Origin: Bacteroidales bacterium
GTDB lineage: Bacteria > Bacteroidota > Bacteroidia > Bacteroidales > F082
Assembly (NCBI GenBank): GCA_024400455.1
Contig: JAKSMU010000011.1
Coordinates: 1-64,000 of the forward strand
DNA: 64,000 bases
Reading direction: 5' to 3'
A program made the translations under genes and the position numbers. Of the stretch, positions 1 through 64,000 are shown in pieces. Position 1 is the first letter of the stretch. Each line of letters opens with the position of its first letter. Below the pieces are notes generated by a model. It was given only the letters and a program-made list of their open reading frames with translations, made no database searches and was not told where the DNA came from.

Positions 1-19
1 AGGTTGAATTTGCTTATTG

Positions 20-112
20 TGACAAAATGACAAATGATTTTTTGACAAAATGAATTTTGTTATATTATTGATAATGATTTTGTTGGATGATTTTAGTATT
101 GTGATTTTGTCA
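20..112. promoter_or_regulatory. Four copies of an 11-bp operator-like repeat upstream of hsdM
   Basis: The sequence TGACAAAATGA occurs exactly at 20-30 and 43-53, and near-matches in the opposite orientation (TGATTTTGTNN) lie at 75-85 and 102-112. The four copies are spaced about 23, 32 and 27 bases apart and end about 30 bases before the hsdM -7 element. Repeated sites in direct and inverted orientation suggest binding by a dimeric regulator, for example one controlling restriction-modification expression. No regulator gene is visible in the window, so the function is inferred. The AT-rich background makes some chance similarity possible. Confidence 0.4.
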
Positions 113-141
113 TAAAAAGTGATGAAAAAACAAAATTAGTG

Positions 142-149
142 TATTTTTG
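142..149 (+). promoter_or_regulatory. Putative promoter -7 element of the hsd operon
   Basis: TATTTTTG fits the Bacteroidota consensus TAnnTTTG and lies about 40 bases before the hsdM ATG. No convincing -33 TTG was found at the usual 19-base spacing. Confidence 0.6.
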
Positions 150-189
150 TAGCCAATAACACCTTGCAACAAGGCAAGACCGATTGATT

Positions 190-1632
190 ATGGCTTTTGA
201 ACAGACTTTTAAGAACATCGACAACATCCTTCGCACCGATGAGGGATGTGGCAGCGAATTGGATTATATAGAGCAGAAATCGTGGATTCTGTTCCTCAAA
301 TATTTGGACGACCTTGAAAAGACACGGCGAATGGAAGCCGAACTTCAGGACATGACCTATAACCCCGTGATTGCCGAGGGCTACCGCTGGAACGATTGGG
401 CGATGCCTCGTACCGCCACAGGCGAGTATGATGTGCATAATGCCCTCGTTGGCGACGATCTCATTGAGTTTGTCAACGGCAAGTTGTTCCCTTACCTGAA
501 ACGCTTTACAGGTTCGACGGGCATGGGCATTGAGGCGAAAATAGGGGTGGTGTTCGGCGAAATCCGTAACCGCATTGCATCGGGCTACAACCTCCGCGAT
601 GTGTTGGAACAGGTGGATGCCCTGAAATTCCAAACATCAGAGCAGAAACACGAACTCACTTACCTGTATGAATCTTCGCTGAACAAGATGGGCAACGCAG
701 GGCGAAACGGGGGCGAATACTACACGCCTCGACCACTCATCCGAACCATTGTGAAGGTAGTGAATCCTGAGATTGGCAAGACGGTCTATGACGGTGCTTG
801 CGGTTCAGCGGGCTTCCTTTGCGAGGCCTACAACTATATGCATGGCAAGGTGAAAAAGACCGCCGATGAGCGTGCCTTGCAGACTTCAACCTTCTACGGG
901 AAAGAGGTGAAGGGCTTGGCCTACATCATCGGGATGATGAACATGATTCTGCATGGCGTGGAGTGCCCGAACATTACACGCACCAACACCTTGACCGAAA
1001 ACCTTGCCGATGTGCAGGAGAAAGACCGCTTCGATTATATCCTTGCCAATCCTCCGTTTGGCGGCAAGGAGCGTGCCGAGGTGCAACAGAATTTCCCTAT
1101 CAAGACGAGCGAAACGGCCTACCTGTTTTTGCAGCACTTCATCAAGTACCTGAGGGCGGGCGGCTCAGCGGGCATTGTTATCAAGAACACCTTCCTGAGC
1201 AATACCGACAACGCTTCCGTTGCCTTGCGCAAGAAACTGCTGGAAGACTGCAACCTGCACACCGTTCTCGACCTTCCTTCAGGCGTGTTCCAGGCAGGCG
1301 TGAAGACCATTGTGCTGTTTTTCAAGAAGGGTGAGCCGACCAAGAAAGTTTGGTTCTACCAACTCAACCTCGACCGCACCTTGGGCAAGACCGACCCGCT
1401 CAACGAAAACGACCTTGCTGACTTTGTGGAGAAGCAGAAGACCAAGGCCGACAGCGAAAACTCATGGAGCATCAATGTTGCCGACTTGAATGAGAATTAT
1501 GACCTCTCGCCCAAGAACCCAAACAAGGTAGAGACTGTGGATGAGCGTACACCTCAACAGATAGCAGACGAAATCAGGGCATTGGCTAATGACAGCCAAA
1601 CATTGTTGGATGAAATCATTGGGATGCTATGA
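190..1632 (+). CDS. hsdM: Type I restriction-modification system DNA methyltransferase subunit M
   Basis: HsdM is the N6-adenine methyltransferase subunit that works with HsdS to modify the recognition site and with HsdR to restrict unmodified DNA. The 480-residue product has an N-terminal HsdM helical domain, an SAM-binding motif I (DGACGSAGFL, about residue 205) and the catalytic motif NPPF at residues 287-290. The length is normal for the family. I chose ATG at 190 because the upstream in-frame TTG at 184 would only add two residues. Its stop overlaps the hsdS start (ATGA), so M and S are probably translationally coupled. Confidence in family and role is high; the sequence specificity cannot be read from this subunit. 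Confidence 0.95.
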   Translation: MAFEQTFKNIDNILRTDEGCGSELDYIEQKSWILFLKYLDDLEKTRRMEAELQDMTYNPVIAEGYRWNDWAMPRTATGEYDVHNALVGDDLIEFVNGKLFPYLKRFTGSTGMGIEAKIGVVFGEIRNRIASGYNLRDVLEQVDALKFQTSEQKHELTYLYESSLNKMGNAGRNGGEYYTPRPLIRTIVKVVNPEIGKTVYDGACGSAGFLCEAYNYMHGKVKKTADERALQTSTFYGKEVKGLAYIIGMMNMILHGVECPNITRTNTLTENLADVQEKDRFDYILANPPFGGKERAEVQQNFPIKTSETAYLFLQHFIKYLRAGGSAGIVIKNTFLSNTDNASVALRKKLLEDCNLHTVLDLPSGVFQAGVKTIVLFFKKGEPTKKVWFYQLNLDRTLGKTDPLNENDLADFVEKQKTKADSENSWSINVADLNENYDLSPKNPNKVETVDERTPQQIADEIRALANDSQTLLDEIIGML

Positions 1633-2771
1633 AACAAGGTTGGCAGATAATAAGACTTGGTGATTTGTGCAGAGTGAGAACAGGAAGGCTTGATGCTAAT
1701 GCAGAAGTTAAAGATGGGCTATACCCTTTTTTCACTTGTTCGGTTAATCCGTTAAGAATAAATAATTATGCGTTTGATTGTGAATGCGTTTTAGTGGCAG
1801 GTAATGGAGATTTAAACGTCAAGTATTATGAAGGAAAGTTTAACGCCTATCAGCGTACTTACGTAATTGAATCAAACGACAAAACCAAGTTGGATGTAAA
1901 GTATTTGTTTCTGTTTCTCTCAAATTACATTACAACATTAAGGAAACAAGCGATAGGAGCAACAATAAAATACATCAAGTTGGGTAATTTAACGGATGCA
2001 CCCGTCCCCATCCCTTCACTTTCCGAACAGCAACGCATCGTTTCCCTGTTGGATGCTGAATTTGCCAAGATTGACACCCTGAAAGCCAACGCTGAGCAAA
2101 ACTTGCAGAACGCAAAGGACTTGTTTCAGGCGGCGTTGAAGAAGGAATTGGAGCCGAAAGAGGGGTGGAAAAAAAAGACCATCAAAGATGTGTGTTCTGT
2201 TTTCGGTAGAATCGGATATAGAGGTTATACTCGTAATGATTTAGTGGATAATGCAGTTGATGGAGCAATAACATTAAGCCCGTCAAATATCGTTGATAAT
2301 GAAATGGTTTATGATAAAGTCACATACATTTCTTGGTTCAAGTACGAAGAATCACCTGAAATAATGATTTTTGATGATGACATTCTTCTTGTTAAAACAG
2401 GTTCTTCGTATGGCAAATGTGCTTTGGTTAGAAATCTTCCACACAAAGCCACAATCAATCCTCAGTTCGTCGTGTTGAAAAATATAAACATAAACAGACG
2501 TTTCCTTAATTATTATCTCAGAACCCCGTATTCTAAAGCAAGGTTTGATGAATTTGTTTCAGGGACGGCAATTCCAACTTTTTCTCAGGCGAACCTTGGA
2601 AATATGACTATTACATTCCCTTCTATGGAAGACCAACAATCCATTGTTTCCCGCCTCGACGCCTTGAACGAGAAATGCAAAGCCCTTCAAGCGAACTATG
2701 AAAAGACCCTGAGCCTTTGCGACGATTTGAAACAGGCATTGCTGCGGAAGGCGTTTAATGGAGAAATATAA
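1629..2771 (+). CDS. hsdS: Type I restriction-modification system specificity subunit S
   Basis: HsdS recognises the bipartite DNA target and tethers HsdM and HsdR. The 380-residue protein shows the classic duplicated layout: target-recognition domain 1, a central conserved helix (LSEQQRIVSLLDAEFAKID, around residues 130-175), target-recognition domain 2, and a distal conserved helix (MEDQQSIVSRLDALNEKC) ending in LKQALLRKAFNGEI. Both domains are AT-richer than the conserved helices, as expected for exchangeable recognition modules. It overlaps hsdM by four bases. The last 60 bases of the gene are repeated almost exactly downstream of the next gene (3949-4008), so the locus has undergone rearrangement. 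Confidence 0.93.
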   Translation: MKQGWQIIRLGDLCRVRTGRLDANAEVKDGLYPFFTCSVNPLRINNYAFDCECVLVAGNGDLNVKYYEGKFNAYQRTYVIESNDKTKLDVKYLFLFLSNYITTLRKQAIGATIKYIKLGNLTDAPVPIPSLSEQQRIVSLLDAEFAKIDTLKANAEQNLQNAKDLFQAALKKELEPKEGWKKKTIKDVCSVFGRIGYRGYTRNDLVDNAVDGAITLSPSNIVDNEMVYDKVTYISWFKYEESPEIMIFDDDILLVKTGSSYGKCALVRNLPHKATINPQFVVLKNININRRFLNYYLRTPYSKARFDEFVSGTAIPTFSQANLGNMTITFPSMEDQQSIVSRLDALNEKCKALQANYEKTLSLCDDLKQALLRKAFNGEI

Positions 2772-2780
2772 ACTACAGCT

Positions 2781-3938
2781 ATGAATATAAACAGTCTGGC
2801 AAACGACATACAAGCCCTCAGCAACAGTTTGCAGGAGAACGCAACACGCGCCATCAACCAGCATGTTACGGCTCGCAACTGGCTCATCGGCTACCGCATC
2901 TTCCATTACGAGCAACACGGCGAAGACCGCGCCGCCTACGGAGAAAAAATCCTTGAAACTTTGGCGGAGAGGCTGCGGGGCGAAGGCTTTTCGTATCGAA
3001 ACCTTAACCTATACCGCCAATTCTACCTCACTTTTCCCGAATTGTTGGGCGAGGTGAAAAGTTTCCTTTTGGCCAATCTCCCAATTGGGCAAGCACCGCT
3101 TGCACAATTGCAAGCAATTAAGGATGAGGAAGTTACAATTTGGCAACCACTGGTTGCACAATTGCAAGGACAAATTCTGCAAGCGCCGCTTGCAGAATCT
3201 AAGGCGGTATCCATACAAGTGCCTCCTGAAAAGATTTTCAACCGTTTGTCGTATAGCCATTTGGTGTTGTTATTGCCAATGAAAGACCCTTTGGAACGGG
3301 CTTTCTATGAAATCGAGTGCATCAACGGTGCATGGAGCAGCCGCGAACTGAAACGGCAGATTGATAGCAGCTTGTATCTTCGTACCGGCTTGAGTCGAAA
3401 CAAGGAAGCGGCTGTTGCATTGGCCAATCAAAAAGCCGAAATGGTTTGTACTGCAGATATTGTCAAGTCACCCTACACCTTTGAGTTTCTCGGAATCCCT
3501 GCAAAAGATGTGGTTGAGGAATCGGACTTGGAAAGTGCAATAATGGACCATCTTCAGGAATTCCTTTTGGAATTGGGCTATGGCTTCTGTTTCGAGGCAA
3601 GGCAAAAGAGAATCCTCATCGACAACGAATACTATTTCTATGATTTGCTGTTCTACAACAGGGTTCTTCATTGTGGCGTGATTATCGAACTGAAATCAAA
3701 AAAGTTAAACTATGCCGATTTGGCGCAATTGAACATGTATGTGAATTATTACAAGGCAAATATGATGCAAGATGGTGACAATCCGCCTGTGGGTATATTG
3801 TTATGTGCAGAAGCCGGCAAGGAAACTGTGGAATACGCCGCTCCGGGTATGGATGAAAATTTATTTGTTTCAACCTATATGTTGCATCTGCCAAACAGAC
3901 AGGAACTTTTGGACTGGCTAAGGAAAAGAATGTGGTAA
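2781..3938 (+). CDS. YhcG/DUF1016-family PD-(D/E)XK nuclease
   Basis: This 385-residue protein matches the DUF1016/YhcG layout: an N-terminal helical DUF1016_N domain (about 1-85) and a C-terminal PD-(D/E)XK nuclease domain whose core is visible as DLLFYNR followed by IELKSKK (about residues 288-308). Genes of this family are often found inside Bacteroidota type I restriction operons; the biochemical role there is not settled. It starts ten bases after hsdS and is flanked by a 60-bp direct repeat of the hsdS 3' end, so it looks like a cassette. Residues about 100-140, linking the two domains, are encoded by three successive near-perfect palindromes (3082-3198), which is an unusual low-complexity insert. 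Confidence 0.88.
   Translation: MNINSLANDIQALSNSLQENATRAINQHVTARNWLIGYRIFHYEQHGEDRAAYGEKILETLAERLRGEGFSYRNLNLYRQFYLTFPELLGEVKSFLLANLPIGQAPLAQLQAIKDEEVTIWQPLVAQLQGQILQAPLAESKAVSIQVPPEKIFNRLSYSHLVLLLPMKDPLERAFYEIECINGAWSSRELKRQIDSSLYLRTGLSRNKEAAVALANQKAEMVCTADIVKSPYTFEFLGIPAKDVVEESDLESAIMDHLQEFLLELGYGFCFEARQKRILIDNEYYFYDLLFYNRVLHCGVIIELKSKKLNYADLAQLNMYVNYYKANMMQDGDNPPVGILLCAEAGKETVEYAAPGMDENLFVSTYMLHLPNRQELLDWLRKRMW
3082..3198 (+). repeat. Three tandem coding palindromes inside the YhcG gene
   Basis: Three hairpins with three-base loops follow one another in frame. The first has arms 3082-3094 and 3098-3110 (12 of 13 pairs, CAATTGGGCAAGC type). The second has arms 3136-3148 and 3152-3164 (11 of 13). 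The third has arms 3174-3184 and 3188-3198 (11 of 11). The 15-mer TTGCACAATTGCAAG is repeated at 3100-3114 and 3154-3168. They encode the linker between the two YhcG domains, where insertions would be tolerated. Confidence 0.8.
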
Positions 3939-3948
3939 TTTGTAAAAA

Positions 3949-4008
3949 AGCCTTTGCGACGATTTGAAACAGGCCTTGCTGCGGAAGGCGTTTAACGGAG
4001 AAATATAG
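3949..4008 (+). pseudogene. hsdS 3'-end remnant (60-bp direct repeat)
   Basis: These bases repeat the 3' end of hsdS (2712-2771) with about three differences, including TAG in place of TAA. They still read in frame as SLCDDLKQALLRKAFNGEI followed by a stop. There is no start codon or upstream hsdS body, so this is a fragment, not a gene. It is either what remains of a second hsdS gene or a duplication made when the YhcG cassette arrived. Direct repeats of this size could support recombinational loss of the YhcG gene. Confidence 0.85.
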
Positions 4009-4040
4009 AAAAACAAGAACAATATCATAACCCGATAGAA

Positions 4041-4748
4041 ATGACCCATTATGACCCCAACATACACCACCGCCGTTCCATACGGCTGAAAGGCTACGAT
4101 TACGCATCGGCGGGATTGTATTTCGTCACCATTTGTGTCCAAAACCGCGAAATGATGTTCGGTGAAATCAATAATGGCAATATGATATTGAACGATGCCG
4201 GACGCATGGTGGAACGATGGTATTACGAAACGGAAAACAAATTCCCCGACATCGTTTGTCTTGAAATGGTTGTCATGCCCAACCATTTTCATTGCATCTG
4301 GCAAAACACATCTTCTGCTGCTGTCGCTGTCCCCGTCGGGGCGGACCTGTGTGTCCGCCCGTCATCGGCGGACCTGTGTGTCCGCCCGTCATCGGCGGAC
4401 CTGTGTGTCCGCCCGTTAATTGATGATGAACACACATTGAATGAACACACATTGGGCGAACACACATTGGGCGAACACACATTGGGCGAACACACATTGG
4501 GCGAACACACATTGGGCGAACACGTAGGTTCGCCCCTAGCGAGGGTCGTGCAATGGTTCAAAACAATGTCAACAAACGAATACATTCGTGGCGTGAAACA
4601 ATTGGGTTGGCCGCCATTCGACCGCCGATTGTGGCAACGCAATTATTACGAACATATCATACGCAACCAATTGGCATACAATAATATTGCAAATTATATC
4701 AACAACAACCCTGTCCGTTGGGACGAGGATAAATTTCATAAAAAATGA
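4041..4748 (+). CDS. REP-associated tyrosine transposase (RAYT, Y1 HUH family)
   Basis: The 235-residue protein has the conserved N-terminus of Bacteroidota RAYTs (RRSIRLKGYDYASAGLYFVT) and the metal-binding HUH-type motif H82-x-H84 within PNHFHCIW, followed by the C-terminal motif LWQRNYYEHIIRN. RAYTs are single-copy Y1 relatives of IS200/IS605 transposases thought to mobilise REP palindromes. The middle (about residues 95-165) is interrupted by tandem repeats ADLCVRPSS and EHTLG, encoded by REP-like palindromes. The stop overlaps the hsdR ATG (ATGA), so the gene sits inside the restriction operon instead of carrying visible transposon ends. I cannot tell whether the enzyme is still active. 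Confidence 0.88.
   Translation: MTHYDPNIHHRRSIRLKGYDYASAGLYFVTICVQNREMMFGEINNGNMILNDAGRMVERWYYETENKFPDIVCLEMVVMPNHFHCIWQNTSSAAVAVPVGADLCVRPSSADLCVRPSSADLCVRPLIDDEHTLNEHTLGEHTLGEHTLGEHTLGEHTLGEHVGSPLARVVQWFKTMSTNEYIRGVKQLGWPPFDRRLWQRNYYEHIIRNQLAYNNIANYINNNPVRWDEDKFHKK
4338..4412 (+). repeat. Three 27-bp REP-like palindromic repeats within the RAYT gene
   Basis: Three copies with a 27-base period each contain GCGGAC-ctgtgt-GTCCGC. The first has the longest stem: GGGCGGAC at 4339-4346 pairs with GTCCGCCC at 4353-4360. The others centre on 4368-4385 and 4395-4412. The period is a multiple of three, so the array stays in frame and encodes ADLCVRPSS units. Confidence 0.88.
4428..4535 (+). repeat. 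15-bp tandem array ending in a REP-like palindrome, in the RAYT gene
   Basis: Six copies of GAACACACATTGGGC (the first ends GAAT) run from 4428 to 4517 and encode EHTLG/EHTLN. The array ends in a palindrome with arms GGGCGAAC (4514-4521) and GTTCGCCC (4528-4535). Each 15-mer therefore resembles one arm and loop of that hairpin, as if half-hairpins had been amplified. The length is in frame. Confidence 0.88.
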
Positions 4749-7099
4749 ACGAAGCCCAAACCCGATTGAACAAGATAGACCCCGCATTGAAGAAGGCAGG
4801 GTGGAACGTGGCTGAGCAGAGCCACATCATCGTGGAATATGCCATCACCAATGGCAGGGTGAGCAAGAGCGTTGCCCCCAAGCCCCTGAAGGCCGACTAT
4901 ATCCTGACCTATAAGGGCGTGAAGTTGGCTGTGGTTGAGGCCAAGAGCGACGAGAAGGATGTGAGCGAAGGCGTAGCCCAAGCCAAGCAATATGCCAAGA
5001 TGCTCAACATCCGCTTCACCTATGCCACCAACGGCGATAAGATTTACGCCATGGATATGGAAACGGGTAAAGAACAGGAAATTTCGGCTTATCCCACGCC
5101 CGAACAACTGTGGTCATGGACTTTCGGCGATGCCGACGAATGGCGCGACCGTTTCAACGAACAGCCTCTGTTCAGTAATGGCACGAAGAATCCGCGCTAC
5201 TATCAGGAAATCGCCATCAACAAGACCCTTGCTGCCATAGCATCGGGCAAAGACCGCATCCTGCTGACCCTTGCCACGGGAACGGGCAAGACCTACATTG
5301 CCTTCCAAATCGCTTGGAAGCTCTTTCAAACCAAATGGAATGTGAAGAAGACGGGCAACCGCCCCCGCATCCTGTTCCTTGCCGACCGCAACGTTTTGGC
5401 CAACCAAGCCTTCAACGGATTCTTTGGCTTCGCCCCCGATGCCCTTGTGCGCATCAAGCCCGACAGCATCAGGAAAAGCGGAAAAGTGCCTACCAACGGC
5501 TCTGTGTTCTTCACCATCTTCCAAACCTTTATGACGGGCGAGGATGGCAATTTTGTGTTTGGCGAATACCCCAACGATTTCTTCGACCTCGTTATCATCG
5601 ACGAATGTCACCGTGGCGGCGCAAAGGACGAAAGCACTTGGCGGGCAATCCTTGAATATTTCAGTCCAGCCGTGCAAATCGGTCTGACCGCAACGCCGAG
5701 ACGGGAAATCAACGCCGACACCTACAAGTATTTTGGCGACCCCATCTATCAGTATTCGCTGAAACAAGGCATTGCCGATGGCTTCCTGACCCCATTCCGA
5801 CACTGTAAGATGCAAGGCACGATTGACGATTACATCTACAGTCCCGAAGACGAAATCCTGTCGGGCGAGGTGGATGAAACCAAGGTCTATACCGAGAGCG
5901 ATTTCTATTCGGGCAATATCTACATCAAGCAGCGCGATGAAGCCCGCGTGAGGGAGTTCATGAAATACATCAGACCCGATGAGAAGACCATCGTGTTTTG
6001 CGCCACGCAGAATCATGCGGGGCAAATCCGCGACATGATAAACCGCTTCCACAAAGGCAATCCCGAATATGCCGTGCGCGTTACGGCCAACGATGGCGAG
6101 CAGGGTGAACAATACCTGAAAGAGTTTCAGGACAATGAGAAAACCATCCCGACCATATTGACCACCTCGCAGAAACTCTCGACGGGTGTGGATGCCTTGA
6201 ACGTGCGCAACATCGTCTTGCTTCGCCCCATCAAGAGCATGATTGAGTTCAAGCAAATCATTGGCAGAGGGACGAGGCTTTACGATGGCAAGTACTACTT
6301 CACCATCTACGATTTCGTGAAGGCCTACGAGAATTTCCAAGACCCCACTTGGGATGGAGAGCCTGTTTGCCCCGTGTGTGGCAACAATCCATGCACCTGT
6401 GAAAACGAGCCAGCCCAATACCCTGACCCCGACGAAGATAGTGGCGGTTTTGAAGCCCACGAAGGACAAGCCCCCTATGGCAAGACCCGAAAAGAGGAAG
6501 ATGATTCGGAAAAGGAACGCCCTGAAAGGCTTGAAATCCGATTGTCGGATGGCCGTTCAAGGCGCATCCGATACATCAAGTCGGATATGTTTTGGGGTGC
6601 AGATGGGCGACCTGTCAGCGCAGAGGATTTCCTGAACGCGATGTTCGGCCAGATGCCTGAGTTCTACACTTCCATTGAAGACCTGAGAGAACAATGGTCT
6701 TCGCCGAAGACCCGTGAAAATCTGTTGGAAAAGATGGGCGATGCTGGCTACGACATGGAAACGCTCAACCGCATCAGAACCTTGATTGATGCCGACGACA
6801 GCGACCTGCTGGATGTGCTGGAATACATTTCCTTCAATGTCGAGCCTATCCAAAGGGCAGAGCGCGTGCAGCGCACCGAGCCTTATGTTTCGGGGTTGAC
6901 TGCTCAGCAGCAGGATTTCGTCAAGTATGTCATACGGCTCTACATCAGCGAAGGCATTGAAGAATTGGGCACAAGCAAGTTGCCTGAAATCATGAGTTTG
7001 AAATACGGTTCGCTTCAAGACGGCATAGCAGCCCTTGGCGGTTTGGATGTGGCAAAAAGCACCTTCTATGGCTTCCAGCGGAGTTTGTATTTGAATTAA
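4745..7099 (+). CDS. hsdR: Type I restriction endonuclease subunit R
   Basis: HsdR is the ATP-driven translocase and nuclease of the type I complex. The 784-residue protein has an N-terminal nuclease domain with the E65-A-K67 motif of the PD-(D/E)XK core, a superfamily 2 helicase with Walker A ATGTGKT (K182), DECH at about 286-289, the ATPRR motif and a C-terminal helicase motif QIIGRGTRL. A Cys-rich stretch (CPVCGNNPCTC, about 541-551) and an EcoEI R-type C-terminal domain follow. It is the last gene of the hsd operon and overlaps the RAYT stop codon by four bases. All catalytic motifs look intact, so restriction is probably functional. Confidence 0.94.
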   Translation: MNEAQTRLNKIDPALKKAGWNVAEQSHIIVEYAITNGRVSKSVAPKPLKADYILTYKGVKLAVVEAKSDEKDVSEGVAQAKQYAKMLNIRFTYATNGDKIYAMDMETGKEQEISAYPTPEQLWSWTFGDADEWRDRFNEQPLFSNGTKNPRYYQEIAINKTLAAIASGKDRILLTLATGTGKTYIAFQIAWKLFQTKWNVKKTGNRPRILFLADRNVLANQAFNGFFGFAPDALVRIKPDSIRKSGKVPTNGSVFFTIFQTFMTGEDGNFVFGEYPNDFFDLVIIDECHRGGAKDESTWRAILEYFSPAVQIGLTATPRREINADTYKYFGDPIYQYSLKQGIADGFLTPFRHCKMQGTIDDYIYSPEDEILSGEVDETKVYTESDFYSGNIYIKQRDEARVREFMKYIRPDEKTIVFCATQNHAGQIRDMINRFHKGNPEYAVRVTANDGEQGEQYLKEFQDNEKTIPTILTTSQKLSTGVDALNVRNIVLLRPIKSMIEFKQIIGRGTRLYDGKYYFTIYDFVKAYENFQDPTWDGEPVCPVCGNNPCTCENEPAQYPDPDEDSGGFEAHEGQAPYGKTRKEEDDSEKERPERLEIRLSDGRSRRIRYIKSDMFWGADGRPVSAEDFLNAMFGQMPEFYTSIEDLREQWSSPKTRENLLEKMGDAGYDMETLNRIRTLIDADDSDLLDVLEYISFNVEPIQRAERVQRTEPYVSGLTAQQQDFVKYVIRLYISEGIEELGTSKLPEIMSLKYGSLQDGIAALGGLDVAKSTFYGFQRSLYLN

Positions 7100-7155
7100 G
7101 TTCTCAGAATTCGTAAAAAAAGCAGTTTTTTTCCGCTGATTTCAAAAAATGCGTA

Positions 7156-7163
7156 TATCTTTG
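7156..7163 (+). promoter_or_regulatory. Putative promoter -7 element of the accessory operon
   Basis: TATCTTTG matches TAnnTTTG 40 bases before the ATG at 7203 and lies in the AT-rich gap after hsdR, so the following genes probably form a separate transcription unit. Confidence 0.6.
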
Positions 7164-7202
7164 CAAGGATAAGATTTATTGAAGAAAATCATTTCCTTTG
7201 CA

Positions 7203-7802
7203 ATGAATATCAGTGCGTTATCACGGACAACGGACTTTGTCGGCTATCGCGATATGGATAGCTATACCGAAGAGGGCGGTTTCTTCGGCCTGCTGGGCGA
7301 GTGCCTCGCCGAGGCGGACTGTGAGGTGGCCGCTACGGGTCTGTCGGCCGTCGATATCGTCAACCTGGCTCAAGGCATCGCCATCGACATGATGAATGGT
7401 GAGCCGCCATGCGAAACCCAGCTCTGCGAAAGCGTAGGCGGGACAAGGGCGGCTTATGCCGCCGTGGCCGTGGCTTGGCTCATACTGATGGCATTGCCGC
7501 GCTGCGAGGCGCCGCCGCGCAACGATACCGATGCACTGAAAGGAATGGCGAGGCAATCGGGCCTTTTCTCGTACATGAAACGTATGCTCGACTTTTGCAA
7601 CGACTATGGCCTGGTGAGCCATCTGCTGAAACCGCGCACAGGCAGCCAGTTCAACCGTCAGATTGCGGTGAGGCGGGAAGTGCCCAAGCCTGAACCCGAC
7701 GAGGTGAGACCGGCGGCGACCGTCATCAATGTGATGCCTGGAGCCACAGTCAACATTTCGGAATATCATCATAACAACACCATAAACACCACCAACCCAT
7801 GA
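7203..7802 (+). CDS. Accessory protein of unknown function with C-terminal PGATVN motif
   Basis: I do not recognise this 199-residue protein with confidence; it resembles small uncharacterised proteins of Bacteroidales integrated elements. I chose ATG at 7203 over an in-frame TTG at 7179. It has an Ala-rich, possibly membrane-associated helix (AAYAAVAVAWLILMALP, about residues 81-97), then a helical region and a proline-rich linker. It ends in INVMPGATVNISEYHHNNTI, which resembles the N-terminus of the next protein. Its stop overlaps the next ATG (ATGA), so the two are probably co-expressed and may interact. The gene is GC-richer than the flanking core genes. Confidence 0.75.
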   Translation: MNISALSRTTDFVGYRDMDSYTEEGGFFGLLGECLAEADCEVAATGLSAVDIVNLAQGIAIDMMNGEPPCETQLCESVGGTRAAYAAVAVAWLILMALPRCEAPPRNDTDALKGMARQSGLFSYMKRMLDFCNDYGLVSHLLKPRTGSQFNRQIAVRREVPKPEPDEVRPAATVINVMPGATVNISEYHHNNTINTTNP

Positions 7803-8245
7803 ACATCACCATTTCACCGGGATGCACCGTGAATTTCCACGACATCCACGACAACCAGAATGTCTATATCGGAAAAATAGAAGGACAGCCAACACCCGAA
7901 ATGCACGAAGCGGATGACGGCGACGGCTCGCGCGAGGACCGCATTTGCCATTGCGTGGAACAGCTCATCGACGAGGATGTCATCCGGAAAAAAGGAGACT
8001 TGGCCGCCATTCGTCAGGTGCTGTTGGATAAAGGGTATTATGGTGACATACAGACGACAAAATTCGTGCAATTGCTGAAAAAGGGCTGTTCCGCGAAAGT
8101 CCATGACATGTTGCCGAGCGACAGCATGCTGCGTAAAATCATCATTTCGGGGAAATATCCCGAATGGCGCATCACCGACGGCCAGCCCGACGAAACCGCC
8201 CGCCTTGTCGAAGTCGCAAGGAGATTTCTGGCGATTTTTGAATGA
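7799..8245 (+). CDS. Accessory protein of unknown function with N-terminal PGCTVN motif
   Basis: This 148-residue protein is translationally coupled to the preceding gene by an ATGA overlap. Its first 25 residues (ISPGCTVNFHDIHDNQNVYI) look like a beta-strand-rich motif related to the C-terminus of its neighbour. The rest is a predicted helical domain (RICHCVEQLIDEDVIRKKGD onward) that I cannot assign to a named family. There is no signal peptide or membrane segment, so it should be cytoplasmic. A palindrome with a T-rich tail about 45 bases downstream probably ends the transcript or attenuates it. Confidence 0.75.
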   Translation: MNITISPGCTVNFHDIHDNQNVYIGKIEGQPTPEMHEADDGDGSREDRICHCVEQLIDEDVIRKKGDLAAIRQVLLDKGYYGDIQTTKFVQLLKKGCSAKVHDMLPSDSMLRKIIISGKYPEWRITDGQPDETARLVEVARRFLAIFE

Positions 8246-8250
8246 ATGAG

Positions 8251-8309
8251 ATTCCCGCCGATTCCCATATCCATTCCCATTTCATGCCCTAATTCCCAGA
8301 TTCATTCCC
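8251..8309 (+). repeat. Cluster of five ATTCCC(A) direct repeats
   Basis: ATTCCC begins at 8251, 8261, 8273, 8292 and 8304, with one inverse copy at 8316-8321. Five copies within 60 bases of non-coding DNA, just before a promoter and a structured leader, could be a binding array. The last two copies form part of a terminator-like hairpin. The role is unknown. Confidence 0.5.
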
Positions 8310-8330
8310 AAGTCTGGGAATTTTCGTTTT
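8291..8330 (+). terminator. Hairpin with T-rich tail, probable terminator
   Basis: AATTCCCAGA (8291-8300) pairs perfectly with TCTGGGAATT (8313-8322) around a 12-base loop, followed by a T-rich stretch with one CG interruption. It separates the gene pair at 7203-8245 from the transcript beginning near 8360. Confidence 0.6.
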
Positions 8331-8347
8331 ACCCTCTTTCCTCACTT

Positions 8348-8355
8348 TATTTTTG
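8348..8355 (+). promoter_or_regulatory. Putative promoter -7 element before the structured leader
   Basis: TATTTTTG fits the Bacteroidota -7 consensus and would start transcription near 8361, just before the folded leader at 8368-8432. Confidence 0.6.
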
Positions 8356-8367
8356 CCCCGTCAATCG

Positions 8368-8432
8368 GTCGCAAACCGCTTGGGAGCAAGAGCCTGAGGC
8401 GTATGCTCCCCGCCAAGGCTCTAAGCGGCGAC
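8368..8432 (+). ncRNA. Structured leader RNA with possible pseudoknot
   Basis: A compact set of complementary segments nests and crosses. The outer stem is GTCG (8368-8371) with CGAC (8429-8432), then CCGCTT (8376-8381) with AAGCGG (8423-8428). The inner stem is AGAGCCT (8389-8395) with AGGCTCT (8416-8422), capped by GGCG (8398-8401) with CGCC (8411-8414). The apical loop holds TGCTCCC (8404-8410), which is fully complementary to the bulged GGGAGCA (8382-8388). That pairing would make a pseudoknot, or an alternative fold. It lies between a promoter and the ATG at 8482, so it could be a cis-regulatory leader. A DNA role (recombination or replication hairpin) is also possible. I do not recognise a known family. 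Confidence 0.6.
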
Positions 8433-8481
8433 GCGGCTGAAAAGGCATAACGGAATTGTTTAATCATTAAGTTCAAAACAG

Positions 8482-8808
8482 ATGAATACGTTAAGATTCA
8501 CAGGAAAGATAAAACACATCTCCCCGATGCAGAGCGGGATTAGTTCAAGAACCAACCGGCCGTGGTGTTCCACCGATTTCGTGGTGGAGGAAGCCGATGG
8601 GCAGTATCCGCAGAGCGTGGTGTGCCGCACACGCAACGAAGCCGTCATAGCCTTGCTGCAGGCGCAGCGCGTCGACAGCGACGGCACCTACAACGGCTTA
8701 TGGCTGGCCTCCATCGACCTGAAGGCGCACAGCTTTCAGAAAGCCGACGGCACCACCGCCTGGAGCACCGACCTCAATTGCTGGAAACTGGAAAGGATAG
8801 GAGACTGA
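8482..8808 (+). CDS. Small OB-fold-like protein (DUF3127-like)
   Basis: The 108-residue protein (TGKIKHISPMQSGISSRTNRPWCSTDFVV...) resembles DUF3127 proteins, which are predicted single-stranded-DNA-binding OB folds found with replication genes of Bacteroidales elements. The pattern is a beta-rich N-terminal half, then a region about predicted trinucleotide/strand turns, ending LNCWKLERIGD. The gene begins after the structured leader and is followed three bases later by another small gene and then the primase-like gene, which fits a role in element replication. The family match is by eye and moderate. Confidence 0.72.
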   Translation: MNTLRFTGKIKHISPMQSGISSRTNRPWCSTDFVVEEADGQYPQSVVCRTRNEAVIALLQAQRVDSDGTYNGLWLASIDLKAHSFQKADGTTAWSTDLNCWKLERIGD

Positions 8809-8811
8809 GCC

Positions 8812-9144
8812 ATGAAGAAGCAGGTTATCAACAATATCCGTCTCGTCATCTACAACAACGACGGAAAGGAAATGCAGCCCAAGGAACCGCACACAGGCAT
8901 GGGCGCACTGCTGCAGGACGGCGACGCCTTCGTCTTCAACAAGGAAGGTAAAATCACACGCGGCTACGCCCCAAACCCCGTGTTCTACCAAGGCAAGGTG
9001 TTGAAAAGCCGTGTGCTGAAAGACGGCAACTACAGCCTTCGCGCCGAGTTCAGTTCCGCACAGGACCTCGACACCCTGCAAAGACAAATGGTTTTTGAGG
9101 TGGTCTGTCTCATCAGCAAAATCAAGGTGTTGAACGAATACTGA
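8812..9144 (+). CDS. Small accessory protein of unknown function
   Basis: This 110-residue protein has no recognisable domain. It starts three bases after the preceding stop and ends seven bases before the primase-like gene, so it belongs to the same operon. It is mixed alpha/beta with no signal peptide or membrane segment. Its position between a predicted single-strand-binding protein and a P-loop protein suggests an auxiliary DNA-metabolism role, but this is only inferred from context. Confidence 0.7.
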   Translation: MKKQVINNIRLVIYNNDGKEMQPKEPHTGMGALLQDGDAFVFNKEGKITRGYAPNPVFYQGKVLKSRVLKDGNYSLRAEFSSAQDLDTLQRQMVFEVVCLISKIKVLNEY

Positions 9145-9151
9145 TGGCGCC

Positions 9152-11422
9152 ATGGCATATTACTTCAAATCGGTAAGTGCAAAGGGACAGCTCCTGACCA
9201 GGGAGCTGTTCCTCGCCGCCACCCACAACGAGGGTCTGCTGCCGCTTTACCAACAGATTGCTAACGAACCTGACAACGGCAAACGCGGCGAACTGAAGAA
9301 AAGGCTGCCGGGCATCACCTGGCAGGCCGATTTCCCCAAGGGACGGCGCAAGAACGACGAGGCCGTGGCGACAGGCCTCTTTATCGTCGACATCGACCAT
9401 ATCGACAAGCCCGAAGCCGTCTATCAGGAGAAAATCGCCTACCGCCTCGTGGAACTGGGCGTGATGGCCGTGCATTGCACCCCTTCGTGCCATGGCCTGC
9501 GTGTGGTGGCGCGATGCCGTAAGGACTGCCACAGCATCGAGGAAAACCAGCGTTGGTTTGCCCAGCAGACCGGCCTCGCCATCGATGCAGCCGTCAAGGA
9601 CCTGGCGCGTTTCTCTTATCTCGTGCCGCATACCTATTTCTATTATATGGATGATAACATCTGGACCATGGAAAACACTGCAAGCGAAAACAATTGTAAA
9701 GACGAACCCGCAGACGACACACGCAACGTAATGAAAAACGAATTGGATGGAGACGTTGCACGCAACGTCTCTACGGGATTGCAGACCCATTACAAGGGCC
9801 TTGCCCTGACCGACATCGCCATGGAATGGCTGAAGTCCAACGGCGGCCTGCCCCAGGAAGGCGAGCGCAACACGGTGCTGCACCGGCTGGCTTTCAGCCT
9901 GCGCTATATCACCGAGTTCAAGGCCGAGGTGGTGGCTGCCGCCATTCCGCATTGCGGCCTGACGGATGCCGAGGTGTTGTCGCTGTGCCAGAGCGCATGC
10001 AACGCCCAGCGTTCATCGCAGATGCCGCGCGACCTGCAGGTGCTGCTGTATCAGATGCTGAAGGAGGGGGGCGACAAGGACCTTTCGCAAGATGCCGCCA
10101 CGCCATCGCCTGCCATCGCCGACGATGCCGACGACCCGCACGACGAGGAATATCTGGCGCGTCTGCCCAAGCTGCCCCTTGGACTGAACGAATCGCTGTT
10201 AGGCGTGCCCGACAAGGTGAAGGTGCCCATCCTGTGCGGCATAATGCCCCTGGCCATGACCTACGCCACCAACGTCAGCTACCAATATTGCGACGGCAAG
10301 CAGCAGCGCCTCAACATGATGTGCGTGGTCTATGGCAAGCAGGCTTCGGGCAAGAGCGCCGTGAAGGATGTGGTGGAGGTGTGGCGCAAGCCCATGAAAG
10401 CCGCCGATGCCGAGGCACGTCAGCAGGAAGACGAATACAAGCAGCTGAAGAAAGGCCGCAAGGCCAACGAGAAACTGCCGCCCGAGCCGAAGACCTTCGT
10501 GCAGGGCGTAGCCGTCACCATATCCAATTCGGGCTTGCTCAAGCGCATGAAGAATGCCGCCGGGCGTCATGTGTTCAGCTTCGGCGAGGAACTCGACACC
10601 TTGCGCAAGAGCAACGGCGCAGGATCGTGGAGCGCCAAATACGACCTCTACCGCATGGCCTTCGACAATGGCGAGTGGGGACAGGACTATGTGTCGGACA
10701 ACTCCGAAAGCGGCATGGTCAACGTGGCCTACAACTGGACGATTCTCGGCACCTACGGCGCGGTGAAGAAACTCTTTGTCACCGACAACGTGGAGAACGG
10801 CCTGGGCGGGCGCATCCTGTTCAGCATGATGCCGAGCCGTAACTTCGAGGACATGCCGACCTACGAGGAGCGCGACCCGATGATTGATGAGAAAATCTAC
10901 GAGGCTGTCAATTTGCTGTCGTCCTACAAGGGCTTCGTCGACACGCCGCGGCTCCGCAAGGAGATGACGAAATGGTGCAACGAAGAAGCAGCCTTGGCGC
11001 GCGCCGACAAGGACATCGTCCGCGACACCTTCCGCAAGCGTGCCTGCGTCATCGGCTTCCGCTGCGGGGTGGTGTTCCACCTCTTGCAGAACGATGGCGA
11101 CCCGCTGAAAATGGGACCCGAGAGCAAGGCCTGTGTCGACTTCGCCAAACTGATGGCGGAATATGCGCTGAAATACCAGATGGAGCTGTTCGGCGAGCAA
11201 CTGCTTGAAAACGTCACGGTGCTGACGGCATCGGGCAGGAAGACCAAAAACAAGAGCCTGTTCGATGAACTGCCTGTGGAGTTCTCCATGCAGGATATTC
11301 TCGCATTGCGTCCGGATTTGTCAAACCACGGTATGCGGCAGATGGTCTATGTCTGGAACCGTGATGAACTGATAGAGAAGGTGGGGAAGAACCAATGGCG
11401 CAAGAAACGGAAAGACGAATGA
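9152..11422 (+). CDS. BT4734/VirE-N domain and P-loop (DUF3987-like) protein
   Basis: This 756-residue protein joins two modules typical of Bacteroidales integrated elements. Residues about 60-170 match the BT4734/VirE N-terminal domain (LFIVDIDHID, TPSCHGLRVVARC, AVKDLARFSYL), which is predicted to be primase-like. Residues about 340-720 form a DUF3987-like ATPase with Walker A GKQASGKSA (about residues 396-404). A linker (about 180-215) contains an in-frame REP-type palindrome at 9751-9774. The gene is GC-rich; for example, bases 10021-10080 are 63% G+C by my count. It ends just before a strong terminator. A role in element replication is inferred; no integrase or relaxase accompanies it. 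Confidence 0.85.
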   Translation: MAYYFKSVSAKGQLLTRELFLAATHNEGLLPLYQQIANEPDNGKRGELKKRLPGITWQADFPKGRRKNDEAVATGLFIVDIDHIDKPEAVYQEKIAYRLVELGVMAVHCTPSCHGLRVVARCRKDCHSIEENQRWFAQQTGLAIDAAVKDLARFSYLVPHTYFYYMDDNIWTMENTASENNCKDEPADDTRNVMKNELDGDVARNVSTGLQTHYKGLALTDIAMEWLKSNGGLPQEGERNTVLHRLAFSLRYITEFKAEVVAAAIPHCGLTDAEVLSLCQSACNAQRSSQMPRDLQVLLYQMLKEGGDKDLSQDAATPSPAIADDADDPHDEEYLARLPKLPLGLNESLLGVPDKVKVPILCGIMPLAMTYATNVSYQYCDGKQQRLNMMCVVYGKQASGKSAVKDVVEVWRKPMKAADAEARQQEDEYKQLKKGRKANEKLPPEPKTFVQGVAVTISNSGLLKRMKNAAGRHVFSFGEELDTLRKSNGAGSWSAKYDLYRMAFDNGEWGQDYVSDNSESGMVNVAYNWTILGTYGAVKKLFVTDNVENGLGGRILFSMMPSRNFEDMPTYEERDPMIDEKIYEAVNLLSSYKGFVDTPRLRKEMTKWCNEEAALARADKDIVRDTFRKRACVIGFRCGVVFHLLQNDGDPLKMGPESKACVDFAKLMAEYALKYQMELFGEQLLENVTVLTASGRKTKNKSLFDELPVEFSMQDILALRPDLSNHGMRQMVYVWNRDELIEKVGKNQWRKKRKDE
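9751..9774 (-). repeat. REP-type palindrome with GTAG foot inside a coding region
   Basis: AGACGTTGC (9751-9759) pairs perfectly with GCAACGTCT (9762-9770) around a two-base loop, followed by CTAC. On the minus strand this reads GTAG then the hairpin, the layout of RAYT-associated REP elements. It is in frame and encodes GDVARNVSTG in the linker of the P-loop protein. Confidence 0.75.
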
Positions 11423-11432
11423 AAATGAAACT

Positions 11433-11468
11433 CCGAGGGTGTCGCTTTGATGCCCTCGGTGTTTTTTG
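11433..11468 (+). terminator. Rho-independent terminator of the accessory operon
   Basis: CCGAGGG (11433-11439) pairs with CCCTCGG (11453-11459), followed by GTG-free T run at 11462-11467. It closes the operon 10 bases after the last stop codon. Confidence 0.85.
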
Positions 11469-11517
11469 TTCGTCTCAATGCCTCACGAACTCCATCCCCC
11501 GAAGGGGAGTCTTTCTT

Positions 11518-11994
11518 TTATCGGACTGCAATAATCTCTTTCCCCACATTCAGCGCAGCGTGATAGACCAGTTCCGCGCAAGGGCGTTTCCTGTAATATT
11601 CCGGCGTGCGGGGCGATGGGGCAGGACTTTCTCTCTTCTCGCCCAATCCGAGCAATTCGCGGCAGATGATGCTCCCGTTCTCTTCCCGGAACCTCTCGGC
11701 GAGACGCTGCACCATGGCATAACACGCTTTCTTGGCGTTGGCGTCATTAGGGTCGTCGCATGGGACGGCCAGTCCTGCGATGAGGAAACTCGCACTGCAG
11801 GCGCCGCATACTTCGCGCAAACGCCCCATCCCGCCTCCCAATGGCGCTGCAATGACTGCGGCTTGGGTGACATCCATGCCGAAGAGGTCGGCGTAGGCCA
11901 TATAGACCGACTGCGCACAGTTATAGCCTTGCGTGAAAAAAGACTTGGCTTTTTCTGCGCGCGAAATGATTTTGTTTTCAGTGAGTTGTGACAT
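11518..11994 (-). CDS. C_GCAxxG_C_C family redox protein
   Basis: The 158-residue protein belongs to the C_GCAxxG_C_C (split-Soret-like) family, recognised by NCAQSV, the Gly-rich GGGMGRLREVCGACSASFL and the later IICRELL cysteine. The conserved cysteines suggest metal or cofactor binding and a redox role, but no reaction is established. The start is ATG at 11994, which shares its first base with the stop of the upstream gene (TAATG), so the pair is translationally coupled. Longer in-frame extensions upstream lie wholly inside that gene and are not used. The partner is a cysteine-desulfidase-like protein, hinting at sulfur or amino-acid metabolism. Confidence 0.85.
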   Translation of the reverse strand: MSQLTENKIISRAEKAKSFFTQGYNCAQSVYMAYADLFGMDVTQAAVIAAPLGGGMGRLREVCGACSASFLIAGLAVPCDDPNDANAKKACYAMVQRLAERFREENGSIICRELLGLGEKRESPAPSPRTPEYYRKRPCAELVYHAALNVGKEIIAVR

Positions 11995-13262
11995 TATTCC
12001 ACCATGATTCTCAGAATCTCGGCATCGGTTTCCTTCATGCCGTTGCGGCCGAGACGTCCGATGTGCTGGATGGTCTCTTCCACGTCGTTGCCGACGATGC
12101 CGTCGCCGCCGAGAAGCTGGTTGTGGGTCTTGCTCATCTCGTAGCCGAGGATGCCTGCGTCGACAGCCATGGCGATTTTGCCTGCGCACGATGGCTTGGC
12201 GCCGTCGCATACGATGCCGGCGGCCATGCCCACGGCATTTTCCAAGGTGTGGTCGATGGTCTCAAGGTCGGCACCCATCAGGTAGGCGATGCCGCAACCT
12301 GCGGCGCAACCTGCGCTGACGGCACCGCAATAGGCTGACAGACGGCCAATTCCGGTCTTCTGGTGAATGGTGACCAGGTCGGAGAAGGCGATGGCACGGA
12401 TGGTGCGTTCTTCGTCAACCTTGTATTCTTCGGCGTAGGCGAGCACTGGCAGACAAGCCGTCATGCCTTGGTTGCCGCTGCCCGAATTGATGATGACCGG
12501 CATCTCGCAGCCGCTCATGCGGGCGTCGCTGCCTGCTGCCGCCCATGCCCTGGCTCTCAGACGGACATCGTTGCCGTAGCTGAGCAAGGTGCTGCCGATG
12601 TTGGCGCCCCAGTTGTTCTTCAGGCCTTCCTGCGAGATGGCTTTGTTGCAACGGATCTGCGGCTCGATGAGCGGACGCAAGTCGTTGAGGTCGACGGTGT
12701 TGGCGAAGTCGAATATCTTGGCCATGTTTAAGCAGCTGCGGTCGGTGAGGTTGGCGTTAGTGCTGGTGTCTTCGCTTTCAAAAAGCACTTCGTTGTCCTT
12801 TTCAATCTTCACAATGTTGGTGTGGAAGCCTGCTATTCTGACGCTTGAGGAATGTTCGCCATCGTAAAGCGTGACGGTGACATCGAGGCGGGCAATCAGG
12901 TTCAGCGGGACTATGGTCATCAGGATGGTGTCGAGGAAATGCTGGATCTCCTGTTTCTGTTCCGGCGTGACGCTGGCAATGACTTCCAGAGCCTTGTCGG
13001 GATTGCCGGCCACGATGCCTGCAGCAACGGAGGCTTTCAGGCCCTTCAGGCCGCCCGTGTTCGGAACGATGACGCTCTTCACATTTTTGATGATGTTTCC
13101 ACTGGCTTGAATTTCAACTCTTTTCGGTTCGCTGCCCAACACTTTGCGTGCCTTGGCGGCGGCGTAAGCCAGACAAATAGGTTCGGTGCAGCCCATGGCT
13201 GGCACTAATTCTTCTTTGAGAATGTTAAGATATGAATTGTAACAACAATCGCTTTTTTCCAT
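11994..13262 (-). CDS. UPF0597 / L-cysteine desulfidase-like Fe-S protein
   Basis: This 422-residue protein matches the UPF0597 (YhaM/CdsB) family, related to the alpha chain of iron-sulfur L-serine dehydratase and to archaeal L-cysteine desulfidase. Diagnostic stretches are PAMGCTEPICLAYAAA near the N-terminus, SGNIIKNVKSVIVPNTGG and the Cys/Gly-rich AYCGAVSAGCAAGCGIAYLM. Members probably break down L-cysteine or L-serine with a [4Fe-4S] cluster. I chose ATG at 13262 because the family N-terminus aligns there and a TATCTTTG promoter lies just upstream. It is followed directly by the coupled C_GCAxxG_C_C gene. Confidence 0.88.
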   Translation of the reverse strand: MEKSDCCYNSYLNILKEELVPAMGCTEPICLAYAAAKARKVLGSEPKRVEIQASGNIIKNVKSVIVPNTGGLKGLKASVAAGIVAGNPDKALEVIASVTPEQKQEIQHFLDTILMTIVPLNLIARLDVTVTLYDGEHSSSVRIAGFHTNIVKIEKDNEVLFESEDTSTNANLTDRSCLNMAKIFDFANTVDLNDLRPLIEPQIRCNKAISQEGLKNNWGANIGSTLLSYGNDVRLRARAWAAAGSDARMSGCEMPVIINSGSGNQGMTACLPVLAYAEEYKVDEERTIRAIAFSDLVTIHQKTGIGRLSAYCGAVSAGCAAGCGIAYLMGADLETIDHTLENAVGMAAGIVCDGAKPSCAGKIAMAVDAGILGYEMSKTHNQLLGGDGIVGNDVEETIQHIGRLGRNGMKETDAEILRIMVE

Positions 13263-13280
13263 TGTGACTAAAAATTTTCG

Positions 13281-13288
13281 CAAAGATA
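13281..13288 (-). promoter_or_regulatory. Putative promoter -7 element of the UPF0597 gene
   Basis: The minus strand reads TATCTTTG, 18 bases before the ATG at 13262, giving this gene pair its own promoter downstream of the TPR gene. Confidence 0.6.
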
Positions 13289-13334
13289 GGAAAATAGCGG
13301 TTATCGTTGATGCGGATTGATGAGAAAAATTCAA

Positions 13335-15446
13335 TCAATTGCTTCTCGAAACTTCCACCAGTCCGATTTCCACATCGTTGTTCTCGCTGATGATTTCAAT
13401 CCAGGTGTTGTCCTCGCTGAACCACTTGTACTGTGCGCCAATGCGGAAAATGAAGGTCTTTTCTTCCTCGTTATCGGGGATAGGCAGCACGAAACCGCCG
13501 TTCTTGCCACCTTCGCCGCCGAAGGAGACAATCATCGGGAAGGTCTTTTCGGGGTGCGGGTTGCGTGCCTTGATGATGATATAGTTGCTGCGGCGCACGC
13601 CAATCTCAATCTTGTTGAAATCGAAGCGTTTCGGCGTGCCGGCCGTTAGGGTGATATACTCGTTGTTCAGTTCATAGAGTTTGTTAGCCTCGATGATTTC
13701 GCTGATGCGGGCAATCATTTCGGTAGGGTAGGTCTCGAGGTTCAGTTCCTCGGCCTTGGTGTAGGCTTCAATGGCCTTGTCGAAGACATTAGCCTTGAAG
13801 TTGGCGTCGCCATCCTTGATGAAAGCGTTGTATTGTACGCGCAGCGCAGCGATGCGGTCGTCTTCAAGTTTCTGTGCGGCGGCAAGCTGTGTCGTGGCGG
13901 TTTCGTCGTTGGGCTTGTAGGTGAGGGCTTCACCGAATTTGGCGATGGCCGTAGCGTAGTCTTGTGCAGTCACGGCCTGTGTGCCGGCAGCCATGGCGTT
14001 GTCGTAATGCTGCTGCAGTTCGGCGGCCTGCTGTGCGAAGATGTTGTCGATTTCCTTAATCTTAGCCGTTGCCGTGGCGTTGCCTTCATCGATGACGAAG
14101 ACTTCCTGATACTTCATCTTTGCAGCGGCATAATCCTGATTGCCAAACAATTCGTTGGCAGCAGTCAGGATGGCGCTGATGTTGGCTTGGCGTTCCGCTT
14201 CGGCGGCGGCGAGGGCAGCCTGACGTGCGGCTTCCTCTTCGGCAGCGATGCGTGCGGCTTCTTCAGCGGCCAGACGTGCAGCTTCTTCCTCAGCGGCGAT
14301 GCGAGCGGCTTCAGCCTCGGCAGCCAGACGAGCGGCTTCCTGTTCGGCGGCGATACGTGCAGCCTCGGCTTCGGCAGCCAGGCGAGCCTTTTCAGCTTCT
14401 TCGGCAGCGATGCGGGCTGCCTCTTCAGCGGCCAGACGTGCGGCTTCTTCCTCAGCAGCAATGCGTGCAGCTTCGGCCTCGGCAGCAAGACGTGCTCTCT
14501 CGGCTTCTTCGGCGGCCAGACGGGCGGCTTCGGCATCCTGTTCTTCAATCAAAGGATTGAGGCGGGCGATCATGTCGTTGGCGTAGGCATCGCCTGGGAC
14601 GACGGCCAGCGCGCTCTGGAACTGTGCCTTAGCTTCCTTGTAGGCTTTGTTTTCGTAATATTGTTCGGCCGAAGCGATGATGTTTTCGTATTGGTCTTTC
14701 TGGGCTTTCAGTCCCTGCCATTCGCGTTGTTTTGCCAAGGCTTGGGTGTCGTTGGGGAAAAGTTCCAATGCTTCGCCGAGTTTGCTGATGGCGGCATCGT
14801 AGTTTTTGCGCAAGGCGAGGTTGTTGGCATCGGCGACGATCTTGTCGAAACGGTTCACCTTGTCGGTGTGGAGTTGTTTCTGCTGTCGGGCTTCGGCCAG
14901 TTTTTCCTTGGGCAGCTTGTCGTTAGGGAAGATGCCGATGGCGGTCTCAAACTGCATGATGGCGGCATCGTAATTCTCTTCTGCCAGAAGGCTTTCGCCC
15001 TGACTCATAGCGGTATCGAAGGCATCCTGCTTGTCTTTGCGTTCTTGCAGGATGGCGCGGATGGCTTCGGCCTGTGCGGTGACATATTTGTCGTTGGGGA
15101 AGACGGCCAAGGCTTTTTCGTATTCAGCCAAAGCCTCTTCGTAGCGTTGCTGACCGTTGAGGATGTCGCCTTCGTCCAAATGGGCGTAGAAAATCTCCTG
15201 GCGGGCACCGTCTTCCTGGATTTTCTTCACGGCCTCGTTCAGCTTCTGCTTGGCGGTGGGGTCGTTGGCTTTCTGCTTGAGGGCCATCTCGTAATAGGTC
15301 TTGGCGCTGATGTAGTCTTTTGCGCTGAATTTGTCGTTGCCTTTCTTCATCAACGACTCGTAAGTCTCTGTGGTTTGGGCCAAAAGTGGAGTTGAGCAGG
15401 CGACAAATGCGCCTAAAAGCATTGAGAATATGATGTGTCTTTTCAT
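13335..15446 (-). CDS. Secreted TPR protein with long Ala/Glu/Arg-rich helix
   Basis: The 703-residue protein begins with a signal peptide (MKRHIIFSMLLGAFVACSTPLLAQ). TPR-like repeats of the type A.Y..A...Y..AL..FPND occupy about residues 30-290. About residues 300-430 are an alternating EEAARLAAE/AEAEAARIAAE tract likely to form a single long alpha-helix or coiled coil. More TPRs and a beta-rich C-terminal domain (about 600-703) follow. It should sit in the periplasm or on the outer membrane as a scaffold; no enzyme motif is visible. It is 45 bases downstream of the lolD-like gene without a clear promoter of its own, so the two may be co-transcribed. Confidence 0.85.
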   Translation of the reverse strand: MKRHIIFSMLLGAFVACSTPLLAQTTETYESLMKKGNDKFSAKDYISAKTYYEMALKQKANDPTAKQKLNEAVKKIQEDGARQEIFYAHLDEGDILNGQQRYEEALAEYEKALAVFPNDKYVTAQAEAIRAILQERKDKQDAFDTAMSQGESLLAEENYDAAIMQFETAIGIFPNDKLPKEKLAEARQQKQLHTDKVNRFDKIVADANNLALRKNYDAAISKLGEALELFPNDTQALAKQREWQGLKAQKDQYENIIASAEQYYENKAYKEAKAQFQSALAVVPGDAYANDMIARLNPLIEEQDAEAARLAAEEAERARLAAEAEAARIAAEEEAARLAAEEAARIAAEEAEKARLAAEAEAARIAAEQEAARLAAEAEAARIAAEEEAARLAAEEAARIAAEEEAARQAALAAAEAERQANISAILTAANELFGNQDYAAAKMKYQEVFVIDEGNATATAKIKEIDNIFAQQAAELQQHYDNAMAAGTQAVTAQDYATAIAKFGEALTYKPNDETATTQLAAAQKLEDDRIAALRVQYNAFIKDGDANFKANVFDKAIEAYTKAEELNLETYPTEMIARISEIIEANKLYELNNEYITLTAGTPKRFDFNKIEIGVRRSNYIIIKARNPHPEKTFPMIVSFGGEGGKNGGFVLPIPDNEEEKTFIFRIGAQYKWFSEDNTWIEIISENNDVEIGLVEVSRSN

Positions 15447-15491
15447 TATCTAAATAGGTATATCTTTCGGTTAACGGCGATTCTTTTTTTT

Positions 15492-16142
15492 TTATTGTAT
15501 CTTCCCGTCTTTAATTGTGATGGTGCGGTCCGACATTTCGGCCAATTGCGGATTGTGTGTCACGATGACGAAAGTCTGCTGCATCTCGTCGCGCAAACGG
15601 AAAAACAGCTGGTGCAGTTCCTGTGCCGATTTCGAGTCGAGGTTGCCCGAAGGCTCGTCAGCAAGGACCACGGCGGGGTTGTTGATCAGGGCGCGTGCCA
15701 CGGCAATGCGCTGCTGTTCGCCGCCCGAAAGTTCCGATGGCTTATGGTGCTTTCTGTCGGTAAGGTTCAGGTATTCAAGCAGTTTCTCGGCGCGTGCCAC
15801 GGCTTCTTTCCTTGAAGTGCCGCCGATGAAGGCAGGAATGCAGATGTTTTCGATGGCGGTAAACTCAGGCAGAAGGTGATGGAACTGGAACACGAAACCG
15901 ATTTTTTGGTTGCGGAAAGCGGCCAAGGCGGTGTCGTTGAGTCTGCTGACTTCGGTTCCATCTATGATGAGTTGTCCGCGGTCGGCTTTGTCCAATGTAC
16001 CGATGATGTGGAGAAGGGTAGACTTGCCGGCCCCCGAAGCGCCCACTATGCTCACGATTTCCTTTTTAGCAATCTGTAAGTCAATGCCTTTGATGACTTC
16101 CAGCTTGCCGAAAGATTTGTATATGCCTTGTGCTTGAATCAT
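15492..16142 (-). CDS. lolD: LolD-like ABC transporter ATP-binding protein
   Basis: A 216-residue ABC ATPase of the MacB/LolD group: Walker [10 protein letters not shown] at 34-42, Q-loop [15 protein letters not shown], signature LSGGEQQR, Walker B VVLADEP and the D-loop GNLD, then the H-loop THN. LolD powers LolCDE extraction of lipoproteins from the inner membrane; no LolC/E permease is in this window, so another MacB-type partner is possible. I chose ATG at 16142, where the family starts; the upstream ATG would overlap the promoter. It heads a leftward unit with the TPR gene. Confidence 0.88.
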
Positions 16143-16159
16143 TTTTGCCAATTTGGGCG

Positions 16160-16167
16160 CAAAGATA
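16160..16167 (-). promoter_or_regulatory. Putative promoter -7 element of the lolD-like gene
   Basis: TATCTTTG on the minus strand, 17 bases before the ATG at 16142. Confidence 0.6.
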
Positions 16168-16234
16168 GTGAAAATACTCAAAAACAAAACGTTTTCAGCG
16201 TTGTTATATTGCTGTAACCAAAAACCAAAACGAT

Positions 16235-16528
16235 ATGAAAACGACATTTAACGCGCTGATAAACAGCAAACAGCCAGTCCTTATTGATTTCTGGGCACAA
16301 TGGTGTGGTCCTTGCCAGATGCAATCGAAGATTTTGGAGGGCTTGGTGAAGAACTTCAAAGGGAGAATCAAGATTGTGAAAATCGATGTGGATGAAAACC
16401 AAGAGATTGCACTGAAACAGAAGGTCTATTCCATTCCTACCTTGGTGCTTTTCCGCAACGGACAGGTGTTGTGGCGCAAGACGGGACTCTCGCAGCGTGA
16501 CGAGTTGCTCAAATTGCTCAATAAATGA
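16235..16528 (+). CDS. trxA: Thioredoxin
   Basis: A 97-residue single-domain thioredoxin with the redox motif W23-C-G-P-C27 and the cis-proline in SIPTLVLF. There is no signal peptide, so it works in the cytoplasm, reducing disulfides in proteins such as ribonucleotide reductase or peroxiredoxins. It is slightly shorter than E. coli TrxA. The gene is divergent from the lolD-like gene and convergent with the DUF2007 gene, with a two-hairpin element between the convergent ends. Several Bacteroidota thioredoxin paralogues exist, so the trxA symbol names the family rather than a specific orthologue. Confidence 0.9.
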
Positions 16529-16535
16529 TTTGTCT

Positions 16536-16673
16536 CACAAAACTTTCAAAACCACAGCAAAACTTTGTTTAAGGTAAGGAAGCGGCCAACCGGCACGCTT
16601 CCAACGGCGGCCCAGTTGGGCGCCGTTTCAACCCGTGAAAAACAGGTTTTGGAAATGTTTTGAAGGTTTTGTG
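16536..16673. repeat. Two-hairpin palindromic element with 17-bp inverted arms
   Basis: Outer arms CACAAAACTTTCAAAAC (16536-16552) and its near-complement at 16657-16673 (16 of 17 pairs) enclose two adjacent GC-rich hairpins. Hairpin A is GGAAGCG (16578-16584) with CGCTTCC (16596-16602), with an internal GCC/GGC. Hairpin B is AACGGC (16603-16608) with GCCGTT (16622-16627), plus GCCCA (16610-16614) with TGGGC (16617-16621). The pair lies between convergent genes. It resembles a BIME or MITE-like unit and may also work as a bidirectional terminator. Confidence 0.65.
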
Positions 16674-16683
16674 AAATTTCGAA

Positions 16684-16947
16684 TTAAGCTTCTCCTTCCA
16701 TCTCGCTCTCATCGAAAGGAGCGTTCTCGATTTCCTTCAGCAAGGCCATGGCGCGGTCGTAGTCTTTCTCGAAGACGAATACTTTGCAGGTCTCCAGAGG
16801 GATGATGTCGGCCACCCAGCCTGCAATGCGGCTCTCTCTCTCAAGGTCGCGGATGAGGTATTCGATGTTGTTGTCTTCCAATACTTTGGCGATGAACTCC
16901 GCTTCAACGGCGTTGCCCATGAAAACTTCAGTGATTTTGTCTTCCAT
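16684..16947 (-). CDS. DUF2007 domain protein
   Basis: The 87-residue protein matches DUF2007 (putative prokaryotic signal-transducing protein): a short alpha/beta fold with EVFMGNAVEAEFIAKVLEDNNIEYLI and VFEKDYDRAMALLKE. The family is ferredoxin-like, similar to regulatory PII-type folds, and its function is not established. It lies 13 bases after pnuC on the same strand and is probably co-transcribed with it. Confidence 0.85.
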   Translation of the reverse strand: MEDKITEVFMGNAVEAEFIAKVLEDNNIEYLIRDLERESRIAGWVADIIPLETCKVFVFEKDYDRAMALLKEIENAPFDESEMEGEA

Positions 16948-16960
16948 AATGTTTCGTTGT

Positions 16961-17725
16961 TTATTTGTTTAACAGTTTGTCATTCTCTCGGGCTTCCTTT
17001 TCCCACTTGATGCACATCACGATGGAGTTGACGAAATACACCATATACATCAATGCCAAGGCGAAGGTGACTTCCCGTGAGGTCAGGAAGAGGTAGATGC
17101 TTGCAATGTTGATAACAATCCAAAGCCACCATTGTTCAGCAAACATCTTGACCATCAGAATCATTGACAAGACTTGTGCCGAGGTAATGAAGGCATCGAT
17201 GAACGGACGGTTTTCGTTGGGCAGCTGGCGGAAAATGAGCCCCAGGACTATGGTGGCAACCGTCAAAATGGAGAAATAGATGATTCTTTCCTTTTTCGTC
17301 ATGTGGCATTTGTTGACTTCGTGCGTCGACTTGTTCATGTTTTTCGACCATTTGAAGAACCCGACAAACTGCATCACAAAATTATAAACGCTGACCGCCA
17401 TGATGCCGTAGTTCTTCACCATGAAGTTGATGTAAATCATCAAAACGGCGCTGATCAGGCCGAAAAAGTAATTCGACAGTTTTCCTTTTCCGCCAAGAAC
17501 GACATTGATAACGCCGAGAATGGCGGCAATAATGGAACAGATTACGCAGGTCCTGATGGCGCTGACGCTCAGTGCCGTATCGGGATGCGATGCGATAAAT
17601 CCCTGTGTGTCAGTGGTCAATAAGGTGACGGTTGTGATGATGGCGCATAACAACACCAGCCAAATAACGTCGAAGGCTTTCCAGCCTGAAAGCTCTTCGT
17701 GAAGTAAGGATTTTAGTTTCTGCAT
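16961..17725 (-). CDS. pnuC: Nicotinamide riboside/mononucleotide transporter PnuC
   Basis: A 254-residue inner-membrane protein with about seven predicted membrane segments. The PnuC signature regions are NFVMQFVGFFKWSKN in the middle and EQWWLWIVINIASIYLF toward the C-terminus. PnuC takes up nicotinamide riboside by facilitated diffusion for NAD synthesis; related transporters carry thiamine or riboflavin, so the vitamin is not certain. A TATTTTTG promoter lies 23 bases upstream. The short leader leaves no room for a TPP or NAD riboswitch. Confidence 0.88.
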   Translation of the reverse strand: MQKLKSLLHEELSGWKAFDVIWLVLLCAIITTVTLLTTDTQGFIASHPDTALSVSAIRTCVICSIIAAILGVINVVLGGKGKLSNYFFGLISAVLMIYINFMVKNYGIMAVSVYNFVMQFVGFFKWSKNMNKSTHEVNKCHMTKKERIIYFSILTVATIVLGLIFRQLPNENRPFIDAFITSAQVLSMILMVKMFAEQWWLWIVINIASIYLFLTSREVTFALALMYMVYFVNSIVMCIKWEKEARENDKLLNK

Positions 17726-17747
17726 TTCTAATGAAATTGTTTCGGCA

Positions 17748-17755
17748 AAAATAGT
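17748..17755 (-). promoter_or_regulatory. Putative promoter -7 element of pnuC
   Basis: TATTTTTG on the minus strand, 23 bases before the pnuC ATG; it is divergent from the promoter at 17765. Confidence 0.6.
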
Positions 17756-17764
17756 AAAAAATCG

Positions 17765-17772
17765 TACCTTTG
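17765..17772 (+). promoter_or_regulatory. Putative promoter -7 element of the Omp28-like gene
   Basis: TACCTTTG fits TAnnTTTG, 20 bases before the ATG at 17793. Confidence 0.6.
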
Positions 17773-17792
17773 CCGCACCAAATCAATTTACA

Positions 17793-19418
17793 ATGAGAAA
17801 GTCTATCTTTTTAATGATTCTTCCTTTGCTGATGGGATCGTTTGCAACCGCCCAGACAAAGGATAACGTGGCACGCGAATGTGTGCTTTTTGAAGTCTTC
17901 ACCGGGGTTCAATGCCCTTACTGTCCGGCTGCCGCTAATGGCATCGCCCAATTGCTTGAGGAAGGCAAGGCCATTGCGCCTGTGGCTTATCACACCAGTG
18001 CCTTCTCTCGTCCAGAGTATTACACCAACGAGACAAATGCCCGTGCAAGTTATTATGGTGTAAACAGTTATCCAACCTTGAAGACAGATGGCCTGTTGAG
18101 TCATTCGGGCGGCGGCGGCGCCTCGGAAAGCAATTATTCCGCTTATCTGAGCCGTTACAACCAGCGCATCAACCAGACTAGTCCTTTCACCATCGACTTG
18201 AGCATGGAACCTGCCGAAAACGGTCTTTGCCGCGTGAACTGCACGGTCAACCAGGTGGGCGAATGCAATGGAAGCAATGTGCGTGTGTTCATTGCGCTCA
18301 CGCAGTGCAACATTGATGTCTCATGGCAGGGAATGCAAGGCTTGCATCATGTTTGCCGCGACATGATTCCTACGCAGACGGGAACCGTGTTCTCTGGCCC
18401 GAGCATGACTATCAGCGAGACCTTTGAATTGAATTATCCAAAGGAAGACTGCTACCTGACCGCATGGGTGCAGGATTATTCAGGCACCAAGGAAGTGTAT
18501 CAGGCCGTGCGCATGTCGACGGCTTTAGACCTTGATTACGACTTGGTGTTGAAAGGCATTGATGTCGTTACCGTACAGAATTGCTCTGGCGAGCAACATC
18601 CGGTAGTTACCGTGAAAAACTTTGGCAGAGAGACGGTTACATCGTTTATTGTAAAAGTGACAGCTGGCACTTTTGAGATGGAACAGGGTTGGTTCGGTTC
18701 TTTGCCTCAGGGCGAATCTGTTGATGTCCAGTTGGAGGATTTCACTTCTTACAATGGTGAACAGCTGGATTTCAGCATTGTCATGCCTAACGGTCATGAT
18801 GATGAGTTCATGGCCGACAACTTTGGCCATGTTGCCCTGACTGCTGCACCTGAAATGGACGGCTACATGAAGATTCAGCTGAAATCGGGCAGAACACCCG
18901 AAAGCGAGTCGATGGTCATTACGGATATGACGACAGGCGAAGTGTTCGAAACCTTCACCTTTGAACAAGCCAACCATGCCTATACTTTCGAAGTGGTTCT
19001 TCCAAACGCTTCCTGCTACCGTATCGCGGTCCTCGATTCAGAAGGCTTGGGCTGGGACGGCGGTTTCTTCCAAATCAAAGGCAGCGACAACCAGGTTCTG
19101 TTTAAAGGTGGCGGCACTCAGGGTGCTTTCGCAACGGAACTTGCCGCTGAAGTTTACTGCAACGGTTTCCTCGGCGCCAGTGAGATTGAAAGCCAAGGTC
19201 TTGACATTTACCCGAATCCTTCAAAGGGCATCTTCACCCTCGATTTGGGCGAAGGCTCATGGAATGTCAATGTTTATGACATGACAGGCCGTTGCGTCAA
19301 GCAGAGCCAAATCGAATCGCAAGGCGAAATCGACTTGAGCGCCAACGAAAAAGGCGTCTACTTCGTGAAGGCCTTGAACGGTTCAAGAGAATTCACCAAG
19401 AAGATTGTGGTGCTGTAA
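17793..19418 (+). CDS. Omp28-like thioredoxin-fold protein with T9SS sorting domain
   Basis: The 541-residue protein has a signal peptide ending near ATAQ and an N-terminal Omp28/thioredoxin-like domain with the motif EVFTGVQCPYCPAA (CxxC, about residues 35-48). A beta-sandwich middle region follows, then a C-terminal T9SS type A sorting domain (IYPNPSKGIFTLDL ... MTGRCV ... KGVYFVKALNG). It should cross the outer membrane by type IX secretion and be anchored on the cell surface. The Omp28 family is of unclear function; the CxxC suggests a redox-active site. A strong terminator follows the gene. Confidence 0.88.
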   Translation: MRKSIFLMILPLLMGSFATAQTKDNVARECVLFEVFTGVQCPYCPAAANGIAQLLEEGKAIAPVAYHTSAFSRPEYYTNETNARASYYGVNSYPTLKTDGLLSHSGGGGASESNYSAYLSRYNQRINQTSPFTIDLSMEPAENGLCRVNCTVNQVGECNGSNVRVFIALTQCNIDVSWQGMQGLHHVCRDMIPTQTGTVFSGPSMTISETFELNYPKEDCYLTAWVQDYSGTKEVYQAVRMSTALDLDYDLVLKGIDVVTVQNCSGEQHPVVTVKNFGRETVTSFIVKVTAGTFEMEQGWFGSLPQGESVDVQLEDFTSYNGEQLDFSIVMPNGHDDEFMADNFGHVALTAAPEMDGYMKIQLKSGRTPESESMVITDMTTGEVFETFTFEQANHAYTFEVVLPNASCYRIAVLDSEGLGWDGGFFQIKGSDNQVLFKGGGTQGAFATELAAEVYCNGFLGASEIESQGLDIYPNPSKGIFTLDLGEGSWNVNVYDMTGRCVKQSQIESQGEIDLSANEKGVYFVKALNGSREFTKKIVVL

Positions 19419-19445
19419 GACGGCGACACATTGCTTGAAAACAAA

Positions 19446-19479
19446 AGGACTGACCTGCTTTTCGGGTCGGTCCTTTTTG
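19446..19479 (+). terminator. Rho-independent terminator
   Basis: AGGAC-T-GACC and GGTC-G-GTCCT form a stem with a short T-rich loop, followed by TTTTT at 19474-19478. It closes the gene at 17793-19418. The 190 bases between it and 19669 show nothing further I can support. Confidence 0.8.
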
Positions 19480-19668
19480 CGTAAGATGGTCTGCTTGGCA
19501 AACTGTATTGAATCTCGCATTGAAATGAAGGTTTATGTTGTTTATAAACCGAGAAAAGTAAAAATTAGAGAACAAAAAACAAGTTTGTGCCGCCCCGAAA
19601 CTTTTTCCAGCAAGCGCAGCGCAGCAAGGAAAACCCATTTATGAAAGATTCTTGTCAGATTTATGTCC

Positions 19669-20568
19669 CTACAATACTATTCCAACGATTTTCTTCAAGG
19701 CATCGAACCCTTCGGGAATCGGGAAGAGCGGGAAGGTGTGGAACATGCCTTCGTATTCGAAATAATCGTATGGCACGCCCAAAGAAGCCAATTTTTCCTT
19801 TAGCGCAACGGAATCGAGATAAAGGATTTCGTGCGTCCCGACAAAAATAGAGATGCGCCCTAAACCGTTCAAGTCGCCGAATATCGGACTGACCCAGTAA
19901 TTGTCGGCGGGCAGGTCGTCGCGCCAGAGGTCGGTCAGAATCTTCACGCGGTCGAGTTTCAGCATCGGGTCGAGCGGTTCGTAGGCTTTCATCTCCGCTT
20001 CGCGCGAATAGGTCAGGTCGAGGCTGGGGGAGAGCAGAACGATGTTGTCGGCTTTCCTGTATCCGTTCTCTTTAATGAGCTGGGCATGCAGCAAGGCAAA
20101 GGCCCCGCCAACGGAATCGCCCATGAGGATGATTTCGTCAACATCTTGTTGCTGTATGTAATCGCGGTAGAAATGAAGCAGCTGCGTATTCGAGAATAGA
20201 CAATGGTAATCGGGCGATTTGGGGTAAATGGGCATCACGACGCGGCAGTGCAGGCGCAATGAGATGTCGTGAATGAAACACCAGTGGAAGAAGACGGGCT
20301 GGTAGATGCAGGCGCCGCCATGGTAATACAATATCAGTTTTCGGGATGTGTTTTCGGGGATGGTGCTGAAATACTGCATGTCGTACCCCTCGCCGTGATA
20401 GGTGTCTTCGGCGAAATAATCGCGGAATTTGCGGGGCACGCGCACAGGACGGACATTGTCGCGGCGGCAATGCTCTATTTCGTCTCTGACTTGCTGTTCG
20501 TTGGCGTCACGCAGTTGCCCGAACATCAGCTTGAGGTAGCGTTTCGTTAGTTCGACTCCGGAGTTCAT
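19669..20568 (-). CDS. HSL-type alpha/beta hydrolase (esterase)
   Basis: The 299-residue protein belongs to the hormone-sensitive-lipase-like esterases. The HGG oxyanion-hole motif appears in LYYHGGACIYQP (about residue 83), the nucleophile elbow is GDSVGG (serine near 152), an acid lies near TYSREAE/EPLDPM, and the histidine is in MFHTFPLF near 277. There is no signal peptide, so it acts in the cytoplasm on short-chain esters of unknown identity. It is the last gene of a five-gene operon and overlaps the mechanosensitive channel gene by four bases. Confidence 0.88.
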   Translation of the reverse strand: MNSGVELTKRYLKLMFGQLRDANEQQVRDEIEHCRRDNVRPVRVPRKFRDYFAEDTYHGEGYDMQYFSTIPENTSRKLILYYHGGACIYQPVFFHWCFIHDISLRLHCRVVMPIYPKSPDYHCLFSNTQLLHFYRDYIQQQDVDEIILMGDSVGGAFALLHAQLIKENGYRKADNIVLLSPSLDLTYSREAEMKAYEPLDPMLKLDRVKILTDLWRDDLPADNYWVSPIFGDLNGLGRISIFVGTHEILYLDSVALKEKLASLGVPYDYFEYEGMFHTFPLFPIPEGFDALKKIVGIVL

Positions 20569-21812
20569 GATTTGCTTGCGTTGGATGATGGTCTCTGGAA
20601 GATTCTCAGGTCAAACATAGGAGCTGCGGCCAAAACGTGGTCGAAGATGTCGCTTTGGACGTTTTCGTAGTCAATCCATTCTTTCTTGCTGCTGAAAACG
20701 TAGATTTCGATTGGGATGCCGGTTTCTGTGGGTTGCAGCTGACGCACAAGCATCATCATGTCGTGGTTGAGATTCGGGTTGCGGTTGATGTATTCGCGCA
20801 GGTAGGCACGGAAAATGCCCAGGTTGGTCTGCTGCCTTCCGTTGATGATTTGGCTTGTGTCGACGCGGTTCGCTTCGTTGTATTCCAGGATTTCCTTTTC
20901 GCGTTCTTCTATGTAAGGTGCTATGAGTGAATACTTTTTGTATTTCTCAATCATTTCTGGCGTGCAGAACTTAACGGTGCTGATGTCGATGTTGACGCTA
21001 CGTTTGATTTGGCGGCCTCCGCCGTCGCTCATGCCACGCCAGTTGGTGAACTGGTTGGTGACCAAAGTGCTTGTCGGAATGGTCGTTATGGTGTTGTTCC
21101 AATTTTGCACTTTCACCGTTGTCAGGTTGATTTCCAGTACATTACCGTCGGCATTGCCCATCACAATCCAGTCGCCGATGCGAAGCATGTCGTTCGACAT
21201 CATCTGGATGGTCCCGACAAAGCCTAGGATTGGATTCTGGAAGACGAGCATCAGGACGGCGGAAAGGGTGCCCAAGCCGATGATGATAGTCTTGATGTCC
21301 TTGCCAAGCAGCAGGGCGATGACCAGCAGGACACAAACGATGTACAAGATGATTTTAATGACCTGGACAAGGCTTTTGATAGGCTTTGCCTTGGCTTTGG
21401 CGGTGTTGAAGGCGTTGTAAAAGTCGGCCATCGTGTTCACGAAGGCGTCGAGGACAAGGGTGTACATCATGACCTCGTATATCTTCACCAAATAGCGGAA
21501 AAAGGCGATGGCAACGGGGAAGTCGGGCAGACAGTTGTCGCACAGCTGTTTGATCATAATGGCAGGAATCAGCAGGCACAGACGCAACAGTATCTTGTTG
21601 TCGATGAGCAGGTCGTCGTACTTCGTGCTGGTCTTTTTTATGATTCTGTATACCGTTTTTTTGATGAAAAGTCTGACTAGGATAGTAATCAGGACGCTGA
21701 TGGCTACCATAGTGAGAAAAGCAATGCCTTCAGCAATGCCAAGTGACAATTCGTCACCAAAGTTGAAATGCTCGCCAATCGAGGTGAGTATGTCGATGTA
21801 TTTCTGAGTCAT
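20565..21812 (-). CDS. MscS-family mechanosensitive ion channel (YbdG-like)
   Basis: The 415-residue membrane protein has five predicted transmembrane segments followed by an MscS beta domain. Diagnostic sequence is the pore-lining helix LGTLSAVLMLVFQNPILGFVGTIQ and the following MLRIGDWIVMGNADGNVLEINLTTVKVQNWNNT. Length and loop pattern resemble YbdG/MscM-type channels, which open under hypo-osmotic stress. It overlaps both neighbours by four bases (ATGA). Confidence 0.9.
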   Translation of the reverse strand: MTQKYIDILTSIGEHFNFGDELSLGIAEGIAFLTMVAISVLITILVRLFIKKTVYRIIKKTSTKYDDLLIDNKILLRLCLLIPAIMIKQLCDNCLPDFPVAIAFFRYLVKIYEVMMYTLVLDAFVNTMADFYNAFNTAKAKAKPIKSLVQVIKIILYIVCVLLVIALLLGKDIKTIIIGLGTLSAVLMLVFQNPILGFVGTIQMMSNDMLRIGDWIVMGNADGNVLEINLTTVKVQNWNNTITTIPTSTLVTNQFTNWRGMSDGGGRQIKRSVNIDISTVKFCTPEMIEKYKKYSLIAPYIEEREKEILEYNEANRVDTSQIINGRQQTNLGIFRAYLREYINRNPNLNHDMMMLVRQLQPTETGIPIEIYVFSSKKEWIDYENVQSDIFDHVLAAAPMFDLRIFQRPSSNASKS

Positions 21813-22147
21813 ATGCCGCTGATTTTAGTTTTGCTGTATCCTTTCTGAATCAAGATGTTGAGAATCCGTTCGCGGAAATCGCCTTGAATGATGATTTCGC
21901 CGTCTTTCACGCTGCCGCCTACGCCGCATGCGGTTTTCAGTTCTTTTCCTAAGGCTGCCAAATCGAAATCGGAGCCTTGAAAACCAGTCACTAAGGTGAC
22001 TTTTTTGCCGGCGCGCTGTTTCTTGTCGAGCATCACGCGCAGGTTTTGCATGGCGGGTTCAAGGGTGACGGTCTCTTCCTCTTCGTCGAAAACGAAATCG
22101 GGGTTGGTGGAGTAGACGATGCCGTCTTTATTGGCTTTGTTTTTCAT
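21809..22147 (-). CDS. SUI1/YciH-family translation factor homologue
   Basis: The 112-residue protein carries a SUI1 (eIF1) domain: RAGKKVTLVTGFQGSDFDLAALGKELKTACGVGGSVKDGEIIIQGD. Bacterial YciH homologues resemble eIF1 and can influence initiation fidelity. It overlaps the lipid kinase upstream and the channel downstream by four bases each, as a middle gene of the operon. Confidence 0.9.
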   Translation of the reverse strand: MKNKANKDGIVYSTNPDFVFDEEEETVTLEPAMQNLRVMLDKKQRAGKKVTLVTGFQGSDFDLAALGKELKTACGVGGSVKDGEIIIQGDFRERILNILIQKGYSKTKISGI

Positions 22148-23019
22148 GCTATGATATTGAGACTTAATGGTTTTACTTTAATATCGAGATCTTTTTCCGT
22201 CATGACGGATTCGCCGTCAATATTGATGACATCGGCATTTTCCCTGATGATTCGGGCTTCGTTTGTCTGGATGATTTCCACTTTTGGCGCCTTGTCCATC
22301 ATCTTGTCTATCATGTAGCCGCCCATGATGGGCAGTTCCAAAGGGTTGGGCTTGCGCACGATGCACAGGTCGACTTTTCCGTCCTGCAGGCTTGCGTGTG
22401 GCGAGATGGGGATGTCGTAGCCTTGTTCGTTGGAGTTGGCAAAAGCAATAAACAAGGCTTTTGTTTCAATTGTTCGGTCGGGCAGGATGATTTTGTATTC
22501 CTGTTCCTGGTAAGTGATGAAATCCCTGATGATATATTTTAAATAGGTGTCGAATCCGCGGTGAGGGTCCTTGGCGTAGTCGTCGGCGATCTTGGCATCG
22601 AAGCCGGTGCCTGCAATGCTGATGAAAGGAATGCCGTTGACGGTCACGGTGTCGATTTTATGTCTTTTTCCTTCGTTGATGACTTGGATTGCTTTTGAAA
22701 CATTCATCGGCAAATTGACATGGTGCGAGAATCCGTTTCCCGAACCGCAGGGTATGACGCCTAATGCGACATCGGTGCCAATCAAAGGCACGCCGATTTC
22801 GTTGATGCTGCCGTCGCCGCCTGCCGCAACCACGATGTCGAACTGCTCTGCAACGGCTTCCTGGGCCAGGATTTTGGCATGACCGGCATGTTCCGAATAC
22901 CTGATTTCATAATCGTAGCGTTCGGAGTCGATGTTTTCGGCGATTTTCTCAGGCAGGTTCTTTTTCCTGATTTTCCCCGATATTGGGTTGATTATGAATC
23001 GAATCTGTTGCTTGTTCAT
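22144..23019 (-). CDS. YegS/diacylglycerol-kinase-family lipid kinase
   Basis: The 291-residue protein has the DAGK catalytic domain: RFIINPISG at the N-terminus, the nucleotide-binding AAGGDGSINEI (about residues 64-74), the PCGSGNGFSHH loop and the C-terminal beta-sandwich. It should phosphorylate a lipid such as diacylglycerol at the inner membrane, possibly recycling the diacylglycerol released by the neighbouring phosphoglycerol-transferase-like sulfatase. Its start lies 71 bases inside the 3' end of that gene, an unusually long overlap, but the family N-terminus fits this ATG. Confidence 0.88.
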   Translation of the reverse strand: MNKQQIRFIINPISGKIRKKNLPEKIAENIDSERYDYEIRYSEHAGHAKILAQEAVAEQFDIVVAAGGDGSINEIGVPLIGTDVALGVIPCGSGNGFSHHVNLPMNVSKAIQVINEGKRHKIDTVTVNGIPFISIAGTGFDAKIADDYAKDPHRGFDTYLKYIIRDFITYQEQEYKIILPDRTIETKALFIAFANSNEQGYDIPISPHASLQDGKVDLCIVRKPNPLELPIMGGYMIDKMMDKAPKVEIIQTNEARIIRENADVINIDGESVMTEKDLDIKVKPLSLNIIA

Positions 23020-24961
23020 AAATCAGTTTGTTGTTTATCATGCGGTTGGTGTACGACTGCAATTGCTTTTGCAGTCTGAGGTGCAGGTCGGGACACTGGA
23101 TGTGGTTGATGAGGTTGCGCTCCACAGCCTTGTCTTGGTCGAGGTTGAACACGCCGACTGCTTGTGCGCCATCCGATTGAATCAGATAGTGACCGTCGCT
23201 GTATTGATAGGTTTGGTTGATATAGCTCACCCATTCAGGCGATTGAATCGTATCGAACAGATTGCGGCCAAAGGTGAAGATGGTGTCGTCAACATGGAGT
23301 GCCGAAAGAATGCTGGGACCGAGGTCAACTTGCTGAGCCATTTCATCGGTCTGGCATGCATCAATTTTGCCTGGATAATAGAAGGCGATAGGGATGGCAT
23401 ACATGCCCCACACATTGTTGAAATTATGGTCGAAGTGCTCGGTGTTGGCGTGGTCGGCAGTGATGACAAACAAGGTGTGGCTGAACCATTCTTTTGTTTT
23501 TGCCGTCGCAAAGAAATCGCGCAAGGCGCAGTCGGTGTAATAGACGGTTTTTTCAAAACTGCTCCAATTGTAGGTGTCGTGTGGGATTACGAAACCTTCT
23601 GGCAGGTTGAAGGGATGGTGTGATGAGAGGGTGTAGACGATGGAAGCAAATGGTTGGCGAATCGTGTCGAGGTTGTTGGCGAAATATTGCAGGAAAGGTC
23701 CGTCGAAAATGCCCCATTTGTGGTCATAGTCGTCGTCGTTGTTGTATTCGTCTCTTCCGTAATAATCATCGAAACCAACTTGTTGCGAGAAGATGTCGAA
23801 ATTCATTGTCCCGTTGTTGCCGCCATGGAAAATGGAGGTGCTGTAGCCGTGGGCTTTCAGGTTTTCTCCGAATCCGTCAAGGTCGTTGCTGAAATATGAA
23901 GAAGTGGGGAAGTCGACTTCCATGAGCGAAGGCAGTCCCGAGAGGATGCTAGGCAGTGACTCGATGGAACGGCGGCCGTTGGCGCGTCCGTCGAAGGTGA
24001 GGCTTTCGCGCAGCAATGAGTCTAAAAACGGCGTTAGGTTGTTGGCATGAAGCGGATTGTAATAGCCAATCATCTCTTGACCGAAACTTTCGAGGATGAT
24101 CAGCACCACATTGTCGGGCAGGGTGTCGCAGGCCAGACTGTCGTTGGCCATAAAACGCACAGGTGGGTTGATGCCGACAATGGGTTCGTAGTCGGAGTCT
24201 TCGACAAGATTCAACTCTTGAAGCACATGACTTTGTGAACCTTTGGCAATGGTGAATGGCGTGTTGAGCACGATTGGGACATGATGGGGCTCGGTGTATT
24301 GCAAGGCGTCAATCATCTTTAAGGGTTTCGACTGAATGCCGCCACGGCAGGCCAGCACGGTCAGCGGCGCCATAATCAAGAGATTGATGATTTGTCCGGT
24401 GCGCCATTTTGTTGGGTTTGGGCTTTCGTCTTTTTCCAATCGGGTGGTTGATGCCAAGGCGATGATGAGGAGAATGGAAAGGATGCCAAACAGCACCATG
24501 TACCAGTAGTCGACGGCGAGTTGTCCGATGATGCCGCCGACATTCTCGTCTTTATCGCCGAAAAACTGGAACAGTTCCGATGTCATTCGCTTGCCGATGA
24601 AACGGAAATAAATGGTGTCGACGAGGTTAAGCGCGACGATAAGGCTGTTTGCCACAATGTAATAGATGTCGATGATTAACTGTGGCTTGCGCCTGTAAGT
24701 CCATTTGAAGGGCAGGGTGTAGTAGAGAATGACGGGAATGTTGATGTATGCCAATACGACCAGGTCGAAACGCAGGCCGTAACCGTAAAGCCGCAGCGAC
24801 TCAAAGAGATGCAGATTCGGGAAAAACGACATGTTCAGCATGTAGAGCATCCAACGGCTGAAGCTGAAGAGCAAAAGAATGGCTATCAGTCGGTACAACA
24901 GGAGCATGAGCGGCTCTCTGTGCCATTGGCGTTTTTTCTTTTTGGTGTTGTAGTAACTCAT
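22949..24961 (-). CDS. LTA-synthase-family sulfatase-fold transferase
   Basis: The 670-residue protein has about five N-terminal transmembrane helices (to about residue 235) and a large periplasmic alkaline-phosphatase-fold domain (VVLIILESFGQEMIGYYN, SLPSILSGLPSL, FVITADHAN). This is the architecture of lipoteichoic acid synthase, OpgB and related phosphoglycerol or phosphoethanolamine transferases; in a Gram-negative it probably decorates envelope glycans. I chose ATG at 24961 (MSYYNTKKKKRQW); a longer upstream ATG would overlap the promoter. It is the first gene of the five-gene operon. Confidence 0.87.
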   Translation of the reverse strand: MSYYNTKKKKRQWHREPLMLLLYRLIAILLLFSFSRWMLYMLNMSFFPNLHLFESLRLYGYGLRFDLVVLAYINIPVILYYTLPFKWTYRRKPQLIIDIYYIVANSLIVALNLVDTIYFRFIGKRMTSELFQFFGDKDENVGGIIGQLAVDYWYMVLFGILSILLIIALASTTRLEKDESPNPTKWRTGQIINLLIMAPLTVLACRGGIQSKPLKMIDALQYTEPHHVPIVLNTPFTIAKGSQSHVLQELNLVEDSDYEPIVGINPPVRFMANDSLACDTLPDNVVLIILESFGQEMIGYYNPLHANNLTPFLDSLLRESLTFDGRANGRRSIESLPSILSGLPSLMEVDFPTSSYFSNDLDGFGENLKAHGYSTSIFHGGNNGTMNFDIFSQQVGFDDYYGRDEYNNDDDYDHKWGIFDGPFLQYFANNLDTIRQPFASIVYTLSSHHPFNLPEGFVIPHDTYNWSSFEKTVYYTDCALRDFFATAKTKEWFSHTLFVITADHANTEHFDHNFNNVWGMYAIPIAFYYPGKIDACQTDEMAQQVDLGPSILSALHVDDTIFTFGRNLFDTIQSPEWVSYINQTYQYSDGHYLIQSDGAQAVGVFNLDQDKAVERNLINHIQCPDLHLRLQKQLQSYTNRMINNKLIYEQATDSIHNQPNIGENQEKEPA

Positions 24962-24976
24962 GATGCTTATAATGCG

Positions 24977-24984
24977 CAAAAATA
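24977..24984 (-). promoter_or_regulatory. Putative promoter -7 element of the five-gene envelope operon
   Basis: TATTTTTG on the minus strand, 16 bases before the ATG at 24961, implying a very short leader. Confidence 0.55.
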
Positions 24985-25000
24985 TGAAATTTCCCCGAAT

Positions 25001-25035
25001 AAAAAACAAGCCCCGAAAATCGGAGCTTGTTTTTA
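25001..25035 (-). terminator. Terminator downstream of rplS
   Basis: CAAGC-CCCGA and TCGG-AGCTTG pair around a short AAAA loop, with A-runs before and T-runs after, so it could work on both strands. It lies 24 bases past the rplS stop codon. Confidence 0.8.
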
Positions 25036-25058
25036 GTTTGTTAAGATGCGAGGTGAAA

Positions 25059-25415
25059 TTAGCGGCGAGCTTCCTTGATTCTAGCTTTCTTACCGCGGAG
25101 GCCTCTGAGGTAGTAGATGCGTGATCTACGGACGACGCCTTCCTTGTTCAGTTCAATGTTCTCAATCATAGGTGAAGCGATTGGGAAGCATCTTTCAACG
25201 CCGATGCCGTTGGCAGCAATCTTGCGGACAGTGAATGTAGCAGTTTTGCCACAACCGCTGTGCTTCAGGACGATGCCCTGGAACTTCTGAAGACGGCTCT
25301 TGTCACCTTCAACAATCTTGTAAGTTACGGTGATAGTATCACCAGGTCTGAACTTCGGAAAATCTTTTACAACGATTTGATCCTCAATGAATTGAATTAA
25401 TGAATTTTTGCTCAT
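25059..25415 (-). CDS. rplS: 50S ribosomal protein L19
   Basis: The 118-residue protein matches bacterial L19 along its length: FRPGDTITVTYKIVEGDKSRLQKFQGIVL, TFTVRKIAANGIGVERCFPI and the basic tail RRSRIYYLRGLRGKKARIKE. L19 sits at the interface of the two ribosomal subunits. It follows trmD by 70 bases, as in many bacteria, but has its own promoter at 25456-25463, so it can be expressed at ribosomal levels. Confidence 0.97.
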   Translation of the reverse strand: MSKNSLIQFIEDQIVVKDFPKFRPGDTITVTYKIVEGDKSRLQKFQGIVLKHSGCGKTATFTVRKIAANGIGVERCFPIASPMIENIELNKEGVVRRSRIYYLRGLRGKKARIKEARR

Positions 25416-25455
25416 TTGTATATATTTTTGTATATTTTTCCTTCAAAAACGGGTG

Positions 25456-25463
25456 CAAATATA
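25456..25463 (-). promoter_or_regulatory. Putative promoter -7 element of rplS
   Basis: TATATTTG on the minus strand, 40 bases before the rplS ATG, in an AT-rich leader. Confidence 0.6.
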
Positions 25464-25485
25464 CAAAATATTTGAATACAAACGC

Positions 25486-26181
25486 TTATAAATCACTTTT
25501 TTTGAAAATTTCGTACATTTCAGGTCTGCGTTCCTTGGTGCGCTGAATGGCTTGTTCCAATTTCCATTCCTGGATTTTCAAATCGTTGCCCGAAAGGAGA
25601 ATCTCCGGCACTTCCCATCCTTTGTATTCGCGTGGCCGCGTGTAGACGGGTGGCGACACCAAACCATCCTGGAAAGAGTCGGATAGGGCAGAGGTTTCAT
25701 CGTTTAAGGCGCCTGGAATCAAGCGCACAAGGCTGTCGACCAAAACGGCTGCGCCTAGTTCGCCTCCTGAAAGGACATAGTTTCCGATGGATATTTCCTT
25801 GGTAATCAAATGTTCGCGTATGCGCTCGTCAATGCCTTTGTAATGCCCGCAAAGGATGATGAGGTTCTCTTTCATTGAGAGTTGGTTGCACATTGGCTGG
25901 TCAAGCAATTCGCCATCGGGACTCATGTAAATCACCTCATCGTAATCGCGTTTGGCTTTCAGCTGGCTGATGCAGTTGTCGACGGGTTCAATCATCATCA
26001 CCATGCCGGCTCCGGCGGCAAAGGAATAGTCGTCCACCTTGTGGTGTTTGTCGGTGCTGTAGTCGCGCAGGTTGTGCAATCCAATTTCAACGATGCCTTT
26101 GTTGACGGCGCGTTTGATGATGGATTCGGTGAAGGGACCTTCAAACATTTCTGGAAATATGGCGATGATGTCGATACGCAT
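25486..26181 (-). CDS. trmD: tRNA (guanine-37-N1)-methyltransferase
   Basis: TrmD methylates G37 next to the anticodon and prevents +1 frameshifting. The 231-residue product has the SPOUT-fold signatures [49 protein letters not shown] and the knotted cofactor loop [20 protein letters not shown] chose ATG at 26181, where the family N-terminus starts; the upstream extension is AT-rich and overlaps the promoter. It precedes rplS, but rimM, often in the same operon, is about 21 kb away here. Confidence 0.96.
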
Positions 26182-26197
26182 GACTGAAAATTTTCGG

Positions 26198-26205
26198 CAA
26201 AAATA
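26198..26205 (-). promoter_or_regulatory. Putative promoter -7 element of trmD
   Basis: TATTTTTG on the minus strand, 17 bases before the trmD ATG. Confidence 0.6.
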
Positions 26206-26240
26206 ATCAATAATGCTGAAATACGGATTGAAGAATAATG

Positions 26241-26248
26241 TATTTTTG
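26241..26248 (+). promoter_or_regulatory. Putative promoter -7 element of the subtilase gene
   Basis: TATTTTTG, 22 bases before the ATG at 26271, divergent from the trmD promoter. Confidence 0.6.
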
Positions 26249-26270
26249 CACCTAATTAAATAATGTAGCA

Positions 26271-27917
26271 ATGAGAAGACTGTCTTTTTTACTCCTTTTT
26301 ATAGGAATTGCATTCGTGGCAAATGCCCAAATCGCATCGAATTTCTATTGGATTCAGTTCACCGACAAGAATAACTCGCCTTATTCCATTGATAATCCGG
26401 AGGCTTATTTGAGTCAAAGGGCTTTGCAACGCCGTGCCAATCAGGGCATTGCCATTGATGAATACGATATTCCTGTCAATCCTCAGTATCTGCAAGCCGT
26501 GGCCGATTGTGGCGCTGAACTTGTCAACCCGTCGAAATGGCTGAATGGCGTGACGGTAAGAATCACCAATCCTGATATCCTTGAAGCTGTTCGTGCTTTG
26601 GAATTTGTTGAAACCACAAGGGCTTGCGTCAATAATCCTGAAGCCCAGCGCATGAAAGAACGCTGGCTGGCTAAGGAAATGGATTTCTCGCCTGCCGAAA
26701 ATCCGATGAGAGGTTATTATGGTGGCGCTTACACGCAAATCAATCAACTGAACGGCATTGCCTTGCATGATAGCGGCTATCAGGGCGAAGGCATGGTCAT
26801 TGCCGTTTTGGATGGTGGTTTCATCGGCGCCGAACATCATCCTGCATTCGACAACATGAGGGAAGAAGGCCGTCTGTTGGGTACGCGCGATTTTGTGTAT
26901 GGCAGCACCTCGGTCTATACGCAAAGTTCTCACGGCACTTCATGCCTTAGTACAATCGGCGGTTACGAACCGAATGTTTTTGTCGGAACAGCGCCGAAGG
27001 CTTCTTTCTATCTGATTCATACTGAAGATGGTAATCATGAAAACATCATCGAGGAATACAACTGGGTTTCGGGCGCCGAATATGCCGATAGCCTTGGCGT
27101 TGATGTGTGCTCCACTTCTTTGGGTTATATCGATTTCGACATGTCGGAATGGAACCATCCTTTCGAACATTATGACGGTCAGACCGCTCCGATGACCATC
27201 GGTGCCAACATTGCCGCTACCCGTGGCATGGTTTGCCTGAATTCGGCTGGCAACGAGGGCGACAGCTGGAACGGAGAATGCACCTTAGGCATTCCTGCCG
27301 ATTCTGATGGCGTGCTTACGATTGGTGCAGTCGATGAAAATGGCAGCCGTGCGTATTTCAGTTCAGTTGGCCCAACTTACGATGGCCGCATCAAGCCGGA
27401 TGTGATGGCTATGGGATACGACACTTATGTTGCCAGTTCCGATGGCGGTTACTATCATGGCAGCGGCACCTCGTTCTCATGCCCAGTCATGGCAGGCATG
27501 GTGACTTGTTTCTGGCAGGCATTCCCGAATGCTACGGCAGCCGAAATCCGCGATGCTGTGCGCGAATGTTCCGATCGCTTCGAAAATCCAGGCAATAAAT
27601 ATGGTTACGGCATCCCTGATTTCGTGAAAGGATTGGATATCCTTCCTGTTCACGAATTGCCAAGCGAGGTCTCTGAAATCATCAGCGTTTACCCGAATCC
27701 ATCCGTTGGCAATGTGAAGGTTGTGCTGAAAGAAGGCGTGAAAGCCGAACTTAGCGTTTACGATTACATGGGCCGTTTCATCTTTGACCACCATTTCAAT
27801 GGCTTGAATCACACCTCGTTGGAAAACCGTTTGAATGAACTGGGCGCTGGCGTTTACTTCATTACGGCACAGTCGGAATATGGCAGCCAGACATTGAAAC
27901 TGGTGAAGACAAATTGA
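26271..27917 (+). CDS. Secreted S8 (subtilisin-like) protease with T9SS sorting domain
   Basis: A 548-residue secreted serine protease. A signal peptide (to about residue 19) is followed by a propeptide-like region and the S8 catalytic domain, with Asp181 in VLDGG, His221 in SHGTSC, the oxyanion Asn in NSAGNEGD and Ser401 in GTSFSCP. The last about 75 residues are a T9SS type A domain ([14 protein letters not shown] ... YDYMGRFIF ... GAGVYFITA). It should be exported to the cell surface and digest extracellular protein. The catalytic triad is complete. Confidence 0.93.
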
Positions 27918-27965
27918 TGATTTGTTGATAGATAAGATTATTATAACTTCAAAAATTTATATACT

Positions 27966-28460
27966 ATGAAAAAGTTCACATTATTATTCCTAATGCTGAT
28001 GGCCTTTGGCGTGTCGGCATCGTTTGCACAATCGAACAACGATTCGATTTCCATGGTTAAGGTTTTGGGCGGCCACAAATTTGAAAAGTCGGGTATCCAG
28101 CTCTCCGTGAATCAAATAAGGGGCATTGTGGATGCCGATCGTGATGCCAAAAAACAGATGCAACTGGCAAAAACTGATGAGGTGTTTAGTTACATATTTA
28201 GTTATATTGGCGGTTTTTGCATCGGTTATGCTATTGGAGATGCCATAACGGGGCACGCTGACACAACTACTGCATATCTGGCAGGAATTGGCGTTGGGGG
28301 TGTGGCTATTGGCTTGGGCTTTTCTTCGCTGGCTGACAGGCATGTCGTGAAGGCGGCAAACATCTATAATATGCATTTAGGTGATCAGTCGAATAATGAA
28401 GGCGCAGACCTTGGCTTCGGCTTTACGCCCGGCGGCATAGGCCTGACATTGAGCTTCTGA
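27966..28460 (+). CDS. Secreted hypothetical protein with Gly-rich hydrophobic segments
   Basis: The 164-residue protein starts with a clear signal peptide (MKKFTLLFLMLMAFGVSASFAQ). A soluble helical stretch follows, then two Gly-rich hydrophobic segments (SYIGGFCIGYAIGDAITG and LAGIGVGGVAIGLGFSSLA) that could be membrane-embedded. It ends in GFTPGGIGLTLSF, whose terminal aromatic residue fits an outer-membrane protein. I do not recognise a family. It lies 48 bases after the subtilase gene with no clear promoter and is followed by a strong terminator. Confidence 0.75.
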   Translation: MKKFTLLFLMLMAFGVSASFAQSNNDSISMVKVLGGHKFEKSGIQLSVNQIRGIVDADRDAKKQMQLAKTDEVFSYIFSYIGGFCIGYAIGDAITGHADTTTAYLAGIGVGGVAIGLGFSSLADRHVVKAANIYNMHLGDQSNNEGADLGFGFTPGGIGLTLSF

Positions 28461-28480
28461 TGCAAGTATGAGCATAATAA

Positions 28481-28516
28481 AAACTCCGCCTCAAAACTGA
28501 AGCGGAGTTTTTTTTG
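28481..28516 (+). terminator. Rho-independent terminator
   Basis: ACTCCGC (28483-28489) pairs with GCGGAGT (28502-28508), followed by a run of T. It ends the transcript of the gene at 27966-28460 and lies between convergent genes. Confidence 0.88.
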
Positions 28517-28536
28517 TCCTAATGGCAGAGCGTCTC

Positions 28537-29040
28537 TTAAAACGCCCTGTCCCTGTCCATTTCGAAGATTTCCATATCCTTGAAGGTCTTTCCGTCAATA
28601 ACGAACCGCACCATCGTGATTTTCTTGTGGAAACCAGTCTGGCCTGCCGCTCCCGGATTGATGTGGAGCAGGTGGAGTTTCGGGTCGTTTATCACCTTTA
28701 ATATATGGGAGTGCCCGCAGATGTAGAGGTCGGGTTTCTTTTCAGCCAAAATATAGCGGATTTCTGGCATGTATTTCCCAGGATAACCGCCGATGTGCGT
28801 CATGTAGACATCTACATCTTCTATGTGGAAGAATTGGTCTTCAGGATATTGCATCCTGACAATGTGGTCGTCGCAATTGCCGTAAACGGCGCGTAATGGC
28901 TTGAATGCCGCCAGTTGTTCGGCAGTCTCGATGTTGCCAATGTCGCCGGCATGCCAAATCTCATCCACATCTTTGAAAAAACTGTACACTTGTGGAATGA
29001 TGGTGCAATGCGTGTCGGAAAGGATGCCTATCTTTTTCAT
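28537..29040 (-). CDS. YfcE/MJ0936-type metallophosphoesterase
   Basis: The 167-residue protein has all the metal-binding motifs of small calcineurin-like phosphodiesterases: GILSDTHC at the N-terminus, HAGDIGN, YGNCDDH, a histidine in MTHIGG and GHSHILK near the C-terminus. Members hydrolyse phosphodiester substrates in vitro; the physiological substrate is unknown. It is cytoplasmic. A REP-like hairpin lies just upstream of the start. Confidence 0.92.
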   Translation of the reverse strand: MKKIGILSDTHCTIIPQVYSFFKDVDEIWHAGDIGNIETAEQLAAFKPLRAVYGNCDDHIVRMQYPEDQFFHIEDVDVYMTHIGGYPGKYMPEIRYILAEKKPDLYICGHSHILKVINDPKLHLLHINPGAAGQTGFHKKITMVRFVIDGKTFKDMEIFEMDRDRAF

Positions 29041-29063
29041 GGGAATGAAAGATTACTAGATTT

Positions 29064-29111
29064 CGAGGTCGCGGGAACACGAGATTATAGTCTCGCAATC
29101 CCGCAGCCTCG
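29064..29111. repeat. GC-rich imperfect palindrome between genes
   Basis: CGAGG (29064-29068) pairs with CCTCG (29107-29111), GCGGGA (29071-29076) with TCCCGC (29099-29104), and GAGA (29081-29084) with TCTC (29091-29094). The three-part stem has small internal loops. It could be a REP-type element or a terminator for the DUF3078 gene, but there is no T run. Confidence 0.6.
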
Positions 29112-29127
29112 CAATCTTGTGCTTCGA

Positions 29128-30072
29128 TTAGAGGTTGAACATGACGCCCAAGCTCAGCACTTCCTTGAACTGAACCTTTGAACCTTCGATTCTTTGCTGT
29201 GCTTCAAGTCCGCCAAGTCCTGTAACTGTCTCGTAGAAAGGAACATCGTAGTCGTAGATGAGGTGAGTGGAGAGGCTGCAGTTGAGCCATGAGTTGACTT
29301 TCAGGAGCAGCAGGTTCTGCCAGTCGACGTCGATGCGTTCCGGATGATCGAGATAGTTGGAGAAGAGTTCAAGCTTCGAGTTGAAGTTGATGTTCTTTGC
29401 CAAAGGAATGTCGAGCTTGGCCACGGCGCGTGCACCGAATTCGTAGCGGACGCGGTTGCCATGAATCCATTGCAAGGTGTCATTAGGGTCAAAATAACCT
29501 TGGTCAACGCCATACGAACCAAGGTCGGCAAGAGTCTGGTCGTTGACGATGGTGATACGGCCGGTGATAGGAGCGAAGTTCAGTGAGAAGTATTTGTTCG
29601 GGACCCATTCGGCACCAATACCTAAGGTGATGTAGGCAGGGGCTAAGAATTTGGAAATGCGGGTCATTGAATCGGTGGCATAATCGAAGCCATTGGCGAA
29701 CTGTGAACGGAAAGCCAGTTCCAAACTGTAGTTCAGCTTTTCAGTGGCTTTCAGACCTGCCAGTGATGTGAATTCAATCTTATCGTCAGTTTTGATAGGC
29801 TTTTGGGTGAAATTGAAATAACTGTAGCCGAGAGCCATGTTCAAAGTGTTGTCCCACTTGAAGTTGTCCTTGGCATAGTTCACCTGATAGTTCAGCGTAC
29901 CAATCCAGTTCAGTGCGTTCTGACCACCGGCTGCCCAGTTGGTGTAGGAACTTTGGGCGAAATTCAGACCAACGGTACCTTTGTTAGTCCAATGTTTTGC
30001 TTCTGTGTTTTCTTGTGCAAATGAGACCGAAACCAATGCGGCCATCATGAGGGTAAAAATTGCTTTTTTCAT
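29128..30072 (-). CDS. DUF3078 outer-membrane beta-barrel protein
   Basis: The 314-residue protein has a signal peptide (to SFAQ) and matches the Bacteroidota DUF3078 family. The hallmark is the N-terminal WTNKGTVGLNFAQSSYTNWAAGGQNALN, followed by alternating strands typical of a beta-barrel and a terminal LSLGVMFNL ending suitable for the Bam machine. The function is unknown. It has its own transcription unit on the minus strand. Confidence 0.88.
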   Translation of the reverse strand: MKKAIFTLMMAALVSVSFAQENTEAKHWTNKGTVGLNFAQSSYTNWAAGGQNALNWIGTLNYQVNYAKDNFKWDNTLNMALGYSYFNFTQKPIKTDDKIEFTSLAGLKATEKLNYSLELAFRSQFANGFDYATDSMTRISKFLAPAYITLGIGAEWVPNKYFSLNFAPITGRITIVNDQTLADLGSYGVDQGYFDPNDTLQWIHGNRVRYEFGARAVAKLDIPLAKNINFNSKLELFSNYLDHPERIDVDWQNLLLLKVNSWLNCSLSTHLIYDYDVPFYETVTGLGGLEAQQRIEGSKVQFKEVLSLGVMFNL

Positions 30073-30152
30073 TTAATGTGTGATTTAATGGTTTGATATT
30101 TATAATAAAAAAATTCAATAATTAAAAATGGCTTGTGGTACTTTACACATTT

Positions 30153-30175
30153 GGACTCAAGCATTGTGTCCATAC
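30153..30175 (-). repeat. Degenerate REP-type hairpin
   Basis: GGACTCAA (30153-30160) and TTGTGTCC (30164-30171) pair with one mismatch around GCA, followed by ATAC. It closely matches the intact copy at 31102-31124, and the two flank the TonB-like gene. Confidence 0.55.
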
Positions 30176-30205
30176 TTTCCACTGTAACACTTTATCACTT
30201 TCCAC

Positions 30206-30994
30206 TTAATAGCTGTTTCCGTCCTGATAATTTCTCTGTCCGATGCGGAAGGTGATGTCCTGCATGTTGCGGCTTCTCACATATTTTCCATTCTTAATGC
30301 CTGGAATCCAATGCGTTTCCTGAATCAGACGGACGGCTTCGTTGTCGCAGCCGCCGCCCACCGAGTTGACAATGATGATGTTCGACACATTCCCGTTGGT
30401 CTCAACTATGAAGCTCAATCTCACTGTGCCTTGAATCTCCCTTTCCTGAGCTTCTGCAGGGAACCTGAGATTGCCATAGATGTATTGTCCCATATTGCTG
30501 CCATCGGCAAAATACGGTTGGGCATATTCTTCAAGCATCTTGTTTTCAAAGATTTCGTAACTGTCATCGGCCTCTAATGTTAAAGGTATGGCAATGCGTT
30601 CGTGCTTTTTCCAGTAGCGGTTGTAGTTCTTTGCGTTGAAATCTATGGTATATTCGAAGTCTGATTCAACGGGGAGCGCGATGCTGGTGGCTGGTTTCCA
30701 GATGATTTTCTTTACCAAATCAAGCGCAATGGGGGAGGCGGCTTCGCTAAACGATGATTTCACTTGGTGGTTGCTGCCCTTGCCATCTATGTCGATGTGC
30801 AAGGCAATCACGACTTTTCCGCTGTTTTTGTTTGCCAGTTCTTCTTCGGGATAAATGAGGTTGGCCGAGATGAAATCTTTGGTCAATTCATTGCCCGATA
30901 GTGGCTCTGGTGATGTGTTTTGCGCCTTCACCTGGCACAAAAAGAAAAGGCAAATGGTTGCCACAAGCATCTTGACGCTTTTTAATGTATTCAT
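30206..30994 (-). CDS. Secreted protein with two TonB-C-like domains
   Basis: The 262-residue protein has a signal-like N-terminus (MLVATICLFFLCQVKAQ) and two regions of the TonB C-terminal type: ISANLIYPEEELANKNSGKVV in the first half and NLRFPAEAQEREIQGTVRLSFIVETNGNVSNI with GCDNEAVRLIQETHWIPG in the second. It lacks a typical proline-rich spanning segment, so it may be a periplasmic energy-transducer-like or binding protein and not a working TonB. I chose ATG at 30994 because the upstream ATG adds residues that look like a non-coding AT-rich leader. Confidence 0.83.
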   Translation of the reverse strand: MNTLKSVKMLVATICLFFLCQVKAQNTSPEPLSGNELTKDFISANLIYPEEELANKNSGKVVIALHIDIDGKGSNHQVKSSFSEAASPIALDLVKKIIWKPATSIALPVESDFEYTIDFNAKNYNRYWKKHERIAIPLTLEADDSYEIFENKMLEEYAQPYFADGSNMGQYIYGNLRFPAEAQEREIQGTVRLSFIVETNGNVSNIIIVNSVGGGCDNEAVRLIQETHWIPGIKNGKYVRSRNMQDITFRIGQRNYQDGNSY

Positions 30995-31101
30995 AGTCAA
31001 AATATTATATTTATAATTATATGCATGATAATAAATTGCTAAAGTAATAAAAAAACCGACACAAACAATATTTTGTTTCAAACTGCACTTTTCGCCTTTG
31101 T

Positions 31102-31124
31102 GGACGCAAGCATTGCGTCCCTAC
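31102..31124 (-). repeat. REP-type hairpin with GTAG foot
   Basis: GGACGCAA (31102-31109) pairs perfectly with TTGCGTCC (31113-31120) around GCA, followed by CTAC at 31121-31124. On the minus strand this is GTAG plus a hairpin, the form of REP elements used by RAYT enzymes. Confidence 0.75.
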
Positions 31125-31149
31125 TTTTCGCTCCAAACAGAAAAATGCT

Positions 31150-31157
31150 TATTTTTG
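31150..31157 (+). promoter_or_regulatory. Putative promoter -7 element of rlmB
   Basis: TATTTTTG, 18 bases before the ATG at 31176. Confidence 0.6.
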
Positions 31158-31175
31158 CCGCCAAATTCACACTTA

Positions 31176-31919
31176 ATGGAAGACAATTACAAAAACAACA
31201 TGGTGTTCGGCGTGCATCCGGTTCAGGAACTGATTCGTGCACAGAAGGAAATAGAGAAGGTGTTCATTCAGAATGGCGTGCGTGCCCCTGAGATTTCAGA
31301 GATTTCGAATTATTGCCGCGCCAATGGCATCCCCGTTCAATATGTCCCGATGGAAAAAATGAACCGTCTGACGCGCAAGAACCACCAGGGTGTCATTGCT
31401 TTCATTTGTCCGATCGAATATCAGCCTCTTGAGAAAGTCATTCAGATGATTTTCGAAGAAGGTCGCGACCCGTTCATCCTGATGCTCGACCGTGTCACAG
31501 ATGTGCGCAATTTCGGTGCCATCGCCCGTACAGCCTACGCTGCCGGTGTCGATGCCATCGTCATTCCGTCAAGAGGCTCGGCACTCATCAATGGCGATGC
31601 CATGAAAACATCAGCAGGAGCCTTGTCAGCCATCAATGTTTGTCGTGTCGACAACATGAAGGATGCCATGGATTTCTTGAAAGCCAGTGGTTTGCGTATT
31701 GTCGGATTCACCGAGAAAGCCAAGCAAAGCCTGTGGAAGTCAGACCTTACAGGTCCGCTTTGCGTGATGATGGGCTCGGAAGAAGACGGCATCAGTCCTG
31801 CCTACATGAGCCGCCTCGACGACCATCTGCTCATCCCGATGCCAGGCGACATCGACTCGCTGAATGTCAGCGTTGCCACTGGCATTGTCTGCTTCGAGGT
31901 AGTGCGGCAAAGACTTTAA
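31176..31919 (+). CDS. rlmB: 23S rRNA 2'-O-ribose methyltransferase RlmB-like (SpoU/TrmH family)
   Basis: The 247-residue protein has an N-terminal SpoU substrate-binding domain (VFGVHPVQELIRAQKEIEKVF) and a C-terminal SPOUT methyltransferase domain with the three SpoU motifs: DRVTDVRNFGAIARTAYAAG, VMMGSEEDGIS and IPMPGDIDSLNVSVATGI. RlmB makes Gm2251 in 23S rRNA; other TrmH-family enzymes are close, so the target is probable. I chose ATG at 31176 over an upstream ATG at 31098 because the latter overlaps a REP hairpin and the promoter. Confidence 0.92.
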   Translation: MEDNYKNNMVFGVHPVQELIRAQKEIEKVFIQNGVRAPEISEISNYCRANGIPVQYVPMEKMNRLTRKNHQGVIAFICPIEYQPLEKVIQMIFEEGRDPFILMLDRVTDVRNFGAIARTAYAAGVDAIVIPSRGSALINGDAMKTSAGALSAINVCRVDNMKDAMDFLKASGLRIVGFTEKAKQSLWKSDLTGPLCVMMGSEEDGISPAYMSRLDDHLLIPMPGDIDSLNVSVATGIVCFEVVRQRL

Positions 31920-31950
31920 AGAATTCAAAGGTGTTACACGCGATAGCGTC

Positions 31951-31970
31951 ACTCCCGCGAAGGCGGGAGT
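31951..31970. repeat. Perfect 8-bp hairpin after rlmB
   Basis: ACTCCCGC (31951-31958) and GCGGGAGT (31963-31970) pair around a four-base loop. It is a REP-like or paused terminator hairpin without a T run, next to a stronger terminator at 31981. Confidence 0.6.
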
Positions 31971-31980
31971 CTCATTATAT

Positions 31981-32021
31981 AAAAAATCAGTCCCCGAAAA
32001 ATTCGAGGACTGATTTTTTTT
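31981..32021 (+). terminator. Bidirectional terminator between rlmB and the S9 peptidase gene
   Basis: AAATCAGTCC (31984-31993) pairs with GGACTGATTT (32007-32016), with A-runs before and eight T after. It can serve both convergent genes. Confidence 0.88.
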
Positions 32022-32027
32022 CATTTC

Positions 32028-32045
32028 AGACGCACGCGTCTCTAC
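32028..32045 (-). repeat. Short REP-type hairpin with GTAG foot
   Basis: AGACGC (32028-32033) pairs with GCGTCT (32036-32041) around AC, followed by CTAC at 32042-32045. It is a shortened version of the palindrome at 9751-9774, just downstream of the S9 peptidase gene. Confidence 0.65.
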
Positions 32046-32048
32046 ATT

Positions 32049-34145
32049 TTATTTCAAATATTTATCCAGCCAATTGTAGAATCTTCTTTGCCAGAGGACG
32101 CCATTCTGTGGTTGCAGCACCCAGTGGTTTTCATCCGGGAAATAGAGGAATTCTGCATCGATGCCACGGAGCACGGCTGCATTGTAGGCTTGCATGCCTT
32201 GTGTGAAGCAGATACGGTAATCCAAACCGCCGTGAATGACGAGGATTGGAGCCGTCCATTTGTCGACAAAGAGGTGTGGTGACTGAGCGTATGACTTTTG
32301 AGCCACGGCATTGTCCTTCTCCCAGAATGCACCGCCGAGGTCCCAGTTGACAAACCACATTTCTTCGGTTTCAAGATATTGTGCGTCAAGGTTGAACATG
32401 CCATCATGGGCAATCAAAGCCTTGAAACGGCCATCGTGGTGGCCTGCCAGCCAATACACCGAGAAGCCGCCGAAGCTGGCACCAACGGCGCCGAGACGGT
32501 TTTCATCAATGTAAGGCTCCTTCGAAACTTCGTCGATGGCGCTGAGGTAGTCTTCCATGCACTGCCCGCCATAGTCGCCGCTGATTTCTTCAAGCCATTC
32601 CTGGCCGAAACCAGGCAGACCGCGACGGTTAGGAGCAACGACGATGTAATCGTTGGCAGCCATCATTTGGAAATTCCAACGGTAGCTCCAGAACTGACTC
32701 ACCGTGCTCTGTGGACCGCCTTCACAATACAGCAATGCTGGATATTGCTTGCTCTCATCGAAATGTGGCGGGAAAATCACCCAAACCAACATGTCCTTGC
32801 CATCGGTAGTCTTAATCCAGCGTTCTTCAACCTTACCCATGGTGAGCTGATTGAAAATGTTGTCGTTGACGGTGGTGATTTGTGTGGCTTCGCCCGTTGC
32901 AGGGTCGACGCTGAAAAGTTCCGTCGGGTGACTCATGCTTTGTTTGCCGGCAATCAGCTTGTCGCCAGCGTAGGCTACTGAAACATAGTTGTGTGTGCCT
33001 TCTGTAATCTTGCGGATTTCACCGTTTTCAAGGGTCAAGGCATAAAGTTGGTCGGTAGCGTAAGTGTCACTGATGAAGTAAAGGGTCTTGCTGTCATCAG
33101 CCCAGCTGAAGCCCGTGCAGCACTGGTCGAAGTCGGCGGAATAGTCTGTCTTTTCGCCGGTTTCAAGGTTCATGACCATGAGACGCTGTTTGTCGGATTC
33201 ATAGCCATCACGTTCCTGACTTTCCCAAGCCATGTATTTGCCATCGGGCGAAATGACGGGGTTCATGTCGTAGCCCATCATGCCTTCGGTAAGGTTGCGG
33301 CATTCGCCTGATTGAATGATGTACTGGTAGATGTCGGTGTTGGTTGAAAGTGCATATTCCTTGCCGATTTTCTTGCGGCAGCAGTACACGAAACTCTGTC
33401 CGTCAGGCATCCAGCGCACCTGTTCCATGCCGCCCCAAGGACGGACCGGAGCTTCCCATTTTTCGCCAGCCATGGCATCGAATGAGGCCTCGAGTTTGCC
33501 AGAACTGATATTGCCCACGAAAAGATGGCTGAAAGTGTCGACCCATTGGTCCCAATGACGGTACATCAAGTCGTTGTTGATGCGGCCCGATGAAAGCGGG
33601 AGGTCAGGGTAGATGTCGGCAACCGTTTCGTTCAGCTTCACTTCCTTGCAGAAAATGACTTGAGCGCAATCAGGTGAATAAAGGAATCCGTTGATGTCGT
33701 CTGGTTCGTTGGAAATCTGTTCGCGGCCAGTGCCGTCAGGGTTGATTTCCCAAATCTGCATCGAACCGCTTTCGGCGCAAAGGAATCCGATTTTCTTGCC
33801 ATCAGGACGCCATTGCGGACTGTATTCGCTGACTTTTGAATCGGAAAGCACGCGGCAGTTGCTGCCGTCGGCATTCATGATGTAAAGCGTTGAACCGCTG
33901 CGGTTTTCCTCAACGCTGTAATAAGTCACGTTGAAGACGACCTGGCTGTGGTCGGGCGAGACGCTCGATTCGCCGATGCGCCCCATGCTCCAAAGCACTT
34001 CAGGGGTCATCACATCCGATTGAAGGGTCATTTCTTTTGGACCGATTTTTTCTTTGCCTTGAGGTTCAGTCTCAGGCTTTTGCGTGTTGCACGATACGAG
34101 TAAGCAGGTAATCATGGCTAACAAAGGTAAACTGTGTTTTTTCAT
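32049..34145 (-). CDS. S9-family prolyl oligopeptidase-type lipoprotein
   Basis: The 698-residue protein begins with a lipoprotein signal (lipobox LVSC, Cys19). About residues 40-430 form a beta-propeller of PD40-type repeats, and the C-terminal alpha/beta hydrolase domain has the triad Ser557 (GASFGG), Asp642 (HGGLDYR) and His674 (DENHW). This is the layout of dipeptidyl or acylaminoacyl peptidases that release di- or short peptides in the periplasm. Close Bacteroidales relatives include DPP5-type enzymes. The triad is intact. Confidence 0.92.
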   Translation of the reverse strand: MKKHSLPLLAMITCLLVSCNTQKPETEPQGKEKIGPKEMTLQSDVMTPEVLWSMGRIGESSVSPDHSQVVFNVTYYSVEENRSGSTLYIMNADGSNCRVLSDSKVSEYSPQWRPDGKKIGFLCAESGSMQIWEINPDGTGREQISNEPDDINGFLYSPDCAQVIFCKEVKLNETVADIYPDLPLSSGRINNDLMYRHWDQWVDTFSHLFVGNISSGKLEASFDAMAGEKWEAPVRPWGGMEQVRWMPDGQSFVYCCRKKIGKEYALSTNTDIYQYIIQSGECRNLTEGMMGYDMNPVISPDGKYMAWESQERDGYESDKQRLMVMNLETGEKTDYSADFDQCCTGFSWADDSKTLYFISDTYATDQLYALTLENGEIRKITEGTHNYVSVAYAGDKLIAGKQSMSHPTELFSVDPATGEATQITTVNDNIFNQLTMGKVEERWIKTTDGKDMLVWVIFPPHFDESKQYPALLYCEGGPQSTVSQFWSYRWNFQMMAANDYIVVAPNRRGLPGFGQEWLEEISGDYGGQCMEDYLSAIDEVSKEPYIDENRLGAVGASFGGFSVYWLAGHHDGRFKALIAHDGMFNLDAQYLETEEMWFVNWDLGGAFWEKDNAVAQKSYAQSPHLFVDKWTAPILVIHGGLDYRICFTQGMQAYNAAVLRGIDAEFLYFPDENHWVLQPQNGVLWQRRFYNWLDKYLK

Positions 34146-34170
34146 ATTTAATGACTTTAAAAATTTGCTT

Positions 34171-34178
34171 CAAAAGTA
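34171..34178 (-). promoter_or_regulatory. Putative promoter -7 element of the S9 peptidase gene
   Basis: TACTTTTG on the minus strand, 26 bases before the ATG at 34145. Confidence 0.6.
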
Positions 34179-34218
34179 CAAATTTATGGTGTCTGTTGAC
34201 AATTTTTTTCAATAATAC

Positions 34219-34249
34219 TTTGAGAATTTGCTGAATTACACTATTTTTG
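34219..34249 (+). promoter_or_regulatory. Putative efp promoter (-33 and -7)
   Basis: TTTG (34219-34222) and TATTTTTG (34242-34249) are separated by 19 bases, the usual Bacteroidota spacing, 39 bases before the efp ATG. Confidence 0.7.
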
Positions 34250-34287
34250 CACCGCTTTTTAGAATTCATAATTAAAAGAGAAATACT

Positions 34288-34851
34288 ATGTTAAGTCAAG
34301 ATGTAAAGATTGGAAGTGCAATCCGTATGGATGGTAAGATTTATTTCTGCATTGACTTCCAACACGTTAAGCCAGGTAAAGGCAACACTATCATGCGTAT
34401 CAAATTGAAGGATGTGCTCAGCGGCAATGTGCTTGAAAAGCGTTTCGACATTGGCGTGAAGCTGGAAGATGTCCGCGTTGAACACCGTCCTTACCAATAC
34501 CTTTATAAAGAAGGTGAAGACTATATCTTCATGCACACCGAGACCTACGAACAGATTCCGATCATGGAAGAAAACATCACCGGCGTGAAATTTATGAAGG
34601 AAAATGATGTCGTTGATGTCGTCGTCGACGCTTCAACCGAAACCATCCTTTACGCAGAAATGCCTGTGAAGACTGTCCTTCAAGTGACTTACACTGAACC
34701 TGGCGAAAAGGGCAATACCGCCACCAACGCCATGAAGGAAGCTACCGTTGAAACTGGCGCAGTCATTAAGGTGCCGTTGTTCATCAACAATGACGATATG
34801 ATCAGAGTTGACACCCGTACCGGTGAATATTGCGAACGCGTTAAAGCGTAA
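34288..34851 (+). CDS. efp: Elongation factor P
   Basis: EF-P relieves ribosome stalling at consecutive prolines. The 187-residue protein has the KOW-like N-terminal domain with KPGKGNT, whose tip lysine (K31) corresponds to the modified or active lysine, the OB domain II, and the C-terminal domain ending in FINNDDMIRVDTRTGEYCERV. The length is normal. It has a well-formed promoter and a strong terminator, so it is probably transcribed alone. Confidence 0.97.
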   Translation: MLSQDVKIGSAIRMDGKIYFCIDFQHVKPGKGNTIMRIKLKDVLSGNVLEKRFDIGVKLEDVRVEHRPYQYLYKEGEDYIFMHTETYEQIPIMEENITGVKFMKENDVVDVVVDASTETILYAEMPVKTVLQVTYTEPGEKGNTATNAMKEATVETGAVIKVPLFINNDDMIRVDTRTGEYCERVKA

Positions 34852-34871
34852 TGCTTTTCTAACGATATGTG

Positions 34872-34910
34872 AAAAGCGCAGACACCAATTTTCGGTTCTG
34901 CGCTTTTTTC
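34872..34910 (+). terminator. Rho-independent terminator of efp
   Basis: AAAGCGCAGA and TCTGCGCTTT pair around a 14-base loop, with T continuing to 34909. Confidence 0.88.
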
Positions 34911-34959
34911 TTACAACAAATCTTCGGTTTATCCGTTATAGTCAATAAACTGTCAGCCA

Positions 34960-35907
34960 ATGAAAATACCACAAACATCCCTTAAAGCTATCGCAGCACT
35001 AATTGATGCGGAATATGTCGGCGATCCTGATTTCCCAATCACCGGATTGAATGAAATCCACAAGGTGGAAGCCGGCGACATCACTTTCGTTGACCATCCT
35101 AAGTACTATGCAAAGGCGCTCAAGTCGGCGGCTACTGTTGTGCTCATTAACATGCGCATGGAGTGCCCTGAAGGGAAGGCGCTCTTGATTCACGATGATC
35201 CGTTTGATGCTTTCATCCGTATCTTGCGCCATTTCCGTCCGTTTGAGCCGCAGACCCAACCGGTCAGTCCGACGGCCGAAATAGGCGAGGGAACATACAT
35301 TATGCCGGGAGCGTTTGTGGGCAATCATTGTAAGATAGGCAAGAATTGCGTTATCCACCCAAATGTCACCATCTACGATTATTGTGAGGTCGGCGACAAT
35401 GTCATTATCCATTCTGGCAGTGTGATTGGCGCTGACGGCTATTATTTTCAGCGTCGTCCCGAAGGTTATAAGAAATTTGAGTCCTTTGGCCGCGTCGTCA
35501 TAGGCGATGATGTTGAAATTGGAGCCTTGTGCAGCATCGACAAGGGCGTGACTTCCGACACTATCATTAATAATGGTACAAAGATGGATAACCATTGTCA
35601 GGTGGGACACGACAGCTACATTGGCCGTAATTGCCTTATTGGAAGCCATGCCGCCATTGCCGGCGTTACACGTATTGAGGACGATGTCATCCTTTGGGGG
35701 CGTGTCTGCGTCAACAAGGATCTGGTGATAGGCGAGGGGGCCGTGGTGCTTGCTACATCGGCTGTCGATAAATCCATTGCACCGGGCAAGGCGGTTTTCG
35801 GCGTGCCGGCTCAAGATGTGCGTAAGCAATGGCGTGAACAGGTTGCCATGCGCCAACTGCCTGATTTCCTGAAGGAATACTATAAGAGACTTGAAAACGA
35901 ACAATAA
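34960..35907 (+). CDS. lpxD: LpxD-family UDP-3-O-acylglucosamine N-acyltransferase
   Basis: The 315-residue protein has an N-terminal LpxD uridine-binding domain (VGDPDFPITGLNEIHKVEAGDITFVDH) and a left-handed beta-helix of hexapeptide repeats (VIHPNVTIYDYCEVGDNVII...). The probable catalytic histidine is in HCQVGHDSYIG. LpxD adds the N-linked acyl chain in lipid A synthesis. Bacteroidota often have more than one LpxD-like gene, and this one stands apart from lpxC/lpxA, so it could be a paralogue. The next gene begins three bases after its stop. Confidence 0.87.
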   Translation: MKIPQTSLKAIAALIDAEYVGDPDFPITGLNEIHKVEAGDITFVDHPKYYAKALKSAATVVLINMRMECPEGKALLIHDDPFDAFIRILRHFRPFEPQTQPVSPTAEIGEGTYIMPGAFVGNHCKIGKNCVIHPNVTIYDYCEVGDNVIIHSGSVIGADGYYFQRRPEGYKKFESFGRVVIGDDVEIGALCSIDKGVTSDTIINNGTKMDNHCQVGHDSYIGRNCLIGSHAAIAGVTRIEDDVILWGRVCVNKDLVIGEGAVVLATSAVDKSIAPGKAVFGVPAQDVRKQWREQVAMRQLPDFLKEYYKRLENEQ

Positions 35908-35910
35908 ACT

Positions 35911-36828
35911 ATGAAAAGGATTTTATTTGTAATTGCAATTGCTTTGCTAAGTGTTAAAGCTTTCGCCCAACAGATGCAGACTTATAAGTTTGCGGAAAAA
36001 AACGGTCAGGAACTGTTTATGGATGTGTATACGCCGGAAAATGTCAATGAAAGCACGGTGACGGTTATGTATGTCTTTGGAGGTGGTTTCATCAGTGGCG
36101 AAAGAAATGATGCGAGTTCAAAGGAGTATTGCCTTGAACTTGTAAAACATGGCTATGTGGCAGTTGCCATCGACTACCGTTTGGGTTTGAAGGGTGAAAA
36201 GGATTTGGGCTTGTTTAATCACGAACCGGTCGAAAGGGCCATTAACATGGCGACGGAAGATGCTATTTCTGCCTTGAGTTATCTGGTTGAAAATGCAAAG
36301 GAATTGCGTGTCAATCCGCAGTTGATTGTCCTTGTGGGCAGCAGCGCGGGGGCCATCACGGTGCTCCAAACCAATTATTCGTTGTGTAATGGCTTCCTCA
36401 ATGCCGGCATTTTGCCTGCCGATTTCCGCCTGGCAGGAGTCGCTTCTTATGCTGGAGCTATCTTCTCAACACGTGGTAAAGTGAAGTACTCTAATCATGA
36501 ACCTGCACCAACCATGTTTTTCCATGGAACATCGGATAAGCTTGTGACTTACAAGCAGCTTCGCCTGTTTTCAACTGGTTTCTTCGGTTCGTCCAAGTTG
36601 GCACCGCGTTTCCAAAAGTTTGGCTATCCTTATTATTTCCGCCGTTATGAGGGGTATGGACATAGCGTTGCCGGAATGTTCACCCCGACAATTGATGTTT
36701 TCGATTGGTTTGTGAATCATTTCGTCATCAATCATGAATTGTTACAGGTGGAGGAAGATTATGTAAACATGGACGAGACCTCAAAACCTTCTTACGATAA
36801 CTTTACTCCTGATGATTTGTATAAATAA
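35911..36828 (+). CDS. Secreted alpha/beta hydrolase (carboxylesterase-like)
   Basis: The 305-residue protein has a signal peptide (to FAQ) and an esterase/lipase fold: oxyanion motif VFGGGFISG, nucleophile elbow LVGSSAGAIT, and a histidine in YEGYGHSVAGMF near the C-terminus. It should act in the periplasm on an unknown ester, possibly acyl or acetyl groups of envelope glycans given the lpxD neighbour. It is probably co-transcribed with lpxD. Confidence 0.86.
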   Translation: MKRILFVIAIALLSVKAFAQQMQTYKFAEKNGQELFMDVYTPENVNESTVTVMYVFGGGFISGERNDASSKEYCLELVKHGYVAVAIDYRLGLKGEKDLGLFNHEPVERAINMATEDAISALSYLVENAKELRVNPQLIVLVGSSAGAITVLQTNYSLCNGFLNAGILPADFRLAGVASYAGAIFSTRGKVKYSNHEPAPTMFFHGTSDKLVTYKQLRLFSTGFFGSSKLAPRFQKFGYPYYFRRYEGYGHSVAGMFTPTIDVFDWFVNHFVINHELLQVEEDYVNMDETSKPSYDNFTPDDLYK

Positions 36829-36854
36829 TTTGCCATTGGTATTGAAAAATGTTT

Positions 36855-36862
36855 TATTTTTG
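36855..36862 (+). promoter_or_regulatory. Putative promoter -7 element of the OmpA gene
   Basis: TATTTTTG, with about 80 bases of leader before the ATG at 36949. A long leader is common for abundant outer-membrane proteins. Confidence 0.6.
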
Positions 36863-36948
36863 CGATGATTTTTGCGTTTGATGGTTCAATCCATGAAATT
36901 GGTGGTATAGATATTTAATAATCAGTTTAATAAATACAAATTATCATT

Positions 36949-38145
36949 ATGAACAAACAAAAAAGTTTAATCGCAGTGGTGGCATTGCTTTTGCTCGGTT
37001 TGAATGTTAAGGCACAAGACAATGTTTATCCACACTATGGCTTCTGGAGCAACTGGAAACTTGGAGCAGAAGCAATCTACAATCACCAGTATGGCAATGG
37101 CGACTTCTTTGATTGGCGTCATGCTACCGATGCTGGTTTCGGCATTGTGCTCGAAAAAGAACTGAATCATGTATGGGATGTGCGTCTGCATGGTGCTATG
37201 CCAGGTCTCTTCACAAATGAGAAAAATCTTGGTGATGGCACATGGTATGACCGTTACGGCAAATTGACTGCTGACGTCAAGTTCAGCATTAACGATGCTA
37301 TCAAGGGTTACGATCCTGAACGCAGATTCTCCATTTATGCTTTGGCAGGTGCTGGTCTCGAAAGCCTTTTCCGCATCGAAAGATATGGCGACTATGCTGT
37401 TCTTTGGCAAGGTGGTCTCGGCATTAGTCAGGACTTTGGCAAACATGGTACTGTGTATGCTGAATACGTAGTTGACAACATTGCTGATATTCCGGACTTT
37501 AATTATATCCATGACCTTCATGGTTCTGTTGCTGTTGGCTTGATGTATCGTTTTGGCCCAACAACTAAAGATGCAGAAAGGATTGCTAACGAAAAAAAGT
37601 TCAATCAAGAAGAGCTGGACGCTCTTTACAACAAGGTAAACCAGCTCAATGGCGAATTAAATGACGCTCAACAGGAAGAAGGACGTCTCAATCAGCGCGT
37701 TGGTGATTTGGAACAACAGCTTGCTGACGCTAATGCTGCTTTAGCCGCTGCTGCCAATAACAATGATGAAGAACTTGATGCTGCTATCAATGGCATCGCT
37801 GACGACAATGTCGCTTTCCGCGCACTTCCTTTCTCAGTTCTTTTCGCTAATGACAGTTATGCAATTGCTGCCGACCAAATGGAAAAGATCCAGGCTGTCG
37901 CCGATGTCATGAAGCAAAATCCTGAACTTCGTTTGAGCGTTGTCGGTTATTGCGACTATACCGCTAGCGAAGAATACAATCAACAGCTTTCAGAACGTCG
38001 TGCTAACGCTGTGAAGGACCAACTCATTAAGTTTGGTGTTGAAGAATCACGCCTCACTGATTATGGTAAAGGTAAGACCACAGCTTTTGGCGACCTCAAG
38101 TCAGGTGTCAACCGCCGCGTTTCTTTCTATCGCATTGTTGAATAA
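36949..38145 (+). CDS. OmpA-family outer-membrane protein
   Basis: The 398-residue protein has a signal peptide (to VKAQ), an N-terminal beta-barrel (about residues 25-205), a coiled-coil linker (EELDALYNKVNQLNGELNDAQQ, about 220-265) and a C-terminal OmpA peptidoglycan-binding domain (PFSVLFANDSYAIAADQMEKIQ, LRLSVVGYCDYTAS, LSERRANAV). It anchors the outer membrane to peptidoglycan. It is similar to the major OmpA-like proteins of Bacteroidales. A strong terminator follows 30 bases later. Confidence 0.94.
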   Translation: MNKQKSLIAVVALLLLGLNVKAQDNVYPHYGFWSNWKLGAEAIYNHQYGNGDFFDWRHATDAGFGIVLEKELNHVWDVRLHGAMPGLFTNEKNLGDGTWYDRYGKLTADVKFSINDAIKGYDPERRFSIYALAGAGLESLFRIERYGDYAVLWQGGLGISQDFGKHGTVYAEYVVDNIADIPDFNYIHDLHGSVAVGLMYRFGPTTKDAERIANEKKFNQEELDALYNKVNQLNGELNDAQQEEGRLNQRVGDLEQQLADANAALAAAANNNDEELDAAINGIADDNVAFRALPFSVLFANDSYAIAADQMEKIQAVADVMKQNPELRLSVVGYCDYTASEEYNQQLSERRANAVKDQLIKFGVEESRLTDYGKGKTTAFGDLKSGVNRRVSFYRIVE

Positions 38146-38175
38146 TCATCTTAATAGATAGATGATATCAATCTA

Positions 38176-38211
38176 AAAACGGGTGAGGCTGAAGCCTCGC
38201 CCGTTTTTTTT
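38176..38211 (+). terminator. Rho-independent terminator of the OmpA gene
   Basis: ACGGG-T-GAGGC and GCCTC-G-CCCGT pair around TGAA, followed by eight T. The next 125 bases (38212-38336) hold no feature I can support. Confidence 0.9.
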
Positions 38212-38336
38212 GTATATCTTTCCATCGTTCATGTTTTGTGCCTAGTATCTGCAGGGTGGGTTGATAACATGGTCTTGATGGGCTATGCGAACGGTTTACC
38301 GATGAAAGGTGCTGGGGGTATATCTGCTCTTCTAAA

Positions 38337-38370
38337 CTAAAAAAGGCCACATCGCTGTGGCCTTTTTTAG
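38337..38370 (-). terminator. Perfect bidirectional terminator
   Basis: GGCCACA (38345-38351) pairs with TGTGGCC (38356-38362), with A-runs before and T-runs after. It terminates the leftward gene at 38389-39339. Confidence 0.9.
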
Positions 38371-38388
38371 TGAATCTATTTCATCCTT

Positions 38389-39339
38389 TTATTCTCCGGT
38401 AGATGCTGGCACCAAAGTATATACAGGTTGTTCCACTGGTGGAATCAAGATGCCATTTGCATTTTGGTCAAATGCAACGGGCTGGTTGGCGTATTCGCTG
38501 TTATATATTTTAAGCGGACGGTTCATGTGGTATATCATCTTGCCTAAAAGGAAGATATCGACACCGCAAATAACTAACATGTCGATAATGCCCCAGAAAT
38601 TGAAAATGGCACCTATGGCAAAAACAAGTGATACTCCGGAAGCGGCTAGTGTATTGGTTCTGAACTTTTTGTACTGACGCGCGGCGTCTGGGCAATACTT
38701 TTCAATGAACTTTTGAAATTCAACAGCATCAAAATCAACGCCATCACCCACATAATGGTCGATTCGCGCCATTTTCGGCTTCCCGGCTTCTTTGGGTGAG
38801 TCGGCAGCTTTTACTCGGGTCAGGTATGGGAATGTGCTCAGGTTGAAATCTTCCGCTTTGGTGATTTCTTCTCCGTTGCTTGGTTTGTTCACTGCGACAG
38901 GCACAGGAGTGGGAGCGACGTTTCCCGCTATGTTTGGATACTCAGTGGTAATCGTGAAGTTGTAATCGCCATCGACAAACTGCGTGACGATTTTTTCCAC
39001 TTTGCTCATGCTGAGTGAGATTTCGTTGCCGGTAGTGGTACGGACCACTATGGTTTCGTTGGTCTGGCTGATAATCTGACACTCAATCACAGATCCGTTT
39101 TTTAAATAGACTAAATCGTTGCCATCGTCGGTGGTGACTGTTGCTTTGAAATCAGATGCGTTGGGAATTTGCAGGAGCATTGTGTTCCCGTTTGAATCTT
39201 CGAAGCAATACGAATTCATAATTAGGTTGACTAGATATTCGATGTCATCGTAACGCAAAAGATTGAGTTCTTCAATCGTGTTGGCAAAGAGACCCATGCC
39301 AAACAGCGCAAAAACTAGTGATAAAAAAATCTTTTTCAT
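38389..39339 (-). CDS. Membrane-associated hypothetical protein
   Basis: The 316-residue protein has a signal peptide (to FAN) and an N-terminal beta-rich domain with the Bacteroidota motif DDGNDLVYLKNGSVIECQI (about residues 72-90). A second extracytoplasmic helical region follows, then two adjacent transmembrane helices (LAASGVSLVFAIGAIFNFWG and IDMLVICGVDIFLLGKMIY, about 228-270) and a proline-rich tail. The YLKNG motif occurs in many uncharacterised Bacteroidota envelope proteins. No enzymatic function is visible. Confidence 0.8.
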   Translation of the reverse strand: MKKIFLSLVFALFGMGLFANTIEELNLLRYDDIEYLVNLIMNSYCFEDSNGNTMLLQIPNASDFKATVTTDDGNDLVYLKNGSVIECQIISQTNETIVVRTTTGNEISLSMSKVEKIVTQFVDGDYNFTITTEYPNIAGNVAPTPVPVAVNKPSNGEEITKAEDFNLSTFPYLTRVKAADSPKEAGKPKMARIDHYVGDGVDFDAVEFQKFIEKYCPDAARQYKKFRTNTLAASGVSLVFAIGAIFNFWGIIDMLVICGVDIFLLGKMIYHMNRPLKIYNSEYANQPVAFDQNANGILIPPVEQPVYTLVPASTGE

Positions 39340-39362
39340 AAAGCTGATCTATTTTTTATGAT

Positions 39363-40859
39363 TTAAAATCTAACGGAAAGGTTAACGGAAACGCTGCTGA
39401 ATTTCTGCACATAATCTTTGATAGGAGCTTGGCTAGGGATGCCTTCACCAAAGAAAAGTAACCCTGGAATGCGTCCACCTTGTGCGTTGTTCCAATACTG
39501 GTCATTGCCGACATTCATAAGGCCAAGGTCATAATTCAAATCAACGGAAACCGGACCAACGCCAACGCCAGCACCGATACGCCAACTTGCGTTGATGGCA
39601 TTAAATGGAGTAGCAGCTGTTTCACCATTAATATGATAGGTAGAAGCCGCACCTGTCGAAAAACATTGTTCGAAATCATAAGCCCCAGCCGTCAAATTGA
39701 CCGTACCGGAAGTGGTGCTGCTGGCATTACCATAATGAGCACCATCCAAGGTGTAGATTTCGCAATTTGAATGGCCTTCACAGTTGAGTTTTGCCGAAGC
39801 CAAGATTCCGACAACAGGTCCGGTCTTCACATCGATGCGGAAAAGAGGGGTGATGCCGAATTCATAACCCACCATAACCGGAATGTTGACATAGTTCATC
39901 GAATATGTTTCTTTGTTGGCATAGTCCATAACGCAAATCCAATCGTCGCTCGTAACAACAATATCACCGCTATTATTGAACTCATTCGTATAGCCATAAT
40001 GAGCAAGCTGGGCACCGGCTTCCAAGAAAAGGTTCTTACCCTTAATCAGTGGCATTTGTACGAATGCACCTGCGCTATAACCAAGACCGAAGACGTAATT
40101 AGGTGTTTCTTTCGTGTCAAGTCCAGCAATGTCAGTCATGCCGTAATCGACTACGCTGCTCAACGGACCATTGGCCGAAACGCTTGTTGAAGGCAATGTG
40201 ATGCCGCCAGTTAATCCAAAATGGAATTTCATCGGCTCCTTTTCCTTGACAGGTTTTGGAGCTACAGGCGTTATGGCCGATGGAGCCGAGACTTGCGGCT
40301 TTTCCTCTGAAACGGTTGGCTGCTGCGGATGAACTGCGATAGCGGTTGTCTCAGGTTCGTTGTTTGTGCTGGTGGCAGGTTCTTCTTGATGAGGTGTCTC
40401 TGGAGTGTTAACAACCACGGTTGGTGTATTGTCCTTTGCCTGTTTTTCAACGATAATGTCGCCTTGACAGAGGATCGTACCGTCGCATGCAATTTCGTAT
40501 TTGTAAGTTCCTTCCGTAAACAAGCTTGTTGTAGTTCCTGCTAATGAAGGCAATGCAACCCTGTTCTTTCCGGGAGCCAGATTGGCATCCTGCTTACTTG
40601 TGTAGTTCGCTTGTGATGGTTTCGTTGAAATCAGTTTCCCGTTTGGAGCAGTCAGTTTGAATGACAAAGACACGGTTTTAGCCGTGCTATATCCATTCCA
40701 AACTTCAATCCCCATCGAGGCTTGTTGTAAGCCTAGGCAATATTGAGAGGATTGCGCGTTCTTACCATCGGTATCCACGATGAGTCGTGTTGCTGAAATT
40801 TGAGCTTTTGCATATCCCATGCAAAGCAATGTAATTACAAGTAGGAATAATCTTTTCAT
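39363..40859 (-). CDS. Outer-membrane beta-barrel protein with N-terminal beta domain
   Basis: The 498-residue protein begins with a signal peptide (MKRLFLLVITLLCMGYAKAQ). About residues 20-135 form a beta-sandwich that resembles a secreted domain, 140-215 are a Pro/Thr/Glu-rich linker, and 220-498 form an outer-membrane beta-barrel ending in SVSVNLSVRF. The linker could span the peptidoglycan or act as a tether. I chose ATG at 40859 because the signal peptide starts there; the upstream extension overlaps the promoter. Confidence 0.83.
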   Translation of the reverse strand: MKRLFLLVITLLCMGYAKAQISATRLIVDTDGKNAQSSQYCLGLQQASMGIEVWNGYSTAKTVSLSFKLTAPNGKLISTKPSQANYTSKQDANLAPGKNRVALPSLAGTTTSLFTEGTYKYEIACDGTILCQGDIIVEKQAKDNTPTVVVNTPETPHQEEPATSTNNEPETTAIAVHPQQPTVSEEKPQVSAPSAITPVAPKPVKEKEPMKFHFGLTGGITLPSTSVSANGPLSSVVDYGMTDIAGLDTKETPNYVFGLGYSAGAFVQMPLIKGKNLFLEAGAQLAHYGYTNEFNNSGDIVVTSDDWICVMDYANKETYSMNYVNIPVMVGYEFGITPLFRIDVKTGPVVGILASAKLNCEGHSNCEIYTLDGAHYGNASSTTSGTVNLTAGAYDFEQCFSTGAASTYHINGETAATPFNAINASWRIGAGVGVGPVSVDLNYDLGLMNVGNDQYWNNAQGGRIPGLLFFGEGIPSQAPIKDYVQKFSSVSVNLSVRF

Positions 40860-40906
40860 AAGACGTGAATTTGATTTATACTGATGAATATTCTTGTTTA
40901 AAACTG

Positions 40907-40914
40907 CAAAAATA
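40907..40914 (-). promoter_or_regulatory. Putative promoter -7 element of the barrel protein gene
   Basis: TATTTTTG on the minus strand, 48 bases before the ATG at 40859. Confidence 0.6.
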
Positions 40915-41061
40915 AAAAACAAATGCAATATTAGTGTTTGTTGGAGCTTTTTTTTCTTGTGCTGTTTGGCAAATCAAGGCTAAACTTTGAAAAGACGGAA
41001 TTGCAATGATGCAAAACCGTGGTTTTGATGTTTGGTTGACACAAGAGGAAAGAATTGATAA

Positions 41062-41097
41062 AAAGAAAAAACCTAACTGACTATTGTCAATTAGGTT
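41062..41097 (-). terminator. Terminator of the tRNA-Lys transcript
   Basis: On the minus strand ACCTAA-T-TGAC pairs with GTCA-G-TTAGGT around a short loop, followed by a run of T. It lies 11 bases past the tRNA 3' end. Confidence 0.8.
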
Positions 41098-41107
41098 TGT
41101 TTGCTTT

Positions 41108-41183
41108 TGGTGACCTGGCTGGGGCTCGAACCCAGGACCCCCACATTAAAAGTGTGATGCTCTACCTGCTGAGCTACCAAGTC
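41108..41183 (-). tRNA. tRNA-Lys (anticodon UUU)
   Basis: The minus strand folds into a full cloverleaf: acceptor GACTTGG with CCAGGTC (one U-G pair), D-arm GCTCAGCAGGTAGAGC, anticodon loop CTTTTAA, and T-arm CTGGG-TTCGAGC-CCCAG. The anticodon UUU reads lysine codons AAA and AAG. The CCA end is encoded (41108-41110), and the discriminator base is A. Confidence 0.96.
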
Positions 41184-41202
41184 ATCCTTGATTTTGCGGT
41201 TG

Positions 41203-41231
41203 CAAAAGTACGCTTTTTTTTGATATGTCAA
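41203..41231 (-). promoter_or_regulatory. Promoter of tRNA-Lys (-33 and -7)
   Basis: On the minus strand TTG (41229-41231) and TACTTTTG (41203-41210) are 18 bases apart, the normal Bacteroidota arrangement, 19 bases before the tRNA. Confidence 0.75.
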
Positions 41232-41254
41232 GACAAATTGAGCAAAAAAAATCT

Positions 41255-41869
41255 TTAATCGAGAATGCCTTTCCCTTGTCGTACAATAAGTATTTCATTA
41301 TCAGTGCAATCTACGACTGTACTTGCCGTGTTTTCGCCCGCTCCGCCATCAATAATGATGTCAACGATGTCCTTGTATCGTTCGTTGATTTCTTCGGGAT
41401 CGGTCAAATAGCCGCCCATTTCGTCTTCTTCATCGACTAATGATGTAGTCATTATAGGAGAACCGAATTCACTCACGATGTTGGTGATGATTGGCTGGTC
41501 GGGGATGCGTATGCCGATGGTCTTCTTTTTGCTTTGGAAAATGCGTGGCACATTGTTGTTGGCTTCCAGAATAAAAGTGAAAGGCCCAGGCAAATTCCGC
41601 TTCATCATCTTGTACACATTATTGCTGATAGGACGCGTGAATTCCGACAGCATGCTCAGGTCGTGGAAGATGAAGGAGAAGTTGGCTTTTTCCTTGCGGA
41701 TGCCCTTGATTTGACAGATGCGGTCGAGAACTTTGGGGTTGCTGATGCCGCCCCCCATACCGTAGATGGTGTCAGTGGGGAAAATGATGATTCCGCCATC
41801 AGCCAGACACTCAAGAATCATCTTGATGTAGCGTGGATTTGGATTTTCTTTATACAGTTTTAGAAACAT
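41255..41869 (-). CDS. YciO-type Sua5/YrdC protein
   Basis: The 204-residue protein has the YrdC fold: DGGIIIFPTDTIYGMGG near residue 25 and PGPFTFIL later. It aligns by eye to YciO more than to TsaC, sharing FSFIFHDLSMLS, MKRNLPGPFTFIL and KKTIGIRIP. TsaC makes threonylcarbamoyl-AMP for t6A in tRNA; YciO family members are related but their role is less certain. The gene is on the minus strand next to tRNA-Lys. A UUU-tRNA carries t6A at position 37, so the proximity is suggestive but may be coincidence. Confidence 0.88.
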   Translation of the reverse strand: MFLKLYKENPNPRYIKMILECLADGGIIIFPTDTIYGMGGGISNPKVLDRICQIKGIRKEKANFSFIFHDLSMLSEFTRPISNNVYKMMKRNLPGPFTFILEANNNVPRIFQSKKKTIGIRIPDQPIITNIVSEFGSPIMTTSLVDEEDEMGGYLTDPEEINERYKDIVDIIIDGGAGENTASTVVDCTDNEILIVRQGKGILD

Positions 41870-41887
41870 ACTTCATTGATTTGGCGG

Positions 41888-41895
41888 CAAAAGTA
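41888..41895 (-). promoter_or_regulatory. Putative promoter -7 element of the YciO gene
   Basis: TACTTTTG on the minus strand, 19 bases before the ATG at 41869. Confidence 0.6.
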
Positions 41896-41948
41896 ATGTT
41901 TTTCGTAAAAAAAACAATTATTTCTTTAGGTTTTCAGAGAAAATGCCG

Positions 41949-41956
41949 TATATTTG
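41949..41956 (+). promoter_or_regulatory. Putative promoter -7 element of the PurF-like gene
   Basis: TATATTTG, about 66 bases before the ATG at 42023, leaving a leader of about 60 bases. Confidence 0.6.
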
Positions 41957-42022
41957 CGCTTGCCTTATAGGCAGAAACAAATCAACATTATTGTTTTACA
42001 AACAATTAAATAACAATATTTT

Positions 42023-43429
42023 ATGAGTGGCTTTTTTGGCGTTGTCTCACACAAACCATGTTCAACGGACCTTTTTTATGGTATTGACTATCATTCTCAT
42101 CTTGGTACGAAGCGAGCCGGTATGGTGACGCGTGAGGATAATCTCTTTCACCGTTCCATTCACGATATTGAAAACTCTTATTTCAGAACGAAATTCAGCG
42201 ATGAAATTGGAAAATTCACAGGCAATATGGGCATTGGCGTCATCAGCGATACCGATGCGCAGCCTATCGTAGTCAATTCGCATTTAGGCCGCTTTGCCAT
42301 TGCAACAGTGGCACGCATCAATAACCTTGATGAACTGGTGGACCATTGTCTCAGCAATCGTCAGCATTTTGCGGAACTGAGTTCGGGCTCGACCAACCCA
42401 ACCGAATTGATTGCTCTTCTTATCACGCAAGGTGAGAATTTTGTCGATGGAATCAATAATGTGTATAAACTTGTCAAGGGTTCGTGCTCAATGTTGATTC
42501 TGACTGACGATGGCATTATCGCAGCCCGCGACTTTTATGGACGCACGCCTATTGTCGTTGGGAAAAAGGAAGATGCTTATGCCTTGGCTTCGGAAAGCCA
42601 TAGTTACATCAATTTGGATTATACGACTTGCTATAATGTCGCTCCAGGCGAAATCGTCAAGGTGACCATGGATGGCGTTGAGCAGTTGCAGAAACCTAAT
42701 TCGAAGAGTCAGGTCTGTTCGTTTTTGTGGGTCTACTATGGCTATCCTGTAACTGACTATGAAGGTGTCAATGTTGAGGAAGCCCGTTACCGCGAAGGCA
42801 TTGAAATAGGTAAAAACGATGATGTTGAGATTGATTATGTTTCTGCCATCCCTGATTCGGGCATCGGCATGGCCTTGGGTTATTCTAATATTAAAAAGGT
42901 GCCATATAAGCGTGGCGTTGTGAAATACACGCCTACTTGGTCGCGCAGTTTCATGCCGGTGAACCAAAAGCAAAGGGAACATGTGGCTAAGATGAAACTC
43001 ATAGCCAATCGCCAGCTGCTGGACGGAAAACGTGTGGTTTTCTGTGACGACAGCATTGTGCGTGGCACACAGTTGCGCGACAATGTGAAGATGCTCTACG
43101 ATTTCGGTGCCAAAGAGGTGCATATCCGTATCAGTTGCCCGCCTTTGCTTTACGGTTGCCCATTCCTGAATTTCTCAGCGTCGAAAAACGTGATGGAACT
43201 GGCTACGCGTCGTTATATTGAGGAAATTGAAGGTTCAAATGACAAAAATATTGAACGCTACTGTGATTGCCATTCAAAGGAATATGCCAACATGGTGGAG
43301 ATGATGCGCAAGCATTTGGGCGTCGATACCTTGAAATTCAATACGCTTGATGGGGTGGTGAATGCCATCGGCTTGCCAAAAGAATGTCTTTGCACGCATT
43401 GTTTCGACGGATCAAGCTATGGTTACTGA
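42023..43429 (+). CDS. PurF-like amidophosphoribosyltransferase without the glutaminase cysteine
   Basis: The 468-residue protein has PurF architecture. The phosphoribosyltransferase half is intact, with the PRPP loop VVFCDDSIVRGTQ, and Fe-S-type cysteines appear in CPPLLYGCPF and ECLCTHCFDG. The N-terminal Ntn-glutaminase half is present but altered. It begins MSGFFGVVS where active enzymes have the nucleophile in CGVFGIWG. The usual HRGQEGAG becomes HLGTKRAG, and the AHNGNL segment becomes ATVARINNL. It probably cannot use glutamine and may use ammonia or have another role. Similar variants seem to exist in other Bacteroidota; a canonical purF should be elsewhere in the genome. Confidence 0.88.
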   Translation: MSGFFGVVSHKPCSTDLFYGIDYHSHLGTKRAGMVTREDNLFHRSIHDIENSYFRTKFSDEIGKFTGNMGIGVISDTDAQPIVVNSHLGRFAIATVARINNLDELVDHCLSNRQHFAELSSGSTNPTELIALLITQGENFVDGINNVYKLVKGSCSMLILTDDGIIAARDFYGRTPIVVGKKEDAYALASESHSYINLDYTTCYNVAPGEIVKVTMDGVEQLQKPNSKSQVCSFLWVYYGYPVTDYEGVNVEEARYREGIEIGKNDDVEIDYVSAIPDSGIGMALGYSNIKKVPYKRGVVKYTPTWSRSFMPVNQKQREHVAKMKLIANRQLLDGKRVVFCDDSIVRGTQLRDNVKMLYDFGAKEVHIRISCPPLLYGCPFLNFSASKNVMELATRRYIEEIEGSNDKNIERYCDCHSKEYANMVEMMRKHLGVDTLKFNTLDGVVNAIGLPKECLCTHCFDGSSYGY

Positions 43430-43491
43430 TTTTTTATAGACTTTATTATCAGTGATATAAACGACAAACGGCATTTTTCTTCAAAATTTGC

Positions 43492-43521
43492 TTGCTAGTT
43501 GAAGAAAAGTCCGTACTTTTG
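43492..43521 (+). promoter_or_regulatory. Promoter of the small SRP RNA (-33 and -7)
   Basis: TTG (43492-43494) and TACTTTTG (43514-43521) are separated by 19 bases, exactly the Bacteroidota spacing, just before the RNA. Confidence 0.75.
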
Positions 43522-43525
43522 CATC

Positions 43526-43622
43526 GGGTAAGTCTTATACGACCAGCTCCTGCTGAAATCCCCCAGGACCGGAAGGTAGCAAGGGTAGGTGGTTGTAGCG
43601 GTGCGATGTAAGTAGCTTACCC
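43526..43622 (+). ncRNA. ffs: Signal recognition particle RNA, bacterial small type (4.5S)
   Basis: The RNA starts GGGTAAG and ends CTTACCC, giving a closing stem, and holds the universally conserved SRP domain IV sequence around 43565-43586 (AGGACCGGAAGGTAGCAAGG), including the GGAA tetraloop and the asymmetric loop bound by Ffh. The length of about 97 bases fits the small bacterial class. A T run follows directly (43623-43628), and the promoter is canonical. It is essential for membrane-protein targeting with Ffh and FtsY. Confidence 0.95.
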
Positions 43623-43636
43623 TTTTTTATTGCATA

Positions 43637-43680
43637 ACAAAAGAGGCTGATTTCAATGAAACCAGCCTCTTTTGTGGTGT
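43637..43680 (-). terminator. Bidirectional terminator between ffs and the NagB-like gene
   Basis: ACAAAAGAGGCTG (43637-43649) pairs perfectly with CAGCCTCTTTTGT (43663-43675), 13 base pairs. It can end both convergent transcripts. Confidence 0.88.
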
Positions 43681-45995
43681 TATATGATATTTTCGCCTTC
43701 CGAGCGCTTCTTCAGTTCCTTTGCAATCTGAATGAATTCATCAGCCGTCATTTCTTTCAGATATATCAGACCGTGGGTGGCGCGGATGAGTGAGTCTTCG
43801 TTTTCGTAAAAGTAGTTTTTGCCTAAGATGTGCTGAATCTGTTTCAGCTGCTTTACCCAAATCCTTCTTGAAATTTCGCTGAATGGTCCATCACATTCCG
43901 GGCTAGGGAAGGAGGCTTCCACTTGTGTCAGGTAACTTTCTTCAAACGATTTCGCATGGATGGCCAGGTCGTTCATCGAAACAGGGACAATCATGGTCGC
44001 TTCGGCTGGGTGGAACTTGAACCACACATTGCGGTAGCCGATGATGCGCAGTTTTGAAAGGTCTTCTTCTTTGTTCCACAAGTCGATGGCGGAAGCAATG
44101 GCTTGCAGCACTTTGTAGTGCGTGTCGGGGCCGCTGCCTTCAGGGTCGAAGGCCAAGCTGATGATGGTCGGTTTATATAGCTTGAATTGTTGCAGTATGC
44201 TGTTGACATCATCTTGGTTGTCGGGGTTCTTGTCGCCTTGATAGAAACTCAGCCTCCAGTGATGGATGTTGTCGATTTCAACACCGGCATAGTTCCAAAC
44301 CAGTTCTTCTTCAAATTCACGCAACCTGCCTTTCAGCAATTGCACTTCGAGGGAGTTTTTGCTGCCATCGTAACTGCTTTTCAACTCGTTGATTGTATTG
44401 ATGAAGCAGCTTTTAACTTCGTTTTCGTTTTTTAGATTCCAAATCTCCACTGCATCGCGAATGACACGGTGACACAATCCTCTTGTTTTTTCTGCCTCGT
44501 TTTTCTGAGCGCAATTATCGAGGAAATGGTAGATGTCTTTGTAGCGTTTGTGTTTGTAGCCTTCGCTGAAAAAGTCGGGATATTTGAACATCTGAATCAG
44601 TCCGCTGTCGATGAGTTTAAGGCAGGATTGTAATGTATTGATTACGAAATTATTGGTAACTGAGTTGAATCCTGATGTTGCCACGGCAAAATGTACATCG
44701 TTGCTTATGGGTTGCAGTTGCCGGTTGGCGTAAGGCATAATGCCGAGCATGATGTCGTCGTGGTGTGGGCCGGTGTGGTAGATGGTTTGTGAATCATCTA
44801 TGATCTTGCCGTGATTGAGTTTGCGAATGACGGAATCAATGACTTGCTTGACGGTGTTTAGGCTGAGGTCGGGAATGAGGCGGCACCATTTGTCGTTAAG
44901 CAAATCTTCCATGGTGATATGATGTGCGTATTTGTCGATGCGGTTACAAAGGTCGATGACGGCGCGTTCGGTTTTCTCGAAATTCCATGGCGTTGCTGTG
45001 TAATAGCGTTCGATGGAGTCTTCAAGTTTGCAGGCGCTGCCTTCGGTGAGATAGAAGCGACCTCCTGAAAGGCGTTGCAGTGCGGTAGCAGGATAGACGG
45101 CGGTCATCTTACTTTCCAAACTGGCCTTTACAATGTCCGCATTTGACTCGCCGGCTGCAAAAACAATGGCTGTGGCATTCGGATTGTAAGTGATGGTGCC
45201 CAGGCCGATTGTGATCACCAAGCGTTCTTTTGCCACATTGATGCCTCCCAAGGTTGTGGCTGCATCGGCTTGCGTTTCGAAATTCGTTTGGGTCAGACGC
45301 ATTGTGGTGAACAGGTCGGAGCCTTTGATGTTGTAGGCAATGTGCCCGTCGGGACCGATGGGGCTAAGATAGAATCCGATGCCGCCTAATTTTCTGATTT
45401 TGTGTTCGTAGCGCGAACACCAGTCGTCGATTTTAAATATAGATTGTTTTATGGCTTCCTCGTTTTCGTTCTTTGCTTCCCGGTAACGCAAGGTTAGGTC
45501 AATCTTGCAATCGGGGAAGATTTCCTTATAGGTCTTGCCGCCGCAAAGCATGATTTCGTCGGAATTGATAAGCCAGGCTTTCTCAATATCCAAACCAAAA
45601 CCATGGATGTAGTTCTCCATCACGAAATTATAGGCTGAGTTATGCTGCAAGGGCGAAATCGGGTAAAACTCTTCGCTTTGCACGAAATGCAATCCTTTCA
45701 AATCGGGTTTCTGGATGTCGCCAATGCCATGTTGATTAAGCAATTGCCTGATTTCTTTGGTGTCCCAATTGTCGAGGATTTGATGTGTGAAACGAATGAA
45801 TAGGCTCGCATGTTTGTCGGCAGGCAAACATATTACGCCGTTAGGGTTTTCTGATACCCATTCGATGAAGCGCAATGCAATCATCAGACTGAGTTTCGGC
45901 AGGTCGGGCGCAACAATATAAGGTGTCGTTGTGCTGATTTTATCGATGCCTGAAATTTTCAGGAAGCTTTGTTCAACTTTAGAAAAACTGTTCAT
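43680..45995 (-). CDS. Glucosamine-6-phosphate deaminase-like protein fused to PIG-L domain
   Basis: The 771-residue protein is the long Bacteroidota version of NagB. The N-terminal half is a NagB/6-phosphogluconolactonase fold (SEEFYPISPLQHNSAYNF, LGGIGFYLSPIGPDGHIAYN, ATTLGGINVAKERLVITIGLGTI). The C-terminal half is a PIG-L/LmbE-type deacetylase fold (YHTGPHHDDIMLGIMPY, ISLAFDPEGSGPDTHYK). It could couple GlcNAc-6-P deacetylation and deamination in amino-sugar catabolism; that coupling is inferred from the fusion. I chose ATG at 45995 over a TTG at 46001. It lies 18 bases downstream of the sulfatase, probably in one operon. Confidence 0.88.
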   Translation of the reverse strand: MNSFSKVEQSFLKISGIDKISTTTPYIVAPDLPKLSLMIALRFIEWVSENPNGVICLPADKHASLFIRFTHQILDNWDTKEIRQLLNQHGIGDIQKPDLKGLHFVQSEEFYPISPLQHNSAYNFVMENYIHGFGLDIEKAWLINSDEIMLCGGKTYKEIFPDCKIDLTLRYREAKNENEEAIKQSIFKIDDWCSRYEHKIRKLGGIGFYLSPIGPDGHIAYNIKGSDLFTTMRLTQTNFETQADAATTLGGINVAKERLVITIGLGTITYNPNATAIVFAAGESNADIVKASLESKMTAVYPATALQRLSGGRFYLTEGSACKLEDSIERYYTATPWNFEKTERAVIDLCNRIDKYAHHITMEDLLNDKWCRLIPDLSLNTVKQVIDSVIRKLNHGKIIDDSQTIYHTGPHHDDIMLGIMPYANRQLQPISNDVHFAVATSGFNSVTNNFVINTLQSCLKLIDSGLIQMFKYPDFFSEGYKHKRYKDIYHFLDNCAQKNEAEKTRGLCHRVIRDAVEIWNLKNENEVKSCFINTINELKSSYDGSKNSLEVQLLKGRLREFEEELVWNYAGVEIDNIHHWRLSFYQGDKNPDNQDDVNSILQQFKLYKPTIISLAFDPEGSGPDTHYKVLQAIASAIDLWNKEEDLSKLRIIGYRNVWFKFHPAEATMIVPVSMNDLAIHAKSFEESYLTQVEASFPSPECDGPFSEISRRIWVKQLKQIQHILGKNYFYENEDSLIRATHGLIYLKEMTADEFIQIAKELKKRSEGENII

Positions 45996-46013
45996 TTTCA
46001 ATGAGTTTAAAAA

Positions 46014-47435
46014 CTAGAACTGCCAGTTTGGATTGTCGGTTCTTTCGCTTTCAAGAATTTGCTTTAAATCTTCAGCTATTTCTTTTTCGCTGTCAATCAG
46101 ATTGTTTGTTTCTGAAGGGTCGTTTTTGATATTGTAAAGTTCATAAAAAGGCTCGTTACTAACATTGAGCTTGATGAGTTTCCAGTCGCCCTTTCTCACG
46201 CATTGCGCACCACCGTTTTCTTGAAATTCAAAATAGAGGTAATCATGTTCTGATTGGGTTTTGCCAAGTAATAAAGGCTTGATGCTAATGCCGTCACAGT
46301 CGGGTTTTTCCGCACCGATGAGTTCGGCAAAAGTGGGCAGATAATCCCAAAAGGCAAACATGAAATCGCTTTGCGTGTTCGAACTGATTTTGCCTTTCCA
46401 AGCCATCACGGTAGGGATGCGGATGCCGCCTTCGTAAAGGTCGCGTTTGTAACCGCGGTAGATGCCGTTGCTGTTGAAGAAATCGGGATTGTTTCCACCT
46501 TCCCAATGGGGACCGTTATCTGATGTGACAATAATTAGAGTGTTGTCAATCAAACCGTTTTCTTTCAGTTTTTCAACAATCTGCCCGACATAAGAATCGT
46601 ATCGCGACACCATGGCAGCGTATGCGGCAAGAGGCTCTTTTTGAGAACCATAGCCGCCTATTCGGAACGATTTGCAGCCGTAATCGCAACCTTGGTAGGG
46701 CGTTTCCTTGAATTTGCCTTCGTATTGCTGAAGCAGACTGTCGTTAGGCGCAATCAGTTCGGCGTGGGGCAAAATGCAAGGCACGAAAAGGAAGAAAGGC
46801 TCGTTTTTGTGATTTTCAATGAATTGCAGCGTAAGTTGCTGAATGGTGTCGGGTGCGTAAGTTCCGTTGTTTGCTTTTGCGTTGGCTTTCAGTTCAATGC
46901 GCGTCGAGTCATGGTAGAGATAATCGGGATAATAGCTATGCGAAAGCCGTTGGCAGTTGTAGCCGAAAAACTCGTCAACATATTGGTTTTCAGGTGCGCC
47001 TTCCGATTTGGGCGCGCCCAAGCCCCATTTGCCGAAAACGCCCGTGGCATAACCGTTTTCTTTGAAAAGACGGAAAATCGTGTTGGTGTTTTCTGGAATC
47101 GCCATTTGGCCTTCGGGATAGATTTCAAAGTTGCCGCGAATTGGGGCGTGGCCGCTGTTGAGGCCGGTTAGGAGGCAGGCACGCGATGGTGCGCTGACGG
47201 TGGTGCCGGAGTAGCTTTGCGTGCAAATCATGCCTGTCTTGGCTAAGGCATCGATGTTGGGTGTCTTGATGATTTCCTGACCGAAACAACCGAAATCGCC
47301 ATACCCTAAATCATCAGCCAGAATGAAAACGATGTTCGGCCTTTCTGCGGTTTGCTGTTCGCTTTTGCTTGTGTTACAAGCGGTTAATGCCGAAAGTGTG
47401 GCGGTTGAAATAAGGGTGGCTTGTTTGAGTTTCAT
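46014..47435 (-). CDS. Secreted sulfatase (lipoprotein), serine-type
   Basis: The 473-residue protein has a lipoprotein signal (Cys20) and the sulfatase fold: NIVFILADDLGYGDFGC, the formylglycine site S81-A-P-S-R followed by ACLLTG, GKWGLG, and IIVTSDNGPHWEGG. Because the modified residue is serine, activation needs an anaerobic radical-SAM sulfatase-maturating enzyme, which is not in this window. It probably removes sulfate from host or plant polysaccharides. Co-transcription with the NagB/PIG-L gene suggests the substrate is a sulfated amino sugar such as GlcNAc-6-sulfate, as in mucin or heparan. Confidence 0.9.
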   Translation of the reverse strand: MKLKQATLISTATLSALTACNTSKSEQQTAERPNIVFILADDLGYGDFGCFGQEIIKTPNIDALAKTGMICTQSYSGTTVSAPSRACLLTGLNSGHAPIRGNFEIYPEGQMAIPENTNTIFRLFKENGYATGVFGKWGLGAPKSEGAPENQYVDEFFGYNCQRLSHSYYPDYLYHDSTRIELKANAKANNGTYAPDTIQQLTLQFIENHKNEPFFLFVPCILPHAELIAPNDSLLQQYEGKFKETPYQGCDYGCKSFRIGGYGSQKEPLAAYAAMVSRYDSYVGQIVEKLKENGLIDNTLIIVTSDNGPHWEGGNNPDFFNSNGIYRGYKRDLYEGGIRIPTVMAWKGKISSNTQSDFMFAFWDYLPTFAELIGAEKPDCDGISIKPLLLGKTQSEHDYLYFEFQENGGAQCVRKGDWKLIKLNVSNEPFYELYNIKNDPSETNNLIDSEKEIAEDLKQILESERTDNPNWQF

Positions 47436-47454
47436 CGTAAAACGGATTTATTTG

Positions 47455-47462
47455 CAAAAGTA
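47455..47462 (-). promoter_or_regulatory. Putative promoter -7 element of the sulfatase operon
   Basis: TACTTTTG on the minus strand, 20 bases before the ATG at 47435, back-to-back with the rimM promoter. Confidence 0.6.
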
Positions 47463-47476
47463 GTGTTTTGTTTTAG

Positions 47477-47484
47477 TATTTTTG
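47477..47484 (+). promoter_or_regulatory. Putative promoter -7 element of rimM
   Basis: TATTTTTG, 18 bases before the rimM ATG at 47502. Confidence 0.6.
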
Positions 47485-47501
47485 CACGAAAAGTTGACAA
47501 A

Positions 47502-48026
47502 ATGAAAAAAGAGGATTGTTTTTATCTGGGCCGCATTGCCAAGACGCACGGCATAAAAGGTGAGGTGACGATTAAGATTGACGCTGACGATCCGTCTGCC
47601 TATCTCGACATGAAGTATTTCTATCTTGAATATAATAAAGTGTTGACGCCTTTTTTCGTCGAGAAACTGATTATGAGTGGTGACAAGTTTTTCGCTACCA
47701 TTCAGGATGTCAAGACTTTAGAAGCAGCGCAGGCTTATGTCGGAAAGTCGGTGTATTTGCCTTTGGAGATGCTGCCGAAACTTTCGGGGAAACAATTCTA
47801 TTTTCATGAAGTGATTGGCTTTGCCTTGGTTGATGCTGAAAAAGGGGAGTTGGGACCAATAAAGGAAATCCTGGAATATCCTACGCAGGCCATCATCCAG
47901 GTTTTTAAGGATGGCAAGGAAGTATTGATTCCTATCCTTGATGAGGTGATCCAGAAAGTCGACCGCAAGGAAAAGAAACTCTATGTGAAAGCTCCGGAAG
48001 GATTGATAGACATGTATTTAGGATGA
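47502..48026 (+). CDS. rimM: 16S rRNA processing protein RimM
   Basis: RimM assists maturation of the 30S head. The 174-residue protein starts CFYLGRIAKTHGIKGEVTIK, the RimM N-terminal signature, and has the PRC-barrel C-terminal domain (YFHEVIGFALVDAEKGELGPIKEILEYPTQAIIQV). I chose ATG at 47502; the longer upstream reading overlaps the promoter. It overlaps trmN6 by four bases, a partnership of ribosome and tRNA maturation genes. Confidence 0.95.
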   Translation: MKKEDCFYLGRIAKTHGIKGEVTIKIDADDPSAYLDMKYFYLEYNKVLTPFFVEKLIMSGDKFFATIQDVKTLEAAQAYVGKSVYLPLEMLPKLSGKQFYFHEVIGFALVDAEKGELGPIKEILEYPTQAIIQVFKDGKEVLIPILDEVIQKVDRKEKKLYVKAPEGLIDMYLG

Positions 48027-48733
48027 TTGATGCGCGCCCGTTTCATTTTAAGCATTTCAGCCTCTTTCATCATCGTTCGACGATGAAAGTAGGTACAGAT
48101 GCTGTGCTTTTGGGGCGTTGGGTGGAAGTGAATCCTGCTGATTATGTTTTGGATATTGGTACAGGTTGTGGCATTATGCCATTGATGTTGGCTCAGAAAG
48201 GAGCCGGAAAAATTGATGCAGTTGATTTGGACGAAAATTCTGTCGAAGAGGCTAAAATCAATTTTTCAGCATCGCAATGGAGCGAAAAACTATCTGCGTG
48301 TCAATCTGATATCCGTAATTATGTAACAGATGCGAAATATGATTTGATTATCTCAAATCCGCCATTCTTCATCAATTCCTACAAAAGCGAGACCGAGCGG
48401 AAAAACATGGCGCGTCATACTGATGATTCCTTGTCGTTTGCTGAATTGTGCGCTGCTGCTTCCAGATTGTTGAAAGATGATGGCCGTTTTGCGGTTGTGT
48501 TGCCTGTGACTGAATCGGCTGAATTTCTGAAAGATGCCGAGAAATTCGGATTCTATCAAAGCAAAAGGATGGAAATCATTCCTGTTGAAGGGAAGGAACC
48601 GAACCGTGTCAATTTGGAATTGAAAAAAATGCCGTCAGAAACGATTCTGACGACATCTTTTGTGATTCGTGGTGCCGATGGAAAATTCACGGCGCAATAT
48701 GATGATTTCCTAAAGGATTATTATTTAGGTTGA
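48023..48733 (+). CDS. trmN6: tRNA1(Val) (adenine-37-N6)-methyltransferase
   Basis: The 236-residue protein is a class I SAM-dependent N6-adenine methyltransferase. Motif I is VLDIGTGCGIMPLMLAQ, and motif IV is SNPPFF, near residue 112. It matches the YfiC/TrmN6 group, including the N-terminal PFHFKHFSLFHHRSTMKVGTDAVLLG. The enzyme makes m6A37 in tRNA1(Val). Its ATG overlaps the rimM stop. Confidence 0.92.
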   Translation: MIDARPFHFKHFSLFHHRSTMKVGTDAVLLGRWVEVNPADYVLDIGTGCGIMPLMLAQKGAGKIDAVDLDENSVEEAKINFSASQWSEKLSACQSDIRNYVTDAKYDLIISNPPFFINSYKSETERKNMARHTDDSLSFAELCAAASRLLKDDGRFAVVLPVTESAEFLKDAEKFGFYQSKRMEIIPVEGKEPNRVNLELKKMPSETILTTSFVIRGADGKFTAQYDDFLKDYYLG

Positions 48734-48766
48734 CTTTTCCTATGTGTTTATAATCAGCGAGTTGAA

Positions 48767-49603
48767 TTAGTAGACGCTGTTTGTCTTTGGCTTCTTGTCG
48801 GTTGACTTGCCGTCTGGTTCGTTGAAAATGTAAACAATTCGGAGTGTGACGAGATTGTTTCTCTGCAACCTGATTTGGCTTGGCAGCGTCTCGGTGATGT
48901 TCTGGTAGTAAAGTCTTGTGCGTATGGGCTTTAAAGAGTACTGATATCTTAATTCGGCATGAAAACCTTTCCAGATCCTACAACGAAGGTCGGCGCAGAA
49001 ACAAATGTCGTTGGAACTGTAGGTGTTGGAGTTCGCAACAAACTGTGGAATATGGATGGTGTCGTTAAAACCTAAATCTTTGTAAAACAGTTCGCCCAAT
49101 TGCTCCAAGTTTGTGATGTCGCCTAAATCGGGACCATCGTAGCCGTTTTTCCAGTAAAGATGTCCGTCGCCAACGCCTGTTCCGGAAGAAATACGGTCGA
49201 TTTTCTCGTCAATGCCGACAACTCGTCCGTACGACACGCCGAAACCTACTGAAAACTTGTCTTTGTCGGTTAAGTAGACCATGAGCGGAACTTCGGCATA
49301 ATTCAATTTCAAGTTGTAGGCGTGAGGGTAGGTGCTGCCGTATTGGATGCTGTCTCTTTTAAACGCACCTTTCTGATTGAAAAGCACTTCCAGACCGATA
49401 TCCATGAAATTGGTGACAGGAACCAAGGCGCCTGCTCCGGCATGGAGGCCTAGTTTCTTGTAACCGTAGCATTCGTCGCCATCGACTTGGCATGCGTTGC
49501 CGCCAAAGAAGACTTCACCTTTGACTATCTGAGCTTTCAGTGAACTTAATGGCGTGATAATCAATAATAAAAGTGCGAGTATTAAGAATCTCTTTGTTTT
49601 CAT
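48767..49603 (-). CDS. Outer-membrane beta-barrel protein, PorT-like
   Basis: The 278-residue protein has a signal peptide (to LKAQ) and strands typical of the PorT/outer-membrane-beta-barrel families in Bacteroidota (GLHAGAGALVPVTNFMDIGLEVLFNQKGAF, LNYAEVPLMVYLTDK). The C-terminal tail is basic. PorT helps T9SS in Porphyromonas, but this similarity is to the fold and I cannot assign that role. I chose ATG at 49603, where the signal peptide begins. Confidence 0.83.
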   Translation of the reverse strand: MKTKRFLILALLLLIITPLSSLKAQIVKGEVFFGGNACQVDGDECYGYKKLGLHAGAGALVPVTNFMDIGLEVLFNQKGAFKRDSIQYGSTYPHAYNLKLNYAEVPLMVYLTDKDKFSVGFGVSYGRVVGIDEKIDRISSGTGVGDGHLYWKNGYDGPDLGDITNLEQLGELFYKDLGFNDTIHIPQFVANSNTYSSNDICFCADLRCRIWKGFHAELRYQYSLKPIRTRLYYQNITETLPSQIRLQRNNLVTLRIVYIFNEPDGKSTDKKPKTNSVY

Positions 49604-49648
49604 ATTGTGTTGATTTGTAATTCTAAACGGCAAAAATAGGAGATTATT

Positions 49649-51787
49649 TTAATTCTGCGATGCAATATTTCGCATCGTCAGGCTGATTCTGTTGCGACTG
49701 ACATCGACATCGCTGACCATGACCCTTACTTTTTGATTGAGATGAACGACTTCGTTCGGGTCTTTGATGTATCTGTCGCACATTTGGCTGATGTGAACCA
49801 ATCCATCCTGATGCACGCCTATGTCGACAAAAGCACCAAAAGCCGTAATGTTGGTGACGATTCCGTTAAGCACCATTCCGATTCGTAAATCGTTGATTGT
49901 GCGTATGTTTTTATCAAATTCAAAGGCTTCGAAAGTCTTTCTTGGGTCGCGGCCTGGCTTTTCTAATTCACTTAAAATGTCGGTGACCGTTTCGATTCCG
50001 AAATTATCTTCCACAAAGTCTTTCGGATTGATCTGTGCAATCAAATCCTTGTTGCCGATGAGGTCTTTGACTTTGACATTCAGCTTTTTGGCCATTTTTT
50101 CCACGATGTGGTAACTTTCCGGGTGTACGGCACTTTGGTCAAGCGGATTTTCGCCGTTGTGGATGCGCAAGAAACCTGCGCATTGTTCGTAAGCTTTGTT
50201 GCCCAAACGTGGCACATTGAGCAGTTGCTTGCGGCTGGTGAAACCGCCTGTTTCTTCGCGGTAGGCAATGATATTGTAGGCCAATTGCGGACCAACGCCA
50301 CTGACATACGACAGCAGTTGCTGACTGGCGGTGTTCAGTTCCACGCCAACGGCATTCACGCAACTTTCAACCACTTGATCGAGGCTTTCGCCCAAAAGCT
50401 TTTGGTCGACATCGTGCTGATACTGACCGACTCCAATGGATTTGGGGTCTATTTTCACGAGCTCGGCTAATGGGTCCATCAAGCGACGGCCAATGCTGAC
50501 GGCACCACGCACCGTGATGTCGTAATCGGGGAATTCGTCACGGGCGATTTTCGAGGCCGAGTAGACTGATGCACCGCTTTCACTGACCATCACGGCCATG
50601 ATGTCGCGGTCGAATTTAATGGATTTGATGAAGTCTTCTGTCTCACGGCCTGCCGTTCCGTTGCCGATGGCGATCACCTTGATTCTGTAAGCATCGACTA
50701 AGCTCTTGATTTTGCGAGTGGCACCCGCAGTGTCTGACTTCGGTGGATGTGGATAGATGGTCTCGTTATGTAGTAAAGCTCCTGTCTCGCTGAGAACTAC
50801 GACTTTGCATCCGGTACGGAACCCAGGGTCGATGGCAAGGACGCGTTTCTGCCCCATAGGCGAGGCTAGAAGCAATTGTTTGAGATTTTCAGCAAAGACC
50901 TTGATGGCAGTCTCGTCGGCTTTTTCCTTATAATAGGCGCGGATCTCGGTTTCAATTGAGGGTTCGAGCAGACGTTTCCATGAATCGCTGATGGCATCTT
51001 GCACGATTTCAGAGGCTTCGTTGTCGTTTTTCAGGAAAATGCTGTCCAACGAATTGAGTACGAAATCGTCATCGACATTGATTTTCACTTTCAGCATGCC
51101 TTCGTCTTCGGCGCGAAACAAGGCCAAAATGCGGTGTGATGGCGCTTCGGAAATCGGTTCGCTGAAATCGAAATACTGTTGGTAGGTCTTGCCATCTTCC
51201 TCTTTCCCTTTGACGACTTTTGACGTGATGGCGCCTTGCATGTGGTAAATCTTGCGGATGCGATTGCGTCCCGCAATGTTTTCCGAAATCCATTCTGCCA
51301 TAATGTCTTTGGCACCTTCGATGGCTTCGTCGACATCGTTTACGCCTTTGTTGGCATCTATATAACGACGTGCGATTTTGTCGACGAAATCGACATTTTG
51401 TGCCATGATTTGAGCGGCTAAAGGTTCAAGGCCTTTTTCGCGCGCGATGGCGGCACGGGTGCGACGTTTTGGTTTGTAAGGGAGGTAGAGGTCTTCAACT
51501 TCCTGCAAAGTCTTGGCATTTAGGATTTTCTGTTCCAATTCGTCGGTCAGTTTGCCTTGTTCGCGAATGGAGTTGATGACGCTTTCCTTGCGTTTCTGCA
51601 ATTCGGTGAGTTGTTCCAAACGCTTTTGGATTGCGGCCGCCACTTCTTCGTTCATCGAACCGGTCATTTCCTTGCGGTAACGGGCTATGAAAGGAATGGT
51701 TGCGCCATCATTGAAAAGTTGAATGACATTGGCAACGTGAAAATACGAAAGATTCAGTTCTTGCGCTATCTGTATGCTAAAATCCAT
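49649..51787 (-). CDS. tex: Tex-family RNA-binding protein
   Basis: The 712-residue protein has the Tex layout: N-terminal helical domain (FIARYRKEMTGSMNEEVAAAI), YqgF-like domain (VLAIDPGFRTGCKVVVLSETG), helix-hairpin-helix (VGPQLAYNIIAYREETGGF) and a C-terminal S1 domain (GMVLNGIVTNITAFGAFVDIGVHQDGLVHISQM). Tex binds RNA or DNA and influences transcription or RNA turnover. It lies 12 bases after the aroE stop, probably in one operon. Confidence 0.95.
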   Translation of the reverse strand: MDFSIQIAQELNLSYFHVANVIQLFNDGATIPFIARYRKEMTGSMNEEVAAAIQKRLEQLTELQKRKESVINSIREQGKLTDELEQKILNAKTLQEVEDLYLPYKPKRRTRAAIAREKGLEPLAAQIMAQNVDFVDKIARRYIDANKGVNDVDEAIEGAKDIMAEWISENIAGRNRIRKIYHMQGAITSKVVKGKEEDGKTYQQYFDFSEPISEAPSHRILALFRAEDEGMLKVKINVDDDFVLNSLDSIFLKNDNEASEIVQDAISDSWKRLLEPSIETEIRAYYKEKADETAIKVFAENLKQLLLASPMGQKRVLAIDPGFRTGCKVVVLSETGALLHNETIYPHPPKSDTAGATRKIKSLVDAYRIKVIAIGNGTAGRETEDFIKSIKFDRDIMAVMVSESGASVYSASKIARDEFPDYDITVRGAVSIGRRLMDPLAELVKIDPKSIGVGQYQHDVDQKLLGESLDQVVESCVNAVGVELNTASQQLLSYVSGVGPQLAYNIIAYREETGGFTSRKQLLNVPRLGNKAYEQCAGFLRIHNGENPLDQSAVHPESYHIVEKMAKKLNVKVKDLIGNKDLIAQINPKDFVEDNFGIETVTDILSELEKPGRDPRKTFEAFEFDKNIRTINDLRIGMVLNGIVTNITAFGAFVDIGVHQDGLVHISQMCDRYIKDPNEVVHLNQKVRVMVSDVDVSRNRISLTMRNIASQN

Positions 51788-51799
51788 AGTTTCAATTGT

Positions 51800-52531
51800 T
51801 TATTCGTTCCAGATTTCCCACGACTTCTTGGCCTGTTCTTCCAACATCTGCATGCCATTGTAAACTTTTGCGCCCCAAGTCTTGCCCAATTCCATGAAAG
51901 CGGTCTGCTTTGGATTGTAGATTAAGTCGATGAGAATGTGCTTTTTACATAAGGCCTGGTAATTGATTTCAGGGAAATCTTCAATTCGTGGCGACATGCC
52001 CAAAGGCGTTGCGTTGATGATGAGTAGGCTCTTTTTAAGTGTCTCGTCGGTCAGCGTGTCGTAGGTGAAATCGCCTTTTTCAGCGTAACGGCTGACTGTG
52101 GAATAGGGTATTTGTTTCTGTCTCAGTACATATTGCACTGCTTTTGAAGCGCCGCCTGTGCCAAGAACCAACGCGTTTTCAATTGTCAGACCTTTCAAGG
52201 CTCTTTCCAGCAGCATGCTGAACCCGTAGGCATCGGTGTTGTAGCCTTTCATTTTCCCGTCCTTGATTTTCACCACGTTGACGGCGCCGATTTCCTGTGC
52301 GGTTTCGTCGATTTCGTCCAAATAGGGTAGGATGGCTTCCTTGTAAGGAATGGTCACATTGATGCCGCAAAGTTCGGGATACCTATTTATAATAGGTGTG
52401 ATTTCGTCGATAGATTTCATGTCGAAATTCTGATAACGGCAATCTAAGCCTTCGTATTGGAATTTCTCGTTGAAGAAATCCTTTGAAAATGAGTGCTTGA
52501 GCGGATGCCCGATAAGTCCGAATAGTCGCAT
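51800..52531 (-). CDS. aroE: Shikimate dehydrogenase
   Basis: AroE reduces 3-dehydroshikimate to shikimate with NADPH in aromatic amino acid synthesis. The 243-residue protein has the substrate motifs GHPLKHSFSKDFFNE and NVTIPYKEAILPYLD (catalytic Lys), NTDAYGF (catalytic Asp), and the nucleotide loop VLGTGGASKAV, followed by INATPLGM. I chose ATG at 52531; the longer upstream reading overlaps the promoter. It is slightly shorter than E. coli AroE. Confidence 0.95.
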   Translation of the reverse strand: MRLFGLIGHPLKHSFSKDFFNEKFQYEGLDCRYQNFDMKSIDEITPIINRYPELCGINVTIPYKEAILPYLDEIDETAQEIGAVNVVKIKDGKMKGYNTDAYGFSMLLERALKGLTIENALVLGTGGASKAVQYVLRQKQIPYSTVSRYAEKGDFTYDTLTDETLKKSLLIINATPLGMSPRIEDFPEINYQALCKKHILIDLIYNPKQTAFMELGKTWGAKVYNGMQMLEEQAKKSWEIWNE

Positions 52532-52548
52532 TGGCTTGAAAATTTGTG

Positions 52549-52556
52549 CAAAGATA
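52549..52556 (-). promoter_or_regulatory. Putative promoter -7 element of aroE
   Basis: TATCTTTG on the minus strand, 18 bases before the aroE ATG. Confidence 0.6.
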
Positions 52557-52617
52557 GTCAAATTGTGCTTTAAAAACCATCCAATGGAGACTCTCAAAAA
52601 AAAATATTCCAAAAGTG

Positions 52618-52648
52618 TTTGCCAGTTCAATAAAATGTTGTACTTTTG
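52618..52648 (+). promoter_or_regulatory. Promoter of rpmE2 (-33 and -7)
   Basis: TTTG (52618-52621) and TACTTTTG (52641-52648) are 19 bases apart, the best-formed promoter in the window, 30 bases before the ATG. Confidence 0.75.
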
Positions 52649-52678
52649 CACACTCAAAATTAAAAAGGAAAGTTAGAG

Positions 52679-52948
52679 ATGAAAAAAGACATTCACCCAA
52701 AGAATTATCGTCTGGTTGTTTTCAAAGATATGTCGAATGACTACATGTTCATGTCTCGTTCAACTATCAACACAAAGGATACCATTACTTGGGAAGACGG
52801 TAACGAATACCCATTGGTAAAGCTCGAAATCTCCAGTGCATCACACCCATTCTACACTGGTAAGATGAAACTCGTCGACTCAGCTGGTCGCGTTGATAAA
52901 TTCAACAACAAGTACAAGAAGTTCTTGGAAAAGAAAGAAGCTAAATAA
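52679..52948 (+). CDS. rpmE2: 50S ribosomal protein L31 type B
   Basis: The 89-residue protein matches the type B (YkgM-like) L31: [47 protein letters not shown]. It lacks the zinc-binding CxxC of type A L31, so it works without zinc. In many bacteria it is the zinc-starvation form, but in Bacteroidota it is the usual L31. A strong promoter and terminator suggest it stands alone. Confidence 0.96.
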
Positions 52949-52965
52949 GTTTCTATCAGCATTAA

Positions 52966-52999
52966 AGAAAAAAGCTCCTGCTTGCAGGGGCTTTTTTTA
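52966..52999 (+). terminator. Rho-independent terminator of rpmE2
   Basis: AAAGC-T-CC-TGC and GCA-GG-G-GCTTT pair, followed by seven T. Confidence 0.85.
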
Positions 53000-53090
53000 T
53001 GCTTTGCAGAGCGTGGCACATAATTTGCTAAATATTTTGCCATATTATAACTAAATCATATTACTGACATTTTGGCATTTATCCGATACT

Positions 53091-55586
53091 ATGAAATACC
53101 GCGATGATGATTTTCTGATGAATGATTTGACCGACGCTAATAGCGAGTTCATACCTGTATTAACGATTGAAGATGCGCGCCTCGGAATGGATGAGGAAGT
53201 CCCAGAAGAACTGCCCATTCTGCCTCTGCGTAATGCAGTGCTTTTCCCTGGCGTGGTAATTCCTATTACCGTTGGCCGTGACAAATCGGTGCGATTGGTC
53301 AAGGAATACTATAAGAAGAAACAGGCCATTGGCGTTGTCGCGCAAATGGATTCCAATGTCGAGGAACCCACTTCGGCCGATCTTTATAAAATAGGTACGG
53401 TGGCGCAAATCATCAAGACCATTCAGATGCCTGACGGAAATATGACGGTCATCATCCAGGGTAAACGCCGCCTCGAATTGCAAGAGTTTACGCAAATTGA
53501 GCCTTACATTAAGGCGAAGGTGACTGAATATCCCGATTTTAAGGATTATCCACATACGCGGAAATTTAATGCATTAGCGCAGTCTGTCAAGGATTTAGCG
53601 ATTCAAATCATCTCTAAATCACAGCATTTGCCGGAAGAAGCAAGTTATGCCATCAAGAGCATTGACAATCCGATTTTCTTGGTGAATTTCGTGGCAAGCA
53701 ACGTGGAAATGGATTTGCCGACCAAACAAATGCTGCTTGAATCGACCGACATCACGCAAATGGCAACCGACTTGTTGGGTGTCTTGACTACCGAACAGCA
53801 AATGCTTGACCTAAAGCAACAGATTCAAAGCAAGGTGCGTGTCGATATGGACAAGCAGCAGCGTGAATATTTCCTTAACCAGCAGTTGCGTACCATTCAG
53901 GAAGAGCTGGGCGGAACGCCTAACGAACAGGATATCAAGGAACTGATGGCCAAAGCTGAAAAGAAGAAATGGTCGGATGAAGTGGCTGAGGTCTTTGACC
54001 GTGAAATCAAGAAACTGGAACGCACCAACCCGCAGGCTGCCGAATATGGCATACAGCTGAATTACCTGCAATATCTCGTTGATTTGCCGTGGAATGAATT
54101 TACAAAAGACAATTTCGACTTGAAACGTGCGCAGAAAGTGCTTGATGCTGACCATTTTGGCTTGGATAAGATCAAGGACAGAATCATTGAGCATCTTGCC
54201 GTCTTGAAGTTGAAAAACGACATGAAAGCCCCGATTTTGTGCCTTGTCGGTCCTCCCGGTGTGGGTAAGACTTCGCTGGGCAAGTCCATCGCAAGGGCTT
54301 TGAACAGAAAATATGTCAGAATGTCATTAGGTGGCGTGCGCGATGAATCGGAATTGCGTGGTCATAGAAAAACATATATCGGCGCCATGCCGGGCCGTAT
54401 CATTCAGAATTTGCGTAAGGTGAAGTCAAGCAATCCTGTCTTTGTGCTCGATGAAATCGATAAGGTCAGCGGCAACAATATCAGCGGCGATCCGCAGGCG
54501 GCTTTGCTGGAAATCCTTGACCCTGAACAGAATTCCACTTTCTACGACAATTTCCTTGAACTGGATTACGATTTGTCGAAAATCCTGTTCATCGCAACGG
54601 CCAATAACCTTTCGACCATTCATCCCGCTTTACGCGACCGTATGGAAATCATTGATTTAAGCGGTTATTTGCGCGAGGAAAAATATGAAATCGCCAAGCG
54701 TCACCTGATTCCAAAGCAGTTGCAGGAGCATGGCTTGAAGTCGACGGAAATCACTTTTCCGAAGGATATTGTCATGCAAATCATTGACAATTACACCCGT
54801 GAGGCCGGCGTGCGCAATTTGGAACGTCGCATTGCTGATGTCATGCGCTATCGTGCCAAACAAGTGGTGACGGAAGACGAATTTGAAAAGAAAGTCAATG
54901 CCGAATTGTTAAACAAGGTGTTGGGTGTCCCGATGCATCGTGATGAAGACGAGGTGAAGCACAGCACGCCAGGCGTGGCAACGGGCTTGGCTTGGACGCA
55001 AGTTGGGGGTGAGATTCTTTCCATCGAAGTCAGCTTGAGCCGTGGCATGGGACATCTTTCCTTGACCGGAAATCTGGGCGATGTGATGAAGGAATCGGCT
55101 ACCATTGCTTACGAGTTCATCAAGTCGCACGCTTCGCAGCTCGACATTTCGCCTGATGTTTTCGACACTTGGAATGTCCATGTTCATATCCCGGAAGGCG
55201 CAACGCCAAAGGACGGCCCGTCGGCGGGCATCACCATGCTGACGGCCTTGACATCTGCTTTTACGCAACGCAAGGTGAAAGGTCAGCTAGCCATGACGGG
55301 CGAAATCACCTTGAGAGGCAAGGTGTTGCCGGTTGGCGGCATCAAGGAAAAGATGCTGGCAGCCAAACGCAATGGCGTCACCGATTTGATTGTCTGCATC
55401 GACAACAAACGCGACATCCTCGACATCAAGGAAGACTATGTGAGCGGTCTGAATTTCCATTATGTGGAAAACATGATGGAAGTGCTCGACCTCGCCCTCG
55501 AAAAGGAACAGGACAAGAACGACCTCGACTATAACAAATATCTGACTAACCTCCATGCCGAGGTGATTGGATTTAAGATGAAATAA
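53091..55586 (+). CDS. lon: ATP-dependent protease La (Lon)
   Basis: Lon degrades misfolded and regulatory proteins. The 831-residue protein has an N-terminal LON substrate-binding domain (LPILPLRNAVLFPGVVIP), a AAA+ domain with Walker A GPPGVGKTS and Walker B FVLDEIDK, and the protease domain with Ser711 (KDGPSAG) and the catalytic lysine in GGIKEK (about K754). The length is normal. The ATG at 53091 gives about 45 extra N-terminal residues, typical of Bacteroidota Lon. Heat-shock regulation is likely but no obvious binding site is visible. Confidence 0.97.
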   Translation: MKYRDDDFLMNDLTDANSEFIPVLTIEDARLGMDEEVPEELPILPLRNAVLFPGVVIPITVGRDKSVRLVKEYYKKKQAIGVVAQMDSNVEEPTSADLYKIGTVAQIIKTIQMPDGNMTVIIQGKRRLELQEFTQIEPYIKAKVTEYPDFKDYPHTRKFNALAQSVKDLAIQIISKSQHLPEEASYAIKSIDNPIFLVNFVASNVEMDLPTKQMLLESTDITQMATDLLGVLTTEQQMLDLKQQIQSKVRVDMDKQQREYFLNQQLRTIQEELGGTPNEQDIKELMAKAEKKKWSDEVAEVFDREIKKLERTNPQAAEYGIQLNYLQYLVDLPWNEFTKDNFDLKRAQKVLDADHFGLDKIKDRIIEHLAVLKLKNDMKAPILCLVGPPGVGKTSLGKSIARALNRKYVRMSLGGVRDESELRGHRKTYIGAMPGRIIQNLRKVKSSNPVFVLDEIDKVSGNNISGDPQAALLEILDPEQNSTFYDNFLELDYDLSKILFIATANNLSTIHPALRDRMEIIDLSGYLREEKYEIAKRHLIPKQLQEHGLKSTEITFPKDIVMQIIDNYTREAGVRNLERRIADVMRYRAKQVVTEDEFEKKVNAELLNKVLGVPMHRDEDEVKHSTPGVATGLAWTQVGGEILSIEVSLSRGMGHLSLTGNLGDVMKESATIAYEFIKSHASQLDISPDVFDTWNVHVHIPEGATPKDGPSAGITMLTALTSAFTQRKVKGQLAMTGEITLRGKVLPVGGIKEKMLAAKRNGVTDLIVCIDNKRDILDIKEDYVSGLNFHYVENMMEVLDLALEKEQDKNDLDYNKYLTNLHAEVIGFKMK

Positions 55587-55633
55587 AAAGCCTTTGAAAA
55601 TTGGGGTTTTGTAGATTTGTTTGATTTAATGAT

Positions 55634-57256
55634 ATGATAATCAATAAAATAATAGGAAAAACAAGTCGCTTGTTATTATTGCCTGTTCTATTGATGTTAT
55701 TTTCATGCAATCGAACGGAAAATTCCGATGAAAACCTTGCCATTTTCAAATACAACGAATCGGCGGGCATATTGACTTTGGATCCGATTTATGCCAAGGA
55801 TTTGCCTCACATTTGGGCTTGCAACCAGTTGTATAACAGCCTCGTGGCTTTCGATGACAGCATGAATGTCGTTCCGATGATTGCCAAAAGCTGGGAGATC
55901 AGCGAGGACGGCCTGACATATACTTTCCATTTGCGCAACGATGTCTTTTTCCATGAATCTGAGGCCTATTCGGAACCGCGTTTCGTGACGGCAAATGATG
56001 TGGTCTATTCCTATAACCGTGTGGTTGACAAATCGTTAAATTCGCCAGGCTCATGGATTTTTGCTTCGGTGAAACATGACGATGACGGTTATGCTTTCAC
56101 GGCAGTCGACGACAGCACTTTCCAAATCGAATTGTCGAATCCATTTCCGCCGTTTTTGGGCATTCTTTCGATGACCTACGCATCGGTGGTGCCGCACGAA
56201 GCCGTTGAATATTATGGCGATGCATTCAGAAATCATCCGGTTGGGACGGGTCCTTTCACGTTCCAGTATTGGAAGGAAAACGTGAAGCTCGTCTTCCGCA
56301 AGAATCCTGATTATTTTGAGTTTGAGGCAGGGGAGAGGTTGCCTTATCTGGATGCCGTTTCCATCAGTTTCCTCATCGACAAACAGGTCGCTTTCCTTGA
56401 ATTTGTCAAAGGGAAATTCGATTTCATGTCGGGCATCGATGCGCGTTATAAGGACGAACTTTTGACTTATGATGGCCAGCTTCGCCAGAAATATGAGGAT
56501 AAAATCTATCTCATTACCGAACCTTACCTGAATACGGAATACATTTCGTTTTACATTGATTCAGAGGATGTTCTGGGCATTGAACGTGCCAAGGCTTTGC
56601 GTCAGGCGGTGAACTATTCCATCGACCGAGAGAAGATGCTGCGCTATCTGCGCAACGGCATCGGCGAGGCGGCTACGGGCGGCATCATTCCTGCAGGTTT
56701 GCCGGGTTTTGACAACACGATTGGCTACGATTATGACTTGAAAAAGGCGCAGCGTTTAGTCAGTGAAAACGATTTGGAAGGTTACACGCTGAACCTCTCC
56801 ACTACGGCTGAATATGCCGACATTGGAAAATTCGTTCAGTCGCAAGTCGAGGCGGTGGGCTTGAAATGCAAGATGGAGGTGATGCCGCCGGCTACGATGC
56901 GCAGTATGCGCGCCAATGGCAGCCTTTCGTTTTTCCGCTCTTCATGGGTGGCCGATTATCCTGACGCAGAGAACTATCTTTCGTTGTTCACCACGGCGAA
57001 TTTCGCTCCAGCCGGACCGAATTATACGCATTATTCCAATCCGAAATACGATGCTTTGTATGCCAAGGCGATGGCTTGTACCGATGCTAATGAGCGTGCC
57101 GCCTATTACCGCCAGATGGATGCCATGATGATGGAAGACGCGCCCATCGTGCCGCTTTTTTACGACGAGGTTTTGCGTTTCGTCAACAAAAGGGTGGAAG
57201 GCTTGGGAAGCAATCCGACTAACTTGCTGGATTTGAGACGGGTTAGGGTGAAGTGA
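55634..57256 (+). CDS. ABC transporter solute-binding lipoprotein (family 5, peptide-type)
   Basis: The 540-residue protein has a lipoprotein signal (lipobox LFSC, Cys25) and the SBP_bac_5 fold of OppA/DppA-type proteins: WEISEDGLTYTFHLRNDVFFHESEA and AVNYSIDREKMLRYLRNGIG, with VPLFYDEVLRFVNKRVEGLG at the end. It would bind oligopeptides or nickel. No permease or ATPase genes are next to it. It follows lon by about 50 bases on the same strand and may be a stand-alone chaperone-like binding protein. Confidence 0.9.
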   Translation: MIINKIIGKTSRLLLLPVLLMLFSCNRTENSDENLAIFKYNESAGILTLDPIYAKDLPHIWACNQLYNSLVAFDDSMNVVPMIAKSWEISEDGLTYTFHLRNDVFFHESEAYSEPRFVTANDVVYSYNRVVDKSLNSPGSWIFASVKHDDDGYAFTAVDDSTFQIELSNPFPPFLGILSMTYASVVPHEAVEYYGDAFRNHPVGTGPFTFQYWKENVKLVFRKNPDYFEFEAGERLPYLDAVSISFLIDKQVAFLEFVKGKFDFMSGIDARYKDELLTYDGQLRQKYEDKIYLITEPYLNTEYISFYIDSEDVLGIERAKALRQAVNYSIDREKMLRYLRNGIGEAATGGIIPAGLPGFDNTIGYDYDLKKAQRLVSENDLEGYTLNLSTTAEYADIGKFVQSQVEAVGLKCKMEVMPPATMRSMRANGSLSFFRSSWVADYPDAENYLSLFTTANFAPAGPNYTHYSNPKYDALYAKAMACTDANERAAYYRQMDAMMMEDAPIVPLFYDEVLRFVNKRVEGLGSNPTNLLDLRRVRVK

Positions 57257-57270
57257 TAAGGACGGAAATA

Positions 57271-58641
57271 CTACTCAACAATCAATTTTTTTGTCATCAC
57301 ACTGTTTTTTGTCCGTGCCTGGATAATGTAGTATCCTACTTGAAATCCACTAAGGTCTATCTGCAATTGGTTGCCATTGGCTTCCGATGTGAACATCATT
57401 TGCCCGATGCTGTTGAAGATTGTGACTTGCTGTATGCCTTCGCACTGGATGGTGACGGCATCGACGGCTGGATTTGGAAATACTGAGATTCGGTTGTAGT
57501 TGTTTTCATCCACATTGGTCGGGTCGGCCACAAGGACGATCTCTTCGCAGCTCATGGCAAAATTCGTGAAATCGCTTTCTTCACCGTCGTATATAACGCG
57601 CAGATTGTATTCATGATCGATGTGGTCTGGGGCGACATCAGTATAGGAGTTGGTATCGCCAGGGACGATGTCGTACGACTCGCCGTCGCGGATGATAAGC
57701 GTTCCGATGATTCCTGCTGCTGAGGTTCCATTGTTGCTGAATTCCACATCATCCACATTGAGGTAAAACTGGTCGGTGCAGTTGAAATGACGGATGGCGA
57801 TATATACTTCTTGGCCGGCATAAGCGCTGAGATCAACGGTGTATTGATACCAGGTGCCGTTGCGGTTGTCTTTGGCAGAAAGTGTCCATTCATGTAACAT
57901 GGTGAAATCGGCGGGATATGTCTGGCTCTCTGAAGAAACGGCAACTCCGAAATGCTCAAATGGGTAGCTGGCATCTTGAGCGCATGCCCAAAAACTGAAG
58001 GTCGAACTTTCAGTAACATGGACTTTATGAGTGACGATGTAATTGTCGGGATGCAGTGCACCAACACCAATCATGTTGCTGAAACTCTCTGAGCAAATCA
58101 TGTCTTCGCCAGTGTGAGGGAAGAAGGTGTATTGTGGGGCTGGCATGAACACTGAGGCGAGGTACCACCAGTGGTTGTCGCCATCGGCATCGATGAGTCC
58201 CCAATTCTGCGGAATGCCGGTTTCGAAACTTTCAAAGAAACTGTCGTCCTGAGGCGCTTGTGGCAGTTCCCAGTTGAGCACGATGTCGTCGCCTTGCCAT
58301 CCGCCTTGTGGGACGCTGACGAAGCCTTCGTAATGTTCGCATGAGGAATAAATCCAGTCAAAACTGGAAAAGTTGCCAATGGTGCCGTCAAAGATAGAAG
58401 CTACCATGATGTTGTGTCTTTCACCATCTTGGAAATCATTTACTTGGTGTTGAAAGTAGTGCTTTTCAATCTCGAATTCCTGTTGGTTGTCGATGCGGAC
58501 CATATAGCCGTCGGCATTTTCAAGTTCGTCCCATTGCGCCCAGCCTGTGGCTGAAACGTAAAGGTTTTCAATGTTCTGAGCCTTCATCGTGCCGAAGGCA
58601 AAAACGAGGATAAGGAAAAGTGTGGTTGCAATCTTTCTCAT
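57271..58641 (-). CDS. Surface protein with choice-of-anchor J domain and T9SS sorting domain
   Basis: The 456-residue protein has a signal peptide (to MKAQ), a fibronectin-like N-terminal region, a cleaved-adhesin/choice-of-anchor J domain (DSFFESFETGIPQNWGLIDADGD ... FSFWACAQDASYPFEHFGVAVS ... YLNVDDVEFSN, about residues 140-300) and a C-terminal T9SS type A domain (VFPNPAVDAVTIQCEGIQQV, LSGFQVGYYIIQARTKN). This architecture resembles the adhesin domains of gingipain-type proteins. It is likely exposed on the surface as an adhesin or glycan-binding protein. It ends 15 bases from the preceding solute-binding gene, convergent. Confidence 0.87.
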   Translation of the reverse strand: MRKIATTLFLILVFAFGTMKAQNIENLYVSATGWAQWDELENADGYMVRIDNQQEFEIEKHYFQHQVNDFQDGERHNIMVASIFDGTIGNFSSFDWIYSSCEHYEGFVSVPQGGWQGDDIVLNWELPQAPQDDSFFESFETGIPQNWGLIDADGDNHWWYLASVFMPAPQYTFFPHTGEDMICSESFSNMIGVGALHPDNYIVTHKVHVTESSTFSFWACAQDASYPFEHFGVAVSSESQTYPADFTMLHEWTLSAKDNRNGTWYQYTVDLSAYAGQEVYIAIRHFNCTDQFYLNVDDVEFSNNGTSAAGIIGTLIIRDGESYDIVPGDTNSYTDVAPDHIDHEYNLRVIYDGEESDFTNFAMSCEEIVLVADPTNVDENNYNRISVFPNPAVDAVTIQCEGIQQVTIFNSIGQMMFTSEANGNQLQIDLSGFQVGYYIIQARTKNSVMTKKLIVE

Positions 58642-58669
58642 GATGTATGATTAATAAATTGTCTTATTG

Positions 58670-61510
58670 TCATTCAACGCTTACGCGTCTCACACAAGTG
58701 CCGTTATCATTGGAAATGCGGACGATGAAGATGCCGTTGCCAAACTGTGTCAGGTCGAGTGTCATGCTGTCGCTGTTAGAAGTAACATCGTAGATCGTTT
58801 GTCCAAGAATGTTTGATATTGTGACATGCTGCATGCCATTGGCTTCAATGGTTATGTTGCCTTTGGTCGGGTTGGGGTAGACTTTGGCAGCAACGCTGTT
58901 TTCGACAATGTCGGAAAACTTCACTTCAACGGTAATCACGGCTTGTGCTTCGCAGCCGTCGTTGTTGTAGCCTGTCACGGTGTAGGTGGTTGTTTGGCTG
59001 GGCGAAACGGTGATGGATGCTGTTGTTTCGCCTGTTGACCAAAGGTAGCTGTCTGCGCCTGAGACTGTCAGTGTGGTGCTTTCGCCAATGCTGATTTGTG
59101 TGTTTCCTGAAATCGTAACTTCCATTGAGGAAGGATTGAAAGTCAGGTTCAGACCTACAATGCTGTCGCAGAAGGCAGTCTCGTAAGCCGTTGTGTAATA
59201 GCCGGGTTCTGTGAGAGTGGTGCCGTTGAAATTGTAGGTGCTGCCGCAAGTGGTGAGGTCAATCACGTTGAGCGGCGAACAGCTTTCGAAAGCGCCTATT
59301 TCTATGCGTCCGTTTTGGATGCGGAAATTGCCGAAGAGGTCGTTTTCGCCTAAGCCGGTTGTGTTTGGCTTGCCGGCATTGAGGCAGATGCTGCGTGGCA
59401 TGAGGCTCCAGTCGGCATCGTGATATTCGGCACCTGCGCCTTCGGCGGGTTGTGCGAAACGGACGAAATTATCTGGCGTTTCGCTTTCGTTTTCAGCGGA
59501 CAAAACTATCATGTTTTCGCCTTCATAATTGTCTTGAACGGCGCAATAGTCGGCTTTCATTTCACCGTCAATCTGATTGTCGGTGCCGTTGGCTTTGTTG
59601 CCCCAAACGATGCAGTTCGTGTATTTGCTGTAACGGTTTTCGCTGAAAATGCCGCCCGACGATTCAAGGGCATCGTTCATCACAAAATTGCAGTTCGTGA
59701 CCGTCATTTTGCCTCGGGCATACATGCCGGCGCCGTTTTTGGCGGTGTTATTGCTGATGATACAGCCTTTCAAAGTGGGTTCAGCATTGTTGTAGATATA
59801 CAAACCGCCGCCCTTGGTGGAAGCCGAGTTGTTGCAAATGATGCAGTTGGTGAAAACGGTTCCGTAACGGTCGCAGACACCAGCACCTATGGAAGTGGTG
59901 TTGTTGGTGATGGTGCAGTTCGAAATGATGACTTTGCTATTGCCAGAAGCCGCATTGATGTAGATGCCACCGCCGTAAATGTCAGCGTGATTGTTGTTGA
60001 TAGTGCAATTGGAAAGGGTAACGTAATCGTTGAGGTAAACGCCTGCTCCTGAACCCGTTGCGCCATTGGTGATGGTGAAACCGTCCCAAACGGCGGCTGT
60101 TCCTGCATTGAAAGCGGATGCTTGGTTCAAGACGCGTTTCGCGCTCTGGCCATCAAGGATGGAGGCGTTGTTGACGAAATCGCGTTGCGAGAGGTCGTAG
60201 TCGGGGGCTTCGTCGCCGTTGAAACTGCCGTAGATGCGGTTGCCGTAGGTGATGCTGAAAGCGTTTTCGGGGTCGGTGTCATCACCGTAGTAGGTGCCTT
60301 TCTTGGCCCAGATTTTTACTCCGTCGATGCTGCGCGCATTGGCGAAATGCAATTCCGAGGTGGCGTTTTCCCATGAAGAACCGTCGCCTTGTCCGTCGGG
60401 ACTGACATAAATGATTCCGTTTTCATCGCTGTTGATGACCATTGGCCTGATGTTGACGACCATAGCCTGACTGTTGGTCCAGCCGTTCACATCGTAAAGC
60501 GAATAATAGCCGTTGCTGTAGCCGCTCCATCCCCAGTTGAAATGGTAGTAGTCGCTGGCATTGTAGCCATCAAGGACAAAGGCATGGCCAGCGCTGCTGT
60601 TGGCGCCGGAATAATAAATGGGACGGGCATTGTCGAGTTCGTTGCGCACCATGTCGCGCCATTCTTCGAACTCATATTTCGAACGCTCTCTGTAGGTTGC
60701 GCTGCAATAACCGAAATAACTGCGCAAGGCGGTTTCCACATCTTTCGATTGTGCGCCGCTACCGCTCGGACTGTAATTCATGTTGACGCTCACGCCGCAA
60801 TGGTACATCAGCGTGGCGATGGCATCGTTGTGCGAATAGATTTCGTCGGGCATGTTGTCCCAATCGTAGGCGGTTTCATTGAAATTAGCCGTCTGTTGTC
60901 CGTAGGTGTTATGATGATAGGAGTGGGTGCCATAGCCTTGCTTCGGGTGGTTGTGGTATTTCATCACCTGAGCCATGGCGCACGCCACGCAACCGGCATA
61001 AACGCGGTTGCAAGGGCCGCCCCAGGCCGTCGGACAGTATTCGTTGTAGTAGCAGTCCTGGTTCCAAAGTGTGTGAACTAACGGATTGACACCTCTTTTA
61101 TTAAATACGAGTCTGCCGTTTTCGAAATCACGCCATTGTTGCTTGATGAAATCGGGCGTCAGTTCGGGATGTTCATCGGCATAACGGCTCATTTCTTCGT
61201 ATTGCTCCATCCACCATTTGATGTTTTCGGGTGCTTCGTCGAGGCTTGGAAATATGGAATTGTCGGAATAGGCGAGGATAGGAGGCAGGTTTTTACTGCT
61301 TGAAACGATGACAAAACCTTGATTGTCTATGTTATAGATGAAAAATGATGCGCTTTGTAAGGCCGTTATATCAGATCCTTTCAGTGCCAGATTTTGTTGA
61401 GCAAAGGCAAGAGCCAATTCTGATTGAGAAATGCCGTTTGTTGTGTTTTGAGAAAATGCATTGCTGAATGCTGCAAAAATCAAGAGAAAAAATAGCGGAA
61501 GTCTTTTCAT
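58670..61510 (-). CDS. C10-family cysteine protease fused to a beta-helix, with T9SS sorting domain
   Basis: The 946-residue protein begins with a signal peptide (MKRLPLFFLLIFAAFSNAFSQ) and a Spi-like propeptide (about 22-115). The C10 streptopain catalytic domain follows, with Cys174 in YAGCVACAMAQVMKYH and His309 in SSAGHAFVLDGYN. About residues 400-760 form a right-handed parallel beta-helix with Asn-ladder repeats (LSNCTINNNHADIYGGGIYIN), then an immunoglobulin-like/PKD-like domain and a T9SS type A domain (VYPNPTKGNITIEANG, GIFIVRI). I chose ATG at 61510; the longer reading runs into the divergent thrS. The substrate is probably host or dietary protein. Confidence 0.88.
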   Translation of the reverse strand: MKRLPLFFLLIFAAFSNAFSQNTTNGISQSELALAFAQQNLALKGSDITALQSASFFIYNIDNQGFVIVSSSKNLPPILAYSDNSIFPSLDEAPENIKWWMEQYEEMSRYADEHPELTPDFIKQQWRDFENGRLVFNKRGVNPLVHTLWNQDCYYNEYCPTAWGGPCNRVYAGCVACAMAQVMKYHNHPKQGYGTHSYHHNTYGQQTANFNETAYDWDNMPDEIYSHNDAIATLMYHCGVSVNMNYSPSGSGAQSKDVETALRSYFGYCSATYRERSKYEFEEWRDMVRNELDNARPIYYSGANSSAGHAFVLDGYNASDYYHFNWGWSGYSNGYYSLYDVNGWTNSQAMVVNIRPMVINSDENGIIYVSPDGQGDGSSWENATSELHFANARSIDGVKIWAKKGTYYGDDTDPENAFSITYGNRIYGSFNGDEAPDYDLSQRDFVNNASILDGQSAKRVLNQASAFNAGTAAVWDGFTITNGATGSGAGVYLNDYVTLSNCTINNNHADIYGGGIYINAASGNSKVIISNCTITNNTTSIGAGVCDRYGTVFTNCIICNNSASTKGGGLYIYNNAEPTLKGCIISNNTAKNGAGMYARGKMTVTNCNFVMNDALESSGGIFSENRYSKYTNCIVWGNKANGTDNQIDGEMKADYCAVQDNYEGENMIVLSAENESETPDNFVRFAQPAEGAGAEYHDADWSLMPRSICLNAGKPNTTGLGENDLFGNFRIQNGRIEIGAFESCSPLNVIDLTTCGSTYNFNGTTLTEPGYYTTAYETAFCDSIVGLNLTFNPSSMEVTISGNTQISIGESTTLTVSGADSYLWSTGETTASITVSPSQTTTYTVTGYNNDGCEAQAVITVEVKFSDIVENSVAAKVYPNPTKGNITIEANGMQHVTISNILGQTIYDVTSNSDSMTLDLTQFGNGIFIVRISNDNGTCVRRVSVE

Positions 61511-61530
61511 GGTTTTGAATAATTTGACCG

Positions 61531-61538
61531 CAAAGGTA
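61531..61538 (-). promoter_or_regulatory. Putative promoter -7 element of the C10 protease gene
   Basis: TACCTTTG on the minus strand, 21 bases before the ATG at 61510. Confidence 0.6.
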
Positions 61539-61611
61539 AAAAATAATGTTTTGTACAGAAAAAAAACTTTCAACGGACAAAAAATCAGTGCTTTTGAATC
61601 GAAATAATTTG

Positions 61612-61619
61612 TACTTTTG
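61612..61619 (+). promoter_or_regulatory. Putative promoter -7 element of thrS
   Basis: TACTTTTG, 31 bases before the ATG at 61650. Confidence 0.6.
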
Positions 61620-61649
61620 CAGCCGTTTTCAAAAACAGGTATACCTATT

Positions 61650-63590
61650 ATGATTAATATAACATTTCCTGACAAGAGCGTCAGACAGTATGAAGCAGGC
61701 GTTTCGCCATTGGACATCGCTAAGAGCATTAGCGAAGGCTTGGCTCGCAACGTATTGGCAGCCAGCGTGAATGGTAAGAAATGGGACGCAACCCGCGCCA
61801 TCAACGAAGATGCTGAAATCCAACTCTTCACTTGGGATGACCCTGAAGGTAAAGCCGCCATGTGGCACTCATCAGCTCACTTGATGGCTGCTGCTATCGA
61901 GCAATTATATAAAGGTGTGAAATTCGGCATTGGCCCTTCAATCGACAACGGTTTCTATTATGACATCGATACCGGTGACATCACTTTGACTGAAGCCGAC
62001 CTCGTCAACATTGAAAAGAAGATGCTTGAACTAGCACGCCAGAAACAGACCTTTGAACGCATTGACGTTACAAAGGAAGAGGCTTTGAAGCATTTCTCCG
62101 ACAAAGGCGACGAATATAAGGTGGAACTGATTTCCGAACTGGAAGACGGCACCATCACCTATTATAAGAATGGCGATTTCACCGACCTTTGCCGCGGACC
62201 TCATATCCCGAACACGAGTTTCATTAAGGCTGTGAAGCTGACTTCACTCGCTGGCGCTTACTGGCGTGGCGATGAAAAGCGCAAGCAGTTGACCCGTGTC
62301 TACGGTATCACTTTCCCGAAGCAGAAGGAATTGGATGAATATCTCGTCCTCCTTGAAGAAGCCAAGAAACGCGACCACCGTAAGCTGGGCCGTGAGTTGG
62401 AACTCTTTATGTTCAATGAATTGGTGGGTAAAGGCCTTCCGATTTGGTTGCCAAAAGGTACGGCATTGCGTTTGCGTCTGCAGGATTATCTGACTAAGAT
62501 CCAGCAGGATTACGGTTACGAACAGGTCATCACTCCACATATCGGTGGCAAACAGCTTTATGTGACTTCAGGTCACTGGGAGCACTACGGCGCCGACAGT
62601 TTCCGCCCAATCACCACTCCTGAAGAAGGCGAAGAATACTTGCTGAAGCCGATGAACTGCCCTCACCACTGCCAAATCTTCAAGTGGAAACCGCGTTCAT
62701 ACAAGGATATGCCTGTCCGTATCGCTGAATTCGGTACCGTGTACCGTTATGAACAGAGCGGCGAATTGCACGGCTTGACCCGTGTGCGTTCATTCACTCA
62801 GGACGATGCTCACATTTTCTGCCGTCCCGACCAGGTGAAAGACGAGTTCATCCGCGTGATGGAAATCATCGAAATCATCTTCAAGGCCCTTGATTTCAAG
62901 AACTTTGAAGCTCAAATATCACTCCGTGACCCTAACAACCATGAAAAATACGTAGGCACTGACGAAAACTGGGCAAAGGCTGAAGCTGCTATCCAGGAAG
63001 CATGTCAGGAAAAAGGTCTGCCGGCACACGTCGAATACGGCGAAGCTGCTTTCTATGGCCCGAAGCTTGACTTCATGGTGAAGGATGCTATCGGACGTAA
63101 ATGGCAGTTGGGTACCATTCAGGTCGACTACAACCTGCCTGAACGTTTCGATTTGACCTACATTGGCGCTGACAACGAAAAGCACCGTCCGGTCATGATT
63201 CACAGAGCACCATTCGGTTCCATGGAGCGTTTCGTGGCTGTCTTGTTAGAGCATTGCGCAGGCGAATTCCCGCTTTGGCTGGCTCCAGATCAGCTGATAA
63301 TCCTCCCTGTGAGCGAAAAATACATGAATTTTGCACAAAATTTGCAATCGTATCTGAAAAAGTCCGATATTCGCGCCCTCATTGATGAGAGAAACGAAAA
63401 GATCGGTCGTAAGATCCGCGATGCCGAAATGAAGAAATATCCTTACATGGTTATCGTCGGTGAAAAGGAAGAGGCTGAAAATTCAGTGTCAGTCCGCCGT
63501 CACGGTCAGGTCGATCTCGGCTCGATGAGCGTCGAAGACTTTGCAGCTATGATTAACAAGCAAGTTGAAGACGAAAGAAATAAAAGATAA
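61650..63590 (+). CDS. thrS: Threonyl-tRNA synthetase
   Basis: The 646-residue class II synthetase has an N-terminal TGS domain (about 1-60), the editing domain with [15 protein letters not shown], the catalytic core with motif 2 ([32 protein letters not shown]) and motif 3 ([19 protein letters not shown]), and the anticodon-binding domain. I chose ATG at 61650, where the TGS domain starts; the upstream in-frame ATG overlaps the promoter. It is followed directly by infC, the common thrS-infC arrangement. Confidence 0.97.
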
Positions 63591-63604
63591 CTTAATTATA
63601 GGAG

Positions 63605-64000
63605 ATTACTACCATAGCACAGATTCCACCAAAGGGAAAACCTTCGCAGAAGCCAGCTAAAGGCAAGGACGAAGATCAGCATCGGGTGAACGAAGAAATC
63701 AAGGCCCCGATGGTCAGGTTAGTAGGTGAGGGTGTCGAAACCAACATCTATCCAATCAAAGAGGCTTTGAGGATTGTTGAAGAACTCGGCGTTGATTTAG
63801 TTGAGATTTCTCCAGATGCCAATCCTCCAGTCTGTAAGGCAATGGACTACAAGAAGTTCATTTTCGACCAGAAGAAGAAGCAAAAGGAACTCAAGGCAAA
63901 GGCCACCAAAGTCGTGATAAAGGAAATCCGACTCACAGCCCAAACCGATGACCATGATTTCGAGTTTAAACTGAATCATGCCAAGCGTTTCTTACAGGAA
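63605..64000 (+). CDS. infC: Translation initiation factor IF-3 (5' part, non-canonical start)
   Basis: The reading frame ≡2 (mod 3) from 63602 encodes IF-3: IAQIPPKGKPSQKPAKGKDE, then the conserved HRVNEEIKAPMVRLVGEGVE, LVEISPDANPPVCKAMDYKKF and EIRLTAQTDDHDFEFK, and runs off the window. Upstream of the conserved N-domain the only candidate starts after the in-frame TAG at 63599 are ATT at 63605 and ATA at 63614; there is no ATG, GTG or TTG until GTG at 63686, inside the conserved region. GGAG at 63601-63604 is nine bases before the ATA. IF-3 is known to autoregulate from an AUU start in E. coli. I give 63605 as the outer limit. Confidence 0.88.
   Translation, partial: MTTIAQIPPKGKPSQKPAKGKDEDQHRVNEEIKAPMVRLVGEGVETNIYPIKEALRIVEELGVDLVEISPDANPPVCKAMDYKKFIFDQKKKQKELKAKATKVVIKEIRLTAQTDDHDFEFKLNHAKRFLQE

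Follow-up and report, generated by a model that had tools for sequence, protein, structure and literature searches.

The window, a stretch of 64,000 nucleotides from a gut Bacteroidales bacterium, carries an ssb–p110–primase operon, in front of which lies a leader with closely packed complementary segments (8368–8432). The features around this leader are as follows:

8251–8322, + strand: ATTCCC(A) repeats and an inverted repeat, AATTCCCAGA/TCTGGGAATT, in a layout also found in L068 and L072
8323–8326, + strand: possible −33 element, TTCG (consensus TTTG), 21 nt 5' of the −7 box
8348–8355, + strand: −7 promoter box, TATTTTTG, which fits TAnnTTTG, is kept in the homologue and stands at the same place in the leaders of relatives
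8356–8481, + strand: 5' leader of about 126 nt, read from the sequence, up to the ATG at 8482
8441–8481, + strand: A/T-rich, poorly conserved spacer with UUAA-type repeats, running to the start codon
8482–8808, + strand: gene for a DUF3127 protein, predicted SSB fold
8812–9144, + strand: gene for a 110-aa protein (p110), with a relative in L067
9152–11422, + strand: gene for a BT4734-type primase with a DUF3987 putative helicase (Pfam PF08800 and PF13148)

The product of the first gene matches Pfam PF11325 (E 1e-8) and PHROG 4932, and the best Foldseek matches of its AlphaFold model (pLDDT 86.5) are SSB proteins (probability 1.0); on this model, it has a single-stranded-DNA-binding (SSB) fold. 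No Pfam, PHROG or NCBIfam match was found for p110. The −7 box upstream and the SSB-like model downstream agree with the original prediction, which placed the structured element between a promoter and a small OB-fold gene. A small ORF (8246–8440) runs across the element but is not coding, because its start codon is absent from the homologue in L066. The Bacteroidetes promoter consensus is TAnnTTTG at −7 and TTTG at −33, and in B. thetaiotaomicron the median 5' UTR is 32 nt, with 13.5% exceeding 100 nt (PMC7366714); set against this median, a leader of about 126 nt is long for Bacteroidetes.

The following segments make up the fold:

8365–8372, + strand: 5' arm of the closing stem P0, TCGGTCGC, pairing with GCGGCTGA in the minimum-energy fold
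8433–8440, + strand: 3' arm of P0, GCGGCTGA, pairing with 8365–8372, from the fold and the homologue comparison
8368–8371 and 8429–8432: extra match GTCG/CGAC, seen in the sequence
8376–8381, + strand: 5' arm of the outer stem, CCGCTT, pairing with 8423–8428 (pair probability 0.85–0.99)
8423–8428, + strand: 3' arm of the outer stem, AAGCGG, at the end of which identity with the homologue stops
8382–8388, + strand: 5' arm of S1, GGGAGCA, pairing with TGCTCCC at 8404–8410 (pair probability 0.72–0.80)
8389–8395, + strand: 5' arm of S2, AGAGCCT, pairing with AGGCTCT at 8416–8422 (probability 0.12–0.20), competing with or crossing S1
8398–8401, + strand: inner stem of S2, GGCG, pairing with CGCC at 8411–8414

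All of the nested stems and the 7-base crossing match described in the original prediction are present in the window sequence, exactly at 8368–8432. S1 is formed in the minimum-energy fold (−39.6 kcal/mol), and a fold in which S2 is forced is 0.6 kcal/mol worse (−39.0 kcal/mol); P0 closes the whole domain in the minimum-energy fold, and the enclosed domain measures 53 nt. An alternative closing stem resembling that of L119 (CCGU/GCGG with UCG/CGA) was rejected, as it costs 10 kcal/mol more than P0. If S1 and the whole of S2 formed together, the connecting loops would be 0 nt long, which the loop-length rule for H-type pseudoknots makes implausible. Thus, the crossing 7-bp helices on which the predicted pseudoknot was based exist, but the full form is excluded by its loops and only a partial one is left. 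It is plausible that the element forms such a partial pseudoknot or alternates between two folds.

Is this degree of complementarity more than chance? Among 20,000 dinucleotide shuffles, 0.065% contain two crossing Watson–Crick helices of 7 bp or more, and not one has such a pair inside a helix of 6 bp or longer; this exceeds chance, as had been claimed, for a pattern that was set post hoc, with the data already seen. By folding energy the excess over shuffles is smaller: the 121-nt stretch folds only slightly better (z −1.04), with z −2.27 (p 0.02) for the core at 8368–8432 and z −2.1 for 8376–8428. The modest z-scores would suit an ordinary GC-rich leader without a regulatory role, in which the complementarity reflects chance and recent common ancestry. 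We consider this quite improbable in view of the crossing-helix test, of a conservation that ends abruptly where the structure ends and of the structured leaders that recur in relatives, although only two copies are known and there is no covariation.

The second copy, which is the only close homologue, belongs to another species of the same genus, where the cassette is also present (L003/L066). No covariation is seen in the window's own stems; the two known copies are nearly identical and their stems are the same. Between them, there are no changes in 96 positions at 8333–8428, as compared with 6 in 87 positions in the upstream repeats (Fisher p 0.01) and 23 in 53 in the spacer at 8429–8481 (30 of 53 identical; Fisher p 8e-8); the identity breaks off abruptly at 8428, the last base of the outer stem. 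Where changes do occur, pairing is kept: beside the stems, CGACGCGG becomes TGATGTGG and the pairing is retained as G.U, and P0 stays paired despite C-to-T changes. A run of 96 identical bases is not exceptional by itself, because coding stretches of the two species also share identical runs of 224, 120 and 116 bp and of 43 four-fold sites in ssb a single one differs. The conservation of the leader, as far as two sequences can speak to it, is therefore suggestive rather than decisive.

Beyond this pair, searches returned little. Rfam cmscan over 8230–8500 gave nothing at the gathering threshold or even at E 5, in line with the earlier failure to recognise a known family; the window leader thus shares with the Rfam cis-regulatory RNAs of Bacteroidales a structured leader behind a TAnnTTTG promoter but matches none of them. 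With the leaders of relatives, Rfam produced only implausible miRNA and snoRNA matches below gathering scores. A covariance model of the element (R1), run over 80 loci and 171 genomes, recovered only the two known copies and no intermediate between the window leader and the hairpins of relatives; its weak extra matches appear to be coding sequence. In its own genome the element is single copy. IMG/VR held neither a relative of the SSB protein nor an identical copy of the core, only two remote primase fragments; plasmids gave no match and phages two remote primase matches.

The 80 loci, which carry distant primases, often keep the order of upstream genes, intergenic region, ssb/p110 and primase. 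Their leader sequences differ from that of the window, and many start with a hairpin exactly after TAnnTTTG, with arm pairs such as CACCGTAATCAG..CTGGTTGCGGTG, CACCGGATTTCC..GGAAGTTCGGTG, CACCGTCAAATC..GGTTTGGCGGTG, CAGCGTCAAAC..GTTTGGCGCTG and CCCTCGGATTCC..GGAGTTCGGGGG, among others; many relatives have no leader hairpin. Stems at the first bases after TAnnTTTG were found at 14 of 116 sites upstream of primase genes versus 12 of the 791 promoter-like sites used for comparison (Fisher 3.8e-7). A comparison in which leaders were picked regardless of folding points the same way but less strongly, these leaders being more stably folded than the controls (p 0.02). In 13 distinct arm pairs, from loci that were selected for pairing and include several near-duplicates, 96% of positions are paired and 8 of 10 pairs have changes on both sides, far above slid controls. 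In a second hairpin of the Prevotella relatives, one pair is A-U, G.U or G-C, depending on the locus. Moreover, the zone upstream of the primase contains 11 stems (about five independent classes) when G.U pairs are allowed, 2 when A.C is allowed and 1 with Watson–Crick pairs only. Because A.C in place of G.U loses 9 of the 11 stems, the hairpins of the relatives would probably act as RNA, in the sense of the mRNA strand. In L119 the closing stem stands at the very start of the leader and the inner domain is larger, so the window leader may be a bigger version of the 5'-terminal stem of the relatives.

Hairpins of this kind also precede p110-like genes, unrelated genes and genes outside the cassette, so that their common denominator is the promoter and 5' end and not the SSB gene. 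In L117 (8411), L134 (minus strand), L167, L073 (3605), L100 (3676) and L135 (5672) they stand at +1 before genes other than ssb or primase, several being followed by T runs, and +1 hairpins may be a general feature of Bacteroidales leaders. A GC-rich +1 hairpin followed by T runs, as in L107, L113, L130, L091, L143 and L167, could be a promoter-proximal intrinsic terminator, an attenuator at which most transcription would end until it is relieved. Neither in the window nor in L066, however, does a T run follow 8428 or 8440, the ends of the structure in either fold, and for the window copy attenuation is thus very unlikely.

The original prediction had also left the nature of the element undecided between a riboswitch-like leader, a protein-binding RNA and a DNA hairpin. 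The G.U-keeping changes in the homologue and the preference for G.U over A.C in relatives lean to RNA, but name no ligand. At the DNA level, the element could belong to an origin of replication or a single-strand initiation site that the neighbouring primase–helicase uses, with a layout like that of RSF1010 oriV/ssi. ATTCCCA repeats, an A/T-rich stretch and a hairpin do lie directly 5' of the SSB and primase–helicase genes, and the cassette is found at different loci in the two species, with a remnant elsewhere. Nevertheless, the wobble preference of relatives points to RNA, we saw no sign of an extrachromosomal form, and L165 and L074 share their leader (96% identity) while their upstream repeats differ. 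The repeats and the leader, being separable in relatives, need not form one origin, and we regard this possibility as unlikely. The repeats at 8251–8322 are probably a terminator or binding sites belonging to the upstream genes.

The window holds eight exact copies of ATTCCCA, five of them within 61 bp. At 8251–8322 the ATTCCC(A) unit is reused as an arm of the inverted repeat, as it is in the Prevotella loci L068 and L072, and in L071/L074, L084, L085 and L099 different repeat units occupy the position of the cluster. Inverted arrays of short repeats around an A/T-rich stretch, resembling replication origins of the SaPI kind, lie upstream of the ssb/primase genes in L067 (4380–4680), L068 (4560–4850) and L083 (4760–4930).

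The comparison of loci indicates that the cassette moves. It is found at 7179–11469 of the window, in L033 and in L063; homology between the window and L033 spans 7934–11423, and the neighbours and the restriction cargo differ. In the other species, the counterpart of the right flank and the cassette are on different contigs, and the window's own genome has a decayed copy of the cassette on contig C12. The two proteins encoded upstream (window 7179–8245; L071, L074, L084, L085) carry the short motif GxxVNIxxx at the C-terminal end of the first and the N-terminal end of the second, and outside it the protein pairs are unrelated between loci; from their sequences, these ends look like swappable docking tails. 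The break in homology at 7934 falls just behind the motif.

Other repeats in the window were considered. Positions 1–115, tried as the left end of the mobile element, were rejected, as they belong to a dispersed palindromic repeat of about 325 bp, in which TGACAAAATGACAAATG units flank an A/T-rich centre and which lies between ordinary chromosomal genes; further copies are on contigs C5, C12 (two), C41 and C74 of the same assembly (G000), and the contig probably starts where it does owing to this repeat. A gene resembling those of REP-associated tyrosine transposases, with HTLGE and ADLCVRPSS repeat runs, lies at 4041–4748, within a type I restriction–modification cluster. The leader element, being also palindromic, invites comparison with REP palindromes and their transposases. 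REP elements are present in many copies per genome, however, and the leader element, with one copy in its genome, is not a REP.

An SSB-fold protein encoded behind a pseudoknot-capable leader suggests, by analogy, an autogenous loop like that of T4 gene 32, in which the protein would nucleate on the leader pseudoknot, spread over the A/U-rich spacer and block its own translation. The first gene of the operon encodes a predicted SSB fold, and the order of parts (a pseudoknot-capable block, an open UUAA-repeat stretch of more than 40 nt, the start codon) matches the T4 operator (PMC535899). As in the window, the T4 and RB69 gene 32 operators have a pseudoknot-capable 5' element and then a less structured, A/U-rich stretch before the gene; their sequences diverge while a similar structure is kept (PMC535899), which we also count in favour of such a loop. 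The window differs in its protein family, in a much larger domain and in bistable helices with 0-nt loops. A/U-rich spacers are, besides, common ahead of Bacteroidetes start codons, which weakens that part of the parallel. Since hairpins in relatives also front operons beginning with p110-like or unrelated proteins, the autogenous loop is less favoured, and we hold it to be doubtful.

Our preferred reading (probability about 0.6), drawn from sequence comparison, is that the ssb–p110–primase operon has in this element a structured 5' leader RNA that acts in cis. Transcription would begin just 3' of TATTTTTG, and the nascent RNA would fold into a stem that begins very near the 5' end and closes off the 53-nt domain. 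This domain could toggle between the nearly equal S1 and S2, or be held as a partial pseudoknot. Together with the open A/U-rich stretch before the start codon, the folded 5' end would then set the output of SSB and primase, most likely through mRNA stability and the access of ribosomes or of a bound protein. What we observe are the segments, the promoter match, the conservation, the folds of nearly equal energy and the 5' hairpins that recur in relatives; transcription, action as RNA, a switch and the direction of control are what we infer. Possibly, though we would not bet on it, the Bacteroidales modules of the BT4734-type primase share a fast-evolving 5'-terminal leader RNA of conserved structure; the window copy would then be a larger version of it, a bistable or pseudoknot switch responding to free SSB or to the replication state of the element.

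The downstream gene belongs to the BT4734-type archaeo-eukaryotic primases of mobile elements, here with a DUF3987 putative helicase, and the available portion of the account of this family contains no mention that we found of a leader RNA (PMC5862659). Nor did we find a cis-regulatory RNA described for the primase modules with which restriction cargo moves in these genomes. To our knowledge, few cis-regulatory RNAs of Bacteroidales are known beyond Rfam homologues, and we would class the element as a candidate leader RNA that has not been described before. If the leader does set the levels of SSB and primase, a mobile module of this kind would be controlled at that point, and RNA regulation of replication genes could be tested directly on it.
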